55,215 nt of DNA from contig JAUICI010000009.1 in the NCBI GenBank assembly GCA_030427935.1, positions 1 through 55,215 on the forward strand, given 5' to 3'. Position numbers and translations under genes: made by a program. The notes beneath the pieces are model-generated. The model was not told where the DNA came from. It saw only the letters and a list, made by a program, of their open reading frames with translations, and made no database searches. The first letter of the stretch is position 1. Every line of letters begins with the position of its first letter. This document shows, piece after piece, positions 1-55,215 of this stretch. The stretch comes from Bacteroidia bacterium. GTDB taxonomy: Bacteria; Bacteroidota; Bacteroidia; Flavobacteriales_D; Crocinitomicaceae.

Positions 1-47
1 ACGGTCGGACGCAGTTCTCCCGATTTCTCGGGACCGCTACCAAGTAA
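1..47 (+). CDS. 3' end of an upstream coding region (partial, uncertain)
   Basis: The third frame from base 1 reads GRTQFSRFLGTATK and stops with TAA at 45-47, immediately before a strong terminator. The ending resembles what I recall at the C-terminus of small GIY-YIG nuclease-type proteins of Flavobacteria, but that is recollection and only 14 residues are visible. Another frame is also open to 114, so the reading frame is not proven. The stretch also contains a palindrome (18-33). Confidence 0.3.
   Translation, partial: GRTQFSRFLGTATK
18..33. repeat. Palindrome TCCCGA-N4-TCGGGA, copy 1
   Basis: TCCCGA (18-23) and TCGGGA (28-33) pair around a 4-base loop. The same outer sequence recurs with a 7-bp stem at 529-546 of the block beginning at 45000 (45529-45546). 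Both are preceded by TTC and followed by C. It may be a dispersed palindromic repeat. Confidence 0.5.
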
Positions 48-75
48 AGCCGGTGAGAAATCATCGGCTTTTTTT
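46..75 (+). terminator. Intrinsic terminator of the upstream gene
   Basis: AAAGCCGGTGA (46-56) pairs with TCATCGGCTTT (61-71), with one G-T pair, around a GAAA tetraloop. A run of T to 75 follows. This is a textbook Rho-independent terminator on the plus strand. Confidence 0.85.
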
Positions 76-176
76 ATGCCTATTTCTTTTTTGAATTCTA
101 GCTTAAGCATTTAGTTGACCTGTTAAATGTTCTTAAGAAAAGTAATCTCCTCAACTCTTATTCTGTCTATTTTAGG

Positions 177-184
177 TAAATTTG
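177..184 (+). promoter_or_regulatory. -7 box TAAATTTG, predicted leaderless promoter
   Basis: TAAATTTG matches the Bacteroidota -7 consensus TAnnTTTG exactly and is followed by only four bases (AAGC) before the ATG at 189. Transcription would start at or next to the start codon. No clear -33 TTTG is visible upstream. Confidence 0.55.
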
Positions 185-188
185 AAGC

Positions 189-626
189 ATGAAATATCTT
201 GTTTTTTTTATTTCCTTAATTTCTTTATTTGCTTGTTCAACTTCTAGTAAAGAGGAGTCTGAAGAGCTTGTTAAAGATGATCCAAAGTCAGACTTAATGC
301 TGAATGATACCTTGTGCGACTGCACAGCATTAGATTTGGATCGAGAGAAAAATACAATTCATTTATCTGGAATAGATGAGCCTTATACCGGCTGGTGTAT
401 TTTGTATCGAAGAGGTGGGAAAGTAGAATCTAAAAGACAATATGCAAATGGGATGCTGAATGGTAGTTTTTTGTCTTATCATCCAAATGGCGAGTTAGCT
501 AGTTCAATTCCACACAAAAATAATCGATATGATGGTTGGTATATCAAACTAAACCCTGAGGGAGATACAATCTATAAACGGTTTTATGTTAACGGTGCGG
601 CGAAAGATTTAGACTCACTCAAGTGA
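189..626 (+). CDS. MORN-repeat-type lipoprotein
   Basis: This is a 145-residue putative lipoprotein. The N-terminus MKYLVFFISLISLFACS is a signal peptide with a lipobox ending at Cys16, followed by an acidic linker. The C-terminal half holds MORN-like strands of the type G-K-x-x-S/x-R-x-Y-x-N-G-x-L-N-G and YHPNGELASS, as in the MORN/YwqK family often labelled as antitoxin-like, whose molecular role is unclear. The ATG lies four bases after a TAnnTTTG box, so the start is well supported and the mRNA may be leaderless. Its last 12 bases overlap the convergent ABC-F gene. The family call rests on the motif pattern only. Confidence 0.75.
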   Translation: MKYLVFFISLISLFACSTSSKEESEELVKDDPKSDLMLNDTLCDCTALDLDREKNTIHLSGIDEPYTGWCILYRRGGKVESKRQYANGMLNGSFLSYHPNGELASSIPHKNNRYDGWYIKLNPEGDTIYKRFYVNGAAKDLDSLK

Positions 627-2513
627 AGCCGATAACTCCTCCCATTCATTCATTTTCGATTCCAGACTAGATTCCAATTCATTGATTTTTTGATCTAGTT
701 CATTCAGTTTCTCGACATTGCTCACGTTTTCTTCTAAATAAAGTTGTCCTCTTAATTCTTCGATTTCTGATTCTAATTTATCTATGGATTGTTCGAGATT
801 TCTAACTTTATTTTTAACTTTTTTCTGATCCTTACTGTCAGACTTCTTTACTTCTTGAACTGCTGGTTTCGACTCTTTGGAACTTGGTTGATTATTGCTT
901 AAATACTCCTGACTCTTCGATGCCAAAAACTCCTTAATTCCAGAATAATGCACTTTTATTTTACCATCTGTAATTTCCCAAATTTCATCAAAGAGACCAT
1001 CTAAAAATTCTCTATCGTGGGACACAACAATAAAAGTTCCCTCATAATTTTTTAAAGCATCCTTTAAAACGTTCTTACTCTGAATATCCAAATGATTCGT
1101 TGGCTCATCGAGTATCAACAAGTTTGAATCTGAAAACAGCAATTTACACAGTCCCAATCGCGTTTTTTCACCACCTGATAAAACGGATACTTTTTTGTCA
1201 ATATCATCTCCACTAAATAGAAAAGCTCCTAATAAGGAACGGATATCTTTTCTTTTTTCTCCAACCGCTATTTGATCGATTGTTTCAAAAACAGAATCAG
1301 ATGGATTTAATGCTTTACTTGCATCCTGAGCAAAATATCCGATTTCCACATTATGCCCTAACTCGATACTTCCATTATAATCTGTTTCGCCCATTAAGGA
1401 CTTGATCAATGTAGATTTTCCGGTACCGTTTGCCCCTAAAAGAGCAATTTTTTGTCCACGAGTTAGAATAAACTCTAAATCTTTTAGAATTGTATTCTCA
1501 CCATACTTTTTGGATTTGATATCCACTTCAAGAACTTTCTTTCCTGAAACCTTATTGATTGGAAACTGAATATTGGCTTTTCTGATTTCATCCGATTCTA
1601 CTTCGATTCTTTCGGTTTTCTCCAATTTCTTGATCAAAGATTGCGCAAAAGCTGCTTTATTCTTCTTTGCTCTAAACTTATTAATAAGCTCTTCGGTATG
1701 CTTGATTTCTTTATCTTGATTCTTTTTTTGAGCCGTTAAGTTGGCTAATTCCTCTTCACGTACCACTTTATATTTCGTATATGGAAAAGGATAATCTTTT
1801 ACTTTAGAATTGATAATCTCAACGGTTCGATTGGTCACATTATCCAAAAACAAGCGATCGTGTGAGATTAGTATTAAAATTCCACTAAACGTTTTTAAGT
1901 AATCTTCCAACCACTGAATCGTAACAATATCTAAATGGTTCGTAGGCTCATCCAACAATAAGATGTCCGGATTATTGATCAAGATTCTTGCCAATTCGGC
2001 TCTCATTTTCCAGCCACCAGACAGTTCATCTATGACCTTATGAAAATCTTCCTCTCTAAATCCAAGACCGTATAAAGTTTTTTCTATTTCTTTCTCCCAA
2101 GAGTCAAAGCCCAGGTGATTCAATTGTTCATGCGCATCGCTCAAATCTTCAAGCAGCTTTGAATAGGATACTGATTCGTAATCCGTTCTTTGCTCCAGTT
2201 GTTTATTGATGGACTCAATGGTATCGGTAAAGTAATTCAGCTTTTCATTTGAACCTTTAATAAATTCAAATACCGTCTTTGAGGAGTGAATATCGATTTC
2301 TTGACTTAAAAAGCCGATACTGCTTCCTTTTCCAATATGTACTTTCCCTTCAGTTGGATTTGCTTTTCCTGAAAGTAATTTTAGAAAGGTAGATTTTCCA
2401 GCACCGTTCTTCCCCACTAATCCAACTTTGTCGCCAGGTTTAATCTGCAAAGAAACCTCTTTATAAAGAAATCCCTGAGGCAGATGCAGACTCATATTCT
2501 CGATAATTACCAT
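615..2513 (-). CDS. ABC-F family ATPase (Uup-like)
   Basis: This is a 632-residue soluble protein with two ABC cassettes and no membrane segment, the ABC-F layout of ribosome-associated ATPases. Walker A of the first cassette is GKNGAGKST (34-42) and of the second GANGTGKST. Both have LSGG signatures and LLxLDEPTNHLD Walker B/H-motif stretches. The last 70 or so residues form a charged coiled coil as in Uup, which acts on ribosomes or branched DNA. I chose the ATG at 2511-2513: a longer frame starts from TTG at 2540, but that would run through the gldN terminator and add a non-homologous MRPFFYFCL stretch. Its stop lies inside the convergent lipoprotein gene (12-bp overlap). Confidence 0.93.
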   Translation of the reverse strand: MVIIENMSLHLPQGFLYKEVSLQIKPGDKVGLVGKNGAGKSTFLKLLSGKANPTEGKVHIGKGSSIGFLSQEIDIHSSKTVFEFIKGSNEKLNYFTDTIESINKQLEQRTDYESVSYSKLLEDLSDAHEQLNHLGFDSWEKEIEKTLYGLGFREEDFHKVIDELSGGWKMRAELARILINNPDILLLDEPTNHLDIVTIQWLEDYLKTFSGILILISHDRLFLDNVTNRTVEIINSKVKDYPFPYTKYKVVREEELANLTAQKKNQDKEIKHTEELINKFRAKKNKAAFAQSLIKKLEKTERIEVESDEIRKANIQFPINKVSGKKVLEVDIKSKKYGENTILKDLEFILTRGQKIALLGANGTGKSTLIKSLMGETDYNGSIELGHNVEIGYFAQDASKALNPSDSVFETIDQIAVGEKRKDIRSLLGAFLFSGDDIDKKVSVLSGGEKTRLGLCKLLFSDSNLLILDEPTNHLDIQSKNVLKDALKNYEGTFIVVSHDREFLDGLFDEIWEITDGKIKVHYSGIKEFLASKSQEYLSNNQPSSKESKPAVQEVKKSDSKDQKKVKNKVRNLEQSIDKLESEIEELRGQLYLEENVSNVEKLNELDQKINELESSLESKMNEWEELSASLE

Positions 2514-2523
2514 AAGGCAAAAA

Positions 2524-2553
2524 TAAAAAAAGGGTCTCAAATGAGACCCTTTC
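2524..2553 (-). terminator. Terminator of the gldKLMN operon
   Basis: On the minus strand AAAGGGTCTC pairs with GAGACCCTTT around a 4-base loop, and a T-rich run follows. It lies 20 bases after the gldN stop and directly before the ABC-F start, so it separates the two transcription units and argues for the shorter ABC-F start. Confidence 0.85.
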
Positions 2554-2573
2554 TAAGTATTGTTTCTGGAATC

Positions 2574-3608
2574 TTATAGACTCCAAACGTCATGTTCAAT
2601 CATTCTAATCTCATTGGTAATCTTCTCAGACTCCAAAAGAGCATCTACACCAACTCTGTAAGAATCGATCTTTCTATCGTAAACGTTAGAAGATCTATAG
2701 ATCACAGAATTAAATTGTCTCTTCCAGAACAAGTCATCGTATGAAAACCATCTGGAGTCATTTTGGTCATTATAAACGTAGTAGTTTTGAAAAACGTACC
2801 TACACTCTGGGAAATACAACCAAAACAATTCGTTATAACCTTGTATTTGACCAGACTTCGATTTCTTATGAGTTACAGGAGCAATTCCAATAATTCTCAC
2901 ATCCATCACCGATCTTTCTTTGTCAAAAAACCAATCTTCCTTCAATCGATATTGAACAATATCCTGTGATTGCCAAAAATTATATGGACAAGGCATAGTT
3001 ACTACTTCTTGATCACCATTAGCATTAGTTCTTACTGAGTCTTCCCCCCACTGATCAGTATATGGAATTGGATCACACAATTCCTCTTCTCCAATGAACG
3101 ATGATAATCTTTCTCCGAAGAAAAGAGAATCAGTAACTGTTTTACCAGGAGGAGGCACGACAGGGTATTTGAACGAATCTCCATCCTTAATAGTAAACTG
3201 AACAGGATGTTCCGGAGAATAAACTGTCAAGTTCCCATTAATAATATTGGACAGGATCACTGTCCACAGGGACCATCTTCTCTGATGTTTAATCCAATCA
3301 TAACTATACTTATCATCAGCAATGATCTTATCCAAAGGATAATACATCGAATGATTAATCTTCTCTCTTAAATCAATATATCTCCACACTCTCTTACTCC
3401 AAACTGCGTCCGCTTCTCTTACGTGTTCCCACGGGATTAACTTCTTCGTTGGAATATGCTCAGGAACATAGACTCCATCCAAAACACCAGGCGCTGGATT
3501 CGGAACTGGTCCAAGCATTTCTCCATTATTGACTCCACCTTGGGATAAAGCGAAGTTAAAACTCAACACACATAAAGATAAAGTGACTTTTGAAAGAAAA
3601 TTTCTCAT
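2574..3608 (-). CDS. gldN: Type IX secretion / gliding protein GldN
   Basis: GldN (PorN) is a periplasmic protein that forms the T9SS ring with the lipoprotein GldK beneath the outer membrane and contacts GldM. The 344-residue product starts with a signal peptide (MRNFLSKVTLSLCVLSFNFALSQ, cleaved near 22). It has the family's pattern of W/Y-rich blocks, including VWRYIDLREKINH, WSLWTVI and ELFWLYFPECR. It is the last gene of the porP-gldK-gldL-gldM-gldN run, 22 bases after gldM, and is followed by a terminator. Gene order and sequence together make the call strong. Confidence 0.93.
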   Translation of the reverse strand: MRNFLSKVTLSLCVLSFNFALSQGGVNNGEMLGPVPNPAPGVLDGVYVPEHIPTKKLIPWEHVREADAVWSKRVWRYIDLREKINHSMYYPLDKIIADDKYSYDWIKHQRRWSLWTVILSNIINGNLTVYSPEHPVQFTIKDGDSFKYPVVPPPGKTVTDSLFFGERLSSFIGEEELCDPIPYTDQWGEDSVRTNANGDQEVVTMPCPYNFWQSQDIVQYRLKEDWFFDKERSVMDVRIIGIAPVTHKKSKSGQIQGYNELFWLYFPECRYVFQNYYVYNDQNDSRWFSYDDLFWKRQFNSVIYRSSNVYDRKIDSYRVGVDALLESEKITNEIRMIEHDVWSL

Positions 3609-3630
3609 GACTTATCTTTTAAATTATTAA

Positions 3631-5343
3631 TTATTGTACTGTAATTGTAGACATTAAAGGTTTAATCAATCCACTAGGATATCTTACCCATGCTTTTACC
3701 GCCACAACACCTCCTTTAGGACATGCACTAACCAATCTTGAAGCTTGAGAAGCATTTGCACCAGATCCTTTTACTGGAGCTCTAGCACCTTCAACTCTAA
3801 CTTCCCATCTCGTAATAGTAAAAGTAGCTTTCAAAGGTATAGATTCATCGTATCTTGCAAAAAGCCTAGAAATACCAGCTCTCAACTCATTTTTAGATGC
3901 TGATTGACCATTTGTTTTCTTACCAACATAAATACTCGGAGAAGGCATCTGTCTTACATCAAAATCAAATTTACCAAGAGCTGCCGACGATCCATCTGGT
4001 GCAATCCCCGTAATCGAGATCGAAGCTTTTCTCACCCCTTTCGAAGGTGAAGCAATCCACTCTTTACCAGATCTCTTAATAGATCCACCAGACATACTCA
4101 ATCTATAATCGGTATAACCTGTTACCGCTCCAATCACTTTATTTTGATATCCTCTATACAATGTAAACATTTCTGGAAGTGAAACTACACCAGATGGAGA
4201 TCCAACCGTGTATGGGAACTTCCAATCCAATGGTTGAAGAGACCCATCTTTTTTCTTCACTTTCAAAACACCTTTCAATGTATCTGAAGCAGCCGCTCTA
4301 AATCTTAGGTATCCCTTACCTTCTTTTACATCTTTCACTTCTTTATCCGCTCCTTCTTCTTGGTATGTTACGATTGGCTGATTGTAAGAATCGTAAGCAG
4401 CCATAAAGACTTGTACTTCAACACTATCACCAGCGTTATAGTAGTTTGAAGGCGAATAAGCTAAAGCCTGTACTTTGTTGAAAGAATAATCCGACCCACC
4501 TACTTTAGTTCTAATATGAGCTAAAGCATTTGATTCAGCTGTTCTGATATCTTGCTCTAAAGAAGATAATTGTGCAAGTGCTGCTACAACTGGAGCATGG
4601 TCAAACGTTCTACCCACCCAGTGGATATCTTTGTTTTCACCTCCATGTGTATCTGCCAACTCAACCTTAGTTAACTGAAGGTATATTGCCTTAATCACTG
4701 CTTGATCTTCTTTGTTAACTGTACTCAACATATCTTCAGACCATTCTCCTTCTCCTGGAAGTTTAGAAGCGTCCAATGTATTCTTTTTGTATGTTGCCAA
4801 CTCTGTAACAAGATTATCTCTATATGCTTTCAAAGACTCCCACAATTCCATCCCTCTTGCTCCTGAATCTGGTGCTTTGATGTCTCCACCAGCTCCAATC
4901 ATTACAAGCATCGGAATATCGTAGTTATCCTTTGCATCAATTGCTGCACAGTCGTAAACCACATTACCAGCTTCGTCTTCTAATTTCACTTTTGAAATAT
5001 CCGAACCTACCTTTTCAATCAACTCATCCTTAATAGCATGAATCAATTCAATTTGAGTAGCTGTGATTTCTCTAATTTTTGCAGCCTTATCCAGCCATCC
5101 TTGAGCAGCTTCTGCTCTGGCTGTTTCTCCTTTACTTTCTGCGTCAGTTTTCACTAACTCCAAATCCGCGTAAGCTTCATTTCCTCTAGCCATAATAGAT
5201 CTTGTACCCGCCTGGATGTTGTTATCCATAGATACAAAGGCTTCAAGAATAGATTTGGATACGTTCAATGCTAGAAGAGCGGTAAGTACTAGGTACATCA
5301 TACCGATCATCTTCTGTCTCGGGGTTTCTTTTCCTCCTGCCAT
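3631..5343 (-). CDS. gldM: Type IX secretion motor protein GldM
   Basis: GldM (PorM) crosses the inner membrane once and extends through the periplasm as a dimer, passing energy from the GldL proton channel to GldK/N. The product of 570 residues begins with the characteristic MAGGKETPRQKMIGMMYLVL, whose hydrophobic stretch (about 12-30) is the single membrane helix that bundles with GldL. A helical region (about 40-230) and then beta-rich domains follow, ending in the C-terminal domain that binds the ring. It lies between gldL and gldN, 72 bases after gldL. Confidence 0.95.
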   Translation of the reverse strand: MAGGKETPRQKMIGMMYLVLTALLALNVSKSILEAFVSMDNNIQAGTRSIMARGNEAYADLELVKTDAESKGETARAEAAQGWLDKAAKIREITATQIELIHAIKDELIEKVGSDISKVKLEDEAGNVVYDCAAIDAKDNYDIPMLVMIGAGGDIKAPDSGARGMELWESLKAYRDNLVTELATYKKNTLDASKLPGEGEWSEDMLSTVNKEDQAVIKAIYLQLTKVELADTHGGENKDIHWVGRTFDHAPVVAALAQLSSLEQDIRTAESNALAHIRTKVGGSDYSFNKVQALAYSPSNYYNAGDSVEVQVFMAAYDSYNQPIVTYQEEGADKEVKDVKEGKGYLRFRAAASDTLKGVLKVKKKDGSLQPLDWKFPYTVGSPSGVVSLPEMFTLYRGYQNKVIGAVTGYTDYRLSMSGGSIKRSGKEWIASPSKGVRKASISITGIAPDGSSAALGKFDFDVRQMPSPSIYVGKKTNGQSASKNELRAGISRLFARYDESIPLKATFTITRWEVRVEGARAPVKGSGANASQASRLVSACPKGGVVAVKAWVRYPSGLIKPLMSTITVQ

Positions 5344-5415
5344 ATTGAATTAATTTTTTTAGTTAATAAATTTTCATTGTATTAATTCACAATATCCAAT
5401 TAGTAACACTACTAA

Positions 5416-6240
5416 TTAATCTCTAGATATTGTCATGGCTTTAAGCATGTTTCCGTATACTGAGTTAAGATCCGTAAGGTTCTTAGTCAACATAGCCATA
5501 TTCTCTTTGTAAAGTTTTGTATCCTCAACTGAATCAGAAAGATTCTGCATCATTTCAGTAACCTGAGACTGGAATTTCTCAGTTGTCTCAAGGTGTTGAG
5601 ATGATCCTTTCAATTGAAGCTCATAAACATTATTAAGAGCAGCTAAGTTTTTAGATACTTTTTGCATTTGCTCACCGAATGAAGCTCCTTCTTCAGTAGT
5701 TGAAGTCAACCCTGTAAGAGATTCTGAAGCTCTTTCGTATGATTCTGTCAATTTCGATACTTTATCAGAAGCTCCTTCCAAAGCAGAAACATAAGAATCT
5801 GTTGCAGCAGCTGCACCAGAAACTGCTTTCAACTGAGATGCATTTTCACCAAGAGATCTCATTCCATCTCCTAATCTTTCTAACAACTCAGAATCAATAT
5901 TCGCTTCTTGTAATTTTTCATCTAATAATTCAGTGATTCCAGAACCACCTCCAGCTCCACCTCTTCCTCTTGAAGTGATTTCTGGTAATTCATCATGATC
6001 CATATCATCGTGACCTAAAGCCAACTCTGGGTAAACCAAAGTCCAGTCTGGATCTTCGTGAATTGGTTCGAATGCCGAGAAAACGAAGATTAACGCCTCC
6101 GTTGATAGTCCGATTACAAGCATCGCACCTGCACCCGGCCAGTGCATAATTTTAAACATCGCTCCTACAATTACAACTGCTGCACCGAATCCGTACAACT
6201 TCGCCATAAACTGTTTCCATCTTTTACTTCCTGGTTTCAT
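5416..6240 (-). CDS. gldL: Type IX secretion motor protein GldL
   Basis: GldL (PorL) is the proton-conducting inner-membrane subunit of the T9SS and gliding motor, a pentamer around a GldM dimer. Two membrane helices lie at about 15-32 and 37-56, joined by the conserved KIMHWPGAG turn. Polar residues K30, H33 and the in-membrane Glu E48 sit where the proton path is expected. The remaining 200 residues are a cytoplasmic tail with an acidic stretch, a GGAGGGSG linker and long coiled coil. At 274 residues it is longer than the roughly 215 I recall for Flavobacterium GldL; the extra length lies in the tail. Confidence 0.94.
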   Translation of the reverse strand: MKPGSKRWKQFMAKLYGFGAAVVIVGAMFKIMHWPGAGAMLVIGLSTEALIFVFSAFEPIHEDPDWTLVYPELALGHDDMDHDELPEITSRGRGGAGGGSGITELLDEKLQEANIDSELLERLGDGMRSLGENASQLKAVSGAAAATDSYVSALEGASDKVSKLTESYERASESLTGLTSTTEEGASFGEQMQKVSKNLAALNNVYELQLKGSSQHLETTEKFQSQVTEMMQNLSDSVEDTKLYKENMAMLTKNLTDLNSVYGNMLKAMTISRD

Positions 6241-6317
6241 AGTATTCCTTGCTTTTTTAGTTTAACAATTTAATTAACTGATTTTTATTTTGGTTTAAAT
6301 ATATACTTAATAAAGTC

Positions 6318-7895
6318 TTAGTTCAACTGGATATCTGATTTGATCTCTTCACCACCTTCTTTTGAGAAATCTCTTCCTCCTCTTCCAAGGTGTGTCATCA
6401 CACATCTAAACCCGATATAACACTTCGCAGTATCTCTGTACTCGTAAGTTCTTGTTCCAGTCTGAAGGTAATATCCAACATCCTTCCATGAACCACCTCT
6501 AATTACTTTTCTTTTCATTGATGGCGGATCCCAGTCCATTGCATAATATCTGTATTCCGTATTCAAGTCATGAGAAAATTCATAAACCGACTCATCGTAA
6601 GTTGTTTCTGTCCACTCAGCTGCATTTCCAGCCATACAATATAGACCCCAACCATTCGGGTTGTATGAATACGCTTTCACTGTATGGAAACCACCATCAT
6701 CGAAGTATCTACCTCTCATTGGCTTAAAGTTTCCAAGGAAACATCCTGAAGAGTTTCTGATATAAGGTCCACCCCATGGATAAGGAGACAATTCTAAGTC
6801 ACCTCTAGCTCCTCTTTCCCATTCAGCTTCTGTTGGAAGTCTGAAATCGTTTACAAATAGATCTCCATTTTGGATCAACCAAACATTTAACAACTGTGTT
6901 CTCCATACACAAAATGCTTTAGCCTGTACCCAAGTTACACCAACTACAGGGTAGTTATCATAAGCTGGATGCCAGAAATACATATTTGTCATTGGATCAT
7001 TGAAAGAGTAAGTAAAGTCTCTTACCCAACACAATGTATCTGGATACACATTGATTTCTTCCTGGATGATAAATCTAGATCTATCCTTGTGTCCTCTAAT
7101 TGCATTGTTCTGACCTTTCTTGTTGAAGTATCCCATGTCTTTTTCCATACCATCATCTTTCTCAGTAAATGGATGTGGAGGATTCTTCAATGTACGGTGA
7201 GTTTTGTTTACTTTCTTCTGCTTATTATTGTATCCATCTCTAATAATGTGATATCTACCTCTTTTAGCAGCTTCAACTAAATCAATCCACTCATACTTAA
7301 AGATCAACTTTCTAGTATCAATTTCTCTTCTTTTATAAAATCTTTCGTAGTCTGGAAGGTACATATCCGTCAAGTATGGCATTAAATCTCTGTCGCCATA
7401 ATCCAACTTTTGTCTCCAGTTAAACCCGAACATCTCTCTATTCTCCAACTTCATTGTCGGATCGTAGTCCACCCAGGCAACGTTCGCTTCATCAAACCAC
7501 TCATCTCTGTAATCCAACCATTCAGCTTGCGTTTCCGCATCCAATGGCTCTGGAGTTGCAGTACCAGGGTTTGCATCGTTAACGTCATAAATCAATTCTC
7601 TTGCAATGGAGTCTCTCACCCAAAACACGAATTGTCTATACTCGTTATTCGTAATCTCAGTCTGATCCATATAGAAAGCCTGAACAGAAACCGTCTTCGA
7701 TCTTGTCTGATGCAAGAACGGCACATCCTGATCACTCTGACCCATATTGAATCCACCAGAAGGAATATAAAGCATCCCTAAAGGTATCTCTGGAATATAA
7801 GGAGCTCTACCTTGAACCCCAATTAAGTGCCCACTTGGTCCACTACACGACACAATAAATAATCCACTTAATAAAATAATCACCAAACTTTTCAT
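6318..7895 (-). CDS. gldK: Type IX secretion ring lipoprotein GldK
   Basis: GldK (PorK) is an outer-membrane lipoprotein that builds the periplasmic T9SS ring with GldN. The 525-residue product starts MKSLVIILLSGLFIVSC, a lipoprotein signal with the acylated Cys at 17. The rest is a formylglycine-generating-enzyme (FGE/sulfatase-modifying) fold, from IPSGGFNMGQ through RLPTEAEWERGARG to IRGGSW and GFRCV; in GldK the fold is structural. A longer frame begins at TTG 7934, but the ATG at 7893-7895 puts the signal peptide at the N-terminus and has GAGG just upstream. It heads the motor genes, 99 bases after the porP/sprF-type gene. Confidence 0.94.
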   Translation of the reverse strand: MKSLVIILLSGLFIVSCSGPSGHLIGVQGRAPYIPEIPLGMLYIPSGGFNMGQSDQDVPFLHQTRSKTVSVQAFYMDQTEITNNEYRQFVFWVRDSIARELIYDVNDANPGTATPEPLDAETQAEWLDYRDEWFDEANVAWVDYDPTMKLENREMFGFNWRQKLDYGDRDLMPYLTDMYLPDYERFYKRREIDTRKLIFKYEWIDLVEAAKRGRYHIIRDGYNNKQKKVNKTHRTLKNPPHPFTEKDDGMEKDMGYFNKKGQNNAIRGHKDRSRFIIQEEINVYPDTLCWVRDFTYSFNDPMTNMYFWHPAYDNYPVVGVTWVQAKAFCVWRTQLLNVWLIQNGDLFVNDFRLPTEAEWERGARGDLELSPYPWGGPYIRNSSGCFLGNFKPMRGRYFDDGGFHTVKAYSYNPNGWGLYCMAGNAAEWTETTYDESVYEFSHDLNTEYRYYAMDWDPPSMKRKVIRGGSWKDVGYYLQTGTRTYEYRDTAKCYIGFRCVMTHLGRGGRDFSKEGGEEIKSDIQLN

Positions 7896-7994
7896 ACTAC
7901 CTCGTTTTAAAATCAGATCACCTTTCACACACAATGATTACGGATTAATATAACGCTTAAAACTTTTTTTGGTTACAATACAATTAATTTCGAC

Positions 7995-8957
7995 TTACAA
8001 CCATCTTGGATTTCTCGTTGGCTCAACTGGCTTCGGAGGTTTAATCCAACAGAATTTCAACATAATTTCATGCGAACCTTTACTATAGGTTGCAATCGTA
8101 CTATTTGTTGTAATATCATAAGAGTATCCTATATCAATAGCCATATTACTGCCAATAGGTTGCTTCCAACCAACAAGAATACCTAAAGACTCAGGAATTC
8201 TATATCCAAGTCCGAATCTCAATTTCTTTTTCCAATAAGCCAATGCATTGATATTTACAGATGTTTTAACAAAATCAGTTTGAACAATCACATTAGGCTC
8301 TACTGCCCATCCTGAAGATCCAAAATTAATCATGTAACCACCCATCACAACAAAGTGCATTGAGTTTTTATAATTGATGTTCTTCAACTGCAAACCAGTA
8401 AGGTGTGTAGTTGAAATCCCAACCCAATAATCATTATTCCCTTGCTTACCAGAAAACATCACACCTAAATTCATATCGAAAGTAGTTGCTGACGTCTTTT
8501 CACCACTAGGACCTAAAGAAGGGTCGTTCTGAGGTGGCGCACCGGATGGTGTGATCCATTCAGGTGTAAACCCAACATTGATCATCCCTAAACCTGCACC
8601 GAAACTCAAAATACCACCAATTCCTCTTAATGGTAAATGATATGCATAATTCAAATAAAACTTATTGGTTCTTTGAAAACCAATAGCGTCGTGTGCAAAA
8701 GTTACACCGATACCTGAATTGAAATTTGCGAAATTTCCTTCTGCATTGAATACAAAAGAATTCGGAGCACCGATAAATTTGTCCCATTGATTTCTATAAA
8801 TCAAAGTTCCACAATATCCAGGTTTAACTCCAGTTGCCGCAGGGTTAAAACTCATCTTATCATAGATAAAATGTGTCAATGCTCTATCCTGCTGCCCGAT
8901 TACAGTGGCTGTACCCAACAAGAAAACCGAACTAATCGTAAGTAATATTTTCCTCAT
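7995..8957 (-). CDS. PorP/SprF family type IX secretion membrane protein
   Basis: This 320-residue outer-membrane beta-barrel of the PorP/SprF family has a signal peptide (MRKILLTISSVFLLGTATVIGQ). The typical start of the mature protein follows: QDRALTHFIYDKMSFNPAATG, where the motif NPAATG is the family's hallmark. It ends with repeated barrel strands and a short tail. Family members connect surface proteins or filaments to the T9SS. A copy directly in front of gldK, as here, is common in Bacteroidota. Whether it is PorP itself or a SprF paralogue cannot be decided from sequence alone. A terminator-like hairpin lies in its leader. Confidence 0.9.
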   Translation of the reverse strand: MRKILLTISSVFLLGTATVIGQQDRALTHFIYDKMSFNPAATGVKPGYCGTLIYRNQWDKFIGAPNSFVFNAEGNFANFNSGIGVTFAHDAIGFQRTNKFYLNYAYHLPLRGIGGILSFGAGLGMINVGFTPEWITPSGAPPQNDPSLGPSGEKTSATTFDMNLGVMFSGKQGNNDYWVGISTTHLTGLQLKNINYKNSMHFVVMGGYMINFGSSGWAVEPNVIVQTDFVKTSVNINALAYWKKKLRFGLGYRIPESLGILVGWKQPIGSNMAIDIGYSYDITTNSTIATYSKGSHEIMLKFCWIKPPKPVEPTRNPRWL

Positions 8958-8980
8958 ACCTAGGTTAAAATTATACTATT

Positions 8981-9005
8981 AAAAAATTACCCAGACGAGT
9001 GGGTA
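8981..9005 (-). terminator. Terminator-like hairpin in the T9SS operon leader
   Basis: On the minus strand TACCCA pairs with TGGGTA around a 6-base loop, followed by A and six T. It sits about 25 bases upstream of the porP/sprF ATG and about 170 bases after the end of the ureohydrolase gene. It may end read-through from that gene or act as an attenuator. Confidence 0.45.
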
Positions 9006-9174
9006 TTTTATCCAATAGGTCGCTAAAATAGATTAAATATTTATAAAAAGGAAATTTTTTATTCATTTATTTAATCCTTATCAACAGAGCCTTGTTTAAA
9101 ATACATCTCGCCCATTTTCCGGTAAACGAAAGTCATTCAAAAAAGTTACAAATTCAGATTTTTTTTTCATTTCA

Positions 9175-10335
9175 TCAAATGAGTTTTCTATAAGTCTTCC
9201 ACCACAAATCAGGTAATTCATTCTGTGCAGCTTTCTCATAGTCCTCATAATCACAGGGAATCAAATAATGTCTTTCAAATTTGATTCCTTTTTCCGGAGG
9301 ATAAGGCACTTCCAACCACCATCTTTCGGTTTTATCACTTTTATAGAAAACGATATCATCCTTCATGTCTTGAATAGAAACCGTGAACTTGCTATACATT
9401 CTTTTACTACCAATTGGATAATCTTTCTTCCTCAAAGCATAACCCTCCATAAAATACCACACCATCTGCGCTATCAAGGCTGCTTCATTCATACGATTAT
9501 CATTGGCAGGTGCATATCCGAAAATGGAAAAAGCACTCACCTTATCGGCATAACCTGCATATCTCGACAATCGACAAACCTCATCCGAGGAAATCCCATT
9601 TGGAGAATAATCGAGATTTTGATAGTCCGAATATTTCATTGCATCCAAATCGATATTAAACAAATCGGAATTTCGGATTATGGGCTCTGCTTTTTTCGTG
9701 TCAGATTTAAACTCCCCTAACCTTAATATATCAAAATACAATCGATCAAATAAATCAAGCTCTTCTCTTTTCAAAAAATGAGTTTGTGTTCCGATACAAC
9801 TATAATTAAAAAGGTGTCCGGGTTGATGCATTAATAAATGACTCAAAAATCCTTTATGATTAATTGACTCAGAGGGATTCCCTAAATCTATCTTTGGGTC
9901 GACCGTACAGATATTGATTATTTGTTCCGTAGCTTCATAAGCTTGATAAAGGGGGATTAATAAATCGTGCTGACCACCAATTACAATTGGTATCGCTTGT
10001 TGCTTGAGTATTTCGGAAACAGCCGACCTCAAGGCATAATTTGTATCCTCTATCGTTTCTCCTGGACTTAAGATTCCTATATCCAATACTTCAGCACTTA
10101 GCTCATTGTCTGATAATTCCGAAAGCGATCTACGGAAATTCATGTATTCCACTGAACCTTCGACCGAAACATGCGTGTTTCTGAACTCCGGAACGGAAAA
10201 GATCACGATATCATTTGGATTAATATCTGGGAAATAATTTACTGTATGGACATGCATGCGATGTCCTAGGAAGCCTTTTTTGATCTCCTTGGCGTAATTT
10301 TCAACGGGACTAAAATAGATCGAAATATCGTTCAT
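9175..10335 (-). CDS. Ureohydrolase (arginase/formimidoylglutamase-like) family protein
   Basis: The 386-residue product has the arginase-fold layout: IPIVIGGQHD (116-124), TVDPKID (144-150) and FNIDLDAM (226-233), matching the metal-binding motifs GGDHS, DxHxD and SxDxDxxD. Active members use two manganese ions to hydrolyse guanidino or formimino compounds. Here H123, D146, D150, D229 and D231 are kept, but the first-motif Asp is Gln122 and the second-motif His is Lys148. Catalysis is therefore doubtful. Flavobacterial genomes label similar topA-linked genes formimidoylglutamase; no other histidine-degradation gene is in the window. A TATATTTG box lies 22 bases upstream. Confidence 0.8.
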   Translation of the reverse strand: MNDISIYFSPVENYAKEIKKGFLGHRMHVHTVNYFPDINPNDIVIFSVPEFRNTHVSVEGSVEYMNFRRSLSELSDNELSAEVLDIGILSPGETIEDTNYALRSAVSEILKQQAIPIVIGGQHDLLIPLYQAYEATEQIINICTVDPKIDLGNPSESINHKGFLSHLLMHQPGHLFNYSCIGTQTHFLKREELDLFDRLYFDILRLGEFKSDTKKAEPIIRNSDLFNIDLDAMKYSDYQNLDYSPNGISSDEVCRLSRYAGYADKVSAFSIFGYAPANDNRMNEAALIAQMVWYFMEGYALRKKDYPIGSKRMYSKFTVSIQDMKDDIVFYKSDKTERWWLEVPYPPEKGIKFERHYLIPCDYEDYEKAAQNELPDLWWKTYRKLI

Positions 10336-10357
10336 AGAACAGAAATTGGTTCTAGAA

Positions 10358-10365
10358 CAAATATA
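10358..10365 (-). promoter_or_regulatory. -7 box TATATTTG of the ureohydrolase gene
   Basis: The minus strand reads TATATTTG, 22 bases before the ATG at 10335. A TTTG at 10381-10384 (minus strand) lies 15 bases upstream as a possible -33 element. Confidence 0.5.
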
Positions 10366-10430
10366 CTTTTAGCAAAGATTCAAAAGAAAAGCAGTTGCAA
10401 ATGTTAATAATAAGAACGTGTTAACAACTC

Positions 10431-12737
10431 TTATTTTTTTCTAGCCTTTCTTTTTGGTTTTGGTTGATTCTTTGAAATTTCGACACATTCCTCATAAGAG
10501 AGGTTTGCAGGCTCTACATCTTTTGGTAACTTAAAGTTCTTTCTTCCAATTTTCAGATAAGCTCCATATCGACCATTTAGTAACTGCATGGTTTCATCTT
10601 CAGGAAATGTCTTGATGATTCGGTTCGCATCTTCCTTAATCTTTTCTTGCATGATCTCAATGGCTCTTGCGAGACTAACTGAACCGGGATCTTCTTCTTT
10701 TGGAATGGAAGCGAATTTCCCATCATACTGAACATAAGGTCCATACTTCCCGATATTCACTTTTATTTCTTTTCCTTCGTGATCTCCCAAAATTCTAGGG
10801 AAAGAAAATAAGTCTAGTGCTTCTTCTAGTGTAATTGTTGAAATACTTTGTCCTGCTCTTAAAGAGGCAAATCGCGGTTTTTCTTCATCATCCTGCTTTC
10901 CAATTTGGATCATTGGACCAAATCTTCCGATTCTAGCTATAATAGGTTTACCGCTTTCGGGATCTACTCCGATTTCTCGCTCACCAGTTGCTCTATCTGA
11001 GTTTTCAAGGGTATCTTCAACGTTTTCATGGAATGGTGTGTAGAATTTCTTGATCATCTCCGTCCATTGCATCATCCCTTTTGCGATATCATCAAATTCT
11101 TTTTCTACTTGGGCAGTAAAATCATAATTCATGATGTCTTTAAAGTGATCTACAAGAAAATCATTAACCACGAATCCAATATCTGTTGGCATTAATTTAT
11201 TTCTATCAGCTCCATAAACTTCTGTTCGGTCTTGACTTTCAATTTTCCCTTCTGCTAAAATCAAATTGGTTACCATTCTTTCTTTTCCCTCTAGAATTCC
11301 TTTCTCAACATAACCTCTTTTCTGGATAGTAGAAATCGTAGGGGCATATGTTGATGGTCTACCAATACCTAATTCTTCTAGCTTTTTCACCAAAGATGCT
11401 TCTGAAAAACGATAAGGAGGTCTCGAAAACTTTTGCAAAGCTTCACCTGATAAAAGTTCACATGGATCTCCTTGATTCACTTCAGGTAAAATCGTATCGG
11501 AAGAATCTTCATCTTCAAAATCGTGTTTGGATTCTAAATACACTTTCAAGAATCCTTCAAAGGTGATGACTTCACCCTTAGCTTGAAGTGGATCACCAAC
11601 TTTTCCATTGTCTATTTTGAAAATAGTTCTTTGCAATTTCGCATCGCTCATTTGAGAGGCGACCGTTCTTTTCCATATTAATTCATATAATCTTGATTCA
11701 TCCGAATCTTCTGGTAAACTGTGTAAAGAAAAATCAGTTGGGCGAATCGCTTCGTGTGCTTCTTGCGCAGAACCTGATTTTGTCTTGTATTTTTTCGGGT
11801 TTGAAAATTCCTTACCGTAGGAAGAAATAATTTCATTTTTTGCTTGATCAATTGCTTGGTCGGAAAGATTTACAGAATCTGTTCTCATATAGGTAATACG
11901 TCCCGATTCATATAATCTTTGAGCTACCATCATCGTTCTTGAAACAGAATAACCTAATTTCAATGAAGCTTCTTGTTGCAAGGTTGATGTCGTGAAAGGC
12001 TGCGCAGGGCTTTTCTTACCTGGTTTTTGTTCTACATTGTCAATCACAAAACCACCTTCTAAACATTTTTCAAGATAAGCTTGTGCCTCTTCCAAAGTTT
12101 TCAGATCCGAAGGCAATACCGCTTTCACCTCTACTCCACTAATCGAAAAAATAGCTTTTATTCGGTAAAAAGATTCGGGTTTGAATTCACGAATACTTTT
12201 TTCTCTTTCAACAATTAATCTAACGGCAACGGATTGCACTCTTCCTGCCGACAAGGAAGGTTTCACTTTTTTCCAAAGTACTGGCGACAACTCATAACCT
12301 ACTAATCTATCCAACACCCTTCGTGCTTGCTGTGCATCCACTAAATTCACATCGATCGTGCGCGGATTTTCAATCGCCTTGGAAATCGCAGACTTTGTAA
12401 TCTCATTAAAGGTGATTCTTTTTACATTATCATCCTTAAGTCCCAACGTTTCTTTTAAATGCCAAGAAATCGCCTCTCCTTCACGGTCCTCATCCGTCGC
12501 GAGCCAAACTGTCTCAGCTTCTTTGGATAATTTCTTTAATTCCGAAACGATTTGTTTTTTATCTGAAGAAACCTTGTAATCAGGTTCAAAATTGTTTTCG
12601 ATATCTACAGAAATACCCTTTGATGAAAGGTCTCGAACGTGACCATAACTGGATTTAACTGTAAAATCTTTACCAAGATAACCTTCTATAGTCTTAGCTT
12701 TTGCGGGGGACTCAACGATAACAAGATTTTTTGCCAT
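10431..12737 (-). CDS. topA: DNA topoisomerase I
   Basis: Type IA topoisomerase relaxes negative supercoils by passing one strand through a transient break held by a tyrosine. The product is 768 residues: a TOPRIM domain (LVIVESPAKAKTI at 5-17, DEDREGE at 83-89), the toroidal core with the active-site tyrosine in RITYMRTDS (Tyr283), and a C-terminal region of repeated short modules (RFGPMIQIGK, KYGPYVQYDGK, RYGAYLKIGRKNFKLP) with no zinc-finger cysteines. This C-terminal layout is usual for Bacteroidota and ends in a basic tail. It is transcribed divergently from miaB. Confidence 0.96.
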   Translation of the reverse strand: MAKNLVIVESPAKAKTIEGYLGKDFTVKSSYGHVRDLSSKGISVDIENNFEPDYKVSSDKKQIVSELKKLSKEAETVWLATDEDREGEAISWHLKETLGLKDDNVKRITFNEITKSAISKAIENPRTIDVNLVDAQQARRVLDRLVGYELSPVLWKKVKPSLSAGRVQSVAVRLIVEREKSIREFKPESFYRIKAIFSISGVEVKAVLPSDLKTLEEAQAYLEKCLEGGFVIDNVEQKPGKKSPAQPFTTSTLQQEASLKLGYSVSRTMMVAQRLYESGRITYMRTDSVNLSDQAIDQAKNEIISSYGKEFSNPKKYKTKSGSAQEAHEAIRPTDFSLHSLPEDSDESRLYELIWKRTVASQMSDAKLQRTIFKIDNGKVGDPLQAKGEVITFEGFLKVYLESKHDFEDEDSSDTILPEVNQGDPCELLSGEALQKFSRPPYRFSEASLVKKLEELGIGRPSTYAPTISTIQKRGYVEKGILEGKERMVTNLILAEGKIESQDRTEVYGADRNKLMPTDIGFVVNDFLVDHFKDIMNYDFTAQVEKEFDDIAKGMMQWTEMIKKFYTPFHENVEDTLENSDRATGEREIGVDPESGKPIIARIGRFGPMIQIGKQDDEEKPRFASLRAGQSISTITLEEALDLFSFPRILGDHEGKEIKVNIGKYGPYVQYDGKFASIPKEEDPGSVSLARAIEIMQEKIKEDANRIIKTFPEDETMQLLNGRYGAYLKIGRKNFKLPKDVEPANLSYEECVEISKNQPKPKRKARKK

Positions 12738-12763
12738 AATACTTCGCGATGTAAAATTCGCCC

Positions 12764-12771
12764 CAAAATTA
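12764..12771 (-). promoter_or_regulatory. -7 box TAATTTTG of topA
   Basis: The minus strand reads TAATTTTG, 26 bases before the topA ATG. No clear -33 TTTG is seen at the usual distance, so this is weaker than the facing miaB promoter. Confidence 0.4.
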
Positions 12772-12813
12772 TGACAAAAAAAGTTAATTATCCTATTTTT
12801 CGGTCTATGTCAT

Positions 12814-12845
12814 TTTGTCAGAACCACATTAATTAGGTAATTTTG
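12814..12845 (+). promoter_or_regulatory. Promoter of the miaB-secG operon
   Basis: TTTG at 12814-12817 and TAATTTTG at 12838-12845 match the Bacteroidota -33/-7 consensus with a 20-base spacer. The box ends 23 bases before the miaB ATG. This is the best complete promoter match in the window. Confidence 0.65.
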
Positions 12846-12868
12846 CAGGACGAAATTCACGAACTGGA

Positions 12869-14302
12869 ATGAAATCAAATACAGAGTTTAATAAAGAGAT
12901 AGACGAGAATGTGCAGGGGAATGCAACCATGGTTGAATCCAATGGAACGAATGGCAAGAAATTGTATTTAGAAAGCTATGGATGCCAAATGAACTTTGCG
13001 GATAGTGAGATAGTAGCCTCTATCATGTCTGAAAATGGGTACAACACCACAAAAGACGTGGATGAAGCAGATGTTATTCTTTTAAATACGTGCTCGATAA
13101 GAGAAAATGCCGAACAAAGAATTCGGAAACGCTTAACCGAGTTCAAAAAGAAAAAAGACAGTAAATCGGAATTAAAGGTCGGTATTTTGGGCTGCATGGC
13201 GGAGCGACTAAAATCACAATTGCTTGAGGAGGAAAAATTAGTAGACCTTGTTGTAGGTCCTGATGCCTATAGATCTCTTCCGAGTTTAGTTGAGGAAACA
13301 GATGGTGGACAAAAAGCAGTTAACGTTCTTCTATCAAGAGAGGAGACCTATGCAGACATTTCACCAGTGAGATTGGACAAAAATGGGGTTACCTCATTTA
13401 TTTCGATCATGAGAGGTTGCGATAATATGTGTTCGTTCTGTGTAGTTCCATTTACAAGAGGTCGAGAAAGAAGTAGAGATCCAGAAACTATTGTAAAAGA
13501 AGCTCAGGAACTCTTTGATAAAGGCTATAGAGAAGTTACCTTATTAGGTCAAAATGTAGATAGTTACAGATGGAATGTAAACAGTAAGAAAGAAATTATT
13601 GATCCCGCAAAACCAACAGTTAATTTTGCTCAATTATTGGAAAAAGTGGCCTTGGTAAACCCCGATTTGAGAATTCGATTCTCCACTTCACACCCTAAGG
13701 ATTTGACCGATGAAGTTGCTGAAACCATGGCGAAATATGAAAATATCTGCAACTATATTCATCTTCCAGTTCAATCTGGAAATTCGGATGTTTTGAAAAG
13801 AATGAATCGTGGTTATACGCGAGAATGGTATTTGGATCGATTGAAAGCTATCAAAGATAGAATCCCAGATTGTGCGATTTCTACTGATATTATCACCGGA
13901 TTTTGTGGTGAAACAGAAGAAGAGCATCAGGATACGGTTTCCTTAATGAAAGAGGTTGAATATGACTATGCTTATATGTTTGCCTATTCGGAGCGACCAA
14001 AAACGCTTGCAGAAAGGAAATTCGAAGACGATGTTCCTGAAGACGTTAAGAAAAGGAGGTTAACAGAGGTGATTGAACTCCAGCAGAAATCAAGTTTAAA
14101 GAACAATAAAAAGTATTTGAACAAGGTTTATAAAGTCCTTGTTGAAGGAAAATCGAGAAGATCTGATGAACACATGTTTGGAAGAAATTCCCAGAATGCT
14201 GTTTTCGTATTCCCGAAGGGAGATACAAAGGCGGGAGATTATGTAAATGTAAAAGCTCACGACTGCACAGCAGCAACATTATTAGCTGAAATAGTAGACT
14301 AA
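12869..14302 (+). CDS. miaB: tRNA-2-methylthio-N6-dimethylallyladenosine synthase MiaB
   Basis: MiaB is a radical-SAM methylthiotransferase that adds the methylthio group to isopentenyl-adenosine 37 of tRNAs reading U-starting codons. The 477-residue protein has an N-terminal UPF0004 domain with cluster-binding Cys39, Cys75 and Cys109 and the radical-SAM motif CxxxCxxC at Cys184, 188, 191. Its C-terminal TRAM domain follows at about 410-477. The first 30 residues are a non-conserved extension before [13 protein letters not shown]. It heads a five-gene operon whose next gene starts directly after its stop. Confidence 0.96.
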
Positions 14303-15550
14303 ATGGAAATACAATCGGTAAAACAAAGATTTGGGATCATTGGAAATACACCAATGCTCAATCGGGCACTTGAGATTAGTGTTCAAGTTGCGCCAACAGA
14401 TATTTCAGTATTGGTTACTGGAGAAAGCGGAACTGGAAAAGAAATTATTCCTCAAATCATCCATCAGTTGAGTGCTCGAAAGCACGGTCCGTATATAGCC
14501 GTAAACTGCGGAGCGATTCCAGAGGGAACTATAGATTCTGAATTGTTCGGCCATGAAAAGGGGTCATTTACAGGAGCGGCAGGATCTAGAAAAGGTTATT
14601 TTGAAGTCGCAGATGGTGGGACTATATTTTTGGATGAAGTAGCAGAATTGCCACTTCAAACTCAGGTAAGACTTCTGAGAGTATTAGAAACTGGTGAATT
14701 TATTCGTGTTGGTTCATCCAAAGTAATAAAGACCAATGTGCGTGTTGTTGCAGCGACCAATGAAAACATGCAAATCGCCATAAAAAAAGGCAAGTTTCGA
14801 GAAGATTTATTTTATCGATTGAGCACCGTTCCAATTCAGCTTCCTCCTTTGAGAGATCGAAAAGACGATGTGCATTTGTTGTTTCGAAAATTTGCTTCTG
14901 ATTTCGCAGAAAAATATCGAATGCCAGCGATCAAACTTGAACCAGAAGCGGTTGAAGCCTTGATTAATTACAATTGGCCTGGTAATGTTAGACAGTTAAA
15001 AAACATTACAGAACACATTTCCATTGTGGAGCAAAACCGATTATTGGATGCCCACACTTTGCTTTCTTACTTACCTCCCATTCAATCCAATTTGCCTCAG
15101 GTTGTAAATTCTGAAAGCAAAAGTGACTTTTCTGAGCGAGAGATCCTTTATAAGGTATTATTCGACATGAAAAATGATTTGAATGATTTGAAGTCATTAG
15201 TCATGGATTTAATGAAAAATGGAGGGGATATTGAGATCAATGAAGAGCGAGCGAATCTGATTAATAAAATATATTCAGACGCAGGAACAAGTTCGAAGTT
15301 ATTACCTCCTGCTTCTTCTGAAAGTGGAGCTTATGTTCACCCGAAAACCCATGTGTATACTGATGCACCTTCGGAAAGAATTGATGAGCACATTGAAGTA
15401 GAGGAATCACTTTCTTTAGAAGATCGGGAGAAAGAATTAATTGCGAAGGCTCTGGAGAAGCATAAAGGGAAAAGAAAGTATGCCGCGCAGGAATTGGGGA
15501 TATCTGAGCGAACCTTATATAGAAAAATCAAGGAATATAATTTGAAATGA
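14303..15550 (+). CDS. Sigma-54-dependent transcriptional activator (no receiver domain)
   Basis: This 415-residue protein begins directly with the AAA+ activator domain of bacterial enhancer-binding proteins: Walker A GESGTGKE (40-47), the sigma-54-contacting loop GSFTGA (87-92), Walker B GGTIFLDE (105-112) and the R-finger region [10 protein letters not shown] 120-residue linker leads to a Fis-type helix-turn-helix at the C-terminus ([20 protein letters not shown]). It lacks any receiver, GAF or PAS sensor domain, so control is probably by expression or a partner. Family knowledge says it opens RpoN promoters; its targets are unknown. It starts two bases after the miaB stop and overlaps lptE by four. 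Confidence 0.93.
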
Positions 15551-16059
15551 GAGCGCTCCTATCCATACTAATTTTGGCAATCAGTTTTCATTTATTGAAT
15601 TCTTGTAAAGTCACCTATGGTTTCACCGATGGAACGCCTGCATGTTCGGAGTGTAAAACCTTTTCCGTTGAAATTTTTGAGAATTCGAACCCAAATGCAC
15701 CTGTAAATTATGGACAAGCATTTACAGAAGATCTAAAAGATGCTTTATTAAATAGGACCAAATACCAATTAGTAACTGAAAACGGCGACCTTCAGTTTGA
15801 GGGAAAGATTACAGGTTACGCGATCACCCCTGTTTCCATTCAGAACAATGAAACAGCTGCTCAAAATAGGTTAACGATAAGTATTAATGTGATCCATAAA
15901 AACATTGTTAAGGACAGCTTAAGTTTTAATCAAACTTTTAGAAGATTTGCAGATTATCCTTCTGATCAGGATATCAATTCAGTACAAACTGTACTTTTAC
16001 AGGAAATCAACGAACAAATTACGCAGGACATACTAAATAAATTGAACTCCAACTGGTAA
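15547..16059 (+). CDS. lptE: LptE-family LPS-assembly lipoprotein
   Basis: The 170-residue product has a lipoprotein signal ending at Cys20 ([12 protein letters not shown]). After it comes the [10 protein letters not shown]... sequence typical of Bacteroidota LptE-like proteins, with the pattern A[15 protein letters not shown] and L-x-F-E-G-K-I-T-x-Y. LptE plugs the LptD barrel that inserts lipopolysaccharide into the outer membrane. It overlaps the sigma-54 activator by ATGA and abuts the next gene, so all three are probably translated together. Sequence similarity to enterobacterial LptE is weak; context supports the call. Confidence 0.8.
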
Positions 16060-17646
16060 ATGAATTTAGATAAGATCATAGCAGTTATTGAAAACCAGCT
16101 TAAAGTGGATGAAACTGTTTTGGAGCAGGCAAAAAAATTGCATGAGAAATTTCCTTTTACCTCTATTTTTCCAATGATCATCTTAAAGGGACTGAAAGAC
16201 GGAAAAAACATTCATTTTGAAGGTGAGCTAAAAAAACTTGCCATTCAAGTAAATGACCGAGCGGTATTGGAGCGGTATATTGAAAGTATTGGCAAAGAAC
16301 AGGAAGGTGGAATCACTTCAAAAGAAGCGCCTACGGTAGAAATCGAAGTTCAAAAAGAAGACGAACCGATTATTGAAGCAAAAGCTCCTAAGACAGAGCA
16401 AGTGGATAATAAAGAAATCGATGAGCCTGTTGAACCAAAATTAGAGATCATTCCTCCGGCAGAAGAAAAGAAACCAGAGCCCGAACCCCAAAAAGAGGAA
16501 GCTCAGTTGATTGAAAAGACAACCACTCCTCCATCGGCCAAGAAAAAAGAAGAGAAAGAAGAAGAGGAATTAAGCTCAGAATTGAGTCCGGAAACTTTAG
16601 CAATAATCGCAGAAATCAACAAGAAGTATGGAGTTGAAACAACTATCGATAATGATGAAGAGCAAGAAGTAGTTGAAGAAGAGGAGGAAATTGTTGAAAA
16701 GGAAGTAGAGGAAAAGCCCATTAGGAAAGAGGAACCTGAAATTATTCAGGAAAATATTGATGAAATTGCTGAGGTAGATAATCAAGAAAACGAAACTGAA
16801 AAGATTGAGGAAGTTCAGGAAGATGAAGAAGAGATCATCGAATTCAGTTTGGAAGAAAGTCTGAAACCTTCAAGAGAAAAGCCAAAGAAAAAATCTGAAA
16901 AGAAGAAAAAGAAAGCTAAAAAATTAGCTTCTGAGAAAAAGTCCAAAAAGAAGAAGGACAAGGAACTTATAGAATCTAAGCTAAAAGAACAGAAAGCTGA
17001 TTCTCCTTTCAAGTTTAAGGAATTTGAGGGTGAAGATTCCGAATATTATCATTTGGAAATCGATTTTTCAGATTTAGAACCGATCGCCTATGAAGATCAA
17101 GAATCAGAGGAGGATTTACCCGAAGAGACCTTTATAGAGATTCCTAAAAAAGCAGCCAAAAAGAAAAAAGCTCAAAAAATCAGTCCGGAAAAATCGGCTG
17201 TAAAAACCGTTGATATAAAGGAAGAACAATCAAAAGAGAAAGATTCAAGTTTTAATAAACCGGTTAAAATTGAAGTCACATCAAAATCTGAACTCACCTT
17301 TTTAGATTGGCTGAAGGCGAATAAAACGGAGGAAAAAGAAGTTCGTTCGAAAGAAAAAAGCACTAGATCAGAGAAGAGCGAAAAGATTATAGACAAATTT
17401 ATTGAGGACGAACCTAGTATTTCTCAGGGCAAGAGTGAGTTTTTCTCACCAACCAGAAATGCAAAGAAGAGTCTTCAAGACGACATGGAAATTGTATCAG
17501 AAACATTGGCTGATTTACACGTTTACCAAGGATCCTATAAAAAGGCGAAGGTTTTGTATCAGAAATTAATTTTGAAATTTCCGGAAAAAAAGAGTTTATT
17601 TGCAAAAAAATTGGAGGAAATCTCCGAATTAGAAAAAGAAAATTAA
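16060..17646 (+). CDS. Highly charged TPR-like protein of the lptE-secG operon
   Basis: This 528-residue protein has three parts. A conserved-looking N-terminal helical domain spans residues 1-80 (LDKIIAVIENQLKVDE). A long stretch (about 85-440) is made mostly of Glu, Lys, Pro and Ser, including an acidic run followed by a Lys-rich block at about 265-310. A C-terminal segment (AETLADLHVYQGSYKKAKV, KFPEKK) looks like a single tetratricopeptide repeat. No signal peptide or membrane helix is seen, so it is probably cytoplasmic. A TPR-type protein of unknown function at this spot before secG is, as I recall, usual in Flavobacteria. The middle is low complexity, so homology hits there would be unreliable. 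Confidence 0.75.
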   Translation: MNLDKIIAVIENQLKVDETVLEQAKKLHEKFPFTSIFPMIILKGLKDGKNIHFEGELKKLAIQVNDRAVLERYIESIGKEQEGGITSKEAPTVEIEVQKEDEPIIEAKAPKTEQVDNKEIDEPVEPKLEIIPPAEEKKPEPEPQKEEAQLIEKTTTPPSAKKKEEKEEEELSSELSPETLAIIAEINKKYGVETTIDNDEEQEVVEEEEEIVEKEVEEKPIRKEEPEIIQENIDEIAEVDNQENETEKIEEVQEDEEEIIEFSLEESLKPSREKPKKKSEKKKKKAKKLASEKKSKKKKDKELIESKLKEQKADSPFKFKEFEGEDSEYYHLEIDFSDLEPIAYEDQESEEDLPEETFIEIPKKAAKKKKAQKISPEKSAVKTVDIKEEQSKEKDSSFNKPVKIEVTSKSELTFLDWLKANKTEEKEVRSKEKSTRSEKSEKIIDKFIEDEPSISQGKSEFFSPTRNAKKSLQDDMEIVSETLADLHVYQGSYKKAKVLYQKLILKFPEKKSLFAKKLEEISELEKEN

Positions 17647-17655
17647 TTAGAAAAG

Positions 17656-17970
17656 ATGTTAGGAGTTATTTATACATTCATGGTAATCGCAAGTGTATTG
17701 TTGATTGTTGTAATTTTAATGCAGAACCCAAAGGGTGGTGGATTTTCTACTGATTTTGGTTCAGCATCGCAATTGGGTGGAGTTAGAAGAGCATCAGACT
17801 TTTTAGAGAAGGCAACTTGGTCATTGGCAATCTTTATTGTGTTTTTAGCTTTGATCTCGCCAATTTGGCTACCAACTACAGGAGAAATTCAAGAAACTGA
17901 GACAGAGGGTGGTGCTGCACCAACACAACAAACTGCTCCTCCTGCAGGTCAAATTCCTCCGGGAAAATAA
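17656..17970 (+). CDS. secG: Preprotein translocase subunit SecG
   Basis: SecG is a small two-helix subunit of the SecYEG channel. The 104-residue product has helices at about 3-22 and 53-72, and the family motif VILMQNPKGGGFSTDFG between them. A Pro/Gln-rich tail follows. It starts nine bases after the preceding gene and is the last gene of the miaB operon, which ends in a strong terminator. Confidence 0.93.
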   Translation: MLGVIYTFMVIASVLLIVVILMQNPKGGGFSTDFGSASQLGGVRRASDFLEKATWSLAIFIVFLALISPIWLPTTGEIQETETEGGAAPTQQTAPPAGQIPPGK

Positions 17971-17990
17971 TCAAAGAAAGATATTCAATA

Positions 17991-18027
17991 AAAAATGTCA
18001 GTCTGTCATAGAACTGACATTTTTTTT
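17991..18027 (+). terminator. Terminator after secG
   Basis: ATGTCAGT (17995-18002) pairs with ACTGACAT (18013-18020); seven T follow and a run of A precedes, so it could work on both strands. It separates the miaB-secG operon from groES-groEL. Confidence 0.85.
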
Positions 18028-18132
18028 GCTCCAAACTTTCGTTTTTATGCCATAATTACAAGGAAATTTCGATGGCATAGAATTCGTAGAAGTAGAATCT
18101 GTAAAAATGTTTAACAATAAAACGAAATAAAA

Positions 18133-18408
18133 ATGTCAGTAAAATTCAAACCTTTAGCAGATCGAGTTCTTATTGAACCAGCACCAGCTGAAGAAAAAAC
18201 AGCAAGTGGAATCATCATTCCAGACACTGCAAAAGAAAAGCCTTTAGAAGGAACTGTTGTTGCAGCGGGACCAGGAAAGAAAGATGAGCCAATGTCTGTT
18301 AAGACTGGTGATAAAGTAATTTATGGTCAGTATTCTGGTACAGAGATCAAGTTGGATGGAACAAAATATCTGATCATGAGAGAATCGGATGTTTACGGAA
18401 TTTTATAA
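18133..18408 (+). CDS. groES: Co-chaperonin GroES
   Basis: GroES is the heptameric lid of the GroEL chamber. The 91-residue length and sequence ([20 protein letters not shown], the mobile loop [13 protein letters not shown], and the C-terminal [13 protein letters not shown]) are standard. It is followed by groEL after 20 bases. No CIRCE-type inverted repeat was seen in the 105 bases upstream, so heat-shock control is probably not by HrcA. Confidence 0.97.
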
Positions 18409-18422
18409 TCATAAAAAATTAG

Positions 18423-20069
<1,647 letters not shown>

Positions 20070-20086
20070 TTTTTTCTAGACGATCC

Positions 20087-20120
20087 AAGCTTGCCGCTTA
20101 AGCGGGTAGTGCGGAACGGT
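20087..20120. repeat. GC-rich remnant with palindrome CCGCTTAAGCGG
   Basis: Between the groEL stop and its terminator lies a short block with a perfect 12-bp palindrome CCGCTTAAGCGG, followed by GTAGTGCGGAACGGTT. Its base composition differs from the surroundings. The layout (GC-rich block with palindrome, then terminator, then TTTATG) resembles the first 75 bases of the window. Nature unknown. Confidence 0.35.
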
Positions 20121-20127
20121 TATATAT

Positions 20128-20161
20128 CTAAAGCTGTCAGGGTTACTTGGCAGCTTTTTTT
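20128..20161 (+). terminator. Terminator after groEL
   Basis: AAAGCTGTC (20130-20138) pairs with GGCAGCTTT (20149-20157), with one G-T pair, followed by further T to 20161. Confidence 0.85.
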
Positions 20162-20177
20162 ATGGTTTATGGTTGTT

Positions 20178-20252
20178 GAACCCTTGGCGGGTTCCTTGAA
20201 GGTTTTTGAAACCTTTTCGGGTTCTTTGTTTTTTTGAACCCTTGGCGGGTTC
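20178..20252. repeat. Cluster of GAACCC-TTGGC-GGGTTC hairpins
   Basis: GAACCCTTGGCGGGTTC occurs exactly at 20178-20194 and 20236-20252, with a diverged copy GAAACCTTTTCGGGTTC at 20208-20224. Each can fold with a 6-bp stem (imperfect in the middle copy). A further hairpin AAGGTTT-TTG-AAACCTT overlaps the middle copy. The cluster fills the gap between the groEL terminator and the histidine-kinase gene. Confidence 0.7.
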
Positions 20253-20343
20253 TTGGGAGGTGTACTCCTTGTTTTGTTAAGGGTTTGTTATTTTGTTGAA
20301 TCAGATTTGAGGAATTCTTTATCTTTAGATTTCTTGTATTTGT

Positions 20344-21687
20344 ATGAATAATAAAAGGATCAGACTGGTTATTATTATTGGTGTACTCGCTTTGTTTAGT
20401 ATCATCATTACGCAGATATATTGGATCAATAGAGCAATAGAGATTCAAAATGAGGAGATTGAGGTTGCTAAAAAACAAGACAGTCTGAATTACCAGGAAT
20501 TTGTTGGAGAGGTTAAAATCTCACTTTCAAACGTTGTGAAGGAATTGCAACGAATGAATAAGGATCAAACGGACTACTACCATCGCGTAAAACAAGTTTC
20601 GGACAACTCCTTCACAATTGAAATCAGTGATACATTAAGCCCATACCTCTATTTACTTGAAAGTTTACTCATTCATCAATTTGATAGTCTAGGAATTAAA
20701 GAAAGTTTCGCCTACGGTCTTTATGATTGCTTTGCGGACTCCATAGTATTCGGAAATGAAGTTGCCATTCAAAATGACACCATATTGACTCGAGCTTTTG
20801 ATCCTAGTGAACACTCCATAAATTGGGATAAGGATGGTCATTATTTTGGGGTTATATTCCCCGAATTAAAAAGCATTGCCTTAAGAGAAATTCCTACCGA
20901 TCCAACTCCTTGGATTTACATATCCATTATCATTTTACTATTGGTTGGATTTTTTACATTTTCGATGCATATCATTCTGAAACAAAAGAAACTTGGAGAA
21001 ATCAAGAATGACTTTATCAATAATATGACGCATGAGCTAAAAACGCCAATTTCCACTATCTCCTTATCGAGCGAAGCCATGTTGAATCAGGATATATTAA
21101 ATGATAAGGAGCGTGCGTTGCAATATGCAGGTATTATTTATAAAGAAAATAAGCGACTGGAAAAACAAGTTGAACGCGTATTGAACATCACCAAGCTTGA
21201 AAAGAATCAGATTAAGTTAACAAAAGAAGAATTTGATCTTCATGAATTCATACAAGAAGCAAAGGAAAATTTTGAGAGCAATCAACTAAAAGACAAGGGG
21301 GAGTTTAAAATAAATTTGAATGCCTCGAATCACATTTTAAAGGTAGACCCCGTGCATATTGGCAATGTTATTTATAACTTAATAGACAACGGAATAAAGT
21401 ACTCTTCACCTCCATGCAGAATTGAAGTTAGCACACAAGACCATAAAGGCGGCGTGATGATTTCAGTTGAAGACAATGGAATTGGGATGAAAAAAGAGAA
21501 TTTGAAAAATATTTTTGAAAAATTTTACCGGGTTCCAACTGGAAACGTGCACAATGTTAAAGGATTTGGTCTCGGCCTATTTTACGTGAAAAGAATCATT
21601 GAAGAACATGGAGGAAGCATTTCGGTGAAATCCACTCCTGGAAAAGGAAGTAAGTTCTATTTTTATTTACCAAAAGAATGCATATGA
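20344..21687 (+). CDS. Two-component sensor histidine kinase
   Basis: This 447-residue membrane kinase has helix 1 at about 7-27, a periplasmic sensor region of about 160 residues with no recognised domain, and helix 2 at about 190-211. The HisKA dimer domain follows, with the phosphorylated His230 in NMTHELKTPISTI, then the ATPase domain: N box NVIYNLIDNGIKYS, G1 EDNGIGM, F box FEKFYRVPTG, G2 GFGLGLFYV. It phosphorylates the response regulator whose start codon overlaps its stop. The signal sensed is unknown. Confidence 0.93.
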   Translation: MNNKRIRLVIIIGVLALFSIIITQIYWINRAIEIQNEEIEVAKKQDSLNYQEFVGEVKISLSNVVKELQRMNKDQTDYYHRVKQVSDNSFTIEISDTLSPYLYLLESLLIHQFDSLGIKESFAYGLYDCFADSIVFGNEVAIQNDTILTRAFDPSEHSINWDKDGHYFGVIFPELKSIALREIPTDPTPWIYISIIILLLVGFFTFSMHIILKQKKLGEIKNDFINNMTHELKTPISTISLSSEAMLNQDILNDKERALQYAGIIYKENKRLEKQVERVLNITKLEKNQIKLTKEEFDLHEFIQEAKENFESNQLKDKGEFKINLNASNHILKVDPVHIGNVIYNLIDNGIKYSSPPCRIEVSTQDHKGGVMISVEDNGIGMKKENLKNIFEKFYRVPTGNVHNVKGFGLGLFYVKRIIEEHGGSISVKSTPGKGSKFYFYLPKECI

Positions 21688-22373
21688 ATAAGTTGAAGAT
21701 TTTGCTTGCAGAAGACGATTTGAATCTTGGGTTTGTTGTACAAGATCAATTAAAAATGAATGGATATTCCGTTCATCTAGCAACAGATGGTAAAGAGGGT
21801 TTGAAGAAGTTTAATTCTGACACATACCATTTATGCATTTTAGATGTCATGATGCCTGAAAAAGACGGATTCAGCTTAGCTCAAGACATTCGAAAAATAA
21901 ATAAAGATATTCCGATCTTGTTTTTAACGGCTAAATCTCAAATAGAGGATAAAATCGAAGGTTTTAAAGCTGGTGGAGACGACTATTTAACCAAGCCTTT
22001 TAGTGCGGAAGAACTTACTCTAAGAATACGTGCATTGCTGAAGCGAGCAAATATTGAAGTAGAAAAAGATGATGATGTTTTTGATATTGGAGCTTATAAG
22101 TTTGATACCAATAACTATCAACTAACACATCCAAATTTCGAGAAAAAATTGACTAAAAAAGAAGCTGATATATTGAAGCTTTTGTGCAAAAACAAAAACA
22201 AAGTTTTACCGCGAGATATTGTTTTAAATTCGGTATGGGGTCAGGACGATTATTTTGTAGGAAGATCTTTGGATGTCTTTATCACGAAACTTCGTAAATA
22301 TTTAAAAGAAGATTCCTCCATTTCGATTTCGAATGTTCATGGGGTAGGATTTAAATTGGAAGTAGAAGCTTAA
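21684..22373 (+). CDS. OmpR-family response regulator
   Basis: This 229-residue DNA-binding regulator has a receiver domain with the acidic pocket (E10, D11, D12), the phosphorylated Asp54 in CILDVMMP and Lys in FLTAKS. A C-terminal winged helix follows (DIGAYKFDTNN... VGRSLDVFITKLRKYL). An ATG at 21678 is in frame, but the ATG at 21684 gives the normal MNKLKILLAEDD start and a 4-base ATGA overlap with the kinase stop, the usual coupled arrangement. It ends one base before the stop of the convergent lipoprotein gene. Confidence 0.93.
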   Translation: MNKLKILLAEDDLNLGFVVQDQLKMNGYSVHLATDGKEGLKKFNSDTYHLCILDVMMPEKDGFSLAQDIRKINKDIPILFLTAKSQIEDKIEGFKAGGDDYLTKPFSAEELTLRIRALLKRANIEVEKDDDVFDIGAYKFDTNNYQLTHPNFEKKLTKKEADILKLLCKNKNKVLPRDIVLNSVWGQDDYFVGRSLDVFITKLRKYLKEDSSISISNVHGVGFKLEVEA

Positions 22374-23066
22374 TTAATCCTCCAATTTTACTTTTCTCGG
22401 CTTTCGGTACAAATAAAAGAAAGGAGAAGTCTGACCAGCTTCCGAAATCTCCAGTTCCGTTCTTTTTTCAAGTAAATGTGTATAGATTTTGTTAAGTTTT
22501 CTAAGTTTCTCCTTATCTAGCTCCTCTCTTGGAATATCTAGCATTTTCTCCATTTCTTTGGCGATGCTATCCATTTTTATCATCACTTGAATTTTCAATT
22601 GTTTATGAGGTTGATATAGAATGTAATTCAACTCACTGATTGTCATTTCAATAAAATCTAGAAGTAACTCTTGGCAATCCCTGTCTTCAGTTGCATACAA
22701 AAGAAAATTAAAACCGTCATTACCTTCTTTTGTTTCGACAAATACAACCTTATGTTGAATATCAGATAGGTGTTTGTATTTATCTTTTTTGAGACTATCT
22801 AGAAGTGCTTTTGAACGGCTATTGATGTATTTGAAGATTCGTTTTGCTCTTTTAGAATCACTCTCTGCAAAGTCAATGGATTCTTTTGATTCAGAGCTAA
22901 AGGAAATAGACTTTTGAGTAGAGATAAAAACCGGGTATTCGTATTTCACTTTCCATTCCGGCTCCTTTTCCTTGCTTTCTGAACAAGCGAAGAGCAAAAG
23001 CACGGTGAGAATGAATATTAAAAATCTTGTCAAATCAGAGTAAATATTCTTTTTACCAAGCAGCAA
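22374..23066 (-). CDS. Lipoprotein of unknown function
   Basis: This 230-residue putative lipoprotein has a hydrophobic stretch ending in the lipobox LLLFAC-SESKEKEP and then a helical, Lys/Glu-rich body. I recognise no domain. No ATG precedes the lipobox: the frame opens after a TGA with TTG at 23064-23066, and a second TTG at 23031-23033 would give a more compact signal peptide (TRFLIFILTVLLLFAC). The true start is one of these two. It is the last gene of a four-gene minus-strand run, 26 bases after the small membrane protein gene. Confidence 0.65.
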   Translation of the reverse strand: MLLGKKNIYSDLTRFLIFILTVLLLFACSESKEKEPEWKVKYEYPVFISTQKSISFSSESKESIDFAESDSKRAKRIFKYINSRSKALLDSLKKDKYKHLSDIQHKVVFVETKEGNDGFNFLLYATEDRDCQELLLDFIEMTISELNYILYQPHKQLKIQVMIKMDSIAKEMEKMLDIPREELDKEKLRKLNKIYTHLLEKRTELEISEAGQTSPFFYLYRKPRKVKLED

Positions 23067-23092
23067 TCAGATTCTGCTAGCCTTAAAAAACA

Positions 23093-23263
23093 CTAGTCGT
23101 TACTTCTGTACCTGCTGAGAATAAAAGCTCTGGCTAAAAACCCAACTCCCATTCCTATTGCACCTCCAGCGAATAAATTATCCACTGCGAACCCGATTCC
23201 ACCGCCGATAAACATGCAACCGACGAATACAAAATTTCCAATTTGTTCTCCTTGTTTACTCAT
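23093..23263 (-). CDS. Small two-helix membrane protein (56 residues)
   Basis: This short gene starts at ATG 23261-23263, two bases after the stop of the preceding gene, and ends at TAG 23093-23095. The product starts MSKQGEQIGNFVFVG, has Gly-rich hydrophobic segments at about 9-25 and 31-48 with an Asp-Asn turn between them, and ends basic (LSRYRSND). The Gly spacing (GCMFIGGGIGFAVDN, AGGAIGMGVGF) recalls AtpZ/AtpI-type small proteins, but that is only a resemblance. Tight packing between neighbours and plausible topology support it as real. Confidence 0.7.
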   Translation of the reverse strand: MSKQGEQIGNFVFVGCMFIGGGIGFAVDNLFAGGAIGMGVGFLARAFILSRYRSND

Positions 23264-23265
23264 AA

Positions 23266-24210
23266 TTATTCTGCAGGGACCATTTGAACTACCTGATATA
23301 CATCTTTACCTCCTTCAGAAATCGGAAGGAAATAAGTATTGTTTACATAAACATATGTTTGTTCTTCTATTTGTTGTTCTTGACCTCCTTCAGGTATGTT
23401 TGTCACAATTGCTCCATCCGGTGCCTCAACAACTTTAAAACCATCTTTCACCTCTTCATAAAATACACCACCGTAATAGAGGTATTTTTTTTCATTAAGT
23501 TCAACCGTTTCAAAACCATCAGGCATTTCTGTAATGGTAATATTTACAGGAGCTTCCACTACTGTGTATTCGTTATTCTTTTCAACATAATAAACACCTT
23601 GATCGTAATAATACTTCTGATTATTCAATTCGATCAAAATAGCTGTTGTGGCCATTGTCGTAAGCACAAATCCGACCGGGTGCCAAGCTGGTCCCCAATA
23701 ATAGGGTCTGTATGGATGATAATAATAAGGACGATAACCTCTATATCCATTGTAATATCTGTTCGAATGATGCACATTCACGTGAACATTTCTATTGATC
23801 GTTACATTATTTCTTTTGACATTATTGATATTGGTTTTATTCCCCACTTTCACATTATTGGTGTTTCCAACCTTGTTCTTCACATTGTTGCCACCATTTG
23901 TTGGTCGTTGAATATTACCATTATTAGGTCTTTGAATATTGGTGTTTCTGTTTGGTGTAGATGGATTTGCCGGTTTCACATTTGGCTTGCTATAAGATTT
24001 ATTTGCCGGCTTTTGGTAAGACTTACTTGGCGTTCTGTTTGGCGCCTTATTAAAACCGCCATTCATTTTGCCTCCTCCACCTCCTGATGGTCTAGAGAAG
24101 TTTCGGCCACCGCCTCCACCACCTCGACTAAAGCGTTGTGCATGTGTAATATTTCCTTCAAAAAGAAAGAAAACCGACAATAGAATTACAAAAATGCTTG
24201 TTCCTTTCAT
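23266..24210 (-). CDS. DUF6515-like exported protein with Asn/Gly-rich region
   Basis: The 314-residue product has a signal peptide (IFVILLSVFFLFEGNITHA), then a Gly-, Asn-, Pro- and Lys-rich disordered region (residues 30-145). A Tyr/Pro-rich linker (GYRGYRPYYYHPYRPYYWG) and a hydrophobic segment (WHPVGFVLTTMATTAILI) follow. The C-terminus has three related modules of the form Y-Y-x-G-V-[FY]-Y...VVEAP...I-x-x-[MI]-P-[DE]-G. These modules match what I recall as DUF6515; function unknown. It lies two bases from genes on both sides. A 267-residue frame on the opposite strand mirrors this repetitive sequence and is not a gene. Confidence 0.75.
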   Translation of the reverse strand: MKGTSIFVILLSVFFLFEGNITHAQRFSRGGGGGGRNFSRPSGGGGGKMNGGFNKAPNRTPSKSYQKPANKSYSKPNVKPANPSTPNRNTNIQRPNNGNIQRPTNGGNNVKNKVGNTNNVKVGNKTNINNVKRNNVTINRNVHVNVHHSNRYYNGYRGYRPYYYHPYRPYYWGPAWHPVGFVLTTMATTAILIELNNQKYYYDQGVYYVEKNNEYTVVEAPVNITITEMPDGFETVELNEKKYLYYGGVFYEEVKDGFKVVEAPDGAIVTNIPEGGQEQQIEEQTYVYVNNTYFLPISEGGKDVYQVVQMVPAE

Positions 24211-24212
24211 GA

Positions 24213-24971
24213 TTAAATATTTTTAAGATTAATTTTTTCAGCATGAGTTGGTGCAGAGAACTCAAAGATCGCATCGGGCAATTTTGGATTTAGCTGCCAA
24301 TTCATGAACATCGACTTGTATTTGGTTTCTTTCGTTTTATTGTGAAAGAACAAACCACCAGGTAAATTCTTCGAATTGTTGATGAAAAGATAAATATCCA
24401 AATCAGGATTATTCGCTTTAATTACAGAAAAATTAACTTCTGAAACGGTTGTGTCCCCAATGTAAATGACCGAATCACATAATTGAACCAAATCATCGGT
24501 TAGCGATGGACTAAAGAAGTCAGCCCCTGGAAATTTGTAGCCTTTCTCTTCGTTTAATTTTGCAATCATTTCCATTGTGGTTCCAGAAAAAGCAATTGAA
24601 TCGAAAGTATGATTTAGATAGTTAAAATATTCAAAAGCCTCTCCGTTAAACCATATTGAAAAATCTTTATCTGCAGATACAGCATGCACATGCAACTTAT
24701 CTGAATCTTTGAAGTAGACATCGTATTGTTTTGTAGGTTGAAAAAGTGAATCTTCCGAAGATTTTTCGGCAGCATGCAATGTAAAAGAACAGGAATTCAA
24801 CGTTCCAATATTCTGAGACATTCCGTCTAAAATTTCTTCAGCCTTAGCATCCAGAAACATATCTTTCGGAGGAGGAAGATCTTCAGCTTTTTTTTCTTTC
24901 TTTTCTTCACCTTCTGAACAAGCGTTTAGAAATAAAGAAAATCCAATAAAGAATACGATTGTTTTTTTCAT
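24213..24971 (-). CDS. DUF2092-like lipoprotein (LolA/LppX-type fold predicted)
   Basis: The 252-residue product begins MKKTIVFFIGFSLFLNAC, a lipoprotein signal with Cys18 and a Lys/Glu-rich spacer. The body (about 45-250) matches the DUF2092 pattern: ILDGMSQNIGTLNSCSFTL, then YDVYFKDSDKLHVHA, then a D-I-Y-L-F-I-N segment. This fold is thought to resemble LolA-type lipid-binding half barrels. A longer frame from 25010 adds a non-conserved MSIFVSVQQTLKT; the ATG at 24969-24971 is preferred because it starts the signal peptide. It is first in a four-gene operon with a TATATTTG box 26 bases upstream. Confidence 0.78.
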   Translation of the reverse strand: MKKTIVFFIGFSLFLNACSEGEEKKEKKAEDLPPPKDMFLDAKAEEILDGMSQNIGTLNSCSFTLHAAEKSSEDSLFQPTKQYDVYFKDSDKLHVHAVSADKDFSIWFNGEAFEYFNYLNHTFDSIAFSGTTMEMIAKLNEEKGYKFPGADFFSPSLTDDLVQLCDSVIYIGDTTVSEVNFSVIKANNPDLDIYLFINNSKNLPGGLFFHNKTKETKYKSMFMNWQLNPKLPDAIFEFSAPTHAEKINLKNI

Positions 24972-24997
24972 TGTTTTAAGTGTTTGTTGCACGGATA

Positions 24998-25005
24998 CAA
25001 ATATA
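24998..25005 (-). promoter_or_regulatory. -7 box TATATTTG of the DUF2092-DUF6515 operon
   Basis: The minus strand reads TATATTTG, an exact TAnnTTTG, 26 bases before the ATG at 24971. A weak ATTG lies 17 bases upstream. Confidence 0.5.
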
Positions 25006-25090
25006 GACATTCCATTGATTTACAATCAGATTTAAATTGATGATTAAGTATTTAAACCAGTATTCGATCCGGTATTAAAAAAATGTGGGG

Positions 25091-25120
25091 GAAAAAAAAG
25101 AGCGACCTAAAGCCGCTCTC
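25091..25120 (-). terminator. Terminator of the dcw-yqeY transcription unit
   Basis: On the minus strand AGAGCG pairs with CGCTCT around a loop containing GCTTTAGG, and eight T follow. It lies 25 bases after the yqeY stop and closes the long division cluster. Confidence 0.85.
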
Positions 25121-25142
25121 TAAAACAAACGAAACGTATAAA

Positions 25143-25595
25143 TTACAGTTTTCCTAATTCTTCTTTTACAAGTCCAGAAATCACCTTGCCATCAGCCTTC
25201 CCAGCCAATTCCTTGGATAGCGGTCCCATAACTTTCCCCATATCTTGAGGGCCAGTAGCACCTACTGCGGCAATTTTATTTTGCACTTCAGTTCTTATCT
25301 CCTCTTCAGAAAGCATCTTTGGAAGGTAAGCTTCGATGATATCCGCTTGGAATTTTTCATCAGCAGCTAAGTCATCTCTTCCTTGCTCCACATATAGATT
25401 ATAAGAGTCTATTCTTTGTTTATGTAATTTAAGTACTATCTTTTTTTCAGTTTCTTCTGATACTTCAGAACCAGAACCAGAAGTTGCCTCCAATAATAGT
25501 TTAGCTTTGATATCTCTTAATGCGGCTAGTTTTTCTTTCTCCTTTGCCAGCATTGCAGCTTTAATATCTGCATTTATTTTTTCTGTCAAACTCAT
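25143..25595 (-). CDS. GatB/YqeY domain protein
   Basis: The 150-residue product matches YqeY throughout: MSLTEKINADIKAAMLAKEK, the conserved LRDIKAKLLLEATS, EEEIRTEVQNKIA, DMGKVMGPLSKELAGKADG and the end SGLVKEELGKL. The domain is related to the tail of the GatB amidotransferase that binds tRNA, but the role of the free protein is not settled. It follows ftsZ after two bases and is the last gene before the terminator. Confidence 0.92.
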   Translation of the reverse strand: MSLTEKINADIKAAMLAKEKEKLAALRDIKAKLLLEATSGSGSEVSEETEKKIVLKLHKQRIDSYNLYVEQGRDDLAADEKFQADIIEAYLPKMLSEEEIRTEVQNKIAAVGATGPQDMGKVMGPLSKELAGKADGKVISGLVKEELGKL

Positions 25596-25597
25596 GC

Positions 25598-27169
25598 TTA
25601 ATCTACATTATCGTGAAGGAATGAATTGTTACTTTTCAAACCTGGGTTTTCACCATCTTCACTTTCACCAAGAGTGAATCTTGAGATATTGTTTTCTGAA
25701 GAATGTGGTACATCATCCAAGTTTACGTTCTTTCTCACGTAAGCAGGCTCAGACTCTAATTCATCCACTCCATCCGCAGACTTTAGCTTTTCCGTATAGT
25801 CCTTGATATTGTTCATTCTTTCAGAAGACTTTGCTTGTTGCTCTTCTGGAGAAAGAACTTGTTTTGTAGGCTGAGTGAAATTCTGAGTTTCCTCTTCTTC
25901 ATCATCTTCCAGGTAAAACCTTTTCACCTCTTCTTCTTCAGCTTTATTCTCAGCAGGCGCATCCGTTGAATTTATATTCCAATTAAAGGATCCTTGCTCT
26001 GTAGCTGAAGGTTCTTCAGTTGCTTGAGGCTCGTCATTTGACTTTAAATAAGGCTCAGCTTCCATTTCTTCCTCTACATTGTTTTCAACTTCCGTTGGTT
26101 TAGCCGACCATTCGTTTGAAGTTTGTGGAGCTGGAGCTTCTGCTTTTTGCTCGTCTTCCAGTTTCAATTTTTTCTTCTCTGGAGCTTTTTCGAATCCTGT
26201 GATTGGTGAAGATTGGAATCCAGTAGCGATTAAGGTTACGCAAATTCCATCTCCTAGAGACTCGTCTTTACCGTGACCCCAAATTACATCTGCAGTTGAA
26301 CCTGCTTCATCCTGAATATAATCTGTGATCTCTGCGATCTCATCCATCAAAATTTCTTTTTCACCATATGTGATATTCAAAAGAACATATTTTGCTCCTT
26401 CGATGTCGTTATCGTTTAATAATGGAGATGAAAGGGCATTTGAAACAGCTTCATGTGCTCTATTATCTCCTTCCGCAACAGCAGACCCCATGATGGCAAC
26501 ACCGCTATCTCTCATAACTGTGTTTACATCGTTAAAATCCACATTGATTGCTCCAGTAACCGAAATTACTTCTGCAATTCCCTTCGCTGCAGATGTCAAT
26601 ACATTATCCGCTTGTTCGAAAGCATTTCCTAAGGCTAAATTCCCGAACATGTCTCTTAGTCTATCATTATTGATGACTAGTAATGTATCCACTTCATTTC
26701 TCAAGTTATCCAAACCTTCTTCGGCTTGAATTCTTCTTTTTCTTCCTTCGAAAGTGAAAGGAACCGTTACGATTCCCACAGTAAGGATGCCCATTTCTTT
26801 CGCAATTTTCGCGATTACTGGAGCAGCTCCTGTTCCTGTTCCACCGCCCATTCCGGCAGTGATAAACACCATCTTCGTGTTTTTCGATAAAATATCCTTT
26901 ACCTCGTCAATATTCTCGACAGCGGCATTTTTCCCAATTTCTGGGATTGATCCTGCTCCTCTTCCTTCAGTTAGACTTGCACCTAATTGAATTTTAATTG
27001 GAACCGGACTGGCATCTAAGGCTTGTGCATCTGTGTTACACACTAGAAAATCTACACCTTTGATCCCTTGATTGTACATGTGGTTGACCGCATTGGATCC
27101 TCCACCACCAACTCCAATCACTTTAATGATCGAAGATTGATCTTTTGGTAAATCGAATTCTAGACTCAT
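25598..27169 (-). CDS. ftsZ: Cell division protein FtsZ
   Basis: FtsZ is the tubulin-like GTPase that forms the division ring. The 523-residue product has the GTP-binding G-box GGGTGTG (109-115), the N-terminal VIGVGGGGSNAVNHM and the T7 synergy region NVDFNDVNTVM. A long acidic, probably disordered linker (about 325-500) follows. It ends LKSNNSFLHDNVD, the Bacteroidota version of the C-terminal peptide that binds FtsA. It lies 30 bases after ftsA. Confidence 0.97.
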   Translation of the reverse strand: MSLEFDLPKDQSSIIKVIGVGGGGSNAVNHMYNQGIKGVDFLVCNTDAQALDASPVPIKIQLGASLTEGRGAGSIPEIGKNAAVENIDEVKDILSKNTKMVFITAGMGGGTGTGAAPVIAKIAKEMGILTVGIVTVPFTFEGRKRRIQAEEGLDNLRNEVDTLLVINNDRLRDMFGNLALGNAFEQADNVLTSAAKGIAEVISVTGAINVDFNDVNTVMRDSGVAIMGSAVAEGDNRAHEAVSNALSSPLLNDNDIEGAKYVLLNITYGEKEILMDEIAEITDYIQDEAGSTADVIWGHGKDESLGDGICVTLIATGFQSSPITGFEKAPEKKKLKLEDEQKAEAPAPQTSNEWSAKPTEVENNVEEEMEAEPYLKSNDEPQATEEPSATEQGSFNWNINSTDAPAENKAEEEEVKRFYLEDDEEEETQNFTQPTKQVLSPEEQQAKSSERMNNIKDYTEKLKSADGVDELESEPAYVRKNVNLDDVPHSSENNISRFTLGESEDGENPGLKSNNSFLHDNVD

Positions 27170-27199
27170 AATTATGTTGTTTGTTTGTTTTGCTATAAT

Positions 27200-28489
27200 T
27201 TATTCTTCTTCTCCAGCTTCAAAGAATTCCTTTGATCTGCTGATGATTTTATCAAAGAAACCTGAGCTTCTTTTCTTCGAGTGTTGTTTTACCGAAGTTT
27301 CTTTGACAGTTTCTACTTTTTCCGATTTTTCTAAACCTTTAATCACCAATCCAATACCAGTTGCATATTTTGGTGATGTTAGAATATCAAAATTCGCAGT
27401 AGCTGCTAAATGCTCATTTGGGTAACCAATTCTCGCATCCATTCCCGTAACATATTCAAACAGTTGTGTGATATGTTTTAGTTGTGAACCACCTCCGGTA
27501 ACAACGATTCCTCCAATTAGCTTTTTCTCATATCCTGAGTTTTGGATTTCATAGTGCACATGCCCAATGATTTCCTCCATTCTTGCCTGGATGATATTGG
27601 CTAAATTTTTAATTGAAATCTCTTTTGGCGCTCTTCCACGAAGACCTGGGATACAAACGATTTCATTATCCTGAGACTCACTTGCAAGAGCAGATCCAAA
27701 TTTTACTTTAAGCTTCTCCGCTTGCTTCTTCATAATCGTACATCCTTCCTTGATGTCTTCCGTGATTACATTACCTCCAAAAGGAATTACGGCCGAGTGG
27801 CGAATGATTCCATCTTGGAAAATTGCAATATCCGTTGTACCACCACCGATATCAACCAATACAACTCCTGCTTCCTTCTCTTCCTCTGACAATACTGATT
27901 CTGAAGATGCGATTGGCTCAAGAATGATTTCATCAACTTCTAATCCAGATTTGGTAACACATTTCTGAATGTTTTTGGCAGCAGAAACTTGACCTGTAAT
28001 AATATGGAAATTTGCTTCCAATCTTACCCCAGACATTCCGAGTGGATCTTTAATTCCTTGCTCTTGATCGACTATGTATTCCTGAGGTAAAACATGAATA
28101 ATCTCCTCACCTGGTTTCATCACCAGTTGATACATATCCTCGATTAGATTGTCAATATCGATTTGTGAGATCTCATCATCTTCAATATTCTTTCTTGTGT
28201 AAATACCTCTGTGTTGAAGTGACCGAATATGCTGCCCGGCAATCCCAACATTCACCACTTTGATATTCAGTTTACCTTCCGTGATATTTTCTTCAGCCAA
28301 TCTCACAGCCTCTTTTATTGAAGAAACTGTTTTCTCAATATTTGCTACAACACCTCTGGTTACACCGATAGATTCTGTCTGACCAACAGACAAAATTTCA
28401 ATTTTGCCATGTTCGTTTTTTCTACCAACCAAACAGGCAATTTTTGTAGTTCCTATATCCAACCCAACGACAACTGTATTTTCAGCCAT
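27200..28489 (-). CDS. ftsA: Cell division protein FtsA
   Basis: FtsA is an actin-like ATPase that ties FtsZ filaments to the membrane. The 429-residue product shows the phosphate-1 loop VVGLDIGTTKIACLVG, the phosphate-2 motif VVLVDIGGGTTDIAIF and the adenosine motif GGIVVTGGGSQL. Its C-terminal basic, amphipathic segment (KKRSSGFFDKIISRSKEFF) would be the membrane anchor. It starts five bases after ftsQ. Confidence 0.95.
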   Translation of the reverse strand: MAENTVVVGLDIGTTKIACLVGRKNEHGKIEILSVGQTESIGVTRGVVANIEKTVSSIKEAVRLAEENITEGKLNIKVVNVGIAGQHIRSLQHRGIYTRKNIEDDEISQIDIDNLIEDMYQLVMKPGEEIIHVLPQEYIVDQEQGIKDPLGMSGVRLEANFHIITGQVSAAKNIQKCVTKSGLEVDEIILEPIASSESVLSEEEKEAGVVLVDIGGGTTDIAIFQDGIIRHSAVIPFGGNVITEDIKEGCTIMKKQAEKLKVKFGSALASESQDNEIVCIPGLRGRAPKEISIKNLANIIQARMEEIIGHVHYEIQNSGYEKKLIGGIVVTGGGSQLKHITQLFEYVTGMDARIGYPNEHLAATANFDILTSPKYATGIGLVIKGLEKSEKVETVKETSVKQHSKKRSSGFFDKIISRSKEFFEAGEEE

Positions 28490-28494
28490 AGTTC

Positions 28495-29286
28495 TTATTT
28501 TTTTGTACAGACGATCTGATCTCTGTACTTGATGTTAATTTTCTCGTATTTGTCCCAACCAGTTTTTGAGATTCCATGCTTGTAAAAAAGCTTTAGTTTC
28601 TCAAACTTATCTTCAATGTTTTCGGCATTTCCAAAAATCACTGGTTGTTCACCCAATAGGGTTATCAACTCATAATCTCCCTCGCTATTTAGCTGAATTT
28701 GAGTGATCAAGGCAGACAACTCCTCATCCTTACAAACATAGTCTGTAATTTGATAGACTTCATTTAAATATTTTTTATTTATCAATGCTTCATTGTGAAT
28801 TAAGTCATCATCGATTTCGAAGTCGCTCCGATCGAAATTTCCCGTTACTGGAATAACTCTAGCCGAAAATTTTCTCGAGAGCGGCATCACTTTTTTCTTG
28901 GTATCGATATAAAAGCTCTCTCCATTTCGATCAATTATTCGGGCTATTGGTTGTCTTAATTTACATTTGATTTGCCATTGTCCATCCAATCTAAAAAACA
29001 CCGTAGCACCCTCTATTTCAGGCATATTCAGAATAGCATATTCGATCTTATCAATGTCCAGTTCTTTAAACTTTTGTCCTTCCCAAATCAAGTGCATATT
29101 CTTTAGTCGATTCAAGACATCCGCTTGGGTCAGAAAAACCATGTCTTTTGGGGTTTCGACCAGAATATCTGGAGTTTGCATAATTCTTTCCTGACGGTCA
29201 TTCTTCACAAATCCCATGACTACAATGAGCAAGATGATGAGAAAAGTCCACCCCAATACCGGTATGTATTTTTTGAATTTATTCAT
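28495..29286 (-). CDS. ftsQ: Cell division protein FtsQ
   Basis: FtsQ/DivIB is a bitopic division protein linking early and late divisome parts. The 263-residue product has a short basic N-terminus, one membrane helix at about 9-27 (IPVLGWTFLIILLIVVMGF), and a periplasmic part. That part has a POTRA-like region (LTQADVLNRL... DIDKIEYAILNMPEIEGATV) and a beta domain. Sequence drifts fast in this family; position between murC and ftsA secures it. Its start overlaps the end of murC by 8 bases. Confidence 0.9.
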   Translation of the reverse strand: MNKFKKYIPVLGWTFLIILLIVVMGFVKNDRQERIMQTPDILVETPKDMVFLTQADVLNRLKNMHLIWEGQKFKELDIDKIEYAILNMPEIEGATVFFRLDGQWQIKCKLRQPIARIIDRNGESFYIDTKKKVMPLSRKFSARVIPVTGNFDRSDFEIDDDLIHNEALINKKYLNEVYQITDYVCKDEELSALITQIQLNSEGDYELITLLGEQPVIFGNAENIEDKFEKLKLFYKHGISKTGWDKYEKINIKYRDQIVCTKK

Positions 29287-30643
29287 TGCCGGATTTTAAT
29301 TGTTCACTTATCGGTTGCACAAATCGATCGATATCTCCAGCCCCCATTGTTACTAGCACATCGTAATCACCATCTTTCAGAGAATCGAGTACTTGTTCTT
29401 TTTCTAAAAGTCTTTTTGGAGCCCTTACCTTTTCCAGCAGTTTCTCACTTGTAATCCCTGGAATTGGCAATTCTCTTGCTGGATAAATTGGCATGACATG
29501 ACACTCATCAACAACGGATAATTCTTCCGCAAACTCATCCATAAAATCGGCTGTTCGGCTGTATAAATGCGGTTGAAAGATTGAACGAATCTTTTTACCT
29601 GGGTAGAGCAATCTCACGGAATCTAAGAAGGCTTTTATTTCTTTAGGATGATGCGCATAATCATCGATATACACCTTAGGTTTTCTTTGGTGGATATCGA
29701 ATCGTCTCCAGACCCCTTTGAATGTTTTAAATGATTGAAAGATGGAATCTTCTGGGATGTTTAGGAACTTGCACATGGCAAAAACAGCCAGAGCATTTTC
29801 CGCATTGTGAATCCCGGGTAAGCCAAGCTCTACACCTCTTATTTTTTGACCATTTAATTTGTCTTTTAAATCAAATAAGAAGGCACCATTTTCATATCTG
29901 AATTTGTCTCCATAAAAATCGGCTTCAGGATCTACGATGGAATAGGTAAAATTTCTTCCTTTAAACTCATAGCCCAACTCTTTTTTGATCACACAACATC
30001 CAAGTTCATTCGTTAGATCAATATACTCCTGAAATGTTTTTTTGATCGTTTCATCGTTCTGGTAAATATCCAAATGATCTGGATCCGCGGAAGTCAAAAT
30101 TGAACAAAAAGGGCTTAGCTGTAGAAATGATCGATCGAATTCATCCGCTTCCACCACTGTATATTCCGATTCTTTATTGATAATGATATTCGATTGGTAG
30201 TTGGAAGAAATTCCACCTAAAAAAGCATTGCAACCCAAATCTGATTCATGCAATACATGAGCTAGCAGGGTACTTGTTGTGGTTTTACCGTGAGTTCCGG
30301 CAACACCTATTCCTTTTGAAGCTTTAGTGATCAAGCCTAAAACTTGAGATCGTTTTAAAACATTGAATTCATTTTTCTGAAAATAAAGAAGTTCAGAAAA
30401 ATCTTTAGGGATCGCAGGCGTGTAAACAATCAAATCCTTTTTCAAATCAAAACTGCACAGATGTGACAACTCTTGAAACCTCACCTCAATGCCTTCCGAG
30501 ATTAATTGAGAAGTAATCTCCGATGGTGTTTTATCGTATCCTGAAACCTTAAATCCTTGACTATGAAAATAGCGTGCAAGGGCCGACATACCGATTCCAC
30601 CGATACCTAAAAAATAGATGCTATTGAAGTTTTTCAATTCCAA
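29279..30643 (-). CDS. murC: UDP-N-acetylmuramate--L-alanine ligase MurC
   Basis: MurC joins L-alanine to UDP-MurNAc using ATP, the first step of the peptide stem. The 454-residue product shows the nucleotide motif FLGIGGIGMSALAR (11-24), the ATP loop GTHGKTTT (116-123) and DYAHHPKEI in the C-terminal domain. The start codon is TTG at 30641-30643: the MELKNFNSIYFLGIGG start is the one expected for Bacteroidota MurC, and no in-frame ATG precedes the FLGIGG motif. Confidence 0.96.
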   Translation of the reverse strand: MELKNFNSIYFLGIGGIGMSALARYFHSQGFKVSGYDKTPSEITSQLISEGIEVRFQELSHLCSFDLKKDLIVYTPAIPKDFSELLYFQKNEFNVLKRSQVLGLITKASKGIGVAGTHGKTTTSTLLAHVLHESDLGCNAFLGGISSNYQSNIIINKESEYTVVEADEFDRSFLQLSPFCSILTSADPDHLDIYQNDETIKKTFQEYIDLTNELGCCVIKKELGYEFKGRNFTYSIVDPEADFYGDKFRYENGAFLFDLKDKLNGQKIRGVELGLPGIHNAENALAVFAMCKFLNIPEDSIFQSFKTFKGVWRRFDIHQRKPKVYIDDYAHHPKEIKAFLDSVRLLYPGKKIRSIFQPHLYSRTADFMDEFAEELSVVDECHVMPIYPARELPIPGITSEKLLEKVRAPKRLLEKEQVLDSLKDGDYDVLVTMGAGDIDRFVQPISEQLKSGNE

Positions 30644-30644
30644 A

Positions 30645-31742
30645 TTATACGATCTTCTTTATTTCTTCCAGAATTAGATCAGTTGCATGATCCAACTCCA
30701 TTGCTTTAATATTTTTTGAAAGTTCTTTTTGTTTGTTTTCGTCCTTTGTCAAACTTAAAATCTCGGCTCCCAGAGCTGATTCCGCCTCCACATCTTTCAC
30801 CATGATTGCGGCATTATTTTTCGTTAAGGCCAGTGCATTTTTGGTTTGATGATCTTCTGCCACATTTGGAGAAGGAACGAGAATCACTGGTTTTCCGATG
30901 ATTGTTAATTCTGAAATACTTATGGCTCCTGCTCGACTCACGATATAATCGGCACAAGCATAAGCTTCATCCATATTGTAGATGAAATCGGACAAATAAA
31001 TATTCGGGTGATCAGGAACTAATTTCTTATAATCTTCGATATAGAATTTCCCGCATTGCCAGATAATCTGAATATCTTCTTTCAGCAAATCCTCTTTTGC
31101 GGCGAGGATGCTTTTATTGATTGTTCGTGCACCTAAACTTCCTCCAATAACCAGAAGTGTTTTTTTAGTGGAATCCAGATTGAAAGCCTTGAATCCATTT
31201 TCTCTTTTCCCCTCGATGGTCACCACTTCTTTTCTAACCGGGTTTCCTGTCATTACGATCTTATCTGCAGGGAAGAATTTTTCCATTCCTTCATAGGCCA
31301 CACAAATCTTCTTCACTTTTTTTGCTAGCCATTTATTGGTCTTTCCTGCGAAGGAATTTTGTTCCTGAATTAAAGTTGGAATACCAAGTGAATTTGCTGC
31401 TCTCAGCGTTGGTGCCGAAGCATAACCTCCGACTCCAATCACAACATCAGGATCAAATTTTTTGATGATTTTCTTCGCCATGGAAACCGCCTTCATCACC
31501 ATGAAAGGAAACTTAATTAAGTCTAATGACAGTTTTCTGGATAAGCCTCGAATAGGGAGCCCAATAATTTCATATCCTGCTTTCGGCACTTTCTCCATCT
31601 CCATTTTTCCTTCGGCACCAATAAACAAGAACTCAGCATCCGGATATTCTTCTTTTATCCTATTTGCTATTGCAATTGCAGGGAAAATATGTCCCCCAGT
31701 TCCTCCACCTGATATAATTACTTTACGCAAGTTCGAGCTCAT
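30645..31742 (-). CDS. murG: UDP-GlcNAc:lipid I N-acetylglucosaminyltransferase MurG
   Basis: MurG is the GT-B transferase that makes lipid II from lipid I on the inner face of the membrane. The 365-residue product carries the N-terminal Gly loop SGGGTGGHIFPAIAIA (11-26), a second Gly-rich motif GGSLGARTIN, and the UDP-GlcNAc site DYIVSRAGAISISEL with ...EDHQTKNAL. It overlaps the end of ftsW by 20 bases and lies one base from murC. Confidence 0.96.
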   Translation of the reverse strand: MSSNLRKVIISGGGTGGHIFPAIAIANRIKEEYPDAEFLFIGAEGKMEMEKVPKAGYEIIGLPIRGLSRKLSLDLIKFPFMVMKAVSMAKKIIKKFDPDVVIGVGGYASAPTLRAANSLGIPTLIQEQNSFAGKTNKWLAKKVKKICVAYEGMEKFFPADKIVMTGNPVRKEVVTIEGKRENGFKAFNLDSTKKTLLVIGGSLGARTINKSILAAKEDLLKEDIQIIWQCGKFYIEDYKKLVPDHPNIYLSDFIYNMDEAYACADYIVSRAGAISISELTIIGKPVILVPSPNVAEDHQTKNALALTKNNAAIMVKDVEAESALGAEILSLTKDENKQKELSKNIKAMELDHATDLILEEIKKIV

Positions 31743-32910
31743 TTTCGTCAGATTTTACTTTATTGGTTTCTTCTTCTGAAGTTGAATATTTTCTTGAGAT
31801 ACTTAGAATCATTCCTAGAGATACACAAGTCATGACCATGGATGAACCACCCATTCCAAGTAAAGGCATATTTTGACCTGTCACCGGGAAAATTCCAGTA
31901 CAAACTCCCATGTTTACAATGGCTTGAAACATGAAAATCATTCCAAGCCCGATAATGAGATAGGTTTCCACATATTTGTCCGATTTCATGGCAATTCGAA
32001 TCATCCTAAAAAACATGATTAGATAAACCATAATAATGACCATAGCCATGAGCGGACCAAATTCTTCTACAAAAACAGCGAAATAGAAATCCGCATAAGC
32101 TTCCGCGATATAATGTTTTAGCTCTCCATTTCCAGGTCCTTTCCCAAATAACGGAGCAGATGCAATTGCTTTCCGTGCATTGACGACTTGGGGATTTTCT
32201 TTTGCGGTAACATTCGAATCATCGATTCTATTCGCCATTCTATTATACCAAGTATGAGCTCTTGGGAAAATTCCAGCATCTGTGGCAAGCTCTACTGAAA
32301 TTAACATACCTAAACCGACGACCAGAGCTCCAACCACGGCTAAAATATGCTTGATCCGAGCACCAGCTAGAAATAGAATTCCGGTACAAATAGTAAAGAG
32401 CATGGCTGCCGTTGAAAAGTTATCTCGAACGATTAAAACCATGGTAAGAACTATAGGTCCCATTGCTGGCCAGAAGCCTTCTTTAAAGTCTTTGATCTTA
32501 TTTTTCTTAACCGCCAGAATTTGCGCCAAATAAAGCACCAAGGCAACTTTGGCCAAATCGGAAGTTTGAAAGGTAAATGGCAAAAATGGGATCTTAAGCC
32601 ATCTTCCGGCATCATTTACTCGTACTCCAAAAAAGAAGGTAAAAATGAGTAAACCGATTGCCAGATAAAATCCGAATTTGGACAATTTTATAAAATACTT
32701 CGGGTTGATTCGGTGTACCTGATACATGGCAAACAAGCCTAAAATCAGATAAAAAATATGCTTGAATATGTATTTGATCGGACTTCCTCCTTCCGTTTTA
32801 ACCAAAACCGGAATAAAGCTGAATACCGTAATAATCGAAACAATCGATAAAAACAGTGTCAGGATCCAGATCACCTTATCACCCTCTAGATATTTTAATA
32901 GTTTTTGCAC
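31723..32910 (-). CDS. ftsW: Lipid II polymerase FtsW
   Basis: FtsW is the SEDS-family glycosyltransferase that polymerises septal glycan with its partner FtsI. The 395-residue product has about ten membrane helices. Its SEDS motifs include DAGRWLKIPFLPFTFQTSDLAK and, near the end, FPVTGQNMPLLGMGGSS. It begins with GTG at 32908-32910, one base after the stop of the preceding small gene. No ATG is available before the first membrane helix. Confidence 0.94.
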   Translation of the reverse strand: MQKLLKYLEGDKVIWILTLFLSIVSIITVFSFIPVLVKTEGGSPIKYIFKHIFYLILGLFAMYQVHRINPKYFIKLSKFGFYLAIGLLIFTFFFGVRVNDAGRWLKIPFLPFTFQTSDLAKVALVLYLAQILAVKKNKIKDFKEGFWPAMGPIVLTMVLIVRDNFSTAAMLFTICTGILFLAGARIKHILAVVGALVVGLGMLISVELATDAGIFPRAHTWYNRMANRIDDSNVTAKENPQVVNARKAIASAPLFGKGPGNGELKHYIAEAYADFYFAVFVEEFGPLMAMVIIMVYLIMFFRMIRIAMKSDKYVETYLIIGLGMIFMFQAIVNMGVCTGIFPVTGQNMPLLGMGGSSMVMTCVSLGMILSISRKYSTSEEETNKVKSDENELELA

Positions 32911-32911
32911 T

Positions 32912-33391
32912 TTATGCGCACACTTGTTTTACAATATTTCTGAATTCCTCTCCTCTTTCTTTCAAGGACATTTCCGATTTATTCGCTGGAGCGTAAATCA
33001 CGTAGGTATTCTCCTCTAAATTCTCCCAAGCAAACTCTACAGCTTCCTTCAGAGAACTCTTGTTGACAGCACCCTTACCCAATGAGTGAAAAGGGTTTTC
33101 CTCTCCAACATTGATGATCCAGTCCAAGCGATTCAGTATTGGACCTAAAATTCCATGAAAGTTTATTTCTGAATAATCCATTTCCGTTATCCAGATCATT
33201 CGTTCTTTGACCGCCGAAATGGCTTCCAAAGCAGACTCCACATCCATTGACCCAGCATTGTTCAGGACTACTTTCCCATCCTTATCCCACACCACTTCTA
33301 GTTGGTTAGGAACATTTCGGAAATTGGAAAGTTGACTCTGACGCGTCTGAATCAGTTGTTCGTATTCTTTTGTTTCAAATTTCTTTTCCAT
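32912..33391 (-). CDS. Stand-alone MurD C-terminal-domain-like protein
   Basis: This 159-residue soluble protein lies between murD (8 bases) and ftsW (1 base). It resembles domain 3 of the neighbouring MurD. Residues 21-69 align without gaps to MurD 302-350, with 15 identities in 49 (LSNFRNVPNQLE against LSDFQNVEHRLE). Residues 112-157 match MurD 401-446 with one short gap (EAV, then PA...S, then ERGEEFRNIVKQV against EDRGNQFKAAVRAL). The ligand residues of MurD are gone: HR is NQ, NDSKATN is NNAGSMD, SPACASFD is APANKSEM. No P-loop or central domain is present. I infer a non-catalytic paralogue, perhaps regulating MurD or linking it to FtsW; the function is unknown. Confidence 0.8.
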   Translation of the reverse strand: MEKKFETKEYEQLIQTRQSQLSNFRNVPNQLEVVWDKDGKVVLNNAGSMDVESALEAISAVKERMIWITEMDYSEINFHGILGPILNRLDWIINVGEENPFHSLGKGAVNKSSLKEAVEFAWENLEENTYVIYAPANKSEMSLKERGEEFRNIVKQVCA

Positions 33392-33399
33392 AGTTCAAT

Positions 33400-34740
33400 T
33401 TAAAGAGCTCTAACAGCTGCCTTAAACTGGTTACCACGGTCTTCAAAATTTTCAAAAAGATCAAAACTTGCACATGCTGGAGAAAGAAGAACTGTTTCCC
33501 CTTTTTCCGCTATTTGGTAACCATAAGCAACAGCCTCAGTAGCTGATTCTGTTTCAACAATCGTATCAACAATCCCACTAAACGCGTCGAGAATTTTCTC
33601 ATTATCTTTTCCCAAACAAATGATCGCACTTACTTTTTCTGCTACCATTTCCTCAAGAGCTGAATAATCGTTCCCTTTATCGACTCCACCTACTATCCAT
33701 ACGGTTTTGTTTTCCATGCTTTCCAAAGCATACCAAGTTGAGTTTACATTTGTGGCTTTGGAGTCATTTACAAATCCAATTCCATGTATACTCGCTACAA
33801 ATTCCAGTCTGTGTTCCACATTCTGGAAGTCCGAAAGTGATTCTCTCACACTTTCTTTTCTGATTTCTAATATTCTTCCGGCTATCCCACTGGCCAAAGA
33901 ATTTTGTGTGTTGTGGCTACCTTTCAGAGCCAAATCATAAATAGACATGTTTAATTGATCGTTTATATTGATTGTTATTTGTTTATCTTGTTTATAGCCA
34001 GACATTCCTTTCGTTTCCGTAAGGCTGAATGGATGCATATTTGTTTTGAGGTCGAGTGCCTCCACTTTCCTTCGGATAACTTCATCATCATAATTGTAGA
34101 TGAAGTGGCAATTTTCGTCCAGGTTTTGAGTGATTCTCAATTTGGAATCTGCGTATAGTTCAAAGTCATTTTCATAGCGATCCAAATGGTCAGGCGTAAT
34201 ATTCATCAGCACACTTATAAATGGCTTTGTTTTATACATTCCATCTAGCTGAAAAGAGCTTAATTCAATGACGAAATAGTCGTGATCCGACTGGGCTAAT
34301 TTCCCAGCGAAACTATCTCCAACATTTCCACACAAAACCGCATCCAAGCCGCCTTTTTTCATAATGTGGTAGATCAGACTTGCTGTTGTCGTCTTTCCAT
34401 TTGATCCTGTTACGCAAACCAATTTTCCGGAAGTAAACTGAGCCGCAAATTCGATTTCAGAAATTACAGGAACCTTATTGGAAATTGCTTTTTGAATGAG
34501 TTCCACTTTCTCTGGAATTCCAGGAGATTTTACTATGCAATCCGAAGCTAAAATTCGATCGAAATCATGCCCTCCTTCTTCATACTGAATTTGCTCCTCA
34601 TCCAAAACCGACTTGAATTTTGGTTTGATTGAGGAAAAATCAGATACAAAGACATTGAACCCATGTTTCTTCGCAAGCTGAGCAGCACCTACGCCACTTT
34701 CTCCAGCTCCAATGATCGATATGTTTAATTTGTCATTCAA
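33400..34740 (-). CDS. murD: UDP-N-acetylmuramoylalanine--D-glutamate ligase MurD
   Basis: MurD adds D-glutamate to UDP-MurNAc-L-Ala. The 446-residue protein is complete: the nucleotide-binding start IIGAGESGVGAAQLAK, the ATP loop GSNGKTTT (112-119), the metal-binding His185 in NITPDHLDRY, Lys200 (the carbamylated-lysine position), and a C-terminal domain with EHRLEF, NDSKATN (325-331) and SPACASFD (420-427). It starts with TTG at 34738-34740 directly after the mraY stop; an out-of-frame ATG lies four bases on. Its C-terminal domain has a free-standing relative in the next gene. Confidence 0.95.
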   Translation of the reverse strand: MNDKLNISIIGAGESGVGAAQLAKKHGFNVFVSDFSSIKPKFKSVLDEEQIQYEEGGHDFDRILASDCIVKSPGIPEKVELIQKAISNKVPVISEIEFAAQFTSGKLVCVTGSNGKTTTASLIYHIMKKGGLDAVLCGNVGDSFAGKLAQSDHDYFVIELSSFQLDGMYKTKPFISVLMNITPDHLDRYENDFELYADSKLRITQNLDENCHFIYNYDDEVIRRKVEALDLKTNMHPFSLTETKGMSGYKQDKQITININDQLNMSIYDLALKGSHNTQNSLASGIAGRILEIRKESVRESLSDFQNVEHRLEFVASIHGIGFVNDSKATNVNSTWYALESMENKTVWIVGGVDKGNDYSALEEMVAEKVSAIICLGKDNEKILDAFSGIVDTIVETESATEAVAYGYQIAEKGETVLLSPACASFDLFENFEDRGNQFKAAVRAL

Positions 34741-35979
34741 TTATCTCAACTTCAGTGTTACAATGGTTATTACCGCTAGGATCACACCGATGATCCAAAA
34801 TCGACCAACAATTTTGGCTTCGTGCATTCCCAATTTTTGATAGTGATGATGAAGCGGGGCCATTTTGAAAATCCTTCTTCCTTCCCCGTATTTTCTTTTG
34901 GTAAATTTGAACCAGCCTACCTGCATGATTACAGAGAGATTTTCAATCAAGAAAACCCCACATAAAACAGGGATTAATAATTCTTTTCTGATGGCAATGG
35001 AGAACACCGCAATGATTCCACCCAAAGCCAAAGAACCAGTATCTCCCATAAAGACAGAAGCTGGGTAAGCGTTGTACCACAAGAAACCAACACAGGCCCC
35101 AATAAAGGCTGAGATGAAGACCACCAGTTCACCCGAATTCGGGATATACATTACATTCAAATAATCTGAGAAATTGATGTTACCCGAGACATAAGCCAGA
35201 ATCGCCAGAGCCAAACCGATGATTGCAGAAGTTCCGGTTGCAAGCCCATCTAATCCATCTGTCATGTTAGCTCCATTGGACACGGCAATCACAATTAGAA
35301 TCACCCAAGGAATATAGAAAAGCCATCCCCAAGATTTATTCTCATCTCCAACAACCCAATTGTAATTGAACTCGTTGTTTTTGATGAAAGGAATCGTTGT
35401 GGTCATGTCTTTTTTCATCACCCATTTTGAATTCCCATCTTCACAGAATTCGTGAAGATCCGTTACTTCTGTCCCGGAAATTTCCTGATCCACTGGGACT
35501 TTTTCATGTACTTTTACATCAGGATGGAAATACAGAATTGAGCCAACGATGATTCCCACACCGATTTGACCAACCACCTTAAATTTCCCTGCAAGACCTT
35601 TCTTATTCTTTTTAAATACTTTGATGTAATCATCCAGAAAACCAATCAAACCAAGCCATACAGTTGCAATCAACATGGTGATGATATAGATGTTTTCCAG
35701 TTTCGCGAAGAGTAAAGTTGGCACTAGAATAGCCCCAAGGATGATGAGTCCACCCATGGTTGGCGTCCCCTCTTTTTCTTTCTGACCCTCCAATCCCAGA
35801 TCACGAACCGTTTCTCCAATTTGAAGTTTTCTTAAAGCGTTGATCAGCCTTTTTCCGAAAAGCATGGAAATAATCAAGGAAGCAATCAAAGCCATCGCCG
35901 ATCGGAAAGAGATATATTCGAATACTCCTGCTCCGCTTACGCCTAGACTTTGTAAATAATCAAATAGATAGTAAAACAT
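34741..35979 (-). CDS. mraY: Phospho-N-acetylmuramoyl-pentapeptide transferase MraY
   Basis: MraY transfers the MurNAc-pentapeptide phosphate to undecaprenyl phosphate, making lipid I in the inner membrane. The 412-residue product has about ten helices and the family motifs [30 protein letters not shown] and [11 protein letters not shown]. It is about 50 residues longer than the E. coli enzyme because of a hydrophilic insert at about 160-225, as I recall for other Bacteroidota. Its ATG shares one base with the murE stop. Confidence 0.96.
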
Positions 35980-37442
35980 TATTTATTGAGTTGTTTGAAT
36001 GTGTTTATTAGTTCCTCGAAATCATCGAAGTGATGTTTTACTCCATTGATTTCTTGATATTTTTCATGACCTTTTCCAGCAACCAAAATGATATCTCCAG
36101 GCTGTGCCAGAGAACAAGCCACTTTAATTGCCTCTCTTCGGTCTGTTATTGCTAAAGTTTTTGATTGATCCACCACGTCCAGTCCCTTCTTCATATCCTG
36201 AATAATTTGATCTGGATTCTCAGTTCTCGGATTGTCTGAAGTCAGAATAACTTGATTGCTAAAATCTGCTGCAATCTTTGCCATCATGGGTCTTTTACCC
36301 TTATCTCGATCGCCTCCGCAACCCACAACTGTGAGCACCTTTTCATTCTCCGTTCGAATATTCTTGATGGTATTCAACACATTTTCCAAGGCGTCTGGCG
36401 TATGCGCATAATCTACAATAGAGATGACTCCCGATTCTGATTTTGAATACTCGAATCTACCTTCAACTGAACCAATTTTCGACAGATGCGTCAAGACTTC
36501 GATTTTTTCGAAACCGAGTGAAACCGCAACCCCATAAACCAATAGAAGATTGTAAGCATTGAAATTCCCGATCATTTTAGACCAGAATTCGTTTCCATCG
36601 ATATTTAATACCAGACCAGAAAAATCATTTTCCAGAATTTTAGCTTGAAAATCACAAATGGACTTCAGTCCGTAATTGTAGGCTTTTGCAGAAGTATTTT
36701 GAACCATGATCTTTCCATTTTTATCATCATGGTTGTAAAGCGCAATCGCCTCGCTTTTTAGATCATCGAAGAACTTCTTTTTAGCATCTCTATAATCCGC
36801 AAATGTTGGGTGGTAATCCAAGTGATCCCGTGAAAGATTGGTGAAACCAGCCAAATCAAAATCCAAACCTGCAATTCTTCTCTGATCCACTGCATGAGAA
36901 CTTACTTCCATAAAGCAGTATTCACAATCTTCTTCTACCATTTTTTCAAGGAGCTCGTTTAGAGCCACTGGATCCGGAGTCGTATGCGTGGAAGGAATCA
37001 CCTCATCCCCTACTTTATTCTCAACCGTAGACAACTTGCCTGACTTCTTACCCATTTGCATGAAGAGATCATGAAGAAGCGTGACACAAGTCGTTTTTCC
37101 ATTGGTCCCAGTAATCCCGACCAATTTCAATTTCGTTGAAGGATTATCGTAGAAATTTGAGGCCAACTGACCTAAAGCTTCGTGAGAATTTTCAACTTTG
37201 ATATAAGTTAATTCCTCATTTATTTGATCAGGTAAAACTTCACAAACGATAACCGTTGCACCTAGACCAATCGCTTTATCAATGAATTTATGCCCATCAA
37301 CAGCAGACCCCACAACAGCAGCAAAAAGGTCTCCCTTTTCAACTTTTCTGGAATCAAATTGAATTGAACGAATCGAGCGATCCATTTCTCCGATGGTCTC
37401 CCGAATTGGAACTTTATATAATATGTCTTTTAGTGTATTCAA
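35979..37442 (-). CDS. murE: UDP-MurNAc-tripeptide ligase MurE (meso-diaminopimelate type)
   Basis: MurE adds the third residue of the peptide stem. The 487-residue product has the ATP loop GTNGKTT (112-118), the lysine region [11 protein letters not shown] and the motif DNPR (403-406). DNPR is the signature of meso-diaminopimelate specificity, so this organism should have DAP-type peptidoglycan. It starts with TTG at 37440-37442, overlapping the ftsI stop as TTGA; the [11 protein letters not shown] start fits the family and there is no earlier ATG. Confidence 0.95.
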
Positions 37443-39523
37443 TTGAGATTAATCTGAATTTTTGTTCCTTTTATTACTTCTGAACCCGCTTCTACGGATT
37501 GACTTCTTACCTTTCCACTGCCATTGACAACCACTACCAAACCTCTGTTTTCAAGCAAGAAAAGCGCATCCTTCAAGCCCATTCCTACTACATTTGGTAC
37601 AGTTGGACCGATATATCTTTTCTCTACCAATACTTTTTTGGATTGCTCATTTGTTACTCCCCATTCAAAATCTGCAGATGCGACCGTATTGGCGATTCCT
37701 GCCATATTCATGACCAATTTGATATCTTCCACTCGGCCGTTTTTCATTTGCGGAACCGATTCCACATTTTTTAATTCATTGATTGGCTTATGGAATTTGA
37801 GGCTTGTTGCAAATACTTTGTTTGCGATTTTGGTAAACACCGTACCAGAAACTTTCGAACCGTAAATATCTTTGTTGGGAGCTGCGATAACCACGATACA
37901 AGAATATTTTGGATCATCAGCAGGAAAATAACCCACAAATGAAGCTTGGTGCTTCACATCTTGGTCACTTCCATAACCCAATGAATTCTCGGCTATTCTG
38001 GCCGTCCCTGTCTTTCCCGCAATTTTGAAACTCGCTGATTGTAGACTTTTTCCTGTTCCACTCTCTACAACACCTTCCAAGCATGACTTCAAAGCCTCTA
38101 AAGTTGATGTTGAGCAAAGTCTTGGATTCAATACCTCTGGGGAGTAGGATTGAACAACTCGCGCACCATCGGTCACTTTTGAAACAAAATAAGGCTTCAT
38201 GACTTCGCCGTCGTTTGCAATTCCATTATAGAAAGTCAGAATCTGAAGAGGAGTTAATCTAACCTCATATCCAATACTCATCCATGGAATTGAAATTCCA
38301 GACCAACCTTCATCACCCGCATTTCGAATCGTGGGCGCTGGCTCACCTTTTAAGTCAATTCCTAAAGGCTCTCCGAGTCCGAATGAATTTAGTCGATCGA
38401 TAAAATCTTGAGGACTGTTTTTATAATGCGTATTGACCGCCTCAGCGATTACATTTGACGACACCTCAAAAGCTCTTTTCAAAGAAATCATTCCGTAACC
38501 ACCATGTCTAGAATCATGGAGATAGCTATCATAGAACTTGTATTTACCCTTAGCATTTAATAGGTCATTTAAAGACATTTTTCGATCTTCCAAAAGCGCC
38601 ATTACCGAAGCCAATTTGAAAGTAGAACCCGGTTCAGTAGATCGACCTATTGCATGATTATAATCTTCATAATAATTCCCATCAGAACCTTTAGAAAGAT
38701 TCGCTATTGCTTTGATTTGACCAGTCTCCACTTCCATCACAATTACGCAACCCAACTTCGCATCCTGCTCTTCTAATTGTCTTTGTAATTCAGTTTCCGC
38801 AACATCTTGAATTGTGAGATCGATGGTCGTCCACACATCATACCCTGGAATAGGATCTTGGTGAAATTCGTTTGGAATTGGCTTCCATCCACCACTCACC
38901 TTCTTTCTTAATTCTTTTCCTGGAGTTCCAGACAAATACATATTGAAGGCCCCTTCAATCCCGACGTTCATACCATTATCTCTAGTCAAACCAACCGTTC
39001 TTGCAGCCAAAACACCATTTGGTCGTTTTCTTTTAATTTGTTTGATTGCTATGAAACCCCCTTTATTTGGGCCTTTTCTGAAGATTGGAGATTTTTCAAG
39101 TTCCCCTTTTATATCATGAGGCACTCTTCTTTGAATCAGCAAAAATTGATTCTCTCTTTCTCTTCGAATCAAGGAAACCCATTCACGAGCCGTTTTTGTT
39201 TTCAAAAGATTTTGAAGCATGATGCCAAGTGAATCCAGTTTTTCATTTAGCAGTTCATCTTTTACCGTTTTCACATCCATTCGAATCTCATAAATCGGAA
39301 CAGAAGTAGCCAGGATTTCACCTCTATCAGCTAAAACATCACCTCGAATAGCAGGAGTTTCCACAATTTTCTCCTCCAAATCATCATCTTTCAAAAAATC
39401 ACCGATTGAATCGTATTGAATAGCGAACACCTTCACCACGATTCCAATCATGAAAAGCACGAAAAAGATGTAGTAGACATACACCTTTAAAAAGATTTCC
39501 TTATTTGATTCTTTTCCAGCCAA
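37439..39523 (-). CDS. ftsI: Septal transpeptidase FtsI (PBP3-like, with PASTA domain)
   Basis: FtsI is the division-specific penicillin-binding protein that cross-links septal peptidoglycan with FtsW. The 694-residue product has one membrane helix (about 15-35) and a pedestal region. The transpeptidase domain carries the active-site serine in STFK (300-303), SSN (355-357) and KTGT (504-507). A C-terminal PASTA domain (about 632-694, beginning TVPNVVGMGLKDAL) follows. The start is TTG at 39521-39523, two bases after the ftsL stop; the next in-frame ATG would cut into the membrane helix. Confidence 0.95.
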   Translation of the reverse strand: MAGKESNKEIFLKVYVYYIFFVLFMIGIVVKVFAIQYDSIGDFLKDDDLEEKIVETPAIRGDVLADRGEILATSVPIYEIRMDVKTVKDELLNEKLDSLGIMLQNLLKTKTAREWVSLIRRERENQFLLIQRRVPHDIKGELEKSPIFRKGPNKGGFIAIKQIKRKRPNGVLAARTVGLTRDNGMNVGIEGAFNMYLSGTPGKELRKKVSGGWKPIPNEFHQDPIPGYDVWTTIDLTIQDVAETELQRQLEEQDAKLGCVIVMEVETGQIKAIANLSKGSDGNYYEDYNHAIGRSTEPGSTFKLASVMALLEDRKMSLNDLLNAKGKYKFYDSYLHDSRHGGYGMISLKRAFEVSSNVIAEAVNTHYKNSPQDFIDRLNSFGLGEPLGIDLKGEPAPTIRNAGDEGWSGISIPWMSIGYEVRLTPLQILTFYNGIANDGEVMKPYFVSKVTDGARVVQSYSPEVLNPRLCSTSTLEALKSCLEGVVESGTGKSLQSASFKIAGKTGTARIAENSLGYGSDQDVKHQASFVGYFPADDPKYSCIVVIAAPNKDIYGSKVSGTVFTKIANKVFATSLKFHKPINELKNVESVPQMKNGRVEDIKLVMNMAGIANTVASADFEWGVTNEQSKKVLVEKRYIGPTVPNVVGMGLKDALFLLENRGLVVVVNGSGKVRSQSVEAGSEVIKGTKIQINLN

Positions 39524-39525
39524 TT

Positions 39526-39957
39526 TTATTCGACAACTAATTTTTTCGGTGGCTCCTCGTTCGCTTCCTTCAAACCAAGAGGCTCGAGTTTATCCACCAT
39601 ATTTTTTCTTCTTTTTTTCAAATACAATTCAGATCCATAGGTCACTTTTTGCGCATTGATCTCCCCTAACTCGATCTTTGTTTTTTCAATATTGTTATTC
39701 AGCTCCTGCATGTAGTACCCCTTGGCTATAAGTAGCACAATCAGAAATCCCACAAATGCGAGGAAAGGAAAATTGTCGAGGACATACTTCTTCGTCAAGA
39801 AGTCCCCATTCATCAGCTGATTCAGAGCTCTTGACTCAGAGATTCTGTCATTGGCCGTCTTCTTTTTTTTGCGGCGCGACTTTCTCTTCGTCTTTTTCTC
39901 TTCAGCAGCTTTATTTAACTCCTCAAGACCTTCCTTATCTATGAATTCGTTTCCCAT
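39526..39957 (-). CDS. ftsL: FtsL-like division protein
   Basis: This 143-residue bitopic protein has a very basic cytoplasmic N-terminus (EEKKTKRKSRRKKKKTA). One membrane helix lies at about 64-82 (FPFLAFVGFLIVLLIAKGY), and a periplasmic coiled coil follows (LNNNIEKTKIELGEINAQK). Topology and position between rsmH and ftsI identify it as the FtsL counterpart, which joins FtsQ in recruiting FtsW/FtsI. Primary sequence similarity to proteobacterial FtsL is minimal. It overlaps the rsmH end by 19 bases. Confidence 0.82.
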   Translation of the reverse strand: MGNEFIDKEGLEELNKAAEEKKTKRKSRRKKKKTANDRISESRALNQLMNGDFLTKKYVLDNFPFLAFVGFLIVLLIAKGYYMQELNNNIEKTKIELGEINAQKVTYGSELYLKKRRKNMVDKLEPLGLKEANEEPPKKLVVE

Positions 39958-40865
39958 TCTAACTTTTCTGCAATCCTTAGCTTTGCACTTCGACTCCTTG
40001 TATTTCCTTCCATCTCTTCGGCGTTGGGTACAATTGGTTTTCTTATAACCTCTTTGAAAGGTTTAATTTCTTTCCCGAAAAAATCCTTCTCTACCTCTCC
40101 TTGAAACTTTCCTTTTTTGATGAAATTTTTCACCAATCGATCTTCCAAAGAGTGATAAGAAATCACCACCAATCTTCCTCCCGGCTTGATCATTTTGGCA
40201 GATTGCTCCAACAGAGATCGAAGCACCTGCATTTCATCATTTACCTCAATCCTTATCGCCTGAAAAACCTGGGCATAAAAGCGATTTTCTTTTCCTCTTG
40301 GAGCAATTCCAGAGAGCAAATCAACCAACTCACCTGTGGTTTCAATCTTGTTTTCAGTTCTCCGTTTCAGAATTGCTTCAACCAACTTTCTCAAAGTTTT
40401 CACCTCGCCGTATTCGCGAAAAATGCGGTAGAGATCTTCCTCATCGTAAGAATTGACCACTTTAAAAGCATCCAAATCCTGGCTTTGATTCATTCGCATA
40501 TCCAAGCGAGCATTGGAACGAATAGAAAACCCTCTTGACTCCTCATCAAACTGAAATGAAGAAACCCCTAGATCTGCGATGAGACCATCAATTTCTTTCA
40601 CCCCATTTACCTTGAGGAAATTCGTCAAATACGAAAAGTTTGAAGCAATAAATTGGAACCTTGGATCGTCTAGCGCATTCTTCGCAGCGTCTGCATCTTG
40701 ATCAAAACCAAAGAGTCGACCTTGATCATCGAGCATTTCCAGAATTTTTCTGGAGTGACCACCACCTCCGAATGTAACATCAACATAGGTTCCGGACGGA
40801 TCAACTACCAAACCTTCAACCGAAGTATTTAAAAGAACGGATACATGATAATCATCATTCCTCAT
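39939..40865 (-). CDS. rsmH: 16S rRNA (cytosine-1402 N4) methyltransferase RsmH
   Basis: RsmH (MraW) methylates C1402 in the ribosomal P site. The 308-residue product shows the start YHVSVLLNTSVEGL, the SAM loop DVTFGGGGHSRKIL, the motif ADLGVSSFQFD and the C-terminal VISYHSLEDRLVKNF. It overlaps the end of mraZ by 11 bases and ftsL by 19, so translation is probably coupled. Confidence 0.96.
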   Translation of the reverse strand: MRNDDYHVSVLLNTSVEGLVVDPSGTYVDVTFGGGGHSRKILEMLDDQGRLFGFDQDADAAKNALDDPRFQFIASNFSYLTNFLKVNGVKEIDGLIADLGVSSFQFDEESRGFSIRSNARLDMRMNQSQDLDAFKVVNSYDEEDLYRIFREYGEVKTLRKLVEAILKRRTENKIETTGELVDLLSGIAPRGKENRFYAQVFQAIRIEVNDEMQVLRSLLEQSAKMIKPGGRLVVISYHSLEDRLVKNFIKKGKFQGEVEKDFFGKEIKPFKEVIRKPIVPNAEEMEGNTRSRSAKLRIAEKLEWETNS

Positions 40866-41313
40866 CCTCTTCCCTTCCCATTACCTCATCCGCTAAATCA
40901 GCGAAATCGGACATATTGTTTTCGATCAGATCAAAATATTTGGACTTATCCCATATCTCGATTCGATCGTTGTATGCAATCAACATCACTTCCTTTTTCA
41001 ACCCCACTCTTTCCATAAGCATGGTTGGAATCAGAACACGTCCTGCATTATCCAATGACACCCGTTTCGCGCCTTGATGAAATAACCGGTAGAACATTCG
41101 GTTTTTCGGCTTAAACAAATTCAACTTAGAAAGCTTTTCACTCAAAACTTCCCACTCATTCATCGGAAAAATGGTAAGACACTCTTCAAAACCTTTATTC
41201 AACATGAAGTTTTCCTCAGCCGCTGGATCCAATTGCTTACGAAGACCGGAAGGGAACAAAAACCTCCCTTTCGCATCAAGCTTGCATTCGTATTCTCCAA
41301 CTAAACCAGGCAT
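40855..41313 (-). CDS. mraZ: Division cluster regulator MraZ
   Basis: MraZ is a ring-forming DNA-binding protein with two AbrB-like swapped-hairpin domains; in other bacteria it binds direct repeats upstream of its own gene and controls the dcw cluster. The 152-residue product has both signature halves: VGEYECKLDAKGRFLFPSGL (4-23) and the second DNAGRVLIPTMLMERVGL. It is the first gene of the cluster. Two candidate operators lie in the 283 bases upstream. Confidence 0.95.
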   Translation of the reverse strand: MPGLVGEYECKLDAKGRFLFPSGLRKQLDPAAEENFMLNKGFEECLTIFPMNEWEVLSEKLSKLNLFKPKNRMFYRLFHQGAKRVSLDNAGRVLIPTMLMERVGLKKEVMLIAYNDRIEIWDKSKYFDLIENNMSDFADLADEVMGREEDEE

Positions 41314-41361
41314 TTAACTCTTGTCTTTTAGATTTTTAAAAAGGTAAAATTACCTATTAAT

Positions 41362-41376
41362 TACCACTTTTCCCCA
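41362..41376 (-). promoter_or_regulatory. Candidate MraZ operator (minus-strand copy)
   Basis: The minus strand reads TGGGGAAAAGTGGTA: two TGG-starting half sites spaced 10 bases apart, the spacing known for MraZ repeats in E. coli (TGGGN with 5-base spacers). It lies about 50 bases upstream of the mraZ ATG. Assignment is by pattern only. Confidence 0.4.
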
Positions 41377-41484
41377 CCCAATTTATGGATTGTTGATAAC
41401 TTTTCCAAAAACACGGTGTATCTATATAAACAAAACCCTCTTAAAAGGTTACAAATAAAGGATTATAGAATGTTAATAAATTAG

Positions 41485-41499
41485 TGGGAATTTGTGGTA
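41485..41499 (+). promoter_or_regulatory. Candidate MraZ operator (plus-strand copy)
   Basis: The plus strand reads TGGGAATTTGTGGTA, matching the minus-strand copy at 11 of 15 positions, including every base of both half sites except one. It faces the other copy across about 110 bases, between mraZ and the engB promoter. Confidence 0.4.
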
Positions 41500-41565
41500 T
41501 ATTTTTTAACGATTTAATGTTGTTAACCTCTGTTTTCGACGCTTATTTTGCCTAAAAAATTGAAT

Positions 41566-41573
41566 TAACTTTG
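41566..41573 (+). promoter_or_regulatory. -7 box TAACTTTG of engB
   Basis: Exact TAnnTTTG, 23 bases before the engB ATG, with a TTTG at 41547-41550 (15-base spacer, shorter than the usual distance). Confidence 0.5.
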
Positions 41574-41596
41574 TAGCCCAATCTTCAAGCTGAAAA

Positions 41597-42199
41597 ATGG
41601 AAATCAAGACAGCAGAATTCGTGATTAGCAATACCGACATTAGCAAATGTCCGGAACCCAAGATCCCTGAATACGCCTTCATTGGAAGGTCTAATGTGGG
41701 CAAGAGTTCGTTGATTAATATGCTGACTTCCAAAAAATCGCTTGCGAAGACTTCTTCCTCTCCTGGGAAGACCCAATTAATCAATCATTTCATTATCAAT
41801 GAGGAATGGTATCTGGTTGATTTACCGGGATATGGATATGCAAAAACCTCGAAAACAAATCGTGCCAAGTGGTCGAAATTCATTAATCAATATTTGACCA
41901 AAAGAGAGAATTTAATGTGTGTGGTTGTCCTGGTAGACTCCAGATTAAAACCTCAAAAAATAGACGTGGAATTCATGGAGTTTTTGGGAGTGAATGGTAT
42001 TCCATTTGTAATTGTTTTCACCAAAATCGATAAGCTTTCCAGTTCGGCTTACCAAAAGAATATTGCAGCATACAAAAGAGAAATGCTCAAGACATGGGAA
42101 TCCCTCCCACCTCTTTTCAAAACAAGCGCAAGCACTGGATATGGAAGAGAGATTTTTTTAGATTTTATTGAGGAAACGAATAAGTCTTGGATGGGTTAG
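41597..42199 (+). CDS. engB: Ribosome biogenesis GTPase EngB (YihA/YsxC)
   Basis: EngB is a small GTPase needed for assembly of the large ribosomal subunit and, in several bacteria, cell-cycle progression. The 200-residue product has G1 GRSNVGKSS (30-38), G2-region threonine in SSSPGKTQ, G3 DLPGYG and G4 TKID. It is transcribed away from the dcw cluster. Confidence 0.95.
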
Positions 42200-42233
42200 A
42201 ATTGAGATTGCTCCTTTCGTTGCTTTCAAATGC

Positions 42234-42310
42234 TAGATTTTAGATTTTAGACTCTAGACATCAGACTCTAGACTTCAGGTCAAGACTAAAGATGACAGAT
42301 TTTAGACTTC
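42234..42310. repeat. Degenerate heptamer array, unit TAGACTY
   Basis: Successive 7-base units read TAGATTT, TAGATTT, TAGACTC, TAGACAT, CAGACTC, TAGACTT from 42234 to 42275. The 7-base register then continues in weaker form to AGACTTC at 42304-42310. It includes two near-identical 14-base stretches starting AGACTCTAGAC. Confidence 0.7.
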
Positions 42311-42327
42311 AATGAATGACTCGCCTA

Positions 42328-42392
42328 ATTTTTCATTTTTCATACTTCGACAAGCTCAGCACAGGTCTTTAATTTTTCATTCTTCATTTATT
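42328..42392. repeat. Heptamer array, unit ATTTTTC, interrupted
   Basis: Units ATTTTTC, ATTTTTC, ATACTTC at 42328-42348, then an insert resembling the widespread CTTCGACAAGCTCAGCAC sequence, then ATTTTTC, ATTCTTC, ATTTATT at 42372-42392. The last few bases run into the 3' end of gldC. Confidence 0.6.
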
Positions 42393-42747
42393 GCAGCACT
42401 CCTCCAGGATCCTCATCTTCGGGTGGCAGGATATTCATTTTGTCTGCAAAGTGGGCGCAATAGTCTCTTAAGTCTTCACAAATATTGGTTTCACCCGTGG
42501 CTCTTTCGAAGGTGTCGGCCATGGTTAGAAGCGTTTGATGAAAAAAGATTTTCATTTCATCCACTTTCATTTGATCGGTCCAAAGATCGATCTTCATCGT
42601 ATTGTTTTCCTTTTCATCCCATAGGGAGAGTAAAATCGCTTTTGCTTCTTGACCAGAAATCCCTCCATCTTCCGCACTCCAAACCATTTTTTTTGGAACC
42701 TTATTCTCATTTAGGTCGATCTCAACTTCAATTTTTGATTTCTTCAT
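42388..42747 (-). CDS. gldC: Gliding motility protein GldC
   Basis: GldC is a small protein of unknown biochemistry, encoded next to gldB in gliding Bacteroidota and needed for full motility. The 119-residue product shows the family pattern: SKIEVEIDLNENKVPKKMVW at the start, AEDGG, KAILLSLWD, LRIDLWTDQM-like KIDLWTDQM, FFHQTLLTMADTFERATG and CAHFADKM. It has no signal peptide. It follows gldB by three bases. Confidence 0.9.
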   Translation of the reverse strand: MKKSKIEVEIDLNENKVPKKMVWSAEDGGISGQEAKAILLSLWDEKENNTMKIDLWTDQMKVDEMKIFFHQTLLTMADTFERATGETNICEDLRDYCAHFADKMNILPPEDEDPGGVLQ

Positions 42748-42750
42748 TTT

Positions 42751-43773
42751 TTAACTTTCGGGATTATATGCTCTATATATTTTACGATATTGATTCAAAG
42801 GAATTTCCATTAAATCGGGTAAAGTCATCTTCGGATTTTCTTCCATGAAGTCACGAACCATTTGCCAGCCAATATACATTCCAGCTCTAGGTGGCGCTCC
42901 TTTTGGTAGACCTGGAGTAAAAGGTCCATCTCCGAAGAAATTACGAATCACTTTAATATCGGATGTAAATAAATAATCAGAATCCACAATTGTTTGCCAA
43001 ATCATGTGTTCATTTTTCTCAACCCATTCCAACTGATCTCTCGAATAGCGAATTTTGATATAGTCTTTTTCTTTAGGCAAAATCGCATCCAGCATGTATA
43101 AAATTTTACCGTAGTGAATCAAATTCTCCTTGAAATCCTCTGGCGCTTTTTCGCCCATATAATGGTATTCAAACCAAGATCGCACCAAATCCACGACCAA
43201 ATACTCGACAGACATTTTCTCTTTTTGGTATTCTGGAAATTCAATCGGAGGCAGACGTTTAATCACATCGCTATTGGGCCCTAAATACATCTCCAAGCCA
43301 ACACCAATATTATCTTTATAGGAGATCACACCATACTCAAAAGTGGAATTGTAAAAAATGATATTCTTCGGCAATGGTCCTTCCGGATAATAATATTTAA
43401 TATGCTTAAATGCATCATCAATCGTTGGCTTCAAACCAGAAAGATCCCCGAAGATTTCATCTATGCTCCTCGAGATCATCTGCATATCTTTATTGTCGAC
43501 AAAAGCTCTCAATCGATCTTCAACTCCAAGCTGAGTAGCCGAGCCCATTTTTAGGCAGTTCGAGATATAGATTTCATAAATATCCCCGAAACGATCGTAC
43601 ATGGATTTATTCGTAGCCTTTAGATTTTTGGAATTAAAAAGTTCTTGATTCAAATTGAAATAATTGATTTCAACTTCAATATTGGAAACATCAACATCCA
43701 ACTTGTTTTGGTTACAAGATGAGAATATTGAAAAAACCAATGTTGATATAATAAATACCGGGAAGAACTTCAT
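42751..43773 (-). CDS. gldB: Gliding motility lipoprotein GldB
   Basis: GldB is a lipoprotein essential for gliding in Flavobacterium; its exact role in the machine is not known. The 340-residue product has a lipoprotein signal ending in IFSSC (Cys20). The body of a distinctive alpha-helical family follows, with motifs like VGLEMYLGPNSDVIKRLP and a C-terminal ARAGMYIGWQMVRDFMEENP-like stretch. The latter recalls the zinc-peptidase-like fold seen in GldB-related proteins. It is paired with gldC and divergent from the outer-membrane protein gene. Confidence 0.9.
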   Translation of the reverse strand: MKFFPVFIISTLVFSIFSSCNQNKLDVDVSNIEVEINYFNLNQELFNSKNLKATNKSMYDRFGDIYEIYISNCLKMGSATQLGVEDRLRAFVDNKDMQMISRSIDEIFGDLSGLKPTIDDAFKHIKYYYPEGPLPKNIIFYNSTFEYGVISYKDNIGVGLEMYLGPNSDVIKRLPPIEFPEYQKEKMSVEYLVVDLVRSWFEYHYMGEKAPEDFKENLIHYGKILYMLDAILPKEKDYIKIRYSRDQLEWVEKNEHMIWQTIVDSDYLFTSDIKVIRNFFGDGPFTPGLPKGAPPRAGMYIGWQMVRDFMEENPKMTLPDLMEIPLNQYRKIYRAYNPES

Positions 43774-43787
43774 CCTCTAATTTTAGC

Positions 43788-43795
43788 TAATTTTG
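43788..43795 (+). promoter_or_regulatory. -7 box TAATTTTG of the barrel-nadE pair
   Basis: Exact TAnnTTTG, 19 bases before the ATG at 43815. Confidence 0.5.
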
Positions 43796-43814
43796 AATAG
43801 TAGAACTCAAAATT

Positions 43815-44684
43815 ATGAAAAAGATAACAATTCTGGTTCTGGGTCTTTTTATTCTTTCAACAAGTTTTGGACAAGACAATGACAAAGAGAAAGATAAGGG
43901 AAAAGATAAAAACAAGAACAAGGAAGTAACTGGAGATAATCTTCCGCAAGACAAGAAATTTCAGGCGGGGCTATCGGTTTCTTCTGCGATCGGTTGGTAT
44001 CGACCTCAATCTACCTTAGTGGACCAATCTAGAATGGATGCCACATTTAGTTTTGGCGTCAACATGAACTATATGTTTGTGAAAAATGTAGGACTTTCAT
44101 TCGGACTTGAGTTTGATTGGGATTGGTATCATGTAAATTTCACAGACACCGTTTTTTACCGACATAATACATCTGAAATACTTCGTAAAAAAGACGACAA
44201 CTCCTCTGGGGCCGGATTTTTAGCAAATGAACGTGTTTACAAACCTTTAAGCATCACTTTGCCAACCATGTTAATCTTTAAGACCAATTTAATTGGTTAT
44301 TTTAAATATTACGGGAAGTTTGGATTAAGAACGAGTTTTATCGCAAACCAAGCGGTTACAGACCGAGGCTATGATTACGACAATACACTTACCACACCTA
44401 CGGGTACCGATCAAGTAGAAATTAGCAAAATCAAATCAAAGAGTGATCTATTATGGATCCGAAGTGCTGTTGGAGTTTCAGGAGGTTTTGAATATTTCTT
44501 CACAAGCTCGAATGCCTTTTATGCTGAAATATCCTTTTTCTATGGATTCACAAATCTGCATTCTGGAAAAGCATGGACAGGAGACGAAGAAAAGAATTAC
44601 TCTCTGATGAATTCAAATTTTGAATACTTACGCTTAAAATCCAACTTAAATCAACTATTTTTGAAGGTTGGAATCATGTTCTAA
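43815..44684 (+). CDS. Outer-membrane beta-barrel protein
   Basis: This 289-residue exported protein has a signal peptide (ITILVLGLFILSTSFG, cleaved near residue 19) and a short Lys/Asp-rich repeat (DNDKEKDKGKDKNKNK). The body has alternating hydrophobic strands, for example MNYMFVKNVGLSFGLEF and GYFKYYGKFGLRTSF, and a final strand ending in Phe (LNQLFLKVGIMF), as needed for BAM insertion. It resembles PorT-like eight-stranded barrels, but I cannot name the subfamily. Its stop shares one base with the nadE start. Confidence 0.75.
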   Translation: MKKITILVLGLFILSTSFGQDNDKEKDKGKDKNKNKEVTGDNLPQDKKFQAGLSVSSAIGWYRPQSTLVDQSRMDATFSFGVNMNYMFVKNVGLSFGLEFDWDWYHVNFTDTVFYRHNTSEILRKKDDNSSGAGFLANERVYKPLSITLPTMLIFKTNLIGYFKYYGKFGLRTSFIANQAVTDRGYDYDNTLTTPTGTDQVEISKIKSKSDLLWIRSAVGVSGGFEYFFTSSNAFYAEISFFYGFTNLHSGKAWTGDEEKNYSLMNSNFEYLRLKSNLNQLFLKVGIMF

Positions 44685-45463
44685 TGCAAACAATAAAAAT
44701 CGCTGATCATATAAGCTCTTGGTTGAAGGATTACTGTGAAAAATCCGGCATGAAAGGATTCGTAATCGGAATTTCAGGGGGAATCGACTCTGCGGTTACC
44801 TCTACCTTGTGTGCACGAACTGGACTGGATGTCATTTGTTTGAATATGCCCATTCATCAAAATGAAAATCAGGAAAACAGAGGAGTTCAACATATTAATT
44901 GGTTGAAAAGTCAGTTTCCAAATGTTTCACAAATCGACATGGAATTGACACCTGTTTTTGACGGATTCATTCAGGAACTTCCCAAACATGAGAGCACGGA
45001 ATCTCAAGAGATGGCACTTGTAAACACAAGAGCTCGCATGCGGATGACGGCTTTGTATTATTTCGCACAGTTAAAAGGAATGCTGGTTGCTGGAACCGGA
45101 AATAAAGTGGAAGATTTCGGAATCGGTTTTTTTACTAAATATGGTGATGGAGGTGTGGATTTAAGTCCAATCGCTGACTTATACAAAACCGAAGTTTTCG
45201 AAATAGGAAAAGCTTTGGGTGTATCCAAGGAAATCCTAGATGCCCCACCGACTGATGGTCTCTGGAATGACGACAGAACGGATGAAGATCAGATTGGCGC
45301 TACTTACGCCGAACTAGAATGGGCGATGGAATATAAAGGTGATGGCTCCGATATCAGTGATAGGCAGAAGGAAGTTCTAGATATCTACTCCAGACTGAAT
45401 CGAATCAATCAACATAAAATGCAGCCGATTCCGGTTTGCATGATACCTGAGGAGTTGAAGTAG
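44684..45463 (+). CDS. nadE: NAD synthase, ammonia-dependent
   Basis: NadE amidates deamido-NAD to NAD using ATP. The 259-residue product has the PP-loop SGGIDSAV (31-38), the deamido-NAD loop region NTRARMRMTALY, AGTGNKVEDFGIGFFTKYGDGG and DLYKTEVFEIGKALGV. It has no N-terminal glutaminase domain, so ammonia is the nitrogen source. Starting as TAATG on the preceding stop, it is probably translated with that gene. Confidence 0.95.
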   Translation: MQTIKIADHISSWLKDYCEKSGMKGFVIGISGGIDSAVTSTLCARTGLDVICLNMPIHQNENQENRGVQHINWLKSQFPNVSQIDMELTPVFDGFIQELPKHESTESQEMALVNTRARMRMTALYYFAQLKGMLVAGTGNKVEDFGIGFFTKYGDGGVDLSPIADLYKTEVFEIGKALGVSKEILDAPPTDGLWNDDRTDEDQIGATYAELEWAMEYKGDGSDISDRQKEVLDIYSRLNRINQHKMQPIPVCMIPEELK

Positions 45464-45467
45464 ACCT

Positions 45468-45509
45468 AGGTAATAGGTAATAGGTAATAGGTAATAGGTA
45501 ATAGGTAAA
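45468..45509. repeat. Tandem heptamer array, unit AGGTAAT
   Basis: Five perfect copies of AGGTAAT at 45468-45502 and a sixth with one change (AGGTAAA) at 45503-45509, just after the nadE stop. Confidence 0.9.
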
Positions 45510-45528
45510 TTAGAAAAAACAATCCTTC

Positions 45529-45546
45529 TCCCGATAACTATCGGGA
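45529..45546. repeat. Palindrome TCCCGAT-AACT-ATCGGGA, copy 2
   Basis: A perfect 7-bp stem with a 4-base loop. The outer six bases and flanks match the palindrome at 18-33. No T-run follows on either strand, so it is not a typical terminator. Confidence 0.6.
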
Positions 45547-45559
45547 CTACACTCTTAAT

Positions 45560-45601
45560 CTTTCATTTTTCACTTTTCATTTTTCATTTTCCATTTTCCA
45601 T
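45560..45601. repeat. Heptamer array, unit TTTTCAT, abutting a promoter
   Basis: Six 7-base units (CTTTCAT, TTTTCAC, TTTTCAT, TTTTCAT, TTTCCAT, TTTCCAT) run up to 45601. The next base begins the -7 box TACTTTTG of the helicase gene. The array occupies the place of the -33 element. Confidence 0.8.
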
Positions 45602-45609
45602 TACTTTTG
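45602..45609 (+). promoter_or_regulatory. -7 box TACTTTTG, predicted leaderless promoter
   Basis: Exact TAnnTTTG followed by CATC and then the ATG at 45614. Transcription from this box would give an mRNA with almost no leader. Confidence 0.55.
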
Positions 45610-45613
45610 CATC

Positions 45614-46993
45614 ATGAAGTTCCAAGATCTTAATCTCAATAAATTTTTACTGAATGCTTTATCCGAGAACGGATATGAAAATCCAACTCCGATTCAGGAG
45701 AAGGTGTTTCCAGTGATGAATTCCGGAAAGGATTTGATTGGGATTGCTCAAACTGGAACTGGGAAGACCCTAGCCTATTTGCTTCCAGCGTTGCAGCAGT
45801 GGAAATTTTCAAAAGATCGAGATCCGCAGATTTTGATTTTAGTACCCACTCGTGAACTGGTGGTGCAGGTAGTTGGGGAACTCAAAAAACTAACAGAATA
45901 CATGAATGTGGTTTCGGTTGGTGTTTACGGTGGGACCAATATCAATACCCAGGCAGCCGAAGTTGAACAAGGTTTAGATGTTATTGTAGGAACTCCTGGA
46001 CGACTTTTGGATTTGGCTTATCGAGGATCTTTGAGATTTAAATCGATTAAAAAAGTCATCATTGATGAAGTAGATGAAATGCTGAATTTGGGATTTCGAA
46101 CTCAGATTAAGAATATTTTGGATCTCATTCCCGACAAAGTGCAGCATTCCATGTTTTCCGCCACTTTGGACGAAGAAATTGAAGCTCTCACACATGAGTT
46201 TTTTAAAAGTCCTGAAAAGGTAGAAGCCGCACCTCCGGGTACACCAGTAGACAAGATTTCGCAGTCATTGTTTAAAGTCAAGAATTTCAACACCAAGATC
46301 AATTTGATTAGGGACATTCTGATGAATCCAGAAGCCTATGATTTCGGATTGAACATTGATGACGAAAACATGGAAGCCAAAATTTTGGTCTTCACCTCAA
46401 GTAAGAAATTCGCCGACAAAGTTTTTGAAGAATTGGAGGGTGATTTTGATGAGATTTTGGGAGTGATGCACTCAAATAAATCTCAGAACTACCGATTAAA
46501 TACAATTGAAAACTTCCAAAATGGAGAAGTTAAAATACTCATTGCCACAGATCTAATTTCAAGGGGTCTGGATATTTCGGAAGTTTCTCATGTCATCAAT
46601 TTTGACATGCCCGAAATCACCGAAAATTACATCCATCGAATTGGTCGTACCGGCCGAATCGACAAAAAAGGAATTGCAATTTCGTTTGCCACGGACAAAG
46701 AAGAAGGACAGGTGCAACAAATAGAAGATTTGATGCAAATGAAAATACCCGTGCTTGAATTTCCAGATCACGTCCCAGTTTCAAACACCTTAATCTTCGA
46801 GGAGGAACCAAAAATCCACATGAAACCAGTGGAGGTCAAAATAGAACCATTGGAAGAAAAAGGAGCCGCTTTCCATGAGAAGAAAGAAAAGAATAAGAAG
46901 GTCAATAAAAAGATCACCAAGGCTGAAAAAATGAAAAAAAAATACAAAAAGCCGAAGACAAGGGGTCAAAAGAAACGCGGGAAGCGGAAGTAG
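45614..46993 (+). CDS. DEAD-box-type RNA helicase with DEVD motif
   Basis: This ATP-dependent RNA helicase of 459 residues has the Q motif (PTPIQEK), Walker A AQTGTGKT (45-52), PTREL, TPGR, motif II DEVD (151-154) instead of DEAD, SAT, ARGLD-like SRGLDI and HRIGRTGR. The C-terminus (about 390-459) is a highly basic tail that could bind RNA (KKYKKPKTRGQKKRGKRK). DEVD variants occur in the superfamily, so activity is not excluded. It is likely to act in ribosome assembly or mRNA decay; the specific role is unknown. Confidence 0.92.
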   Translation: MKFQDLNLNKFLLNALSENGYENPTPIQEKVFPVMNSGKDLIGIAQTGTGKTLAYLLPALQQWKFSKDRDPQILILVPTRELVVQVVGELKKLTEYMNVVSVGVYGGTNINTQAAEVEQGLDVIVGTPGRLLDLAYRGSLRFKSIKKVIIDEVDEMLNLGFRTQIKNILDLIPDKVQHSMFSATLDEEIEALTHEFFKSPEKVEAAPPGTPVDKISQSLFKVKNFNTKINLIRDILMNPEAYDFGLNIDDENMEAKILVFTSSKKFADKVFEELEGDFDEILGVMHSNKSQNYRLNTIENFQNGEVKILIATDLISRGLDISEVSHVINFDMPEITENYIHRIGRTGRIDKKGIAISFATDKEEGQVQQIEDLMQMKIPVLEFPDHVPVSNTLIFEEEPKIHMKPVEVKIEPLEEKGAAFHEKKEKNKKVNKKITKAEKMKKKYKKPKTRGQKKRGKRK

Positions 46994-47006
46994 TGGGGTG
47001 CTCTAT

Positions 47007-47062
<56 letters not shown>

Positions 47063-47141
47063 AATTATTTTATTAGTCTGATATCTTTAAGCGAAGCGGT
47101 CTGAAATCTTTCATTCTACTCAAAAAAACCATTTTATTCAT

Positions 47142-47149
47142 TAGTTTTG
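47142..47149 (+). promoter_or_regulatory. -7 box TAGTTTTG of the glycosyltransferase gene
   Basis: Exact TAnnTTTG, 20 bases before the ATG at 47170. Confidence 0.5.
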
Positions 47150-47169
47150 AGCCAATTGAAAAAGATTTA

Positions 47170-48294
47170 ATGCTGAAACTATTTTCGAAAAAGAAAACCG
47201 AACAAGTTCCCGAAAACCCAGGAGAAGACTGGAAGGAATATCAAGACTTGATTCAGAAAAGTAAGGAATTCAATCAAGTTATTCAGAAGAAGCAAATCGA
47301 GATTTACCACGAAGATCCAGCAGATTTTCATCGGTACTTTTACACTTTTGTTAAGTTTCTGAGTTTAGCTGGCTACACCGTTTATTTTCCAGAGTTTTCT
47401 TATGATTTTTTTAAAGAAAAGGTCTACCAGAAACATCAAGAATCCTGGAATTATTACAATCTCGTTTATAAAGAAGGACTCATGATTCTGGGTGAAAAAC
47501 CTAAAAAGAAAAGTAAGTCTATCTGCATTTCAAAAGGACAATTAGACGCCAATTTTTTTAAGCCTTATTTTTTGCCTTCAAGGGAAGATTTTATTCATAT
47601 TCCCATGAGTTTACATCCTCAGTTTTATCATTTGAATTTGTGGAACAAAGCATTGGATCAATCGATTCCAAGAAAGCAATCTATTTTCATGGTTGGGAAT
47701 TTCACTAGAGAGCATTACTCTGGTTTTGAGAAAACACCTTTTAAACAACCGAGTCGAGTTCAAGTAGTGGATCATTTAAAAGCCAAGGAAATGGTGGCTC
47801 CGATTTCCAATACGGACGAACTGAATAAGTTCTTGAAAAGTGAGGAAGATCAAATATGCATCATCTTAGATTCCAAACAAACTCCGGTGCATATCAATGA
47901 ACTTCGACAAACTTTGGGTCAGTTTTATTTCTACCTAGTTTTGCCGGGCGTAATCATGCCTTTTTCTCATAATGTAATTGAATGTTTATCGGCTGGTACT
48001 ATTCCGATTATTCATGCGGACTATGCTAAATTGTTTACACCTGAATTGGAGCATTTGAAAACAGCTATCATTTTCGAAGACTTGGAAGACTTGGAACGAA
48101 AAATTGAAGAAGTTTACACTCTTGAAAAGCAAAAATTAGATGAGATGGTTGCTCAAGTAAACAATTATTACAACAATCATCTCACACCCAATAAAGTAGT
48201 CGAATTAATTGAGCAAAATCCGGATAAAAAAATCTATCTTCAAGCCGAACATTTGAGTGTTCGACTATTAGAAGCAAGCATAAATCAAAACTAA
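47170..48294 (+). CDS. Exostosin-like glycosyltransferase family protein
   Basis: This 374-residue protein has no signal peptide or membrane helix. Residues 266-280 (SHNVIECLSAGTIPI), followed by a hydrophobic strand and His-Ala-Asp, match the nucleotide-sugar end of the exostosin (GT47-type) GT-B fold. The middle has SIFMVGNFTREHYSGF and ICIILDSKQTP strands. The N-terminal 60 residues are charged. The substrate cannot be told. It stands alone with its own promoter, followed after six bases by a small lipoprotein gene. Confidence 0.65.
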   Translation: MLKLFSKKKTEQVPENPGEDWKEYQDLIQKSKEFNQVIQKKQIEIYHEDPADFHRYFYTFVKFLSLAGYTVYFPEFSYDFFKEKVYQKHQESWNYYNLVYKEGLMILGEKPKKKSKSICISKGQLDANFFKPYFLPSREDFIHIPMSLHPQFYHLNLWNKALDQSIPRKQSIFMVGNFTREHYSGFEKTPFKQPSRVQVVDHLKAKEMVAPISNTDELNKFLKSEEDQICIILDSKQTPVHINELRQTLGQFYFYLVLPGVIMPFSHNVIECLSAGTIPIIHADYAKLFTPELEHLKTAIIFEDLEDLERKIEEVYTLEKQKLDEMVAQVNNYYNNHLTPNKVVELIEQNPDKKIYLQAEHLSVRLLEASINQN

Positions 48295-48300
48295 ATAAAC

Positions 48301-48519
48301 ATGAAAAAATCAATTTTAGCACTAGCGATTTTAGGTTCTTTCACTCTGATCTCTTGTGGAGGTGAAGAGGAAAAGAAAGAAGAAAAGAAAACAGATTTCT
48401 GTGAATGCACCAAGCCAGGTGAAGTACCAGCAGGTTGTGATTATGTTCAGAAAATGGATCAGAAAGAATACTTTGAAAAAGTCAAAGAATGTGACCATTA
48501 CAAAGAAACAATGAAGTAA
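48301..48519 (+). CDS. Small cysteine-containing lipoprotein
   Basis: The 72-residue product has a lipoprotein signal (LALAILGSFTLISC, Cys19), a short Glu/Lys spacer (GGEEEKKEEKK) and about 40 residues with four cysteines (CECTKPGEVPAGC, VKEC) that could form two disulfides. I recognise no family. It follows the glycosyltransferase gene closely and ends in a terminator. Confidence 0.75.
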   Translation: MKKSILALAILGSFTLISCGGEEEKKEEKKTDFCECTKPGEVPAGCDYVQKMDQKEYFEKVKECDHYKETMK

Positions 48520-48522
48520 TTG

Positions 48523-48547
48523 AAAGCTCCTGAGGGGGCTTTTTTTT
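48523..48547 (+). terminator. Terminator after the small lipoprotein gene
   Basis: AAAGCTCC pairs with GGGGCTTT (one G-T pair) around a short loop, followed by a T-run to 48547. Confidence 0.8.
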
Positions 48548-48557
48548 ATTCGTGAAT

Positions 48558-49196
48558 ATGAAATATCCGATTATCTTTTTAATTGTTTGCTTCTTTTTAT
48601 CCAGTTGCGGAAACGACTCTCAAACCCATGAAGAAGGCAAAGAAGTTAAGGTAAAACAAAAATCGAAGATTAATGATATTAAACCACCCAAGCCTTACTC
48701 AAAAGTAGAATACGTCAAGTTAGTTGAAGATGATAAAACACTTCGTTTGAAGTCTAAAATTGAAAAACATCTCAAACTGACCATCGGACCTAAATATTTA
48801 AAAGTATTCGATGACTTTGAAAATTCATTAATCGATAAAAACCTCATGCCATCAAAAGACGGGAAAGGATTTTTAGCATTTATTCAGAATTGTAAAGAGT
48901 CTGGTTCAATGGATTATATCAGCCCAGCAAACATTAATCGCTCGAGTAAAAATGGTCGAATAAATTTTGGAGGATTTTCATTGACACTTCAGAAATATCA
49001 CGAGCAAATGGGCAATCTTCAAGATAATTCTCCTTTGTGGTTTTACTATAAGCTTGCATTAGAAATTAAAAGTGCCGGAACTATCGGACCTTCTAGTTTT
49101 TACGACCCTATTCTAGCGAAATTGGATGAAGAAACGTTAAACGATCATTTCTATCGATCGTTCACCATTCTTTTCATTTTAGGGGGAGTTTTATAA
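48558..49196 (+). CDS. Lipoprotein of unknown function
   Basis: The 212-residue product starts MKYPIIFLIVCFFLSSC, a lipoprotein signal with Cys17, then a Lys-rich linker and a mainly helical body ending in a hydrophobic stretch (SFTILFILGGVL). No domain is recognised. A GTG two codons upstream is also possible, but the ATG at 48558 gives the cleaner signal peptide. It begins just after the preceding terminator, so it probably has its own promoter. Confidence 0.72.
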   Translation: MKYPIIFLIVCFFLSSCGNDSQTHEEGKEVKVKQKSKINDIKPPKPYSKVEYVKLVEDDKTLRLKSKIEKHLKLTIGPKYLKVFDDFENSLIDKNLMPSKDGKGFLAFIQNCKESGSMDYISPANINRSSKNGRINFGGFSLTLQKYHEQMGNLQDNSPLWFYYKLALEIKSAGTIGPSSFYDPILAKLDEETLNDHFYRSFTILFILGGVL

Positions 49197-49273
49197 TTAA
49201 ATTCTCAAAACAACATAAAGTAAACAAATCGTTATCTCTTCGTCTTGAAATATGAAATGCTTGGGGCATTCCG

Positions 49274-49281
49274 TATTTTTG
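49274..49281 (+). promoter_or_regulatory. -7 box TATTTTTG, predicted leaderless promoter
   Basis: Exact TAnnTTTG followed by AATA and then the ATG at 49286, the same four-base distance as at 177-184 and 45602-45609. Confidence 0.55.
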
Positions 49282-49285
49282 AATA

Positions 49286-50608
49286 ATGCTTTATCACATT
49301 CTAAAATTTATTATTTCGATTGGTATCCGAGTTTACTACAAGGAGATCAAGATTGTTGGTAAAGAAAATCTTCCTAAAAAAGGCCCTGTCATTCTAACGG
49401 CCAATCATCCCAACACTTTAATGGATGCTTGGATATTGGGTATGATTTGCAATCAGCCTATTTACTATATGACCAAAGCGACCTTTTTCAGCACGCGTTT
49501 GAAAAGGAGAATCCTGTATTCCTTAAAAATGGTGCCGATCAATAGAGCTCATGAAGGAAAACAGGAGGGCGTCGACAATAAATCCTCTTTTGAAGCCTGT
49601 TATCAATTACTTGAAAATGGAAAGTTCTTAGTCATTTTTCCAGAAGGCACTTCATACAAAGAAAGAGTACTCCGAAAATTAAAATCCGGAACGGCTCGAA
49701 TTGCACTTGAAACGGAAAAAAGGAATGATTTTGATTTAGGAGTCAAGATTGTGACTGTCGGAATCAATTATGCCATGCCGGAACGTTTTCAAAGTCGTAT
49801 TTTAATTTCCATATCCGAGCCTTTTGAGGTTAAAGAGATGAAAGAAGCTTATCATGAAAATTCGACCAAAGCTTCCAAACAAGTAACAGAAAAGATCCGC
49901 ACAAATCTGGAAAATGTTTTGGCGACCACCTTGGATAAAGAACATGATGAGATTACGGAAAATCTGTATGATATTTTAAGTATTACCCATTTTAAAAATT
50001 TAGGGAAATCCAAAGGAGTGGAAAACCGCATTTCCAAAGTCAGAGAGATTTCTAATCGTCTGCAACAACTGGAAGTAACGGAGCCTTGGAAAGTTTATGA
50101 GATCAAGCATTTGGCTCGAAAAATTAATTGGAAACTCAAAAAGTTGCACCTGAAAACCATGTTTATTGAAAAGGGGATTCGAAAAGGGCGAGTGATTCGT
50201 GAATTGTTTTGGTCCATGATTCTGACCATCATCCTCTTCCCTATTTTCTTGTATGGTGGATTATTAAACTTCATTCCATTCAAATTGGTGGACTGGCTAG
50301 TTCCCAAAATATCGAAGGATGTGGAGTATTTTGCTCCTTTAGCCATTATTCTGAGTATTCTCATTTATCCCATCTATTATTTTCTTTTGGTCTTTGCTGT
50401 AGCGAACATATTCGACCTCATCTTTTTTAGAGGTATGTTATTTTTAATTTCTTTACCAATTTCAGGTATCTTTGCCTACACTTTTAAAAAGAACCTGGAT
50501 CATGTGGCTTACAAATGGAATTATCTTTTCCTCTTGATTAGTCGAAAAGACATTGTAAGAGCACTTGACAAGGACATCAAGAAATTGAAAGAGTATATTT
50601 TTAGCTGA
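49286..50608 (+). CDS. PlsC-type acyltransferase with C-terminal membrane helices
   Basis: This 440-residue lysophospholipid/glycerol-phosphate acyltransferase has the catalytic motif NHPNTLMD (His41-Asp47, spacing HX5D as in yeast GPAT-like enzymes rather than HX4D), TKATFF, VPINRA and the FPEGTS motif. A central helical region follows. Near the C-terminus there are about four hydrophobic helices: MILTIILFPIFLYGGLLNF, IILSILIYPIYYFLLVF and two more. It should act at the inner membrane in phospholipid synthesis or remodelling. It overlaps hemN as TGATG. Confidence 0.88.
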   Translation: MLYHILKFIISIGIRVYYKEIKIVGKENLPKKGPVILTANHPNTLMDAWILGMICNQPIYYMTKATFFSTRLKRRILYSLKMVPINRAHEGKQEGVDNKSSFEACYQLLENGKFLVIFPEGTSYKERVLRKLKSGTARIALETEKRNDFDLGVKIVTVGINYAMPERFQSRILISISEPFEVKEMKEAYHENSTKASKQVTEKIRTNLENVLATTLDKEHDEITENLYDILSITHFKNLGKSKGVENRISKVREISNRLQQLEVTEPWKVYEIKHLARKINWKLKKLHLKTMFIEKGIRKGRVIRELFWSMILTIILFPIFLYGGLLNFIPFKLVDWLVPKISKDVEYFAPLAIILSILIYPIYYFLLVFAVANIFDLIFFRGMLFLISLPISGIFAYTFKKNLDHVAYKWNYLFLLISRKDIVRALDKDIKKLKEYIFS

Positions 50609-51969
50609 TGAACAAAGAATTAATTCGCAAATACAATATTCCCGGACCACGTTATACTTCTTATCCCACAGTTCCATTTTGGTCGGAAAACCCAACAAAA
50701 GAACAGTGGAAAGAGCATGTGAAAACAACTTTCAAAAGAACCAATCAGGATGAAGGAATTGCCATCTACATTCACCTTCCTTATTGTGAAAGTTTGTGCA
50801 CTTTTTGTGGTTGTAACAAGAGAATTACGGTCAACCACAAAGTGGAAATGCCTTATATCGAAACTCTTTTGAAAGAATGGAAAATGTATTTGGAATTGTT
50901 CGATGGTGAAAGACCTAAAATTTCGGAATTGCACTTAGGTGGTGGAACTCCGACATTTTTTGCTCCGGAAAATTTAAAATATTTACTCGAAGAGATTTTC
51001 AAAACAGCAGACATCCATCCAGATGCCGAGCTCGGTTTTGAAGGTCACCCGAAAAATACAACAAGAGAACATCTACAAACTTTATACGATTTAGGATTTA
51101 GACGTGTAAGTTGCGGAGTTCAAGATTTTAATCCGACTGTCCAGCAAACCATCAACCGTATTCAGCCTTTTGAAATGGTGAAAGAAGTGGATGTCAATGC
51201 ACGTGAAATTGGTTATACATCGGTCAACTATGATTTGGTCTTCGGATTACCACATCAGCATGTGGATTCGATTGAAGACACCATTGAGAAAATCAATAGT
51301 TTGAAGCCGGATCGAATTGCGTATTATTCTTATGCGCACGTGCCTTGGGTAAGTCCTGGTCAGCGCGGCTATTCTGAAGAAGATTTGCCGAAAGACGCCG
51401 AAAAAAGAATCTTATACGAAAGAGGAAAAGAGCTTTTTGAGCAGAATGGCTATGAGGAAATTGGAATGGACCACTTCGCTTTGAAAACCGATTCCATGTA
51501 CAAGGCTTTTGAAGAAAAGAGATTGCACCGAAACTTCATGGGATATTCCACTTTACAGACTGATTTGATGATTGGTTTGGGCGTGAGTTCGATCTCCGAT
51601 AGTTGGACCTGCTTCGCTCAAAATGAGAAAAAAGTTGAAGATTATTCTGCTGCGGTTGAAGCCGGTGATTTACCGATTTTCAGAGGACATATCTTAAGTG
51701 ATGAAGACGAGATGATCAGAAAGAAAATTCTGGATTTAATGTGTCATTTCGAATCCGATCTTTTTGGAATTGAGGATGCTGAAGTAGAAAGAATCAAACA
51801 AAGATTGGCCGAGCCGATTAAAGATGAATTGGTGCATATTGTCGGACATAAAATCGAAGTTTCAGAGAAAGGAAAACCCTTTGTTAGAAATATTTGCATG
51901 GCTTTGGATTTGCCTTTGCATGAGAAAGCGCCGAATGATGGAAAGCCTATTTTTTCGAAGACGGTCTGA
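50608..51969 (+). CDS. hemN: Oxygen-independent coproporphyrinogen III oxidase
   Basis: HemN is a radical-SAM enzyme that converts coproporphyrinogen III to protoporphyrinogen IX without oxygen. The 453-residue product has the cluster motif CESLCTFCGC (Cys60, 64, 67, plus Cys69), the true HemN N-terminus YNIPGPRYTSYPTVPFW, LHLGGGTPTFF, GFEGHPKNTTREH and the C-terminal HemN domain (FMGYSTLQTDLMIGLGVSSI). The extra Cys and N-terminus separate it from HemW. It is probably co-translated with the acyltransferase gene. Confidence 0.94.
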   Translation: MNKELIRKYNIPGPRYTSYPTVPFWSENPTKEQWKEHVKTTFKRTNQDEGIAIYIHLPYCESLCTFCGCNKRITVNHKVEMPYIETLLKEWKMYLELFDGERPKISELHLGGGTPTFFAPENLKYLLEEIFKTADIHPDAELGFEGHPKNTTREHLQTLYDLGFRRVSCGVQDFNPTVQQTINRIQPFEMVKEVDVNAREIGYTSVNYDLVFGLPHQHVDSIEDTIEKINSLKPDRIAYYSYAHVPWVSPGQRGYSEEDLPKDAEKRILYERGKELFEQNGYEEIGMDHFALKTDSMYKAFEEKRLHRNFMGYSTLQTDLMIGLGVSSISDSWTCFAQNEKKVEDYSAAVEAGDLPIFRGHILSDEDEMIRKKILDLMCHFESDLFGIEDAEVERIKQRLAEPIKDELVHIVGHKIEVSEKGKPFVRNICMALDLPLHEKAPNDGKPIFSKTV

Positions 51970-51984
51970 GTGTTTTAGGTTATT

Positions 51985-52115
51985 CCGCAAAGATTCGCAA
52001 AGAATGCACTAAGATTCACGAAGAGATATTTTCTAACCACTTGTTTTTTGGCTTAACCTTCATCGCGCACCTTAGCGACTCAGCGAAGAATGAGCGACCT
52101 TGCGCAACTTTGCGG
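51985..52115. repeat. Degenerate inverted repeat element (CCGCAAAG ... CTTTGCGG)
   Basis: The 309-base gap between hemN and the next helicase gene holds a 131-bp element bounded by CCGCAAAG (51985-51992) and CTTTGCGG (52108-52115). The left arm repeats CGCAAAGATT-like units about every 10 bases (CGCAAAGATT, CGCAAAGAATG, CACTAAGATT, CACGAAGAG). The right arm carries the complementary series in diverged form. I recall similar sequences scattered in Bacteroidota genomes. No ORF fits it; the rest of the gap holds only a promoter box. Confidence 0.6.
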
Positions 52116-52193
52116 TATAATTTCAACATTTTAATCTTTAATCAGTTTATGCCTCCTCCCACGGAAGAAATACAGATAATGTAGAACAAATCT

Positions 52194-52201
52194 TAACTTT
52201 G
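52194..52201 (+). promoter_or_regulatory. -7 box TAACTTTG of the rhlE-type helicase gene
   Basis: Exact TAnnTTTG, 77 bases before the ATG at 52279, giving a leader of about 70 bases, the longest predicted here. Long leaders are known for cold-inducible helicase genes, but nothing in the leader was recognised. Confidence 0.4.
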
Positions 52202-52278
52202 CACGTATATCCATTCACACAGATTTCAATTCCCCATCTGAATTTTCGGTTGAAACGATTGATCTTTAAAACATTGCA

Positions 52279-53532
52279 ATGAAATTCGAAGAATTAGACA
52301 TTATTCAGCCTATACAAGACGCTTTAAAAGAGAAAAATTATACGGAACCTACTCCGATTCAGGAACAATCTATTCCCTTGGTTTTAGAGGGTCGTGACCT
52401 TTTGGCTTGTGCGCAAACGGGAACAGGTAAAACCGCTGCTTTCTCTATTCCGATGATTCAGCGTTTGAATGAGAACCCTGCTCAAGGAAGAAGGAAGATA
52501 AGAGGGTTGATTATTACACCGACAAGAGAATTGGCCATCCAGATTGGGGAAAACATAAAAGAATACAGTAAATACACTAAGATTAATCATACCGTGATTT
52601 TCGGTGGGGTGAAGCAAGGTGCACAGGTCAATCGATTGAGTAAAGGTGTGGACATTTTAGTTGCCACTCCGGGTCGATTATTGGATTTGATTTCTCAACG
52701 GATTATCAATCTATTTGATATTGAAATTTTCGTTTTGGATGAAGCGGATCGAATGCTGGACATGGGTTTCATTAACGACATCAAAAAAGTATTGAAACTC
52801 CTCCCAAGAAAGCGCCAAAGTTTGTTTTTCTCAGCTACGATGCCAGACAATATTGTGAAGCTTTCAAGAGAGATTTTATACAAGCCCGAAAAAGTAGAAG
52901 TGACTCCGGTTTCATCAACGGCTGAGACTATTCAGCAATATATTTACTATACCAATAAAAGTTCGAAAAAGAATTTGCTTCGACATATTATCAAGGTGAA
53001 TGAAATGGACCAGGTTTTGGTTTTTACGCGAACCAAGCATGGAGCTGACCGCGTAGCCAGAGATTTGAAGAAGAAAGATATTACGGCCAGTGCGATTCAT
53101 GGTGACAAAGCGCAAAACCAAAGGCAAAAAACCTTAAAACAATTTAAAAATGGGGAGGTCACCGTTTTAGTAGCGACGGATATTGCAGCAAGAGGAATCG
53201 ATATTGATAAACTGAAATTTGTGATCAATTACGATATTCCAGATCAGGCAGAGACCTATGTTCACCGAATTGGACGTTGTGGTAGAGCCGGTGAAGAAGG
53301 TATTGCGATTGCCATCTCTGAGCCAGAAGAGAATGTGCATGTCAAAGGTGTTGAACGCTTAATTAAGCAAAAATTAATTGCCGTTGAAGACAATCCTTTT
53401 CCACAAACAGAAAAACCCATGACGGCCGCAGAAAGAAAAGAGTGGAATAAAGAGAAAAAGAAAAGACGGGACGAGTATTTTGCGAATCGTAAAAAGAAAG
53501 GAAATTCTCAAAATAAAAGGAGACGACATTAA
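52279..53532 (+). CDS. DEAD-box RNA helicase, RhlE type
   Basis: The 417-residue helicase carries the full set of motifs: PTPIQEQ, AQTGTGKT (45-52), PTRELAIQ, TPGRLLDL, DEAD (154-157), SAT, ARGIDI and HRIGRCGR. It has a short basic tail (KKKGNSQNKRRRH). This is the usual RhlE-like housekeeping helicase of Bacteroidota. It is distinct from the DEVD-type helicase at 45.6 kb (different tail and motif II). Confidence 0.93.
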   Translation: MKFEELDIIQPIQDALKEKNYTEPTPIQEQSIPLVLEGRDLLACAQTGTGKTAAFSIPMIQRLNENPAQGRRKIRGLIITPTRELAIQIGENIKEYSKYTKINHTVIFGGVKQGAQVNRLSKGVDILVATPGRLLDLISQRIINLFDIEIFVLDEADRMLDMGFINDIKKVLKLLPRKRQSLFFSATMPDNIVKLSREILYKPEKVEVTPVSSTAETIQQYIYYTNKSSKKNLLRHIIKVNEMDQVLVFTRTKHGADRVARDLKKKDITASAIHGDKAQNQRQKTLKQFKNGEVTVLVATDIAARGIDIDKLKFVINYDIPDQAETYVHRIGRCGRAGEEGIAIAISEPEENVHVKGVERLIKQKLIAVEDNPFPQTEKPMTAAERKEWNKEKKKRRDEYFANRKKKGNSQNKRRRH

Positions 53533-53541
53533 ACGAATCCG

Positions 53542-53772
53542 ATGATCAACACGGAGAAAGAACTGATTCAATACTTAAACGAAAACGGATCGATCATTTT
53601 ATTTGATTCTCTTGGTGATCAAAGATTGATTGGTTACGATAAGAAAAAAGAAGCACTCTATTATTTAAGATGGTTCCCTAGAGAGAACACAGGCGAACCC
53701 AGAGAATACTTGAATTTTGAGCAGGCCATTGAAAGAATCCGAAAAGATCGTCCGGAAATTTTAGGGGAATAA
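53542..53772 (+). CDS. Small conserved-looking protein of unknown function
   Basis: This 76-residue soluble protein starts nine bases after the helicase stop. It has a regular alpha/beta pattern (IILFDSLGDQRLIGYDKK, then ALYYLRWFPREN, then a helix FEQAIERIRKDRPEIL). No family is recognised. The position in the helicase transcription unit before a terminator supports it as real. Confidence 0.7.
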   Translation: MINTEKELIQYLNENGSIILFDSLGDQRLIGYDKKKEALYYLRWFPRENTGEPREYLNFEQAIERIRKDRPEILGE

Positions 53773-53805
53773 AAAAGCCCTGACCAACATCGTCAGGGCT
53801 CTTAA
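53771..53805 (-). terminator. Bidirectional terminator
   Basis: GCCCTGAC (53777-53784) pairs with GTCAGGGC (53792-53799). The T-run is strong on the minus strand (six T), serving the T9SS cargo gene, and weaker on the plus strand, serving the helicase unit. Confidence 0.85.
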
Positions 53806-53822
53806 AAGGCAGGGTAATGTTT

Positions 53823-55215
53823 TTATTTTTGAAGGTTTAGCTTCAATTGCTCTACCCCATTTATATTGATTACTTGAACAAGATACATTCCACTTACTTG
53901 ATCTGATAGATCTAATAAGGAATTTCCGCTTGCTTTAATCTCTTTCACTTTTGCTCCAGTCATATCGAAAACAATAATTGTATTCTCGATATTCGGCAAT
54001 GTGATATTAAATTCTCCCGAAGATGGGTTGGGATAGGCTTTAATTTCTGCTTTTTCGTTTATTTCTTCTGAAATTTCCATAGACTTTCTTCCTCCTCCTC
54101 TCAAAACAGGGGCTTGCCATTGGAATGAATTAATATACTTTTCGCATTTAACTCCGTTGTCGAATACGTTAAGAGTCACATCATATGTCATTCCTTGAAT
54201 CGTTGGAAAAGTCGCCACGTTTAAGCCAGTTAAAGTAACTGGAATTTGATTCCCACTTTGATCATTAACTTCCCAGTGAGTCATCACATAAGGCAGTTGC
54301 GTCACAGCCCAATGTGAAGCTTTGAAACTTGCTTCTGTACCGGTGTAAGAAAATGGCTGGTTTGGTCCATTTGAAATCTGAGCGTAATCATTCACGCTAT
54401 TTGTAATAACATTACTAGTTGTCCAGCTTGGGCAACAAATGTCATTTACTGTGAATACATATTCCTCGACACATCCATCAGAAGAAGTTACAACAGCTTT
54501 ATATGTTCCTTGGCCTATAAAGGGGATGTTTAGAACATTCGTATAAAATAATTGTGAGAAAAATGGATTCCCATAGTCGTAATACCAATTAATACTAGAA
54601 ACATCAACAGTGGATGGATCAATCCCTTCCCAACCAACAACAGAAGGGGTTGTCAATGCGCCACAATACTCAACATCCGATAAGGCATTTAATCCTGTAC
54701 CCGAAGACTCATTCACATTAAACCAATATTGCTCCTCACAGCCTGATGAAGTAGTGACTTGAATAGAATACAAACCATCACCTTGAAAAGGAACAACTAA
54801 GTCTGTTGTATTCTGAGCTATATACTGACCATTTCTAAACCAATTCGCATTAACAATGTCAATACTATTAATATTCAATCCATGATAACCGATCATTGAA
54901 GGTGCATTTCCTTGACAATAGGTAACATCATTCAAGTTATACAGACCGCTAGGAGGAGCTTCAGATACAGTGAAAACTTGAGAGCCGATTGTTCCCGAAC
55001 TGCTAGTCCCAAAAGAAACCCTATAAGTCCCTGGTCCAGAAATATGAAAATAGTTTGTCGTAGTGGATCCTATCGGGTACCAAAAACCCTGGCCTATTGG
55101 TAATAGAACCTCAAAAGTAAAAGTCCAACCATTAGAGGGCATAAGAACATTAAAACCCCACCAAGCATCTGGACAAATCTCATAGTGAGGTTGTACAATC
55201 TGCCACTGAGCATTT
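53823..55215 (-). CDS. T9SS-secreted protein with type A sorting domain (5' end outside the window)
   Basis: The frame stays open to the right edge of the window (reading ...WQIVQPHYEICPDAWWGFN before the internal Met at 55142), so the gene begins beyond it. At least 464 residues are visible. Two related modules of about 80 residues follow each other (LNDVTYCQGNAP ... FQGDGLYSIQVTTSSGC and LSDVEYCGALTTP ... FIGQGTYKAVVTSSDGC), each with paired cysteines, like Ig/PKD-type repeats. The C-terminus (AYPNPSSGEFNITLP ... GMYLVQVININGVEQLKL) is the type A sorting domain that sends proteins through the secretion machine encoded at 2.5-9 kb. Target unknown. Confidence 0.88.
   Translation of the reverse strand, partial: NAQWQIVQPHYEICPDAWWGFNVLMPSNGWTFTFEVLLPIGQGFWYPIGSTTTNYFHISGPGTYRVSFGTSSSGTIGSQVFTVSEAPPSGLYNLNDVTYCQGNAPSMIGYHGLNINSIDIVNANWFRNGQYIAQNTTDLVVPFQGDGLYSIQVTTSSGCEEQYWFNVNESSGTGLNALSDVEYCGALTTPSVVGWEGIDPSTVDVSSINWYYDYGNPFFSQLFYTNVLNIPFIGQGTYKAVVTSSDGCVEEYVFTVNDICCPSWTTSNVITNSVNDYAQISNGPNQPFSYTGTEASFKASHWAVTQLPYVMTHWEVNDQSGNQIPVTLTGLNVATFPTIQGMTYDVTLNVFDNGVKCEKYINSFQWQAPVLRGGGRKSMEISEEINEKAEIKAYPNPSSGEFNITLPNIENTIIVFDMTGAKVKEIKASGNSLLDLSDQVSGMYLVQVININGVEQLKLNLQK

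Follow-up and report, generated by a model that had tools for sequence, protein, structure and literature searches.

Among the described systems closest to the locus reported here, MurT-GatD is an enzyme of which MurT forms part, as PDB titles also state. In MurD of E. coli, Lys348, Thr321, Ser415 and Phe422 contact D-Glu, and domain 3 in isolation gives good NMR spectra (PMC4652230), which indicates that this domain folds alone. What coordinates the Mur ligases of the cytoplasm with the wall polymerases of the membrane is still an open question. Proposals include physical Mur complexes (reviewed in PMC4929429) and Mur complexes held by MurG or MreB (PMC4929429, PMC6420597), and in mycobacteria the Mur synthetases were reported, from protein-fragment complementation, to interact with FtsW and not with each other (PMC3605390).

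We analysed a stretch of 55,215 nucleotides (hereafter, the window) from a Bacteroidia bacterium assigned to the Crocinitomicaceae (assembly GCA_030427935.1, contig JAUICI010000009.1). Its gene row, named by reading translations, with profiles run for murD and ftsW, is of the dcw type: mraZ, a methyltransferase, a small membrane protein, a penicillin-binding protein, murE, mraY and murD are followed by a free-standing gene, and then by ftsW, murG, murC, ftsQ, ftsA and ftsZ (Table 1). The free gene starts with ATG, runs for 159 codons and occupies exactly positions 32912-33391, with 8 bases between it and murD and 1 base between it and ftsW; these coordinates and gaps had been given in a preliminary description of the DNA and were borne out, with the minus strand now added.

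Table 1. Positions of the free-standing gene, its neighbours and the altered motifs within the window
Feature	Position	Strand	Evidence
Free-standing MurD domain-3-like gene, 159 aa	32912..33391	minus	ORF, profile, BLASTP, AF2, Foldseek
murD, all three domains, domain-3 catalytic residues intact	33400..34740	minus	profiles, residue table
Domain 3 of the neighbouring MurD, residues 302-446, homologous part	33403..33837	minus	BLASTP
ftsW, start 1 base past the end of the free gene	31723..32910	minus	profiles
N-terminal helix, residues 7-22, LLxAR-like with recurrent Arg	33326..33373	minus	both models, alignments
Lost motif, NQ for MurD His301-Arg302 (E. coli numbering without Met1)	33302..33307	minus	alignment
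Lost motif, NNAGSMD for MurD NDSKATN (Asp317, Lys319, Thr321)	33242..33262	minus	alignment
Lost D-Glu loop, EMDYSEI for MurD GGVDKGN; Ser74 at the Lys348 place	33164..33184	minus	alignment
Altered loop, APANKSEM for MurD SPACASFD, 3-residue gap	32969..32992	minus	BLASTP, alignment

The window protein is a homologue of MurD domain 3 and has the domain-3 fold. The NCBIfam murD profile matches its residues 19-155 (E 1.8e-11) at 43.8 bits, against a profile cut-off of 211.95; the match spans positions 296-440 of the 441-position profile alone and the P-loop central domain is missing, so that the protein is not a three-domain MurD. BLASTP against the neighbouring MurD gave 34/145 identities (E 3e-10), and a hand count on that alignment returned the same 15 identities, between residues 21-69 and MurD 302-350, that the preliminary description had reported. 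All 19 homologues in our A1 alignment match murD, and no other NCBIfam family, at E <= 0.01. These 19 have no Pfam or NCBIfam model of their own: the general murD model matches them and, for 15 of the 19, so does Pfam Mur_ligase_C, which did not detect the window copy. A first AlphaFold2 (AF2) model of the window protein, built from 52 alignment rows, reached a pLDDT of 83.3; Foldseek placed MurD structures at ranks 1-33 (best E 7.1e-9), and a second aligner, VIA, returned Z of 16.0-18.9 for MurD and at most 12.7 for MurT, MurE, MurC and others, MurT being the next solved structures after MurD (12.6-12.7 versus 16-18.9). Because 43 of the rows behind this model were MurD, we built a second from nine free-standing copies (alignment A7), with no MurD row: its pLDDT was 81.6, and MurD again took Foldseek ranks 1-30 (best E 1.2e-7). 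Profile and structure searches thus agree with the earlier proposal of a free-standing MurD domain 3 between murD and ftsW, and neither of the outcomes named there as refuting it, an unrelated fold or other profiles on top, was seen, since MurD tops both. Chance similarity was ruled out by the profile and BLASTP E values (1.8e-11 and 3e-10) and the 19/19 matches in A1, and a MurC/E/F-type domain by murD being the sole NCBIfam match and by the lower placing of other Mur ligases in the structure searches. The N-terminal 20 residues form a helix in both models, at low to moderate confidence; Arg17 within it is invariant across the nine free rows of A7, and the same motif occurs in alignments A3 and A4.

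Of the 13 families sampled in the window's order (labelled f1, f2 and so on below), 8 have free genes of this kind between murD and ftsW, one or two per genome; the count includes f1, whose drifted copies were found in the gap itself. The check for orthologues in this slot suggested by the preliminary description has turned up free genes order-wide. Counting one locus per genome, the gap gene was present in 55 of 81 genomes of the order versus 0 of 33 class-mates, where 55/81 is not a prevalence because the loci came from search rankings and hand-picked regions. We also searched 299 evenly sampled genomes of the order with the 19-row A1 profile, whose matches include MurD, were not each inspected and miss strongly drifted f1 copies. 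There were two or more matches per genome in 34/39 f3 and three in 8/8 f4; f8 had three in 3/4 and f10 two in 3/3; two or three were found in 2/2 f5, 1/2 f2 and 1/1 f11, one in 6/6 f13, and one or none in nearly all f1 and f9. A phylum-wide sample of 296 genomes, searched with the same profile (which misses drifted copies), gave at most one match outside the order, among the matches listed, except in six genomes: in G400, G431, G515 and G570 the second matches were weak and fell in other, long proteins (open frames of 821-855 aa), and G322 and G493 also show two matches each. Among the matches examined in this sample, no free copy was found outside the order. The gap itself was inspected in the 33 class-mates. 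Extra matches in two f1 genomes (G017, G024) were rejected as of the same weak kind, and that in G240 as a MurD match in two pieces.

Of 80 named loci, 77 were scored (all but L148, L152 and L163); separately from these, the gap of f12 (L230) went unscored. The free gene occupies a complete murD-ftsW gap in seven named loci; in L163, the eighth carrier, it is cut by the end of the contig. All eight carriers (L091, L094, L100, L101, L115, L123, L150 and L163) are MAGs, their assemblies being titled Flavobacteriales, Bacteroidetes or, once (L163), Chitinophaga pinensis. In the taxonomy used here, the Flavobacteriaceae seem to fall outside the window's order, because the MurDs of genus g75 (f17, another order of the same class) share 73-76% identity with the MurD of a named Flavobacterium (L140).

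The distance between murD and ftsW falls into three groups: short gaps without an ORF of at least 125 aa, gaps of about 460-750 bp with one ORF, and gaps of about 1010-1100 bp with two. The exceptions are G122 (511 bp, gene interrupted), G082 (812 bp, copy A broken), G040 (226 bp) and genus g53. The 226-bp gap of G040, the sole f6 genome examined (L192), contains a 65-aa ORF that may be a remnant or unrelated; the 194-bp gap of G006 holds no recognisable remnant of its genus-mate's ORF. In f1 the gap ORF has often drifted beyond the reach of the profile, but its length stays at 133-159 aa. In profile-profile comparison, eleven f1 gap ORFs (A4) matched the A1 family with a probability of 98.1 (E 1.2e-13), and without L012 and L029, which are recognisable alone, the nine remaining rows still gave 96.6 (E 6e-10) against A1 and 96.0 (E 4.2e-9) against A3, an f3-type profile; the drifted ORFs share an N-terminal LLxAR helix. 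A second copy, with TIHKxKKS near its N-terminus, sits behind the first in f2, f4 and f8, and the second copy of f5 is of a different, barely recognisable kind. Two of these f5 second gap ORFs (L011:2526-2963 and L019:498-932; 145-146 aa) gave domain-3 matches of 16 and 35 bits.

Residue numbers were checked against E. coli K-12 MurD, and the numbering of the literature, followed here, leaves out Met1. The D-Glu lysine, Lys348, is present in 51/51 MurDs and in 0/60 aligned free copies, or 0/50 without the 10 most drifted f1 rows, for which this column is unreliable; the 60 rows are 45 tree rows plus 15 more, near-duplicates included. The GGxDKG loop around the lysine is also gone, its second Gly being kept in 1 of the 43 free copies of the four groups tabulated. 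Because the free protein lacks domains 1 and 2 as well as this lysine, catalysis by it is excluded. Other residues invariant in MurD have fared unevenly: among the 60 free copies, Asp317 is kept in 45, Thr321 in 38, Arg302 in 35 and Lys319 in 29. In 22 copies, which we call group A (f3, f10, f11, L091, L163 and the first copies of f2 and f8), Arg302, Asn316, Asp317, Ser318, Lys319 and Thr321 are kept in 22/22, a retention that is partly by choice, as the group was assembled by family after the sequences had been seen and is not a clade on the domain-3 tree. In the five f4 first copies tabulated, Arg302 and Lys319 are gone and Asn316, Asp317, Ser318 and Thr321 are kept; most of these residues are lost in the four f5 copies, in the window's genus and, where alignable, in the drifted f1 copies, with Arg302 and Lys319 gone from the window's genus and all four f5 copies. 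The D-Glu lysine is thus gone throughout the free family, and the other domain-3 residues are gone in some lineages only.

The window copy has Gln, Asn and Gly at the places of Arg302, Asp317 and Lys319 and Ser at that of Lys348. The preliminary description had held that everything MurD uses in this domain to bind ATP and D-Glu is replaced: the changes of HR to NQ, of NDSKATN to NNAGSMD and of the lysine to Ser agree with this, but the first Asn of NDSKATN remains, as do the C-terminal RG pair and the Ser of SPACAS, which is kept in the window and is Pro in its genus-mate. At the other extreme, L163:5523-5990 is the least changed free copy seen, reading IVGGVNDKSDY where MurD has IVGGVDKGNDY; it may lie near the first duplicate or be a separate, recent one.

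The free protein is under purifying selection in most of the lineages compared and is not a relic. In 16 locus pairs, chosen by hand, we made 20 free-gene comparisons, 12 with measurable dS and 8 saturated. The dN/dS of the free gene was 0.034-0.157 in 10 of the 12 measurable comparisons, MurD and FtsW in the same pairs ranging from 0.016 to 0.132 where measurable; ten of the 12 were tested, and dS exceeded dN in all (10/10; Z 3.09-5.77, with approximate site counts). Even a strongly drifted f1 pair (L022/L182) gave a free-gene dN/dS of 0.057. The two remaining comparisons, both in the L100/L115/L123 group, gave 0.38 and 0.46, with MurD and FtsW also raised there (0.16-0.25). The window and its genus-mate, a pair saturated at synonymous sites, differ by no indel over 159 codons and by 50/21/84 substitutions at codon positions 1/2/3. 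Two genes are broken or misassembled: the free gene of G122 (L056:1504-2004) is split into 72 and 87 aa, two examined genus-mates having it whole, and in the 812-bp gap of G082 (L054) the first copy is broken into a 68-aa head and a tail in another frame, the second being intact, which reflects either loss in progress or an assembly error.

That the free gene arose by a tandem duplication of the neighbouring MurD, as had been proposed, is not supported as written, since free copies of other genomes match the window protein better than MurD does. Among 59 relatives, its five best matches outside the genus are free copies from other families (168-201 aa, E 1.4e-11 to 1.2e-7), and the best MurD of any genome follows by a small margin at 2.3e-7, its own MurD at 5.8e-6. 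A tree of domain 3 (56 hand-picked loci, with the MurD rows L046, L047, L048, L050 and L052 dropped since the HR motif was not found) separates the 45 free from the 51 MurD copies by a single branch, with a support of 79 (not starred); 0/500 label shuffles matched the free/MurD split, and the branch leading to the window copy is very long. AU tests rejected own-genome duplication for three f3 loci (p 0.0005) and gave no rejection for L091 (p 0.22), L163 (p 0.59) or the window's genus (p 0.55, with its long branch), for which last the case against local duplication comes from best matches and synteny. From the sequences, the free genes appear to form an older, order-wide family, of which the copy in the window's own genus is a probable member, and a single origin of the family is likely.

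In a species tree from MurD domains 1-2 and FtsW (111 rows, with f16, f17 and named loci thinned by hand), the order plus six named loci formed a supported group of 87 rows, of which 61 carry the gene and 26, with the interrupted G122 scored among them, lack it, and 14 changes of state were needed for the free gene. Early presence followed by repeated loss is the simplest account, and because it was lost many times the gene is dispensable. The carrier L091 falls outside the order's group, among four rows without the gene, so that the origin may predate the order or a second origin may have occurred in L091's line.

Position speaks to the partner of the free protein. Among 62 loci, of which 55 come from genomes of the order and 7 are named loci, 56 have the end of the last free copy at -13 to +18 bp from ftsW; on the murD side, the first copy starts <=57 bp behind murD in 55/62, and spacing alone does not single out ftsW, because the murD side is about as tight. 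With spacing tight on both sides, genus g53 is the telling case: in G090, G102 and G157, murD is separated from the free gene by one or two other genes, and the free gene remains -13, 5 and 3 bp, respectively, from ftsW. This rearrangement is probably one event. G107 likewise has about 2 kb between murD and the free gene; in G145 a different gene precedes the free one, which lies 5 bp from ftsW. The intervening gene pairs of g53 (L221:2436-3488 and 3606-4490; L223:2415-3197 and 3200-4015) look lipoprotein- or membrane-like by eye and share a GFLQKRKYxKGY stretch; an NCBIfam search with these four genes found no convincing family. Across 48 genomes, protein distances of the free gene correlate with those of FtsW at r 0.64-0.68 and of MurD at 0.54-0.57, which is only a hint because the pairs are not independent. 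Taken together, gene context leans towards FtsW over MurD as the partner: of the two roles raised in the preliminary description, modulation of MurD and a tie to FtsW, g53 points to the second, and spacing does not decide. Linkage to ftsW within an operon can also persist for transcription alone. A MurD-FtsW fusion was sought as a Rosetta-stone clue and none was found among eight long MurD frames outside the window's family, three of which (L231, L233, L238) have no ftsW match in the stretch covered.

We favour, at a probability of roughly 0.42, the reading that the free protein is a non-catalytic adaptor or regulator tying the state of a Mur ligase to FtsW, the partner being suggested by gene context. 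The product would be made together with FtsW and would act through binding, not catalysis. Its domain-3 surface would recognise a Mur ligase or the nucleotide-bound state of one, a surface that in the best-kept copies would include the residues that face the nucleotide in MurD, and another surface, or the N-terminal helix, would act at FtsW, so that precursor synthesis would be matched with septal wall synthesis. In lineages like that of the window, where nucleotide-face residues are largely gone, a protein-binding role alone might be left. A binding role at FtsW is favoured because isolated domain 3 folds, Mur synthetases were reported to interact with FtsW in mycobacteria and Mur complexes have been proposed; against the adaptor count the repeated loss, the raised dN/dS in L100/L115/L123 and the broken copies in G122 and G082.

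The strongest competing explanation, though we consider it rather unlikely, is a trans-acting regulator of MurD alone, in which the free domain docks on domains 1-2 and blocks D-Glu uptake, taking the place of, or working against, MurD's own mobile domain 3. Movement of domain 3 gates D-Glu binding in E. coli MurD (PMC4652230), the free gene usually lies directly behind murD, and a lid of this kind fits a family in which Lys348 is gone in 60/60 while Arg302, Asp317, Lys319 and Thr321 are kept in the 22/22 copies of group A. However, the gene is kept where Arg302 and Lys319 are lost (the window's genus, 4/4 f5 copies, 5/5 f4 first copies), in g53 it has parted from murD and not from ftsW, and its distances track FtsW slightly more than MurD.

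A role as a sensor of ADP/ATP, UDP-MurNAc-Ala or another small molecule, or some other new binding activity, through which the state of the precursor pool would be signalled, seems to us improbable. The nucleotide of MurD sits between domains 2 and 3, and because of this domain 3 alone would bind it weakly. The same group A residues (Arg302, Asp317, Lys319, Thr321) speak for a sensor, as does the proximity of Lys319 to UMA and ADP in closed MurD (PMC4652230), but Arg302 and Lys319 are gone from several groups in which the gene persists.

Less probable again is a coupling role, in which the amount of FtsW would be set by translation through the ORF and the ORF's product would be of little weight. 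The close approach to ftsW (-13 to +18 bp in 56/62 loci) and the 133-159 aa ORF that holds the slot in f1 despite strong sequence drift would be expected of such a coupling device; yet the amino acid sequence is under selection, even in the f1 pair L022/L182 (dN/dS 0.057), the family profile is still recognisable in drifted f1, and in species that lack the gene ftsW follows murD closely. Finally, that the gene is a decaying, functionless relic of an old duplication, as repeated loss, the broken copies in G122 and G082 and the dN/dS of 0.38 and 0.46 in one group might suggest, is very improbable, being largely refuted by dN/dS of 0.034-0.157 in 10/12 measurable comparisons, by an open frame and slot kept in 8/13 sampled families, and by two distinct copies side by side in f2, f4, f5 and f8.

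The evidence as a whole suggests that the machinery which builds the wall has a non-catalytic partner not described before. A more detailed version of the adaptor reading, itself doubtful, would derive it from MurD's mobile lid: such a pseudo-ligase would, in its best-kept members, read the nucleotide-bound state of a Mur ligase, take up no D-Glu and signal to FtsW, later lineages keeping the docking part only. If true, it would be a direct physical tie of precursor synthesis to septal wall synthesis, order-wide and lost many times. A natural non-catalytic MurD lid beside ftsW offers a concrete molecule with which to test a tie between Mur ligases and wall polymerases; its repeated natural loss supplies matched species with and without it, and the loss of Lys348 with partial retention elsewhere amounts to a natural dissection of the functions of one domain.

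A search of open-licence PMC literature, by title and abstract start, found no description of such a protein, and the family, well supported and wide, is apparently unreported. Non-catalytic paralogues are known as a kind; what is new is a free-standing MurD lid, under selection, beside ftsW. In Acinetobacter baumannii, MigC is likewise a separate protein that interacts with MurD (PMC12208494), but MigC is a COG0523 protein and not a Mur-ligase domain. Some structural likeness, low in the Foldseek lists, extends to a Mur-type subunit of the plastid RNA polymerase, which differs in belonging to an unrelated pathway and organism and in not being a lone domain 3; we take its chains (8ras_Q, 8r6s_Q) to be the MurE-like PAP11. 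MurT of the lipid II amidotransferase MurT-GatD is a Mur-ligase relative with a C-terminal domain of the same fold, but it is a multi-domain chain, whereas the free protein is one domain. Closest of all is MurD, with which the free gene shares sequence family, fold and place in the dcw cluster, and from which its product differs in having neither domains 1 and 2, nor the D-Glu lysine, nor the GGxDKG loop.
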